Shown here: positions 1 to 32,022 of the stretch, one piece after another
How positions within the stretch are numbered: position 1 is the first letter of the stretch
Layout of the letters: every line of letters begins with the position of its first letter
Source: Prevotellaceae bacterium
GTDB lineage: Bacteria; Bacteroidota; Bacteroidia; Bacteroidales; Bacteroidaceae
Assembly (NCBI GenBank): GCA_022508585.1
Contig: JAFLUU010000006.1
Span: 1 to 32,022 of the forward strand
Direction: 5' to 3'
Length of the DNA: 32,022 nucleotides
Program-made: the position numbers and the translations under genes
Notes under the pieces: generated by a model
The model's database searches: none
Told to the model about the DNA's origin: nothing
Seen by the model: only the letters and a program-made list of their open reading frames with translations

Positions 1-37
1 TTAAAGTTTCACGATGAAAAAACAAACGCGGAGGCTC

Positions 38-76
38 AAAAATCGTGCGCGGAGGTCTTTTTGCCGTGTGCGAACG
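38..76 (+). repeat. Dispersed intergenic repeat, copy 1 of 2
   Basis: AAAATCGTGCGCGGAGGTCTTTTTGCCGTGTGCGAACGA; 35/39 identical to the copy at 30762-30800. Confidence 0.75.
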
Positions 77-138
77 ACAATAAAAACCGCCCCGACGACA
101 TTGGCATCATAACGAACGCTGTAGCGGAGCGCGAGATG

Positions 139-180
139 CAGAAAAAGAAATGCCTGCTCACGTTTTTAACGCAAGCAGGC
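139..180 (-). terminator. Probable intrinsic terminator downstream of malQ
   Basis: GCCTGCT (152-158) / AGCAGGC (174-180) inverted repeat with inner CGTT/AACG. Read on the minus strand the stem is followed by ATTTCTTTTTC. Confidence 0.6.
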
Positions 181-259
181 GGTGTGTGTTAAATGTTTGT
201 GTCGTTGAGCGTCCCCAAGGCGCTGTTATGTTGCGGTATGGAGGCGCACAGAAGTAGTC

Positions 260-2977
260 TTAATGGCTGCGCTGGCTGTCTTTTACGAGCTTGCGAACGG
301 TGGCCGTGAATTCCTTGTCAGCGGCCAGCTGTTCCAATGTGGGCTGCATACGCCAACGCCAATAGTGGCGCGGTATTTCGGGGTGGTTGATTTGCTCTTG
401 CTCCAATTGGTTGCTGTGTAGGGTGGGGCTCATGCCGAGCCAGTCCTGCAGCGAGATTATGGCAAGCAGAGAGTTGGACTTGAGGTGCTTGTCGATAATG
501 GTCTGGCAATCTTCGGTAGAGAGCAGTGGCGGCACCGGTGCGGATCGACCCAGCTGGTTTTGCCAATAGTCGGCGGCGGCATCGGGGTTTTGCTTCCACC
601 AAAGGCGCAGTGGTGCCATGTCGTGGGTGGAAATGGTGTCGACGGAGTAGAGCGGATTGTCGGCGAGGTTGCTGAAGCGTCCGTTGCCGTGTTTGGGCAT
701 AGTCTGTATTTCTAATGTCAGGATATTGAGGTCCTTAAGCACGGGGTGAACGCAGTTTGGTATCATGCCGAGGTCTTCTGCACAGGTGAGCATGGAGGTG
801 GCGCAGGTGAGCTTGGGCAAGCGTCGGTAGGCTTCCTCTGTCCAGTGGCGGTTGTGGCGCTCGTAGAAGAAGTACTGGAAGATACGGTTGTAGGCTTGCT
901 TGTCGCTGTCGTTAAGGCGGCGATAGGCTCGTGTGTTCTTGCCCCATATATTGATGTGGTATATCTGCGGCGTGGCGGGGTCGGTAATGAACAGTACATT
1001 GTTGTAGGCTGAGAGGAACAGCTCTCGCTGCTGACCGGAGAAGCCCATTTCGCGCAGAGCCATGTCGATAGCTCGCTGGGAGTTGACGTATTTATCTATG
1101 ATTGTCCACTTGCCGTCGGTGCCGAATTCGAAGAAGTACTCTTTGGCCACGGGGAGCAGTTCGCCGAAGTGGCGCTGCATCTCGCCTTCAGTGAAACGCG
1201 GACGGGTGTAGGGCTCCGGATCTGCCGTGAAGCCCATGAGCAATAGTTCGGAGCGGGTAAGCGGTAAGCCGGGATTGAAGTGTCCGAGAGTGCCGTAGAT
1301 GTGCTGAATGGGTATCTCCCAGATACGGAAAAATCCGAGAACGTGGTCGATGCGGTAGGCGTCGAAGTATTGTGCCATGTGGCTGAGTCGCTGCCGCCAC
1401 CACTGGCCGTCGTCTTGCAAAATGGCCGGCCAGTTATAGGTCGGGAAGCCCCAGTTCTGGCCGTTGGCGGAGAACTGATCGGGCGGTGCACCTGCCTGAG
1501 AGTCGAAGTTGAGATACTTAGGGGTAAGCCATGCTGTGGCACTGTCGCGACTGACACCGATAGGAATGTCGCCCTTGAGGATTATGCCGCGCTGGCGAGC
1601 GTATTCGTGAATTTGGGAGAACTGCTTGTCGAGCAGGAACTGCACTACGCCGTAGAACTCAATATCGTCTAAGATATTGCTTGCAATAGCCCAGCGCTGG
1701 AGAGACACTTGGTCGTACTCGCGGAACTGCGGCCAGCGGCGGAAGTTGGCTGTGCCGTTGAGCTTAAGCAGGTAGCGGAAGAAACTGTATGGCACCAGCC
1801 ACTCGGCATTGTCGCGCTTGAATATCTTGTATTTGGTGGAGCGCAGAATATCTTGCTTGTTCTCTAAATAGTAATCGTGGAGATAGCTCTCTTTGAGATC
1901 GAAAACTTCGTTGTAATCTAACAGGGGCTGGCTATTTACGGCTGCACGGCGCTGCAAATATAGTTTCAGCTTGGTTTTGCTCTTGAGAGTGGGCAGCGAA
2001 TTGAAATCAAGATAGAGTGGATGGAGGGCGAAGGCGGATATCGGGTTATAGGGATAGGAGTCGTGCCAATTGCCTTCGCGTGTGGTGTCGTTGACGGGCA
2101 GCAGTTGTATCACACTGAGGCCTGCGTCGGCAGCCCAGTCTATGAGTCGTTGGAGGTCGCCGAAGTCTCCTATGCCCCAGCCTTGCTCGGAGCGCAGAGA
2201 GAACAAGGGAACGACGACTCCTGCTACCTTCATGTCATCTTGTGGCAGTATCGGAGACGGGGTCTCGGCTATGGTCTTACCGTTAGATGCGGTTGCCGGA
2301 GCGAGAAAACGATCTTGGCCGCTCTCCCAAATGGTTTGACCGTTCTGCTCGTTGACCAACACGAATTTATAGTGTACTCCTTCGGTTGGAATGTCTTGAT
2401 TGAGCATCGGGAATGCCCATGTGCCATGGTGTACCTTGCGCCCGGGTATGCCGCGCTGGGGATTCCAGTTGCCACCGGCGTCATTGCTGCCGCATAGATA
2501 AATCTGGTGTCCGGTTGGTGGCACATAATCGGTAAATGATATGACAATATCTGACAGGTTTATATCTTTATCCGTCGATTCGTCTTTTGTGAACGGACTG
2601 ACCACGTCGGTGTAAGCCGAAGAATAGAGATAGTTTTTGCCGGTGTCGCTATGCCAAAGCGATTTGACTGTGATATGAGGCGTGTTCTGAAACAAAAGGT
2701 GGTGCGCAAACTGCCCGTGTCCTTTTTCCTCGTCAATAAATTCATGTCGCGTGCGAACGGTAAAGCCGTAATCGATTTCGTCGACTTTGCGAGCAGGAAT
2801 TTCGATAGAAAGATACCAATGCTTGCCGTCGTCGCTTTTCATCTTTAGTGGCTCGTTGAGTCCGGCACGTAGACGCTTGTTAGACGATAGTGTGAGGTAG
2901 ACGGCTTGATCTTTGCTGTGGGTAATATATTCTACCTCTATGTCGATAAGTGTTGTTTCTGCCATGATGTGAGACAA
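260..2977 (-). CDS. malQ: 4-alpha-glucanotransferase (amylomaltase, GH77) with N-terminal starch-binding-like domains; likely start at 2965 (MAETT)
   Basis: 905-aa ORF. GH77-like blocks: VPLFSLRSEQGWGIGDFGDL, VIQLLPVNDTT, SYPYNPISAFALHPLYL, DIPIGVSRDSATAW, YDAYRIDHVLGFFRIWEIP, CAEDLGMIP, STHDMAPLRLWW. Confidence 0.95.
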   Translation of the reverse strand: MSHIMAETTLIDIEVEYITHSKDQAVYLTLSSNKRLRAGLNEPLKMKSDDGKHWYLSIEIPARKVDEIDYGFTVRTRHEFIDEEKGHGQFAHHLLFQNTPHITVKSLWHSDTGKNYLYSSAYTDVVSPFTKDESTDKDINLSDIVISFTDYVPPTGHQIYLCGSNDAGGNWNPQRGIPGRKVHHGTWAFPMLNQDIPTEGVHYKFVLVNEQNGQTIWESGQDRFLAPATASNGKTIAETPSPILPQDDMKVAGVVVPLFSLRSEQGWGIGDFGDLQRLIDWAADAGLSVIQLLPVNDTTREGNWHDSYPYNPISAFALHPLYLDFNSLPTLKSKTKLKLYLQRRAAVNSQPLLDYNEVFDLKESYLHDYYLENKQDILRSTKYKIFKRDNAEWLVPYSFFRYLLKLNGTANFRRWPQFREYDQVSLQRWAIASNILDDIEFYGVVQFLLDKQFSQIHEYARQRGIILKGDIPIGVSRDSATAWLTPKYLNFDSQAGAPPDQFSANGQNWGFPTYNWPAILQDDGQWWRQRLSHMAQYFDAYRIDHVLGFFRIWEIPIQHIYGTLGHFNPGLPLTRSELLLMGFTADPEPYTRPRFTEGEMQRHFGELLPVAKEYFFEFGTDGKWTIIDKYVNSQRAIDMALREMGFSGQQRELFLSAYNNVLFITDPATPQIYHINIWGKNTRAYRRLNDSDKQAYNRIFQYFFYERHNRHWTEEAYRRLPKLTCATSMLTCAEDLGMIPNCVHPVLKDLNILTLEIQTMPKHGNGRFSNLADNPLYSVDTISTHDMAPLRLWWKQNPDAAADYWQNQLGRSAPVPPLLSTEDCQTIIDKHLKSNSLLAIISLQDWLGMSPTLHSNQLEQEQINHPEIPRHYWRWRMQPTLEQLAADKEFTATVRKLVKDSQRSH

Positions 2978-2987
2978 GTTTGCTATT

Positions 2988-3797
2988 TTATGGATAAAGT
3001 ATGTGGTGGACTGTGTGGCCGTGCATGAATTTGGAACGGTCTACATCGCCCTTGATGCCGTTGATGCGCCCTTTGCTGGTGTACTGCCAGAGTATGTATT
3101 TGTTGCCGTCGCTGAGAGTAGGCTTGTAGTCTTGATAGAATGCGATGAAAAGCGGATAATGTTCAAATCCGCGGTGGGCGAGATACCTGTTGTAGAAATT
3201 TACGTAAGTATAGAGGATTGGCGGACGGCCATAGTGCTCCTCCACTGCTTTGAGGAAGCGATGCAGACGGTTGGCAAAGGTTTCGACAGAAACGCCGTTG
3301 GCATGTTCTACGTCTACAACCGGAATGAGATCTTGCTGATCCGGATTGATGATAGAGAACATGTGGCGAAGTTGTGCTTCCTGGTCCACATGAGCCCGAT
3401 AGAAATGATAGCTGCCCACATTGATGCCATTTTTGCGTGCTTCGGCGAGATTGTATTGATAATTTTCGTCTATGAAAGAAACGCTCTCCGAGGCTTTGAT
3501 ATATGCGTAGCCAACTTTGCCGCTGGCAGCGACTGCTGCCCAATCTATGCGACCTTGATAATGCGACACGTCGATGCCTTCGAGCAGCGTGTTGACCGGA
3601 GTGCGAGTGCCGCTGTGGGGTAGTGGAGAGTTGTTGAGGGCATTGTCGAGTCTCATCTCCATATAAGGGTCGGGAGTGAGGATCGGTTTACTAATGGTCT
3701 TGACTTTCTCCTTCTTGGGGGCAGAGTATGTTTGCGCGGAAAAGAGAAAGGGCATCAATAGTGCCAGCACGAATGTTGGATAACAGAAGTGTTGCAT
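2988..3797 (-). CDS. Glycoside hydrolase family 25 (lysozyme-like muramidase), secreted
   Basis: Signal-like N-terminus (FVLALLMPFLFSAQTYS); GIDVSHYQGRIDWAAV, YAYIKASES, GSYHFYRAHVD, LIPVVDVE, ILYTYVNFYN, LWQYTSKGRINGIKGDVDRSKF are GH25 motifs. Confidence 0.92.
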   Translation of the reverse strand: MQHFCYPTFVLALLMPFLFSAQTYSAPKKEKVKTISKPILTPDPYMEMRLDNALNNSPLPHSGTRTPVNTLLEGIDVSHYQGRIDWAAVAASGKVGYAYIKASESVSFIDENYQYNLAEARKNGINVGSYHFYRAHVDQEAQLRHMFSIINPDQQDLIPVVDVEHANGVSVETFANRLHRFLKAVEEHYGRPPILYTYVNFYNRYLAHRGFEHYPLFIAFYQDYKPTLSDGNKYILWQYTSKGRINGIKGDVDRSKFMHGHTVHHILYP

Positions 3798-3810
3798 CGG
3801 AGGGGCGGTA

Positions 3811-4794
3811 TCAGAGTTTTCTGCGCTTTACTCCCTGCACGGTCATCTTGACTGGCAGGATTTTGCCGTCCTTAGAAAATTGAAGCTTGTCGATGCACGT
3901 TTCGCGGGCATTGCCGTCGGTGTAGCCGAGAGGGTGGCGATGATAAATAATGTAGTATTCATTGCGCCTCTTGCCCTTAATGACAGAGTGATGGCCTGCT
4001 CCGGTGCCGATGGCTGGGTCTTGTTGCAAGATTACTCCCTCACGCTTGAAAGGGCCGAGGGGATTGTCGCTGACGGCATAAGCTACGCGATAGTTGTCCA
4101 TAGTAAAACCTCCTTCGCTCCACATAAAATAATATTTGCCATCGCGTTTTAACATAAATGGCCCTTCCGTGTATCCTTCAGGAGTGATTTCCTTAAATGT
4201 CTCGCCGTCGTTAAAAGTGGTTAGCGAAAGCAAGTCTGGATTGAGCTTGACAACATTGCAGTGCCCCCAACCACCATAATACATATAATACTGACCGTCA
4301 TCGTCGAGGAAGACATGCTGGTCGATAGGCTGTGCATTGTTTACTATCTTGTCGACAAGAGGTTTGCCGATAGCGTCTATGAACGGGCCTGCGGGACTGT
4401 CGGCTACGGCAACACCGATGCCGCCAAGCTGGTCGTTATTCTGGATATTGTTGCCACCGAAGAAAAGGTAATATCTGCCGTCCTTCTCTACTATAGAGGG
4501 CGCCCATAGTGCGCTTTTTAGCCACGAAATACCCTCGTTGGATAGTATGCGCTCGTGTTTCTGCCAGTTCGTGAGATCGGTGGAGGAGAATGCGTCCAAC
4601 CATAATTGCTTGCTGAAAGCGGTGGAGTAGGTTGGGTAAATCCAGTAGTGCTTGTCGAAGACTGCGCCCTCAGGATCAGCGTACCAGCCGCTGAAAACGG
4701 GATTCCCCGACAGTTTATCTTTCTTTGCTGCCACAGTAAGGACTGAAAGCGTACATACTATGACAAAAAATATGATTGCTATATTTTTATACAT
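3811..4794 (-). CDS. Glycoside hydrolase family 43 (arabinofuranosidase/xylosidase/galactosidase-type five-blade propeller)
   Basis: NPVFSGWYADPEGAVF, ALWAPSIVEKDGRYYLFFGG, IDQHVFLDDDGQYYMYYG, TEGPFMLKRDGKYYFMWSEGG, GAGHHSVIKG. ORF track starts at 4830; MYKNIAIIFFVIVCTLSVL at 4794 is a better signal-peptide start. Confidence 0.88.
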   Translation of the reverse strand: MYKNIAIIFFVIVCTLSVLTVAAKKDKLSGNPVFSGWYADPEGAVFDKHYWIYPTYSTAFSKQLWLDAFSSTDLTNWQKHERILSNEGISWLKSALWAPSIVEKDGRYYLFFGGNNIQNNDQLGGIGVAVADSPAGPFIDAIGKPLVDKIVNNAQPIDQHVFLDDDGQYYMYYGGWGHCNVVKLNPDLLSLTTFNDGETFKEITPEGYTEGPFMLKRDGKYYFMWSEGGFTMDNYRVAYAVSDNPLGPFKREGVILQQDPAIGTGAGHHSVIKGKRRNEYYIIYHRHPLGYTDGNARETCIDKLQFSKDGKILPVKMTVQGVKRRKL

Positions 4795-4889
4795 TATTAT
4801 AATCTTGAAAAGTGTTTTGCAAAATTGCAAAAAAAAAGTGGATTGACAAAATATCCGATGACAAATGATGAGTTATGCCAAGTTCTTGT

Positions 4890-4897
4890 TAACTTTG
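4890..4897 (+). promoter_or_regulatory. Candidate Bacteroidetes -7 element (TAACTTTG) for the GH84 gene
   Basis: Matches TAnnTTTG, about 30 nt upstream of the ATG at 4927. No clean -33 TTTG. Confidence 0.5.
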
Positions 4898-4926
4898 CGT
4901 CGTGAAAAATAAAAAAATAAAATGAC

Positions 4927-6951
4927 ATGAAAATGTTTACATTGTCTGCGCAGACCAAGTTGCGCAGTGTTGCTATTTTGATGGCCGCTATAGTGATCGG
5001 TGGGTTTGGCGCTGTGTTGACAAAGGCTGATTATACTATATATCCTGTGCCGCAAAGCATTACTTATGGCTCTACGCAGTTACAGCTGACGCGCAATGTT
5101 AATGTGGTTGTGGAGAAAGGTATAGATGAATACACTAAAGCTCGTCTGCACGAGGTAATGACGGAAGAAAATGGTGTCAATCTCACTTTTAGCAATAAGG
5201 CAAAGTCTGGAGTAAGCAATATCTGGCTCGGCATCAATGGTTCTAAGGGTAAGGCCGACAAGAAAGCTACCAATGTTGGCATGAAGCGCGAGGTGTTTGG
5301 CATTGTTGGCAAATATGACCGCCACATATTACGAGTGCACAACAGCGGTAAGGAAATTGCCGACGTTATTATTGTGGGTGAGCATACCAATGCTGTGTTT
5401 TACGCGCTTGCAACTCTTGAACAAATGCTGGAGCAGGCTCAGGCCGACGCTAATAATAACAAGAAACTGCAAGAAACCACAGTGGACGACTATGCAGATT
5501 TGCAATATCGCGGCATTGTGGAGGGATACTACGGCTATCCTTACTCTTTTGATGTAAAAAAAGACTTGATGCAGTTCTTTAAGCGTTACAAGATGAACAC
5601 TTATCTCTACGGAGCCAAGAGTGACCCCTATCACTCCGGGTATTGGCGCGATGCTTACCCCGAAACCATTACATCGGTGCAGGAAAAGAATGGCTGGCTC
5701 TCGCAACAGATGATTCGTGAGCTCTCACAACTCTCTATGGAGACTAAGGTTAACTTTATCTGGGCTATTCATCCCAATAGCGGTAAGGCTGTGAACTTCC
5801 ATACTGTTGATTCTACAGCCATGGCCGTTGATGACGTGATGTCTAAGTTTGAAAAGATGCACGCTCTCGGTGTACGTCAGTTTGCTGTTTTCCTTGATGA
5901 TGCAGGCTGGGACTTCCGCGATGTAAACAATTATCGCGATTTCTTGACCAACCTTCAAGGCTCGCTTGAAAAGCGTTTTAACCGCAATGCCGTCAATCCT
6001 TCTGACACAGTGATGCCTATTCATTATGTTCCTCATATTTACGCTATCAATTTTGCTAATGAAGAACAGTTAAAGACATATTTCGACCCAATCAGTGAGA
6101 CTCCTTCTAATATTGTGGTTTACACTACTGGTAGCGGTGTCTGGAGTTCTTTGCGCAATAATGATTTCATTAAAATGCAAGAGCTGATGAAACGTCCCGT
6201 TGCCCTCTGGTGGAATTATCCGTGCAATGATAATAAAGATGGTCGCGTCTATACTGCAGATATGATTTCTACTCTTCACGAGATGGGGCTTCCTACTCCC
6301 GATGATGCCATCCCGCAGTGTCTGGGAATGGTTAGCAATCCAATGCAGCAGGGCGAAGTGGCTAAGATTTGCCTCTTCGGAGTTGCTGATTACGCGTGGA
6401 ATAACCGCGCATTCCGCAGTGTTGAGAACTGGAAGGCGTCCTTCGCTCGCATAGTGGGCAAAGAGAATGCTCCGCTCTATAATTATCTGGCCAAATATTT
6501 GCGTTACGAGGATAGCAATGATCTCGGTCAGCTTATCGACAAGTATAAGGCTGGTTATGCCGACGGCAAGTTTGAATGCAAAGCTTTATGCGACACTCTG
6601 AAGACTATTAAGAACGCCGCTGAGAGCATGTTAGCAATTGCTAATGCTCCTTGCAGCAAATCCGACGAGCTCTTGCTTAATGACCTTACCCCTTGGTTGC
6701 TCAAGTTGGGTAAGATGGCAGAAACTGCACTCGACCTTTTGGCTTTACCCTCCTATGCAGATGCAAGTGCAAAGGGTGTTCAACTATGCAAGGTTGCTCA
6801 AGCGCTTGCTGATTTCAAGGATAAGCGCGAATATAAGGTAGATGCTCTTGAGGGCATGGGTGAAAATCCGCCTTCAGAGCTTCATGCTGTAGAGCCCAGC
6901 CACAAGTATTTAATGCCGTTCATTAACTGGCTCTACGAACAGCAGAAATAA
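4927..6951 (+). CDS. GH84 family beta-N-acetylglucosaminidase (O-GlcNAcase/NagJ-like), secreted
   Basis: GH20/84 N-terminal domain (YTIYPVPQSITYG), RGIVEGYYGYPYSFDVKKDLMQFFKRYKMNTYLYGAKSDPYH, IWAIHP, FAVFLDDAGWD (Asp-Asp pair), WNYPCND. Confidence 0.9.
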   Translation: MKMFTLSAQTKLRSVAILMAAIVIGGFGAVLTKADYTIYPVPQSITYGSTQLQLTRNVNVVVEKGIDEYTKARLHEVMTEENGVNLTFSNKAKSGVSNIWLGINGSKGKADKKATNVGMKREVFGIVGKYDRHILRVHNSGKEIADVIIVGEHTNAVFYALATLEQMLEQAQADANNNKKLQETTVDDYADLQYRGIVEGYYGYPYSFDVKKDLMQFFKRYKMNTYLYGAKSDPYHSGYWRDAYPETITSVQEKNGWLSQQMIRELSQLSMETKVNFIWAIHPNSGKAVNFHTVDSTAMAVDDVMSKFEKMHALGVRQFAVFLDDAGWDFRDVNNYRDFLTNLQGSLEKRFNRNAVNPSDTVMPIHYVPHIYAINFANEEQLKTYFDPISETPSNIVVYTTGSGVWSSLRNNDFIKMQELMKRPVALWWNYPCNDNKDGRVYTADMISTLHEMGLPTPDDAIPQCLGMVSNPMQQGEVAKICLFGVADYAWNNRAFRSVENWKASFARIVGKENAPLYNYLAKYLRYEDSNDLGQLIDKYKAGYADGKFECKALCDTLKTIKNAAESMLAIANAPCSKSDELLLNDLTPWLLKLGKMAETALDLLALPSYADASAKGVQLCKVAQALADFKDKREYKVDALEGMGENPPSELHAVEPSHKYLMPFINWLYEQQK

Positions 6952-6976
6952 ATACGCACTACCGATATAGGCGAAG

Positions 6977-7324
6977 ATGTATTACGTAAGTAAAAAGATA
7001 GAGGTGGCTTTTGCCCATCGCCTCAAACTCAATTATCCAAGTAAGTGCACCAATCTCCATGGCCATAACGCGCATATAACAGTGTTCTGCCGCGCCGAGA
7101 AGCTTAACGAGAACGGCATGGTTATAGATTTCGCAGAACTCAAGACAATCATCGGCCAAATGCTTGATCATAAGTATGCTAACGACTTTGTGGACTTTAA
7201 TCCTACAGCCGAGAACCTCGCGCGCTGGATTTGTGAGGCTGTGCCTAACTGTTATAAGGTGATTTTTCAAGAGTCGGAGAAGAACATCGCGGCTTATGCC
7301 CTTGATGACGATAGTACTATTTAG
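6977..7324 (+). CDS. queD: 6-carboxy-5,6,7,8-tetrahydropterin synthase family (QueD)
   Basis: FAHRLKL, CTNLHGHNAHITV, GMVIDFAELK, LDHKYAND, PTAENLARWI. Followed by queE. Confidence 0.92.
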   Translation: MYYVSKKIEVAFAHRLKLNYPSKCTNLHGHNAHITVFCRAEKLNENGMVIDFAELKTIIGQMLDHKYANDFVDFNPTAENLARWICEAVPNCYKVIFQESEKNIAAYALDDDSTI

Positions 7325-7351
7325 CAGTTGCGTTGTTAGCCAAATTAAAAG

Positions 7352-7963
7352 GTGAAACCAATCAACGAAATTTTCTATTCTCTGCAGGGAGAGGGTCGCT
7401 GGGCTGGTCGTCCTGCAGTTTTTGTGCGTTTTAGCGGCTGCAATCTGCGTTGTCCGTTTTGCGATACCGATCATACGGCACATGATATGCTCGATAATAA
7501 ACAAATCCTCGAGCGCATCTCGCGTTTACGTCCGAGCGAGACCGATGATGACAGACCTATGCTTGTGGTGCTCACTGGTGGAGAACCGTCGCTCTATGTC
7601 GATGAAGCGTTTATCGTGGCTCTACATTCTGCCAACCTTTATGTGGCTATCGAGACTAACGGCACTCGTTCTCTTCCCGACGGAATAGATTGGATAACCC
7701 TCTCGCCCAAAGATAACTTCGTTGATAATGCTGATGTGGTAATCGATAGGGCTGATGAGGTAAAGTTTATCTTTGACGGGAACGATGTTCCCTCTCTTGA
7801 TACCTATCCTGTTGTAGCCGACACCCATCTTTATTTGCAGCCTTGCGACACTGGCGATGCTGAACGCAACGCACAGATTATCTCTGCCGCTGTCAATTAT
7901 TGCCTTGCACACCCGCGCTGGTTGTTATCTCTGCAGCAGCACAAGATTATTAACATTAAATAG
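7352..7963 (+). CDS. queE: 7-carboxy-7-deazaguanine synthase (radical SAM, QueE), GTG start
   Basis: FYSLQGEGRWAGRPAVFVRFSGCNLRCPFCDT (CxxxCxxC with GCNLRC), LTGGEPSL, ETNGT, SPK. Confidence 0.95.
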   Translation: MKPINEIFYSLQGEGRWAGRPAVFVRFSGCNLRCPFCDTDHTAHDMLDNKQILERISRLRPSETDDDRPMLVVLTGGEPSLYVDEAFIVALHSANLYVAIETNGTRSLPDGIDWITLSPKDNFVDNADVVIDRADEVKFIFDGNDVPSLDTYPVVADTHLYLQPCDTGDAERNAQIISAAVNYCLAHPRWLLSLQQHKIINIK

Positions 7964-8022
7964 TCTGTTGTTAGTGTAAAAAATAGTAATTTCGCATTCA
8001 GTTATAAACAGAATACTTGAAT

Positions 8023-8478
8023 ATGTACGGAAAATGGTTTGAATGCAAGGTGTCGCTCAAGCGCACTCTTGACGATGGTACGCAGAAACAGGTTAAAGAG
8101 AGTTATATTGTCGATGCGCTCAACTTCACTGAAGCAGAGACTCGCATTTTAGATGAAACTCGTGTCTATGGCGATGTTACCTTGGTCAGCATAAAATACT
8201 GTGAAGCAAATGAAATTGTGGATAGCCATAACCCTAATGATGGATACTGGTATAAAGTAAAGATAGCCATGATTTCTATTGACGAAAGTGCTGGTAAGGA
8301 GAAGAAAGTAAATGTAAATATATACGTTCGTGCTAAAGATTTTAAGTCTGCCCTTGCGAACACTGAGTCATATATGGGTGGTTCAGTTATGGATTATACC
8401 ATAACTTCTATTACCGAAACAAATATCATGGAAGTTTTAGAGTACAATAAGCCTGCTGAAAATGCCCAGCAGAAATAA
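8023..8478 (+). CDS. DUF4494-like conserved Bacteroidetes protein of unknown function
   Basis: MYGKWFECKVSLKRTLDDGTQKQVKESYIVDALNFTEAETRI is the N-terminus expected for this family (recall). Track start at 8017 (TTG); ATG at 8023 preferred. Confidence 0.7.
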   Translation: MYGKWFECKVSLKRTLDDGTQKQVKESYIVDALNFTEAETRILDETRVYGDVTLVSIKYCEANEIVDSHNPNDGYWYKVKIAMISIDESAGKEKKVNVNIYVRAKDFKSALANTESYMGGSVMDYTITSITETNIMEVLEYNKPAENAQQK

Positions 8479-8482
8479 GCCA

Positions 8483-9154
8483 ATGTCTACCATTGCAAAC
8501 AACTTGTCTGATGTCCTCTCCACATTACCGGAGGGTGTCGAACTCGTAGCGGTTTCCAAATATCATCCTGTAGAAGAATTACAAGAAGCATACGATGCCG
8601 GGCAGCGTGTTTTCGGAGAGAGCATCGTGCAGGAGTTGCGCCTTAAACAGGCACAGATGCCAGATGATGTGCAGTGGCATTTTATCGGACATTTGCAGAC
8701 CAATAAGGTTAAGTATATTGTCCCTTATGTAAGCCTTGTCCACGCAGTAGACTCTTATAAATTGCTCTGCGAAATCAATCGTCAGGCACTCCGATGTAAT
8801 CGTGTTATCGACTGCCTGCTTCAGCTCCATGTCGCATTAGAGAAAACAAAGTTTGGTTTCACGGTTGAAGAATGTCGTTCTATGCTTGCTGCCGGAGAAT
8901 GGCGCAAACTATCGGGAGTCCGCCTTTGCGGAGTGATGTGCATGGCCTCCAATACTGATGACGAGGAACGTGTGCGGCAGGATTTTCGCAGTGCCAATAC
9001 TTTTTTTCATGAAATAAAGTCGGACTATTTCGCAGACAATTCCTCTTTTTGCATTCGTTCCTACGGCATGAGCCACGATTATCTTATTGCTGTTGCCGAG
9101 GGCAGTAATCTTGTCCGAATAGGTACAACTATTTTCGGGTCTCGTCGCTATTAA
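8483..9154 (+). CDS. YggS family pyridoxal-phosphate homeostasis protein
   Basis: LVAVSKYHPVEELQEAYDAGQRVFGESIVQEL, WHFIGHLQTNKVKYI, SYGMSHDYLIAVAEGSNLVRIGTTIFGSR are hallmark motifs. ATG at 8483 preferred over 8462, which overlaps the upstream gene. Confidence 0.94.
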   Translation: MSTIANNLSDVLSTLPEGVELVAVSKYHPVEELQEAYDAGQRVFGESIVQELRLKQAQMPDDVQWHFIGHLQTNKVKYIVPYVSLVHAVDSYKLLCEINRQALRCNRVIDCLLQLHVALEKTKFGFTVEECRSMLAAGEWRKLSGVRLCGVMCMASNTDDEERVRQDFRSANTFFHEIKSDYFADNSSFCIRSYGMSHDYLIAVAEGSNLVRIGTTIFGSRRY

Positions 9155-9187
9155 ATAAAAATAATATATAATAATTGCCTGAACAAC

Positions 9188-10432
9188 GTGTCGATAAGTT
9201 TTTTTATAGCAAAACGATTATACCGCACCAATGATAACATAGGGCGCATTACTTCGCTCGGAGTAAATATCGCCACCGTGGGCATTGCTGTAGGGCTGGC
9301 GGTAATGATTGTTTCGGTAGCTGTGGTGTTAGGATTTAAAGACGAGATCAAGAACAAGGTCGCAGGTTTTGGCTCTCATATCCAGATACACAACTCCGAT
9401 GCTATGCAGGTTTCCGATACCCTTCCTGTCATCGCTACTTCGGCTTTTGTTGATCGTTTGCGCAAGTGTCGAGGCGTAAGTCATGTGCAGCGCGTTACGC
9501 GCAAGACTGGCATACTCAAAACAGACACCGACTTCCAAGGCATTTCCGTTACAGGCATAGGCTCTGATTATGATACAACTTTCCTTGCTTCGCATCTGAT
9601 CGAGGGCACTTTGCCACATCAAAGTGACGTAGCTTCGATGCCTCGATTGCTTATCAGCAAGGCCGTGGCCGATGCTCTTCGTCTCGATTGCGGTGACAAG
9701 GTCTTCGCTTATTTCTTTGACAGCGACATTCGTATGCGGCGTTATATTGTCTGCGGCATCTATCAGACCAATATGATGCAGTTTGACAATAACTCTGTTT
9801 TCAGTACACTTTCCTCGGTTAACAGTCTCAATCGCTGGGACTCTCTCTCTTGCTCCATATTAGAGATATTGGTTGACAATTTCGATGATATAGAGGATGT
9901 TGCCGACCATTTGGCCACCCTTAAACCGACAACTCCGGATCGCAACGGATGCTATTATTCTGTTTATACTATCAATGAGCTTTATGCAGCCATTTTCGAT
10001 TGGCTCAAACTCCTTGATCTCAATATCTGGGTAATACTCGGACTAATGACCTGCGTGTGTTGCTTTACCGTTACCAGCGGTTTACTCATATTGATTTTGG
10101 AGCGCACTCCAACCATTGGAGTACTTAAAGCTCTTGGATCGCGCAATGCTTTGGTTAGGCGTGTGTTCTTACATTATGGTATTTTTGTTATTGGCCGCGG
10201 TTTACTTTGGGGCAATTTGGTCGGGCTATTACTTTGTTATGTGCAGTGGCAGTGGCATATATTTCCGCTCGATGCCACCAATTATTATGTTGACTATGTT
10301 CCTGTTATCTTTAATTGGTGGGGTGTGATAGCTCTTAATCTCTCTACGCTGTTTATCTGTACGATTACCCTCGTAGGGCCTACGCTTATCGTTTCGCATA
10401 TCAAGCCCATAAAAGCGTTGAGGTTTGATTGA
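9188..10432 (+). CDS. FtsX-like / LolC-LolE type ABC transporter permease, GTG start
   Basis: N-terminal ISFFIAKRLYR and TM segment (VAVGLAVMIVSVAVVLGFKDEIKNKVAGFGSHIQI); C-terminal FtsX fold (LLILILERTPTIGVLKALGSRNALVRRVFLHYG ... VSHIKPIKALRFD). Confidence 0.9.
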   Translation: MSISFFIAKRLYRTNDNIGRITSLGVNIATVGIAVGLAVMIVSVAVVLGFKDEIKNKVAGFGSHIQIHNSDAMQVSDTLPVIATSAFVDRLRKCRGVSHVQRVTRKTGILKTDTDFQGISVTGIGSDYDTTFLASHLIEGTLPHQSDVASMPRLLISKAVADALRLDCGDKVFAYFFDSDIRMRRYIVCGIYQTNMMQFDNNSVFSTLSSVNSLNRWDSLSCSILEILVDNFDDIEDVADHLATLKPTTPDRNGCYYSVYTINELYAAIFDWLKLLDLNIWVILGLMTCVCCFTVTSGLLILILERTPTIGVLKALGSRNALVRRVFLHYGIFVIGRGLLWGNLVGLLLCYVQWQWHIFPLDATNYYVDYVPVIFNWWGVIALNLSTLFICTITLVGPTLIVSHIKPIKALRFD

Positions 10433-10554
10433 TACATATTTTTCTTCTTTCTATTTCAAATCTTTTTTGAAATATCGTAGATTTATTCATCAAGGTAATT
10501 CTTGTAAAGCTTTCCCCGATTTATCCTTTTCGCAATTTTTTCTTGTATTTTATG

Positions 10555-10583
10555 TTTGAATTTTCAAATTCTTTGTAATTTTG
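10555..10583 (+). promoter_or_regulatory. Bacteroidetes promoter for the structured RNA: TTTG (10555-10558), TAATTTTG (10576-10583)
   Basis: -33 TTTG and exact TAnnTTTG with a 17-nt spacer. Predicted TSS ~10590, where the nested helix region begins. Confidence 0.6.
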
Positions 10584-10589
10584 CCGCGT

Positions 10590-10785
10590 TGTTTCTCTCA
10601 AGAGAGATGCAGCGCAGTTTTTGCTCTATCGTCTTCCGAATCAGCACCTCGATAGCACGAGTAATATGAGCAAATGAAATCTCCGTTGGAGTGTACGCAT
10701 AGCGTGGGCTTCATCCATTGGAGATTTTAGGTCGTGCTGAACCTTGGAAGACGTATGGCAGTTGCTTGTGCGCTTCCTTTTTTTT
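10590..10785 (+). ncRNA. Long nested-hairpin RNA, candidate 6S RNA (ssrS) / Bacteroidales-1-like motif
   Basis: Nested pairings: GCGCA 10612-10616 / TGCGC 10769-10773; GTCTTCC 10631-10637 / GGAAGAC 10746-10752; TCAGCAC 10641-10647 / GTGCTGA 10734-10740; AAATCTCC 10677-10684 / GGAGATTT 10720-10727. Own promoter, and a T8 run at 10778-10785. Confidence 0.6.
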
Positions 10786-10827
10786 ATAGAGTTTGCTTGC
10801 TTAGTACTAACCACAAAATAATTTATT

Positions 10828-11836
10828 ATGGAGAAAACGATTTAGTCCGCAACACTTCTATAGATTGTTTGCGTTTTATCGGACTATCTTTGATTATATT
10901 AGCCCATGTAATCCACCTGAAGTTTTGTTCAATTTACGTTGCTTTGATGTTCCGATGATGCTTTTTATCTCAGGTTTGGTCTATTCCAATCGAAAGATTG
11001 ATTTCTCTGTATCATTTTTTATAAAGAGATTTTTGCGATTGGTAGTGCCTGTATATATATTTCTGACGCTATATTTTGTGTTGGCAATGGGACTGAAATA
11101 CTTCTCTGGAATTAATCTCGGTATTACATCAGAGCATATTATAGGTAGCTACACTTTGATGGGCGGTATCGGATATGTATGGATTATTCGAGTTTTTCTG
11201 TTAATAGCGTTATTAACACCTTTTCTGATGAAGATAGAGCAAAGGCTTGGCGATTTGGCACTTATTATTTTTATTACTGTGCTTTCGCTATTACTTACTC
11301 TTGCTGTAGACCTTGGAATAGGTATAAACAATGTATTTGTAAATACTATGTTATACTATGCTGTTGGGTATTCTGTTCCTTTTATTGTTGGTTTACGCAT
11401 AATGAGAACGGATATTACACATTTCAAACGATTACTATTACTTGTCGCAACTATTATGGTATTATTTTGTGTCATTCGTACAACACAGACTGGAATAACC
11501 AGTCTTTTGAATATCCAAGGCTCCAAATATCCTCCACAAGCCTATTTCCTATTTTATGGGTTACTAATGTCTTTGGTCTGTTATGCAATATGTTTTTATA
11601 CAAAAATAGGAAAATATACAAATGCAATTTGTCGTTTTATCGGTAGTAATACAATTTGGATATACCTTTATCACATCCCCTTAGTGCAAATTACAAAAAT
11701 CCTGTCTTTGCATTGGAGCTTGCGTTATGTCATTTCCTATGTCTTAGCTGTTGCTATATGTTATGTTCAAGTTTACATCATTGAAAAACTAAGAAAATAC
11801 AACGACAGAAAAATATATAAATATCTACAAGGATAA
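10828..11836 (+). pseudogene. Acyltransferase 3 (OafA/WecH-like) family gene with frameshift near the 5' end
   Basis: RNTSIDCLRFIGLSLIILAHV (frame of 10734-10958) continues as NPPEVLFNLRCFDVPMMLFISGLVYS in the frame of 10865-11836. The junction at ~10908-10911 lacks one base. Rest is a polytopic acyltransferase-3 protein. Confidence 0.75.
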
Positions 11837-11984
11837 AGGCTGCTCTAATAAACTATAGGGCTGACAATCTAAACTTTAAGACATATTGAATACCTTTTTG
11901 GCTTTCTTTGACTCTGCAGACATATCACTCTTCTGTTTAGGAATTCTTTAAAACATCTTTTTTTCATTATTCGTATTGTTGTCT

Positions 11985-12215
11985 CAATAAAATGCGTGCA
12001 CGATTTCTGCAGATGCGTTAATGTTTTATGGGAGTGCGTGCGCATAGCATTTATTCGCGTTAAAATAAAGTTTAAGTGCGTTGAAACCACCATCTAAACG
12101 CGTTGAAGTTGTCAACTAAATGCGTGCGCGATTAAACGCCAACGCATTTAGATTTCAGTAGCACGCACTTAAATTCTGTGCGCACGCGTATAGATTTTAA
12201 GTGCTCGAATTATAA
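11985..12215. repeat. Cluster of degenerate short repeats (TAAA[T/C]GCGT(T/G)(G/C)...) in both orientations
   Basis: TTTAAGTGCGTTGAA, TCTAAACGCGTTGAA, CTAAATGCGTGCGCG, inverted AACGCATTTAGA, GCACGCACTTAAA and others at roughly 22-25 nt spacing. AAATGCGT/ACGCATTT is a perfect inverted pair. Confidence 0.5.
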
Positions 12216-12319
12216 TTTACAATAGCTGCTACTTGATATTAAATATGTGTATAGGAAAATAAGATAAGCCACATTATATACAAGTTCTTTAGGGTATGTC
12301 GCACTTGTTATAGAATGTA

Positions 12320-12359
12320 TAACCAAAATAAAAGTGCAGACTTAATAAAAAGCCTGCAC
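12320..12359 (-). terminator. Intrinsic terminator of the rplU-rpmA operon
   Basis: On the minus strand: GTGCAGGCTT-TTTATT-AAGTCTGCAC (10-bp stem with one G-U, 12334-12359) followed by TTTTATTTTGG. Confidence 0.75.
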
Positions 12360-12383
12360 CAAATTATGAGAAATCTACTTAAT

Positions 12384-12644
12384 TTATGCCTCAGCAGGAA
12401 TTACTGCTACCACGCTTCGGTCGCGACGATCGTGGGTGAAGCTCACTGTACCGTCTACCAATGCGTAGAGTGTGTGGTCGCTACCCATGCCAACATTCTT
12501 GCCGGGATAGTGAACAGTGCCGCGTTGACGCACGATGATGTTGCCAGCCAAGCAAGCCTGACCACCACCAACCTTTACTCCTAATCGTTTAGACGCTGAC
12601 TCACGTCCGTTCTTTGAACTGCCTACACCTTTTTTATGTGCCAT
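12384..12644 (-). CDS. rpmA: 50S ribosomal protein L27
   Basis: [62 protein letters not shown]. Confidence 0.99.
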
Positions 12645-12700
12645 TGTAGTATCTTGTTTTTATGGGAGTTAATAGAAAATTTACTTGCTTCTCGTGAGTC

Positions 12701-13018
12701 CTATGCCACAATCTGCTTTACTGTAATCTCGGTGAACTGCTGACGATGACCATTCTTCTTCTGGTAATCTTTGCGGCGCTTCTTGTGGAATACGATAACC
12801 TTGTCGCCTTTCACAAGCGGGGTCTTCACTTGAGCCACAACCTTTGCACCTTCCACTGTTGGAGTGCCTACGGTAATAGCACCTTCGTTGTCTACGAGGA
12901 GTACATCCTCAAACTCCAATTCCTGACCTGCCTCTGTGCCTGCCAGATGGTGGACAAAAATACTCTTGTTTGCTTCCACCTTGAACTGCTGTCCTTGAAT
13001 TTGAACAATAGCGTACAT
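12701..13018 (-). CDS. rplU: 50S ribosomal protein L21
   Basis: [25 protein letters not shown]...[30 protein letters not shown]. Confidence 0.99.
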
Positions 13019-13102
13019 CTTTTTATTTACTTATTATTATGACGCTTCCGTAAGGCGTACCCCTTCGTGGGGTCTCTTAATTGAGCCTTTGCGGACTAAA
13101 AT
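13019..13102 (-). promoter_or_regulatory. Structured 5' leader of rplU-rpmA (candidate r-protein leader)
   Basis: Two adjacent hairpins: ACCCC-ACGAA-GGGGT (13059-13073) and ACGCCTTACGGAAGCGT (13042-13058), between predicted TSS and the L21 start codon. Confidence 0.45.
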
Positions 13103-13108
13103 CGGGCG

Positions 13109-13139
13109 CAAATTTAGTACTTTTATCTGATATTACAAA
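13109..13139 (-). promoter_or_regulatory. Bacteroidetes consensus promoter for rplU-rpmA (TTTG-N19-TAAATTTG)
   Basis: Plus strand CAAATTTA (13109-13116) and CAAA (13136-13139); spacer exactly 19 nt. Confidence 0.75.
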
Positions 13140-13189
13140 GAAAGTGTACTTTTTTTGTAATTATTGTCAAAATGCATGTCGTTGTTGTG

Positions 13190-13520
13190 ATACCAGCTGG
13201 GTAGTCTTCCCGTATCCAGTCAATAAGCGAGTAATACAAGTGTCGCTTTATGCCATCGGCTTTGACAGGTATCAGACAATTCCTTGAGCAAATCGCGTCC
13301 GAATGATGTGGCATGTACTATGTTATAGTCGCTCTGGTGAGTGTTCCTACATAGAAAATATGTCATGGTGGCGCTTAGTGAAAGTGATGTACTTTGCGCC
13401 AGAGTCTTTAATGGCCTTACCTATACTGTTGCGTCAAAATGGTGGGGATAGAAAGCATCGGCGGTTTTGGCATACTCGTTCTTGTCAAGACCACTTGCTT
13501 AGATACCAATCATCATATGT
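13190..13520 (-). pseudogene. Decayed GH29 alpha-L-fucosidase fragment
   Basis: Minus-strand frames joined across frameshifts/stops: KNEYAKTADAFYPHHFDATV* / GKAIKDSGAKYITFTKRHHDIFSM* / NTHQSDYNIVHATSFGRDLLKELSDTCQ / ADGIKRHLYYSLIDWIREDYPAG. Confidence 0.85.
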
Positions 13521-13573
13521 GAAAGTGTTGTACATTTCCCCTTTACTTACAAACAGGTATGTTAAATTTAATG

Positions 13574-14500
13574 CTAAATACAGGATTGCAGATAGCGCTC
13601 GGCTTCTATTGCAGCACGGCAACCGGAGGCTGCAGCGTTGATAGCTTGGCGGTAAGTGGGATCGGCAACATCACCGGCGGCGAAAATGCCTGGCAGATTA
13701 GTGAGTGGGGTAATGCCTTGGGTAATAATATATCCTTGTTCATCTGTCTGAAGCCATGGACGGAATAGCTCGCTATTGGGCTGATGGCCTATTGCGAGAA
13801 ATAAGCCGTCAACAGCAAGCTCAGAAGTGGACTGATCAGGTTCACCTTTGCGATGAATGAGTTTCAGCCCCTCTAATGCTTCGTTGCCATAAAGAGAAGT
13901 AACGTTGGTCTCGAACAGAATGTCAATCTTTGGATTGTCGAATACTCGCTGCTGCATTGCATGACTGGCACGCAGGTATGACTTGCGTACAATTAAATAA
14001 ACTTTATTGGCCAATCCTGCAAGATAGGTTGCTTCCTCGCAAGCTGTGTCGCCACCACCGACTACAGCAACGATTTTCTTGCGATAGAAAAAGCCGTCGC
14101 AGGTGGCACAGGCACTGACTCCAAGCCCTTTATACTTCTGCTCTTCGTGTAAGCCGAGATATTTGGCTGTTGCTCCTGTGGCAATGATGAGGACAGGTGT
14201 GGTAAACTTTTGGCCATCATCGAGCGTTATAGTGTAGGGCTGCCGGCTGAGGTCAGTCTCGACAACAGTATTTGGTACGATCTGTGCGCCACAGTTAATA
14301 GCTTGTTGACGCATATTGTCCATTAACTGCGTGGCATCTATGCCGTCTGGAAAGCCTGGATAGTTCTCGACGAGAGTAGTAGTGGTCAGTTGGCCGCCAG
14401 GTTGGAGGCCTTCTATAATAATCGGTTGATGACCGCTGCGTCCGAGGTAAATAGCTGCGGTATATCCTGCAGGGCCAGAGCCGATGATTAATATCTTCAT
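13574..14500 (-). CDS. trxB: Thioredoxin-disulfide reductase
   Basis: MKILIIGSGPAGYTAAIYLGRSG, CATCDGFF active site, GGGDTACEEATYLAG, GIFAAGDVADPTYRQAINAAASGCRAAIEAERYL. Start trimmed from 14530. Confidence 0.96.
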   Translation of the reverse strand: MKILIIGSGPAGYTAAIYLGRSGHQPIIIEGLQPGGQLTTTTLVENYPGFPDGIDATQLMDNMRQQAINCGAQIVPNTVVETDLSRQPYTITLDDGQKFTTPVLIIATGATAKYLGLHEEQKYKGLGVSACATCDGFFYRKKIVAVVGGGDTACEEATYLAGLANKVYLIVRKSYLRASHAMQQRVFDNPKIDILFETNVTSLYGNEALEGLKLIHRKGEPDQSTSELAVDGLFLAIGHQPNSELFRPWLQTDEQGYIITQGITPLTNLPGIFAAGDVADPTYRQAINAAASGCRAAIEAERYLQSCI

Positions 14501-14516
14501 TTTGTTTATTATATTA

Positions 14517-15137
14517 TTATCTAAGGTCAATTATTTCTGCAGATTTATATTCGTTAGCCGGGAATGTGAATGTAGAGGCATCGAATTTCTGCTTGGTTTT
14601 ACAGTTGAGGATATTGATAAGAGTGTTACTCTTGCCTCGCTGCATATTTACGGATAGGGGATAGTAGGTAGATTTGTCTATCGTGATTATCATTTTGCGA
14701 AGCTTTGTGGTTGTTGAAGTCGCTGTTAACGTTACCTCATAGCAAGACTTGTCACGCATAGTAGTTTCGCGCATGATGTAAGTATAGCCTTTCTTGTAGA
14801 TGTTGATGAAAAGATAGGGATTTATATTTTGTTGTTCTGACGCAGTAGGCGTAGTGATATTGACTTCGTTGGTTTGTTTGCGGTATGTCCACAATGTTTT
14901 GCCATCGTACCAGCATTTAACATTTGCGGAAGTAAGGTGGAGCATATTTTTATGCAAGTAAACGGTGCCAGACATATTGTTGCCAGATGCCGTGGCGGAA
15001 AAATCAGCTTTGATATCTCCGGCATTACGGATTACAGAGGCCGTTTTATCAAGAACGGCTTTAGCTTTACTATCAGTTTGTGCATTGATACTGACTATCC
15101 CGATGAGCAAGATAAGGGTTATTATAGATTTCTTCAT
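14517..15137 (-). CDS. LolA-like outer membrane lipoprotein carrier protein
   Basis: Signal peptide; DIKADFSATASGNNMSGTVYLHKNMLHLTSANVKCWYDGKTLWTYRKQTNEVNITTP is LolA-like. Between ftsK and trxB. Confidence 0.85.
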   Translation of the reverse strand: MKKSIITLILLIGIVSINAQTDSKAKAVLDKTASVIRNAGDIKADFSATASGNNMSGTVYLHKNMLHLTSANVKCWYDGKTLWTYRKQTNEVNITTPTASEQQNINPYLFINIYKKGYTYIMRETTMRDKSCYEVTLTATSTTTKLRKMIITIDKSTYYPLSVNMQRGKSNTLINILNCKTKQKFDASTFTFPANEYKSAEIIDLR

Positions 15138-15180
15138 AGTTTTTGTCTTTTATAATTAGGATTAAAAATTTTACTATAGT

Positions 15181-17709
15181 TTACAAAAGGCCTAAGGCAT
15201 CAAGTTTGATATTTAGATCGGCTTCATCTACGATTAGCACGTCGCGAGGCTTAGAACCGCGAGTGGGCCCTACGATTTTGGCTTTTTCCAACTGATCCAT
15301 AAGTCTGCCGGCTCGATTATATCCGATAGAAAAGGTACGCTGTATGGAGGAAGTGGAGCCTTGCTGACCATTGACTACATATCGTGCCACATCGACAAAC
15401 ATAGAGTCGTAGCGGTGGACTATGCCGTCGTTACCTTCAGCGTTGTCGTTTCCGAAGTCGCTGTCATCGATACTTACTTCGGGTAGAATGTAAGGGCGCA
15501 ATGTACCATTTTGCTTGCTGATGAAATCGTTGATACGCTCCACTTCCGGAGTGTCGACAAAGGCGCATTGTACTCGCTCAACTTGTTTGCCTGCTGCAAG
15601 GAATAACATATCTCCGCGGCCAATGAGCTGGTTTGCTCCCATTTGGTCGAGAATAGTGCGAGAGTCAATAGAGGCCATTACGCGGAAAGCCATTCGGGCA
15701 GGGAAGTTAGCCTTGATATTACCGGTAATGATATTGGTGGTGGGGCGTTGAGTTGCAATGACCATATGAATGCCCACGGCACGGGCAAGTTGCGCGATGC
15801 GTGTGATAGGGTATTCTATTTCTTTACCAGCCACCATTATGAGGTCGCCGAACTCGTCGATAATTACCACGATATATGGGAGATAGTGATGCCCTTTTTC
15901 TGGATTAAGGCGACGGGAGCAGAATTTCTCGTTATATTCCTTCACATTGCGACAACGTGCGCTTTTGAGCAGGAGATAACGATCGTCCATTTCTTGACAT
16001 AAACTTTTGAGGGTATGCTTTACACGATCCATGTTGGTAATGACAGGTTCTCCCTCGGACTCCCCAATCTCTGCCATGAAATTATACTCCAATGGTGCAT
16101 AAACGCTGAACTCGACCTTTTTAGGATCAATGAGCACAAGTTTCAGTTCTGTAGGATGCTTTTTATAGAGCAGTGAGGTAATAATTGCGTTTAGGCCAAC
16201 GGATTTACCTTGTCCCGTGGCACCTGCCACGAGAAGGTGTGGCATCTTTGCCAAGTCTTGAATGTAAATCTCGTTAGTGATGGTGCGTCCGAGAGCAATG
16301 GGTAGTTCGTAGTCGCATTCATGGAATTTGCGGCTATTGATGACGCTTTCCATCGACACAATCTTTGGCTTAGCGTTAGGCACTTCGATACCAATTGTTC
16401 CTTTGCCTGGGATTGGTGCGATGATACGGATGCCTATTGCGCTGAGACTGAGCGCAATATCGTCTTCAAGGTTGCGAATCTTAGCAATCCTCACGCCTAC
16501 GGCAGGAGTAATCTCGTAGAGGGTAATGGTGGGGCCGACTGTAGCCTTGATGCTGGATATTTCTACACCAAAGTTGCGCAGTACGGTGATTATGCGCTCT
16601 TTATTTGCCTGCTGCTCTTCCATGTCGATAGACGAGTCTTGCTCACCATATTTTTTTAGCAGCTCAATTGTAGGATATTTGTAAAATTCAAAGTCGAGTT
16701 TGGGGTCGTAAGGTGTATTAAACGAGCCATGCTCAAAACCTTCGTCCTCGTCATTTTGTTCGGCCTTGTTGTCGGGAATATCTATCTCTAACGGAATATC
16801 GTTTGTTAATATATTATCGATTTGCTCGTTTTCGTCTTCGTTTTCTTGTGCAATATATTCTGCTTGCTTGTCGATAATGACGGGTTTATCATCTACGCTT
16901 GTACCGAGGTCGAGCACTGTGGCTGTTTGTTCTTCAGGATATTTTATTTCTGATTCTAAGTTGCTGTCTTGAATATCTGTGTCAAAGTAATTGGTGTCGT
17001 TATCGGTTATGTTATTGATGCGCTGCTTGACCTTGTTGGTGATGTTCTTGATTGGTTTTTCTACGTGCATCATCTTGCGGATAATTTCGATAGTCCGCCT
17101 TGTAAGGTAAATACAGAATAAGATCATTGTGACGGCCAAAATTGCAATCAATCCGAATTCGCCAATACTCTCTCTTAAGAAATTAATCATATTGATACCA
17201 TGCGAACCACCAGGGTAGAATATATCTAATCCTTTGGGAAAGATATATGCTAACGTGATAGAGCCCCAAATCATTAGGAACGTGCAATTTATGAACTGTT
17301 GCGTGATCTTAAAGAAGTGGGTTTTCATTAGCTTCATTGCTAATAGCAAAAGGAAAACGGGAATGAAAATTGCAGTAAAGCCGAAACCTTCTTGAATAAA
17401 GTAGTTTGCAGCTTTCAGACCGAGTACTCCTCCTTTATTACTTACGTGCTCTATTATGGCATTATGGCTTTTGCCTGACAAAATTTCAAGATTAATGAAG
17501 TCTTCTTTGCCGTTAAAGATGAAAGACACGAATGAGACTATCAAAAACAGAGAGAAACATATCAACAACAAGCCCACAATGAAGCGTGCTGTTTCGCTGG
17601 GCTTAATGTTGCCAAACCACTCTCTCAGATTTAACTCTTTGGTATTGTTTGTGCTACTCTTTTTTTTGCTGTTGGCTTTGTTGCTCTTTTTTGTTTTTTT
17701 TGAGGCCAT
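15181..17709 (-). CDS. ftsK: FtsK/SpoIIIE-type DNA translocase
   Basis: N-terminal TM segments; GATGQGKSVGLNAIITSLLY Walker A, VVIIDEFGDLIM Walker B, HMVIATQRPTTNIITGNIKANFPARMAFRV, C-terminal gamma-like winged helix (SSIQRTFSIGYNRAGRLMDQLEKAKIVGP). Start trimmed from 17724. Confidence 0.97.
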   Translation of the reverse strand: MASKKTKKSNKANSKKKSSTNNTKELNLREWFGNIKPSETARFIVGLLLICFSLFLIVSFVSFIFNGKEDFINLEILSGKSHNAIIEHVSNKGGVLGLKAANYFIQEGFGFTAIFIPVFLLLLAMKLMKTHFFKITQQFINCTFLMIWGSITLAYIFPKGLDIFYPGGSHGINMINFLRESIGEFGLIAILAVTMILFCIYLTRRTIEIIRKMMHVEKPIKNITNKVKQRINNITDNDTNYFDTDIQDSNLESEIKYPEEQTATVLDLGTSVDDKPVIIDKQAEYIAQENEDENEQIDNILTNDIPLEIDIPDNKAEQNDEDEGFEHGSFNTPYDPKLDFEFYKYPTIELLKKYGEQDSSIDMEEQQANKERIITVLRNFGVEISSIKATVGPTITLYEITPAVGVRIAKIRNLEDDIALSLSAIGIRIIAPIPGKGTIGIEVPNAKPKIVSMESVINSRKFHECDYELPIALGRTITNEIYIQDLAKMPHLLVAGATGQGKSVGLNAIITSLLYKKHPTELKLVLIDPKKVEFSVYAPLEYNFMAEIGESEGEPVITNMDRVKHTLKSLCQEMDDRYLLLKSARCRNVKEYNEKFCSRRLNPEKGHHYLPYIVVIIDEFGDLIMVAGKEIEYPITRIAQLARAVGIHMVIATQRPTTNIITGNIKANFPARMAFRVMASIDSRTILDQMGANQLIGRGDMLFLAAGKQVERVQCAFVDTPEVERINDFISKQNGTLRPYILPEVSIDDSDFGNDNAEGNDGIVHRYDSMFVDVARYVVNGQQGSTSSIQRTFSIGYNRAGRLMDQLEKAKIVGPTRGSKPRDVLIVDEADLNIKLDALGLL

Positions 17710-17716
17710 TGTTGTC

Positions 17717-18505
17717 TCAGTCAAAAGTCTTCTTTTTCAGTTCAAAATCTTTCGTAAGGTATTTCTCTCTCACAATAGGATTGACAGCTAACTCTTCGGG
17801 TAGACCGTGAAAGAGAATCTTGCCTTCAAACAGCAGGTACGCTCTGTCGGTAATTGCCAATGTCTCGTCCACATTATGGTCGGTAATTAGGATGCCAATG
17901 TTACGATCTTTCAACTTGTATACTACTTGCTGTATTTCTTCCACTGCAATAGGATCAACTCCGGCAAAGGGCTCGTCCAGCATTATGAATTTTGGTTCTA
18001 TTGCCAAACAACGCGCAATTTCCGTCCTTCTTCGCTCACCGCCCGACAGACGGTCGCCTAAATTCTTTCGTACTTTCTCTAAACTGAACTCATGAATCAG
18101 GCTTTCTAACTTTTCTTTTTGGTACGCTTTTGGCTTGCCGGTCATTTCAAGTATGGACATGATGTTATCTTCCACTGACATTTTGCGGAAGACAGAAGCT
18201 TCTTGCGCCAAATAGCCGATACCATGCCTTGCACGTTTATAGACAGGAAATTTAGTGATGTCAAGATCGTCAAGAAAAATCTTTCCTCCATTAGGCACTA
18301 TCAATCCTGTTGTCATGTAGAACGAGGTGGTCTTGCCTGCACCGTTAGGGCCGAGTAGGCCGACGATCTCTCCTTGTTTAACATAGAAACTTACGTCATT
18401 TACCACAGTGCGCTTGCCGTATATCTTGACAAGGTGCTCTACGTGTAAAATCATCTCTCCCTTTTTGGCTTCATCAAGGGATGTGCTTGTGTCTTCGTTA
18501 GTCAT
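17717..18505 (-). CDS. lptB: LPS export ABC transporter ATP-binding protein
   Basis: [104 protein letters not shown]. Confidence 0.97.
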
Positions 18506-18586
18506 TGTTACTCCCTATGTCTGTGGTATTGTTGCGTAATCAATTTATTCTGCCACTTTCTTGCGAGGGTGGAATTAAAAGTTAGG

Positions 18587-18594
18587 CAAAGTTA
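18587..18594 (-). promoter_or_regulatory. Candidate -7 element (TAACTTTG) for the lptB-ftsK-lolA-trxB operon
   Basis: Plus strand CAAAGTTA; possible -33 TTG (plus CAA 18613-18615, 18-nt spacer). Confidence 0.5.
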
Positions 18595-18683
18595 CAACAA
18601 TTTTCGTGAAAGCAATGCCAAAAAAAATAAAATAACGTGAACTGGAATTTTGTATATTAATCTGTGTAAACGTAGGAACAAAC

Positions 18684-20297
18684 TCAACTCTTACGAAAAA
18701 CATTTTCACGAGTGTTGCCAGGCTTAATGACGAGCAAACGGCAACCATGCTTAGGTACAATGCACTCAAAAGTGTTAGTATGAGCGAGTTCTTTGATGTC
18801 TTGCTGTCTCCACGGGTCGCGGAGGATCTGAGTACCAAAGATGCCGAAATCTTTTGGAGAGAAACTGATAGCGGTGCTGTCTTGACCGAGATTAAATAAT
18901 CCAACCGCTAAAGAACCGTTCTCCAATTGTTTTACCCAAGTTTGTTTGTCGCCGTCTATCTTGACAGGATATGCCTGTATGCCAAGCGGATCTTGGTCGA
19001 TATCATTGATCTCACGATTACAAAGCAGGCTAAGCGTAAAATCGTCCATTTGGGAAATATCACAACCAATCAACAATGGAGCAGAGAGTAGCGCCCATAG
19101 TGATATATGAGTGTATTGCTCATCTGGAGTTAATCGAGTATAATGTAATTTATCACCCCAGCCAACCATTCCGACGATCAACATATCCGGATCAGCCCAA
19201 TGTCCGGGTTTGTTGAAGCCGATCCAATGTTGTTGTCCCTTAAAGCCGATATTGTGGAGCGAAGTCCACGAATCATTTATGTCAACTGTCGTACGATAAC
19301 AATTAGTATATTTTGCCCACACGGGAGCATTGGCGTATAAACTGATACCAGATAGACTATAGACAATATCTCGTTTTTGGCTTCGCAACGACTCATACAT
19401 TTCTTTAACATGATAATAATCGTTGGGATACCAATCGTATTTAAGATAGTCAACTTTCCAATCAACCCACTGTTTTACGTCATTGTCAGTAAATGAATAT
19501 TGTCCGTAATAATGATGTTGCCAACTAACACGGTCTCCTTCAGGATCATCAGCAGTACTTATTTTATAAAGATCATTATGATTTCCTTGAGTAATCCAAG
19601 GATAAGTACCATCTTCGTTGGGGCAAGTTGAGCCAATATGTCCTGCAAAAGTGATTACCCATGCAGTAGAATATACGCCCATTTTTAGCCCCATTGCATG
19701 AATGCTATCGGAAAGTCCTACGATGTCAGGGAATTTCTTGTTCGGTTGAATTGCATTATATTTGCCACCGCGAATACCTTGCCAACCATCATCTATATTG
19801 ATGTATGTCCAGCCATAATCAATAAGCCTTTTATCTCTCATCGCCTTAGCTGAAGCCATCACTTTCTCTTGATTTACAGTATTACCCCAGCAATTCCATG
19901 AATTCCAGCCCATCGGCGGAGTAAGTGCAATATCATTGCCAACTTTGAAACGCACAACTCTTTTGTCTGCACCAAATGAGTTGGTAGCCGTTATCTCAAC
20001 AGGATATTCGCCGCATTTAGATGTTTTTCCTGTTATTAAACCAGTGTTTTTATCAATTCTCAGACCTTTTGGTAATCCGTTTGCAGAAAAAGTCATCGGT
20101 CTTTCACCACTTGTTGCCGCAAGAAACAGACACTCGCTGCCCGGCCTTAGTCCAAATACCTTTGCACAATTTACTTGCGGACTTTTACTTGGTTTTGGCG
20201 TAAGAATATAATTGCTATAGTCAGGTATAATAACTTGTGCATTTATGCTAATGCCACTCAACAGCAAAACACTCAACAGTATCTGTAGATTTTTCAT
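18684..20297 (-). CDS. GH27 family alpha-galactosidase with N-terminal putative Ig domain, secreted
   Basis: ALTPPMGWNSWNCWG, YINIDDGWQG, FPDIVGLSDSIHAMGLKMGVYST, VDYLKYDWYPND, WADPDMLIVGM, HISLWALLSAPLLIGCDI. Confidence 0.94.
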   Translation of the reverse strand: MKNLQILLSVLLLSGISINAQVIIPDYSNYILTPKPSKSPQVNCAKVFGLRPGSECLFLAATSGERPMTFSANGLPKGLRIDKNTGLITGKTSKCGEYPVEITATNSFGADKRVVRFKVGNDIALTPPMGWNSWNCWGNTVNQEKVMASAKAMRDKRLIDYGWTYINIDDGWQGIRGGKYNAIQPNKKFPDIVGLSDSIHAMGLKMGVYSTAWVITFAGHIGSTCPNEDGTYPWITQGNHNDLYKISTADDPEGDRVSWQHHYYGQYSFTDNDVKQWVDWKVDYLKYDWYPNDYYHVKEMYESLRSQKRDIVYSLSGISLYANAPVWAKYTNCYRTTVDINDSWTSLHNIGFKGQQHWIGFNKPGHWADPDMLIVGMVGWGDKLHYTRLTPDEQYTHISLWALLSAPLLIGCDISQMDDFTLSLLCNREINDIDQDPLGIQAYPVKIDGDKQTWVKQLENGSLAVGLFNLGQDSTAISFSPKDFGIFGTQILRDPWRQQDIKELAHTNTFECIVPKHGCRLLVIKPGNTRENVFRKS

Positions 20298-20337
20298 ATA
20301 GATTATTTTTTAGCAAACAAGGGCACAGCTGTAAGTA

Positions 20338-23300
20338 CTATCTCTTGATAAATTTCTTTCCTTGCGTAGTAACATAAATCTTTGTATTATTATGTGATGT
20401 TATGCGATGCCCTATAACATCATACGCCTCCGTTGTTTCCGTATTTTTAGCTTGGTTGTTTCTTATCCCAGTTTCGTCTTCTGCAAAGATTGCCTTTATT
20501 TGTGAATTATCAAATGCTTTGAAACGCACAGAATTACCGGAGCACCAATCTTTGGGCAACTCACGTCCATGATTATCTACCCAACCTACGAGTTTACAAC
20601 CTGGATTTGGGAATGCAGTTAAAATTACTTGTTCGCCGGATTCATAAATATTGGTTTCGTTTTCAGAACGTACAGATCCGAGAGTCAGATCTGAAGAAGA
20701 TACAGATATATTACATACATAATCCGGAGCTTCCATGACTTCGAGTACGATTTCATAAATAAAACGATTTGTATAACCATCAGGCTTGAAACATTTCATT
20801 TCAGAGTTCCATGCTCTATCATTCCATGAACTATCGAAACGCAATCGTATATGCGTTGTGCCTAATTTAGTATTGTATGGAAGTAGTACTGTAAACTTTC
20901 CAGTAGCCACTTCGGGATTGTCATTGCTTTGATATGTGCCGTAAGTTCCTAGCAGTTCAGTCTCACGATTCATTTCAAAAATACCATCAGAGTTGAAATC
21001 TACATACGCCGACAGGAAAAGCCACTTCAAGCCACCGGCATCTGTCCAATTTAAGCTGAATTCGCCACCAGGAGCTGCCTTAATACATGTTGGAATTTGC
21101 ATAAATTGCTGATCAGGCACATCATTTGTTGAATAAACCTGCACACTCTCTCCATTTTGAGTATAAGACATTGTCTTTACGTACTGCAAATAATTGGCAA
21201 TCGTTCCTTTATCTGCATAACCATCGGTCTCGGGCACGCCCCATTTGTTAAGGGTAAAAAAAGCAGTAAAACTTGCATCTTCACGGTCATAGTAAGTCAT
21301 CGGATTATCATTACCGACATCGTTGCCATCAGCATCTTCCCAATGGTCGAAATCGTATTCGAGAGCAGAGTTAGCCCGTATTACTACATAGTCCTTAGTG
21401 TTAACGCTTGTCTTATCCGTTCCATCTATACTCACACTGCCTTGAGATGGATCGGAGGTATTTACACTGACATTACGTGGCTCAGTTATATCTATGAGTA
21501 TACGAAGTGTGTAAGTCAGCATTGTACCATCAGTCAATATTACACGACAGAGATATTCTCCTACTTTCGTATCAACAGGAATGGGAAATATATTTGCAGC
21601 AATCTCATCACTATCAAAACGATCGTTTTTATTAAAGTCAATAGCAATGCCTTCAATCTTTGCCCCTTCGATATTAGGCGTGTAGTTGCTTGAAGGATAG
21701 GTGCAATCTACAAAAGAGCGTGCATCAGTCGTTAGTAATCGCGGAATATAGTAAATATCAGCATTCTCTATCATTGGCATAAATCGGCTCAAATACTTGG
21801 AGAGTAATCGCGATGCTACCATATGGGTATTACCTTTGCATTCTGAAGAATACGTGTCCGGATTGGAGTGAGCCCAATTCCATTCCCAATTAAACCAACC
21901 TTCCGTCGGAGCTTTCATGCCATTATCAAACCACATTTTCCAGCGCTGGTAATAAAAATCCTTAAGCATTCCTCCCCATTCGCGATAGCTGTAGTCACGC
22001 AGGCCACCACCCTCTGCCGCAGCTTGTGATCCCCATGTAGTAATAATGGTGCGTGCGTTATTGAGTTCTAACCAGTCAGCATCGGCGGATGATGTTTCTG
22101 CACTCTCTGCTGCTATTGCACGAGCTCGCTCGGTCCAGTTACCAAGGGTAAGATGTGAATTCGTATTGAGTAGTTCATCAATGTCAAGAATAAGTTGTAG
22201 GAATGCGTCCTTACGCTTGTTAAATAGTCCTGCATCTCCATCTGTGTAGGCTTGCTTGATGCCTGTGAGCAGACTTTTTGCATAATCTGTAAGCGCTTGA
22301 CGAGATATGTCGGCGAGGTCGTAAGAGTAGTTCTCGCCACTGAGATTTGCATCAAGCAGCTTATATGCCGCCTCTATTACCTTGTTTTGATCGTAGAATA
22401 TTTCTGTACCACCCCAACTCGACACGTTGTTTATTGTCAAAGCAGGGCGAGCGCAGATTATAGCCTCATGCGGCCCTTGCAAACTCGTCTGACAGTCTAA
22501 AGCAGAAGTTCGCAACAATTCCCATGCCTCTTTGACCAACATATTATCGGTATTATAGCGTCGAGTCGCGTATTCGCTTATCCATTCTGCTGCGTCGGGC
22601 TTCTCATTAAGCCACGGAAGTTCGAATAGGAGGTCATACATCACAGGAGTTTGTTCAATGGCTTCGGGAGCTGCACCGATGCCCTTAACAGAGGTCGTGT
22701 TGCGTGCGTTGAAGTAGCCGTCTATTACCTTATTAAAACGCCCGAAGAAACCAGTACGCCCGCCGAAGTTGAAGATTGTGCAGTAAACAGTTTCATGTCC
22801 CTTATAATTATTCCAACCTGGATTGCCGTCGCTATATAGGTCAAGCACGAGCAATTTTCCCTGCGGAATATTGTCCAGACACTTCCTCTGTGCCGAGCTC
22901 CACTGCCATGCTTGGATTACAAACTGCGAGCCGTTTTTCGCTTTGTCCATAGCGTTGTAAAGGTTTTGATACGCAAAGTCAACATTGGCAGGTGTAGCAC
23001 CCCCTTCGTGGAAGGGGTCAATAGAATAATATTGACTCTCCCCTAAAACAACTTTTAATTTCTCATAATATTTTTCTGCCACTGCAGGAAAATACTCGCT
23101 ATTGGCATCAAGTATGTAGGGGCGTATGAAGCCACACCATGAACCCTGCGATGTGGCGACAATACCTGTCTTGCTAGTGAAATTACTTGGCACCATTCCC
23201 GCGAATCCAGGTAACACCGGCTCAATGCCAAGCTCGCGCATTCGTGCAATCATCTGTTGCCCCATATTTGCCTGACGCTCATACCACCAATCCGGATTAG

Positions 23301-23973
23301 GACCACCCCATCCTTCTAAATTGTTCATGCCAAACCACGCCATAAAACATGGTCCTCCAACAAAGTCATTAGCTTCGCTCTTAGAGTATCCATATTCTTC
23401 TGTTAATAGCTTGCGCCACACTTCCTCTAAACCGATGATTTGCAGCGGCATGTTGACGCCATGCAGAGCCATCCAATCTATTTCCTGCTGCCAACGCTCC
23501 CATGTCCAGGTACTCATAGAGTAGGAGAATGTGCAGTAGTTAAGATAATAGCGATAGTCGGCAGTGGAGGTGTGTGTACTCTCATTAGTAGGTACAGGAA
23601 AGTCAACCCTTGACAAATCAGTGGTAAGGTTGTTCCATGATAGGTTGACGTTGGCATAATGGTTTAGATACCATCCTATACCAGTGGTCAATGCCGATAG
23701 AGTAGAGCCCTTGATACACGGTTTTCCATCGGCAACTGTGATAATGAATGTCTCTTTGCCATTATCAGCAATTGACTGGTCAACAATCGTTACGAGGCGC
23801 TCTGCAGTATCAGTTCCACCGATGCGATTGAGCAGGTCGCGCACAGCTTGAGGGTTAGTGTCTGCAGCAGTAGCGGCAAGCCAAGATGAAGCCATGATAG
23901 CAACTAAACGTACACGAAAAGCGATGCCCGTAAGGGCACGCATTGTTTTAGAAAAAGCGCTGTTTTTATACAT
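20338..23973 (-). CDS. GH89 alpha-N-acetylglucosaminidase (NAGLU) with InlB-type B-repeat-like and GEVED-like domains and a T9SS-like C-terminal sorting signal
   Basis: NAGLU motifs (WTWERWQQEIDWMALHGVNMPL, EVWRKLL, FVGGPCFMAWFGMNNLEGWGGPNPDWWYERQ, EPVLPGFAGMVPSNF, IDPFHEGG, LPWLNEKPDAAEWISEYATRRY); B-repeat DPSQGSVSIDG...YDFDHWED; LFLSAYVDFNSDGIFE; C-terminal YDVIGHRITSHNNTKIYVTTQGKKFIKR. Start trimmed from 24024 to fit the promoter. Confidence 0.92.
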   Translation of the reverse strand: MYKNSAFSKTMRALTGIAFRVRLVAIMASSWLAATAADTNPQAVRDLLNRIGGTDTAERLVTIVDQSIADNGKETFIITVADGKPCIKGSTLSALTTGIGWYLNHYANVNLSWNNLTTDLSRVDFPVPTNESTHTSTADYRYYLNYCTFSYSMSTWTWERWQQEIDWMALHGVNMPLQIIGLEEVWRKLLTEEYGYSKSEANDFVGGPCFMAWFGMNNLEGWGGPNPDWWYERQANMGQQMIARMRELGIEPVLPGFAGMVPSNFTSKTGIVATSQGSWCGFIRPYILDANSEYFPAVAEKYYEKLKVVLGESQYYSIDPFHEGGATPANVDFAYQNLYNAMDKAKNGSQFVIQAWQWSSAQRKCLDNIPQGKLLVLDLYSDGNPGWNNYKGHETVYCTIFNFGGRTGFFGRFNKVIDGYFNARNTTSVKGIGAAPEAIEQTPVMYDLLFELPWLNEKPDAAEWISEYATRRYNTDNMLVKEAWELLRTSALDCQTSLQGPHEAIICARPALTINNVSSWGGTEIFYDQNKVIEAAYKLLDANLSGENYSYDLADISRQALTDYAKSLLTGIKQAYTDGDAGLFNKRKDAFLQLILDIDELLNTNSHLTLGNWTERARAIAAESAETSSADADWLELNNARTIITTWGSQAAAEGGGLRDYSYREWGGMLKDFYYQRWKMWFDNGMKAPTEGWFNWEWNWAHSNPDTYSSECKGNTHMVASRLLSKYLSRFMPMIENADIYYIPRLLTTDARSFVDCTYPSSNYTPNIEGAKIEGIAIDFNKNDRFDSDEIAANIFPIPVDTKVGEYLCRVILTDGTMLTYTLRILIDITEPRNVSVNTSDPSQGSVSIDGTDKTSVNTKDYVVIRANSALEYDFDHWEDADGNDVGNDNPMTYYDREDASFTAFFTLNKWGVPETDGYADKGTIANYLQYVKTMSYTQNGESVQVYSTNDVPDQQFMQIPTCIKAAPGGEFSLNWTDAGGLKWLFLSAYVDFNSDGIFEMNRETELLGTYGTYQSNDNPEVATGKFTVLLPYNTKLGTTHIRLRFDSSWNDRAWNSEMKCFKPDGYTNRFIYEIVLEVMEAPDYVCNISVSSSDLTLGSVRSENETNIYESGEQVILTAFPNPGCKLVGWVDNHGRELPKDWCSGNSVRFKAFDNSQIKAIFAEDETGIRNNQAKNTETTEAYDVIGHRITSHNNTKIYVTTQGKKFIKR

Positions 23974-23994
23974 AAATTCAGTTCTTTGTTTTTG

Positions 23995-24025
23995 CAAAGA
24001 TAGTGCAAGCCAAGCGAAATACAAA
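23995..24025 (-). promoter_or_regulatory. Bacteroidetes consensus promoter for GH89 (TTTG-N19-TATCTTTG)
   Basis: Plus strand CAAAGATA (23995-24002) and CAAA (24022-24025); 19-nt spacer. Predicted TSS ~15 nt upstream of the ATG at 23973. Confidence 0.75.
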
Positions 24026-24162
24026 ATTTCTTTAGATTATTGTCGTGCGGAGAGCGATAAATGTCGTGAAAAATATTGAAAGAACGGCATTTGTCGTCGC
24101 AGGGTATGTTCTGATTCTGTTTGCGCCCGATGGTTCCCTTTCTAAGCCCGCAGATAATTATT

Positions 24163-24654
24163 TTATAGTGTTAGACGATAAACGTAATCGTCCATGAAAT
24201 AGCCGTTTCCGATGTCGTTCTTTTCTGCACGGACGCGCTGGAAGCCGAGAGCCTCGTAGGAACGGATAGACGGATTGAAACGATTGACATTTAGCTCGAT
24301 GGCATGGAGCCCAATCTCTTGCGCTTGGGCGGCAATGAAGCCGATAATCTGCCGAGAGTACCCCTTCCCACGCTCATGCTTGTAGAGATAGAGCTTACTG
24401 AGATACATACAATCGGAATGGGGGATAATGGCGATAAAACCAATGTTGTTCCCGTTTATTTGTATGAAATAATAGCGATAACCGTCGGCAATTTGTTGTA
24501 ATATGGCGTGTTCTGACTGAAATTTCTTGAGCATATAGTCATTTTGCTCTGTGCCGAGAATAGGATCGTAATGCTCACGTACTATATTCGTGGCCATTGC
24601 TGACATTTTCTTGACGGCTTCTGTGTTTTTGCTGTCTAATAAGATAAAATCCAT
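24163..24654 (-). CDS. GNAT family N-acetyltransferase
   Basis: NNIGFIAIIPHSDCMYLSKLYLYKHERGKGYSRQIIGFIAAQAQEIGLHAIELNVNRFNPSIRSYEALGFQRV. Confidence 0.92.
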   Translation of the reverse strand: MDFILLDSKNTEAVKKMSAMATNIVREHYDPILGTEQNDYMLKKFQSEHAILQQIADGYRYYFIQINGNNIGFIAIIPHSDCMYLSKLYLYKHERGKGYSRQIIGFIAAQAQEIGLHAIELNVNRFNPSIRSYEALGFQRVRAEKNDIGNGYFMDDYVYRLTL

Positions 24655-24666
24655 AAGTATAAAATA

Positions 24667-26136
24667 CTATTGCCTGCGCCAGAAAGAACGAGTGAATGGC
24701 AGTAAGATTGCAAAAATCTCAAGCCTTCCTGCAAGCATGAGGAAACAGCAAATCCATTTGGCTGCTTCGGGCAAATCTGCCACACCTTGCATCGGACCAT
24801 AGCGATGCCCAAAATTAGTACCGATATTGCTGATGCAATCAAGCGAAATCGCGCAACTATCGTAGCCCGGTAGCCCTACAATCATCAGTGCTCCTGCTCC
24901 AATCACGATGAGAAAGAGGAACCAGAAGAGAAGCGACATCACATTATGCTCGGCGGCAGAGTTTATCGGGGCTTTGTTTATTTGAACCGGTATCACGGCG
25001 TTAGGATGAAGAAGGCGTTTGAACTGTATGCGCGTGGTCTTAATGATAATCAGCATACGAATACTCTTGAAGCCGCTCGAAGTTGAACCGGAACAGCCGC
25101 CCACGAACATAAGGAACATCACCAACAGACAAATAGGGCGATACCATTGCTGATAGTCGTCGGCAATAAATCCACTCGTAGTGCTGATGGCCACACAGTT
25201 GAACAACGCCGTTCGTGCCGCGCGCTCAATGTCATAACCATTGTGGATAAATAGGCTTATCGCGCAGATAGCGGAGATAATAAGTATCGACGAGAGATAA
25301 AAGCGCAGCTCGTTGCTCTGGAAGAGCGGCGAGAGTTTACGCCGAGTGCCTGTAGTATATAAAAGGTAGAAGTTTGTGCCACCGAGAAGCATAAATATAA
25401 TCAGGACATACTCTATTAGTGGCGAATTATAGTACATTATGCCGTCAGTGTGGGTGGAAAAACCGCCGGTAGCTATTGTTGACATCGCATGATTGATGCT
25501 GTCAAACAGATTCATGCCGCAGGCATATAGAGAAGCGGTGCATCCACATGTTAGCACTATATAAATCGACCAAATCCACGCGGCGGTAGTCTTTATCTTG
25601 GTGTGTAGCTTCTCTTGCCCGAGTCCGGTGGACTCTGCTGCGAACAGGCGGATTTCACCATTGCCAGACGCAGGCAGAATGGTCATCGTAAAGAACACAA
25701 TACCGAGGCCGCCAATCCAATGCATGAAACTGCGCCAGAAAAGTATGCTGTGGGGCAACGCATCAACATCGGGGATAACCGTTGCTCCCGTGGCGGTAAA
25801 TCCAGACATGGCTTCAAATAGCGCCGCCCCGAAGGTAGAGCATTGACCGTCTATGAGAAAAGGAATTGTGCCGAGCAGCGAGAACACAACCCAAGTCAGA
25901 CTGACCACAAGGTATGCTTCGCGGCGATTTATGCTCTTACTGGATTTCAGTCCAATCAACTTGAGCACAATTCCCACCATGCTCGTAATAATCAGAGCCA
26001 CAAGAAATGGCGCATGAGTCTGCTCCTTATATATAATACCGACAATCAGCGACACTAACATCATAAAAGCCTCGATTAGCACCAGCTGACCGAGTGCCCT
26101 GCATAATGTCTGCGGATTTATAATCTTTTTCTTCAT
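24667..26136 (-). CDS. trkH: TrkH family potassium uptake protein
   Basis: REAYLVVSLTWVVFSLLGTIPF, FEAMSGFTATGATV, FWRSFMHWIGGLGIVFFTM, ATGGFSTHTDGI, MFVGGCSGSTSSGFKSIRMLI. Confidence 0.95.
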   Translation of the reverse strand: MKKKIINPQTLCRALGQLVLIEAFMMLVSLIVGIIYKEQTHAPFLVALIITSMVGIVLKLIGLKSSKSINRREAYLVVSLTWVVFSLLGTIPFLIDGQCSTFGAALFEAMSGFTATGATVIPDVDALPHSILFWRSFMHWIGGLGIVFFTMTILPASGNGEIRLFAAESTGLGQEKLHTKIKTTAAWIWSIYIVLTCGCTASLYACGMNLFDSINHAMSTIATGGFSTHTDGIMYYNSPLIEYVLIIFMLLGGTNFYLLYTTGTRRKLSPLFQSNELRFYLSSILIISAICAISLFIHNGYDIERAARTALFNCVAISTTSGFIADDYQQWYRPICLLVMFLMFVGGCSGSTSSGFKSIRMLIIIKTTRIQFKRLLHPNAVIPVQINKAPINSAAEHNVMSLLFWFLFLIVIGAGALMIVGLPGYDSCAISLDCISNIGTNFGHRYGPMQGVADLPEAAKWICCFLMLAGRLEIFAILLPFTRSFWRRQ

Positions 26137-26189
26137 CTTGTTTTGCCGAGGTGGCTGTTTTTAGGTCGATAAAAACGACAGCTTATGCC

Positions 26190-27539
26190 TTAGCCGAAGA
26201 ACGAAGAAAGCGTCTTCAGTCCATTATCCACACAGATAGCCACCACTTTGTCGCCCTCCTGCACTTGAGTCATACCGTTGATTAGTTGTCCCTTGCCTTT
26301 GCGAATCAAACCGCCCAGCGTAGCGTTGGCAGGTAGCTTAAGGTCTTTGATAAGTTTCTTGGTAATCTTAGAATCCTTGGTAGCGGTAAACTCCGCCACA
26401 TCGGCGTTGGCAACCATCAAGCTCTTGACATTGCTGATGTCTGCCTTGAGAATCATTCGGTAGATGTTTGAAGCTGAAATAGCCTGCTTGTTTATCAGAG
26501 TGCCGATATCAAGGCTCTCCGCCGTGGGGATAAAGTTGATATTGTCGAGCATTGCCACAGTTTTGTTTACCCCGAATTTCTTTGCAGTGAGACAACTGAT
26601 GATATTCACCTCCGAGTTTGGCGTAAGAGCGATGAATGCATCGGCATCGTCCACATTCTCCTCTTGTAACAGCGACAGGTCGCGCCCATCACCGTGAATA
26701 ACCATCACATTACTCTTGCTAATTCGCTTATTTAGCTCGTGGCAGCGGTTAAGGTCTTGTTCTATGATTTTTACATTCATATGCGAAGGTAACATCTGCG
26801 CGGTGAATGCCGCAGTGGTGCCGCCACCCATTATCATCACATCTTCCACATTAGTATAGTCGTCCTTGCCGCATATACTGCGTATGAAATCTTGATTACG
26901 CTTGTCGGCCATGAAGAAAACGAGGTCGTAAGGATAGATTATATCGTCGCCGTGCGGAATAATCGTTTCGCTGCCGCGTTTGATAGCCACTACATGATAG
27001 GCATTGTTCTGGTTTGGCAAGTCTTTTAGGGGAGTGTGGAGTATTTTACAGCTCTCGCGCACCTTTACTCCGATGAGAGCCAGATTACCATCGCCGCCAT
27101 CGGGCTCCCACCACATGCGCGCCCAACTGCGCTCCACCGAGCTGACAATCTCCTTGGCGGCAACCATCTCCGGAATGAACATGCCGCTGATACCCATCTC
27201 CTTGAAGAACTCTTGCGGCTGCTTGCTTAGGTATTCCACGCTGTCCACGCGTGCAACCGTGCGCCGAGCCCCCAATTTGCCTGCCATCATACAACAATTG
27301 ATGTTGAGATTTTCGTCAGGCGTTACACCGATAAACAAATCGCAGTGATTCACGCCTATTTCCTTGAGGCCGACAATCGAAGTGGGCGACATGACCTTTG
27401 CCATCAAGTCGTAGTTGAGCTGCAGCGCATCGAGCTTGTCTGGATTTTCGTCAAGTACGATGATATTGTGGTTCTCTCGGGCAAAAAGTTTGGCCAAATG
27501 AGTGCCAACCCTGCCGGCGCCGGCAATGATAATCTTCAT
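26190..27539 (-). CDS. trkA: Trk system potassium transporter TrkA
   Basis: Two tandem TrkA-N/TrkA-C units: MKIIIAGAGRVGTHLAKLFARENHNIIVLDENPDKL and VMIMGGGTTAAFTAQMLPSHMNVKIIEQDLNRC. Confidence 0.95.
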   Translation of the reverse strand: MKIIIAGAGRVGTHLAKLFARENHNIIVLDENPDKLDALQLNYDLMAKVMSPTSIVGLKEIGVNHCDLFIGVTPDENLNINCCMMAGKLGARRTVARVDSVEYLSKQPQEFFKEMGISGMFIPEMVAAKEIVSSVERSWARMWWEPDGGDGNLALIGVKVRESCKILHTPLKDLPNQNNAYHVVAIKRGSETIIPHGDDIIYPYDLVFFMADKRNQDFIRSICGKDDYTNVEDVMIMGGGTTAAFTAQMLPSHMNVKIIEQDLNRCHELNKRISKSNVMVIHGDGRDLSLLQEENVDDADAFIALTPNSEVNIISCLTAKKFGVNKTVAMLDNINFIPTAESLDIGTLINKQAISASNIYRMILKADISNVKSLMVANADVAEFTATKDSKITKKLIKDLKLPANATLGGLIRKGKGQLINGMTQVQEGDKVVAICVDNGLKTLSSFFG

Positions 27540-27542
27540 CTT

Positions 27543-29438
27543 CTATTCTATAACCTTTTCTATTGCTTCTTGGTCAAGGCCAACCAATTTATACAACTCG
27601 TTCACGGCACCATGCTCCACAAAGTGGTCAGGCAACCCCATTCTGTGGAGCGGAGTGTGGCATTCATGATCTTGCAGCCACTCGGCAACGGCACCACCGA
27701 AGCCGCCGCTTAAAGAACCGTCTTCCACGGTAATTATCTTCTCGTATTTTGCTTCAGCCACTTCGTGTAAGATGTTTTCATCTAAGGGCTTAACGAAACG
27801 CATATCGTAGTGAGCGATGCTATTGCCTTTGGCTGCGAGTTTATCAATCGCCTTACTTGCCGTAACGCCTATGGCGCCTAATGAAAGTACGCACACCCTG
27901 TTGCCGCTGCGCAGCTTGCGCCCTCTGCCCACGCCGACAGTCTCCATAGGCGTGCGCCAGTCGACGGTAGAGCCCTTGCCGCGTGGATAACGAATCACCC
28001 AAGCCCCCTCAGCGAGCGCGGCGGTGTACATCATGTTGCGCAACTCTGGCTCAGTCATGGGCGAGCAAATCGTTAGGTTAGGCACCGTGCGCAGAGCTGC
28101 CATGTCAAATGCCCCATGGTGGGTAGGGCCGTCTTCACCCACCAATCCGGCGCGGTCAAGACAGAGCACCACATGCAGATTGCTGATAGCCACATCATGA
28201 ATGATGTTGTCGTAGGCTCGTTGCGCAAACGACGAGTATATATTGCAGAACGGAACGAGTCCACCCCTCGCCATGCCGGCAGCCAGCGTTACGGCGTGTC
28301 CCTCGGCAATACCCACATCAAACACACGCTCGGGCATCTCGTGTTGCATGATGTTCATCGAGCAGCCGGAGAGCATCGCAGGGGTAACACCCACAATCTT
28401 CTGGTTTTGACGAGCCAGTTCCAAGAGCGTTTCGCCGAACACAGTCTGGAATTTCGGCGGCAGGTTGCCGCAATCCTCCTCCTTCAAGCGTTCACCGGTC
28501 TTGGGGTCGAACATACCCGGGGCGTGCCATGCCGTAACATCGCGCTCGGCAGCCTCATAGCCCTTGCCTTTTACAGTATGAATGTGCAGCAACTTCGAAC
28601 CTGCCATGTCCTTGAGTATTTGCAGCATCTCCACGAGGCGAATCACATCGTGGCCGTCGGCAGGGCCGAAGTAGCGAATGTTCATACCCTCAAATATATT
28701 CTGTTCGCGCGTTAGGAGCGACTTAAGCGAGTTGTTAAGGCGCAGAATGGCATTCTTGCGCTTCTCCGTCAGCACCCCGAGGCGGTTTAAGTTGCGCGCC
28801 ATGTGAAAACGGAAGCGGTTGTACCACTTACTCGTGTGCAGGCGCAATAGATACTGCTTCATGCCGCCCACGCTGTGGTCGATGCTCATATTGTTGTCGT
28901 TGAGGATTATGAGCATATCGTTGGGCGTTGCCGACACATTGTTCAGACCTTCAAATGCTAAGCCGCCGCTCATCGCGCCGTCGCCGATAACCACAGCCAC
29001 CTTGCGCTTCTTGTCTCCTTGCTGCTTGGCTGCCACCGCCATGCCCAAACCCATGGATATAGAGTTGGACGCGTGGCCGCAAGTGCAGCTGTCATATTCG
29101 CTTTCTTCGGGCGAGGGGAATGGTTTGAGCCCGCCCAACTGACGATTGGTGCTGAACGCATCGCGACGCCCCGTCAAGATTTTATGACTATAGGCCTGAT
29201 GTCCCACATCCCAGACAATGCGGTCGTAAGGCGTGTCAAACACATAGTGTAACGCCACCGTAATCTCCACCGCACCGAGACTGGAGGCGAGATGACCCGG
29301 GTGTTCTGCCAGCACCTCTATGATGCGGTGTCGTATCTCGCTGCACACTTGCGGTAACTGCTCCACTCTTAGTCGGCGCAAGTCGGCAGGCAGATCAATT
29401 GTGTTGAGCAATTTATAATCGTAGTCTGTATCTTCCAC
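27543..29438 (-). CDS. dxs: 1-deoxy-D-xylulose-5-phosphate synthase
   Basis: [84 protein letters not shown]. Confidence 0.98.
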
Positions 29439-29465
29439 AATATAGATGCAATATGCAATTTAGTG

Positions 29466-29473
29466 CAAAAGTA
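29466..29473 (-). promoter_or_regulatory. Candidate -7 element (TACTTTTG) for the dxs-trkA-trkH operon
   Basis: Plus strand CAAAAGTA, about 28 nt upstream of the dxs start codon. Confidence 0.5.
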
Positions 29474-30020
29474 GCAACTTTTTATCAATACTCGTGCAAC
29501 AAACCACCCCTTTTCGTCCTTTCGTCGCCTTTTCCCCTTGCAAAGACAGCATCTCACAACTCCTTGCGCACATCTCGCCGTTCTTATCTCGCGAAAATGC
29601 GCTGAAATTCGCGTGTACGGTGTCTTGTAGGCACACGGGGATTTTCGCGCAACTTTTTTGCGCCTTCGCACACCCTAACTCGCTGATTGATATAACGCTT
29701 TTCGGCTACTTTTTTGCAGCGAAACCACACATTCTACGCTCAAAACATTTGTTTTGCACCTTTTGATGGGGCAAAACACCTATATTATCCCTCCAATCAT
29801 CCCCGATTTTTGTCGTTTTAGTGCGTTTTTCCTCCAAAAACACGCAAAATTCGTCCTAAAACATCGTGTTTTTGTTTCACCGCTTTCAGGGTTCAGTTTG
29901 TATTACGCACTTCAGCAGAGGTTTCGTACCATTTTGGATTGTCTTTTACTTTTCTGCAGAATCCCACCTTACTCATTTTTTTGTTAAATTTTCTACAATT
30001 TTTTCAATCCACGATTTCCT

Positions 30021-30158
30021 TTATTTAATTCTTTTTGTGGAAGTTGACCCACAATGGGGGCAACGGGGCAAAGGAGTAGACTTCAAAATGTACCCTCCCG
30101 AAGTATGCGTAAATACTTCACCGCAATTTTTGCATTTTCTTGTCTCTAATATCAACAT
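30021..30158 (-). CDS. Small (45 aa) zinc-ribbon protein, absent from the ORF track
   Basis: Minus strand ATG at 30158 to TAA at 30021-30023: MLILETRKCKNCGEVFTHTSGGYILKSTPLPRCPHCGSTSTKRIK, with two zinc-knuckle CxxCG motifs. TAACTTTG -7 box at 30185-30192 and an A-rich leader. Confidence 0.6.
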   Translation of the reverse strand: MLILETRKCKNCGEVFTHTSGGYILKSTPLPRCPHCGSTSTKRIK

Positions 30159-30184
30159 ATCACTGTTTTTTATGATTTATTTGA

Positions 30185-30192
30185 CAAAGTTA
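30185..30192 (-). promoter_or_regulatory. Candidate -7 element (TAACTTTG) for the 45-aa zinc-ribbon ORF
   Basis: Plus strand CAAAGTTA, 27 nt upstream of the ATG. -33 not clear. Confidence 0.45.
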
Positions 30193-30293
30193 CTGCCATT
30201 TGGCGACAGAAGCGAATATTAACTTCAATTTTTTTTAATTTTCCACCAAGTGGCATATTATAAATGGTAATTTTGTATCAGGCATTATAGACT

Positions 30294-30344
30294 ATGTTGG
30301 CAATGTATTACTACGACCTGCAAGGCCGCCGCGTGGCTGAAACA
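30294..30344 (+). pseudogene. Relic of a T9SS-type C-terminal sorting domain (MYYYDLQGRRVAETS)
   Basis: ATG TTG GCA ATG TAT TAC TAC GAC CTG CAA GGC CGC CGC GTG GCT; YDLQGRRV is the conserved start of type A sorting domains. No upstream gene body, no downstream GIYI/VxxGKK part. Confidence 0.55.
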
Positions 30345-30567
30345 TCACAAACTGGGCGTGAAGTGAGCTCGCGAACGGCAAACACGAAGTGGGCGCAAGC
30401 CGAAGCAGCGCAGTCACGCTAAAAGCGTGGGGCGCTACGAGCGGAGGCGAGAGCGTTAGCGACACAAGGCGACACAGCTCCACCTCACGATAGCAAACCT
30501 CACCAATAATATGTAAAACATCGCCAAACTGATACCATACCCCCTCAAAGTTCATAGAAAAACCTAT

Positions 30568-30596
30568 CGCGCGAGATTTTTTATCGTTCTCGCGCG
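30568..30596. repeat. Perfect 9-bp inverted repeat CGCGCGAGA-N11-TCTCGCGCG
   Basis: 30568-30576 and 30588-30596. Confidence 0.8.
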
Positions 30597-30598
30597 TA

Positions 30599-30722
30599 GA
30601 AATGTCGTCAAAATTTGAAAATTCATATACAAATTCTCGAGAAATCATATAAGAATTATTATAACTTTATATATGAATTTTTGAAAATTCGTATATGATT
30701 TTTTGAAGTTCAACGACATTTC
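30599..30722. repeat. ~124-nt imperfect long inverted repeat (AT-rich hairpin) with 10-bp perfect ends GAAATGTCGT / ACGACATTTC
   Basis: Left arm 30599 onward (GAAATGTCGTCAAAATTTGAAAATTCATATACAAATTCTCGAGAAATCATAT) aligns with the reverse complement of the right arm (GAAATGTCGTTGAACTTCAAAAAATCATATACGAATTTTCAAAAATTCATAT). Confidence 0.75.
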
Positions 30723-30761
30723 TGCAAATTTCCACGACATTTCGACGCGTGCGATGGGCTT

Positions 30762-30800
30762 AAAATCGGGCGCGGAGACCTTTTTGCCGTGTGCTAACGA
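30762..30800 (+). repeat. Dispersed intergenic repeat, copy 2 of 2
   Basis: AAAATCGGGCGCGGAGACCTTTTTGCCGTGTGCTAACGA, same orientation as copy 1. Confidence 0.75.
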
Positions 30801-31009
30801 GGTTGGGTATTGTGTGCGCGAGAAAATGGTGTGGAGGTGCGATGTTGTGTGCAGGGACGAGCGGACATTAAATAAAGGTGTGCGTATTATTAAATGGTAT
30901 GCTCGCACTATTTAATATGGTACGCGCGAAAAATATCTGCGCAAATAGTGGTAGGGGAGGGCGCGTATATGTGAGTTTTTTCGTAATTTCGCGAAAATTT
31001 TAGAATACT

Positions 31010-32022
31010 ATGAAAATAGGGTTTGACAACGAGAAATATCTGGCTATTCAGTCGGAACATATCAAGGAGCGCATCGCTAAGTTTGGCAACAAGCTGTATT
31101 TGGAGTTGGGCGGCAAGTTATTCGACGACCATCACGCGAGTCGTGTGTTGCCCGGCTTTCAGCCCGACAGCAAGCTGCGAATGCTGCGTCAGCTGAGCGA
31201 CTCGGCTGAGATAGTGATTGTGATTAGCGCCGTGGACATCGAGAAAAATAAAATTCGCGGCGACCTCGGCATTACTTACGACGAAGATGTGCTTCGCCTG
31301 CGCACTGAATTTCAGAAGCGCGGCTTCATGGTGAGCTCTGTGGTCATCACTCATTACAATGGCCAGAACTCTGCCGACCTTTACCGCCAGAAATTGGAGC
31401 GCCTTGGCATCAAATCGTACTATCACTACACCATAGAGGGCTATCCCACTAATGTGGCGCTCATAGATTCCGACGATGGCTTCGGGCGCAACGATTATGT
31501 GGAGACTACGCGCCCCCTTGTGATTGTTACGGCGCCCGGACCGGGCAGCGGCAAGATGGCTGTGTGTCTCAGTCAGCTATATAACGAGCATAAGCGCGGC
31601 ATCGAGGCCGGCTATGCCAAGTTTGAGACTTTCCCTGTATGGAATTTGCCGCTGAAGCACCCTGTGAACATCGCATACGAGGCTGCTACTGCCGACTTGG
31701 ACGATGTGAATATGATTGACCCCTTCCATTTAGAGGCGTACAACAAGATTGCTATCAACTACAACCGCGATATTGAAATCTTCCCTGTACTGAACGCCTT
31801 GTTTGAGGGCATCTACGGCACCAATCCCTACAAGTCGCCCACCGATATGGGTGTTAATATGGTGGGCTTCTGCATCTGCGACGACGATGTCTGCTGTCGT
31901 GCTTCGTGCGACGAGATTATCCGCCGTTACTACACGGCTCTCAACCGCATGGCGGAGGGCGACTGCAACGATGCGGAGGTAAACAAGATTTCCCTGTTGT
32001 TCAAACAGGTCCATATCGACGT
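31010..32022 (+). CDS. DUF1846 / UPF0371 family protein, 3' truncated by window end
   Basis: Open frame from the ATG at 31010 to the window end: MKIGFDNEKYLAIQSEHIKERIAKFGNKLYLELGGKLFDDHHASRVLPGFQPDSKLRMLRQLSD...VTAPGPGSGKMAVCLSQLYNEHKRGIEAGYAKFETFPVWNLPLKHPVNIAYEAATADL. Missing from the track; only antisense ORFs are listed there. Confidence 0.95.
   Translation, partial: MKIGFDNEKYLAIQSEHIKERIAKFGNKLYLELGGKLFDDHHASRVLPGFQPDSKLRMLRQLSDSAEIVIVISAVDIEKNKIRGDLGITYDEDVLRLRTEFQKRGFMVSSVVITHYNGQNSADLYRQKLERLGIKSYYHYTIEGYPTNVALIDSDDGFGRNDYVETTRPLVIVTAPGPGSGKMAVCLSQLYNEHKRGIEAGYAKFETFPVWNLPLKHPVNIAYEAATADLDDVNMIDPFHLEAYNKIAINYNRDIEIFPVLNALFEGIYGTNPYKSPTDMGVNMVGFCICDDDVCCRASCDEIIRRYYTALNRMAEGDCNDAEVNKISLLFKQVHID

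Follow-up and report, generated by a model that had tools for sequence, protein, structure and literature searches.

A stand-alone zinc-ribbon reading frame, probably shortened by a nonsense codon, in an intergenic region of a Prevotellaceae bacterium

Introduction

The FmdB/Zn_ribbon_8 proteins (PF09723; TIGR02605, CxxC_CxxC_SSSS) are small proteins with a single N-terminal two-knuckle ribbon, and they provide the best library match to the microprotein analysed here, although the latter scores below the curated cut-offs of both models. The zinc ribbons of HypA, MCM, Rpo12 and Sir2 are alike in fold class, but they are domains or subunits of other systems. Stand-alone ribbons also occur in the same bacterial order as the microprotein, in part beside genes for dynamin-like GTPases, a group to which the bacterial dynamins LeoA, LeoB and LeoC belong (PMC4159319). 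For Bacteroidetes, transcription and translation starts have been characterised by a -7 promoter element of consensus TANNTTTG and by a preference for A at position -3 (PMC6847099).

The DNA analysed here, hereafter the window, is a stretch of 32,022 nucleotides from a gut-type Bacteroidales bacterium, in which an earlier note had drawn attention to a 45-aa zinc-ribbon microprotein with a promoter of its own. Our best explanation of this locus, to which we assign a probability of roughly 55%, is that it is a horizontally acquired accessory gene for a stand-alone zinc ribbon, which is expressed or was so until recently and which was probably shortened by a nonsense TAA.

A zinc-ribbon reading frame and its promoter-like box

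The ORF (translation MLILETRKCKNCGEVFTHTSGGYILKSTPLPRCPHCGSTSTKRIK; Table 1) is too small for usual annotation and is the sole gene within a gap of 1,571 bp, flanked by genes that are presumably dxs and a DUF1846-like gene. Its knuckles are CKNCG (C9-x2-C12-G) and CPHCG (C33-x2-C36-G), 20 residues apart; the exact translation and layout given in the earlier note were thus confirmed, as was the isolated position in an intergenic region of about 1.5 kb. No tRNA was found in the window, and no Rfam model matched it at the gathering threshold.

Table 1. Coordinates of features in and around the intergenic region (positions in the window).
Feature	Position	Strand	Remarks
dxs (presumed)	27543-29438	-	Flank of the gap
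Intergenic region	29439..31009	.	dxs and DUF1846-like gene not found adjacent in congeners
Second dispersed repeat	29583-29873		
In-frame continuation past TAA, RKSWIEKIVENLTKK then TGA (29973-29975)	29973..30020	-	Putative lost C-terminal helix
45-aa zinc-ribbon ORF	30021..30158	-	ORF translation; Pfam Zn_ribbon_8; AlphaFold2 model and structure matches
Stop TAA of the 45-aa ORF	30021-30023	-	
TAACTTTG, match to the Bacteroidetes -7 element	30185-30192	-	26 nt between box and ATG
Short ORF	30294-30422	+	Perhaps a gene remnant
Dispersed imperfect palindrome	30568-30775		
DUF1846-like gene (presumed)	starts 31010	+	Flank of the gap

Markov simulation of the gap, repeated 3,000 times, never yielded the pair CxxCG-x(10-30)-CxxCG and gave a plain CxxC pair in 2.9% of the runs. 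The top Pfam match of the 45-aa protein is Zn_ribbon_8 of the FmdB type (E=1.8e-6), at 28.3 bits against a curated cut-off of 34.4, and in NCBIfam it is the FmdB-type TIGR02605 (E=2.3e-5), at 24.4 against 31.3. A single-sequence AlphaFold2 model (pLDDT 74) has strands at residues 3-9, 15-20 and 41-43, which, together with the sequence, agrees with the zinc-ribbon fold class of two CxxC knuckles with beta-hairpins. Its top Foldseek matches in the PDB are weak, none at E<=0.001, and include MCM, HypA, Sir2 and Rpo12 zinc-ribbon proteins; sequence comparison with solved structures gave nothing significant. On the basis of the simulations, the Pfam and NCBIfam matches, and the model with its PDB matches, the motif is beyond chance and the four-Cys ribbon is real as a sequence feature, so that the stand-alone ribbon proposed earlier is supported. 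The four cysteines are predicted to bind Zn2+. A Lar-like restriction alleviation protein was considered and rejected, its models falling short of their curated cut-offs (PF14354, 14.9 against 28.6 bits; TIGR03655, 15.7 against 39.6 bits); phrog_6422, a Lar-like model with no stated cut-off, matched at E=4.6e-4, and PADLOC gave no match for the microprotein.

The synonymous codon score of the ORF (-0.125) lies under those of all 192 same-length pieces of the genes of the window (lowest -0.111), and this atypical use also fits non-coding sequence. An ORF that is no gene at all, arising in repeat-rich spacer DNA and resembling a ribbon by chance, would agree with a codon score within the non-coding range and with the absence of close homologs described below; however, the aromatic and Gly positions of a ribbon are kept alongside the four-Cys layout, and both the Pfam E-value and the simulations argue against such an origin, which we regard as highly improbable.

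The distance of the box TAACTTTG from the ATG is counted as normal because it is similar to that in front of dxs (TACTTTTG, 27 nt) and to that in front of the gene at 4927, whose box lies at 29 nt. The 28 occurrences of the TANNTTTG motif in the window represent no enrichment over the 25.7 expected, and no clear -33 TTTG element was seen upstream of the ORF. A promoter belonging to the microprotein, as claimed earlier, is plausible from this box and its spacing. The leader, described before as A-rich and typical of Bacteroidetes starts, is A/T-rich, but a G occupies its position -3, where A is favoured.

Distribution and origin of the gene

No close homolog was found among 18 congener genomes, six of them with a completeness of 90% or more, or among 399 genomes of the family, where the best match reaches 49% over 40 residues (E=1.9e-4, genome G122). 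By tblastn, plasmids contained no close homolog and phages only two weak partial matches from Listeria phages (E=0.8); viral contigs gave no homolog, and a peptide-pattern scan of 84,980 species gave no close one at the sensitivity of such a scan. The idea of a conserved 45-aa microprotein is not borne out in these collections. That peptide-pattern scan, run on genome contigs, gave 13 matches; those inspected were rejected as relatives, being unrelated proteins with PRCPHCGS-like ribbons in common. By eye, we take the inspected ones to be FmdB, DUF35-like, sirtuin-like and DNA polymerase IV-like proteins.

The nearest look-alikes are stand-alone ribbons of 45-76 aa, 36-51% identical to the microprotein, from other Bacteroidales genera. 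The nearest short ones are L095/L175 (G122; about 50% identity) and L116/L177 (G216; 37-45% identity), the latter being 45 aa long and ending right after the second knuckle; all of these differ from the microprotein in genus and in surroundings, the microprotein gene standing alone. Single-sequence scores against the microprotein are about equal (27-22 bits) for a proteobacterial FmdB, L136, L095 and L116. Near L095, PADLOC recognises a BnzB-like protein (L117:4766-6007, E=1.2e-34). The earlier note had named two outcomes that would speak against its microprotein: an absence of conserved homologs, which is largely what we find at close range, and homologs that are only an internal part of a longer protein, which applies only mildly, as a lost tail. 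The first Cys lies 8-10 residues after Met in most look-alikes; since the microprotein has a similar distance, its N-terminus appears to be full-length and no scrap from inside a larger protein.

Wherever both dxs and the DUF1846-like gene were located in a congener, they occupied separate contigs, and apart from the opening bases of the latter gene the gap has nothing in common with the regions upstream of their congener counterparts. Two dispersed repeats are contained in the gap. The first, an imperfect palindrome, is partially matched at dozens of places in the draft genome, mostly at 70-94% identity; it is MITE-like and as RNA would fold at -78 kcal/mol (z = -7.6), and the weak, sub-threshold microRNA matches of Rfam on it were dismissed as artefacts of the long hairpin. 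At least five other contigs carry copies of the second, with 80-94% identity. The short ORF on the plus strand starts with MLAMYYYDLQGRRVAE and presumably resembles a tail that secreted Bacteroidales proteins carry at the C-terminus.

The atypical codons, the absence of the gene from 18 congeners, the non-adjacent flanks and the repeats in the gap fit a history in which the gene was acquired horizontally and entered a rearranged site rich in repeats. Non-coding DNA would fit these data as well, but the ribbon signature speaks against it. The abundance of dispersed repeats would also suit a microprotein that is the leftover ribbon from the N-terminus of a longer protein, for instance a ribbon plus a membrane segment, whose downstream part has decayed beyond recognition, and in G384 a similar ribbon does stand at the N-terminus of a protein of 181 aa that contains a long hydrophobic stretch (L190). 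This history seems rather unlikely, as the gap shows no further similarity to congener loci, the ribbon is intact, as are the start and the promoter-like box, and the sequence beyond the stop resembles the tail of short look-alikes.

The reading frame beyond the stop codon

The in-frame continuation RKSWIEKIVENLTKK was overlooked in the earlier note. Past the TAA, another 15 codons follow before the next stop, profile matches extended into this stretch, and a readthrough model has a helix at residues 50-60; most look-alikes are 58-76 aa long and carry a C-terminal helix-like tail. A first, HMM-based tail test, in which 31% of shuffled tails were as good, was weak since the HMM aligned tails poorly, and including the tail raised the family-model score by just 0.8 bits. 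Direct alignment to the tails of look-alikes, a post hoc test that we judge the better of the two, gave a top local score of 34, a value attained in 3.2% of the shuffles and in no case among 1,000 open 15-mers drawn from that gap; in one example, SWIEKIVENLTKK pairs with TWPDKLIKLFTKK, with a stop after each. A complete 45-aa form, as first proposed, is thus disfavoured by the greater length of most look-alikes and by a plausible copy of their tail just past the TAA, and we place truncation of the gene by this codon at a little over even odds. Since the assembly is a draft of 176 contigs with a completeness of 86%, the TAA may also be a sequencing error.

The 45-aa look-alike in G216, which stops just past the second knuckle, leaves alive the reading that the microprotein is complete, functional and naturally of 45 aa, the frame past its stop being open by chance. 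The promoter-like box at normal spacing agrees with this, as does the chance of 33% for 15 open codons at local composition. We consider it possible but doubtful, given that the majority of look-alikes have the longer form, that the tail in the window is similar to theirs, and that the microprotein is not conserved in any congener.

The YKxIW ribbon family of Bacteroidales

Profile searches reached a family of stand-alone Bacteroidales ribbons of 58-80 aa, with the consensus MxRGxTxFKCxxCGxxF..IEYxAT..S.PxxCPxCGSxxTxP...YKxIWExM, represented at L113, L105, L107, L102, L109, L120 and other loci and named here YKxIW after its C-terminal motif YKxIWExM. Profile matches at E<=0.001 occur in 47 of the 399 family genomes, some of them not of the YKxIW family. 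No Pfam or NCBIfam model matches the family above its cut-off, and it is uncurated. With the microprotein it shares a stand-alone ribbon near the start Met, a C-terminal helix-like tail and the bacterial order, but the microprotein lacks the IEY-x-AT middle and YKxIW tail motifs (alignment A5). Profiles A1, A3 and A4 contain the window sequence and so inflate the scores of the microprotein; in an independent model that excludes the window it scores 25.2 bits (26.0 with the tail), outlying members 60-62, a sirtuin ribbon 22.2 and FmdB 13.2. It is therefore poorly separated from unrelated ribbons, lying at 25 bits near the 22 of the sirtuin and far from the approximately 60 of true members.

Across 27 loci of the family, neighbouring genes, named by Pfam and PADLOC, are recurrent though not universal: double C2H2-like (10 loci), Sel1-repeat (5), dynamin-like GTPase, including LeoA/LeoBC-like (5), DUF1232 (4) and DUF6140 (4). 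The 23 control loci contained no gene of these types; as the controls are surroundings of dxs and DUF1846 genes in congeners only, the association is suggestive. The double C2H2-like gene encodes a protein of ~85-125 aa with two fingers of the type CxYCGxxF...LTSxxCxxHPxGxNKGxHKLYEG (L113:4659-5018 and nine other loci) and usually lies directly upstream of the small zinc-ribbon gene. The ribbon motif also occurs as part of a 593-aa Sel1-repeat fusion protein at L096:6788-8569, where two more single-ribbon genes adjoin.

The neighbours of the microprotein include none of these types, and a search of its genome for a C2H2-like partner found none, so that carrying the neighbourhood role of the family over to the microprotein is speculation. 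There is a slim chance that it is a divergent, naturally short member of such a family, an accessory factor of membrane-acting dynamin-like or other defence clusters that here occurs solo.

Proposed history and significance

According to the explanation that we prefer, a horizontally acquired gene probably shortened by a nonsense codon, a Prevotellaceae species would have gained a small zinc-ribbon gene, and the TAA would have cut its 61 codons to 45, with loss of a C-terminal amphipathic helix. The intact form would most likely have been a small adaptor, whose ribbon would contact protein or nucleic acid and whose basic amphipathic tail would bind a partner or the membrane; the 45-aa form would be impaired. 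The microprotein represents an ordinary type of small zinc ribbon; it is an orphan and probably truncated, and its gene looks like a possibly decaying accessory gene that represents no new protein class.

By itself the microprotein matters little: many stand-alone ribbons exist, and the present example is lineage-specific and may be truncated. It illustrates that a promoter-like box in front of an open frame does not guarantee a complete small protein. It also points to an uncurated Bacteroidales ribbon family of 58-80 aa, whose genes recur next to those of dynamin-like GTPases and further defence candidates, and this YKxIW look-alike family is worth more attention than the microprotein.
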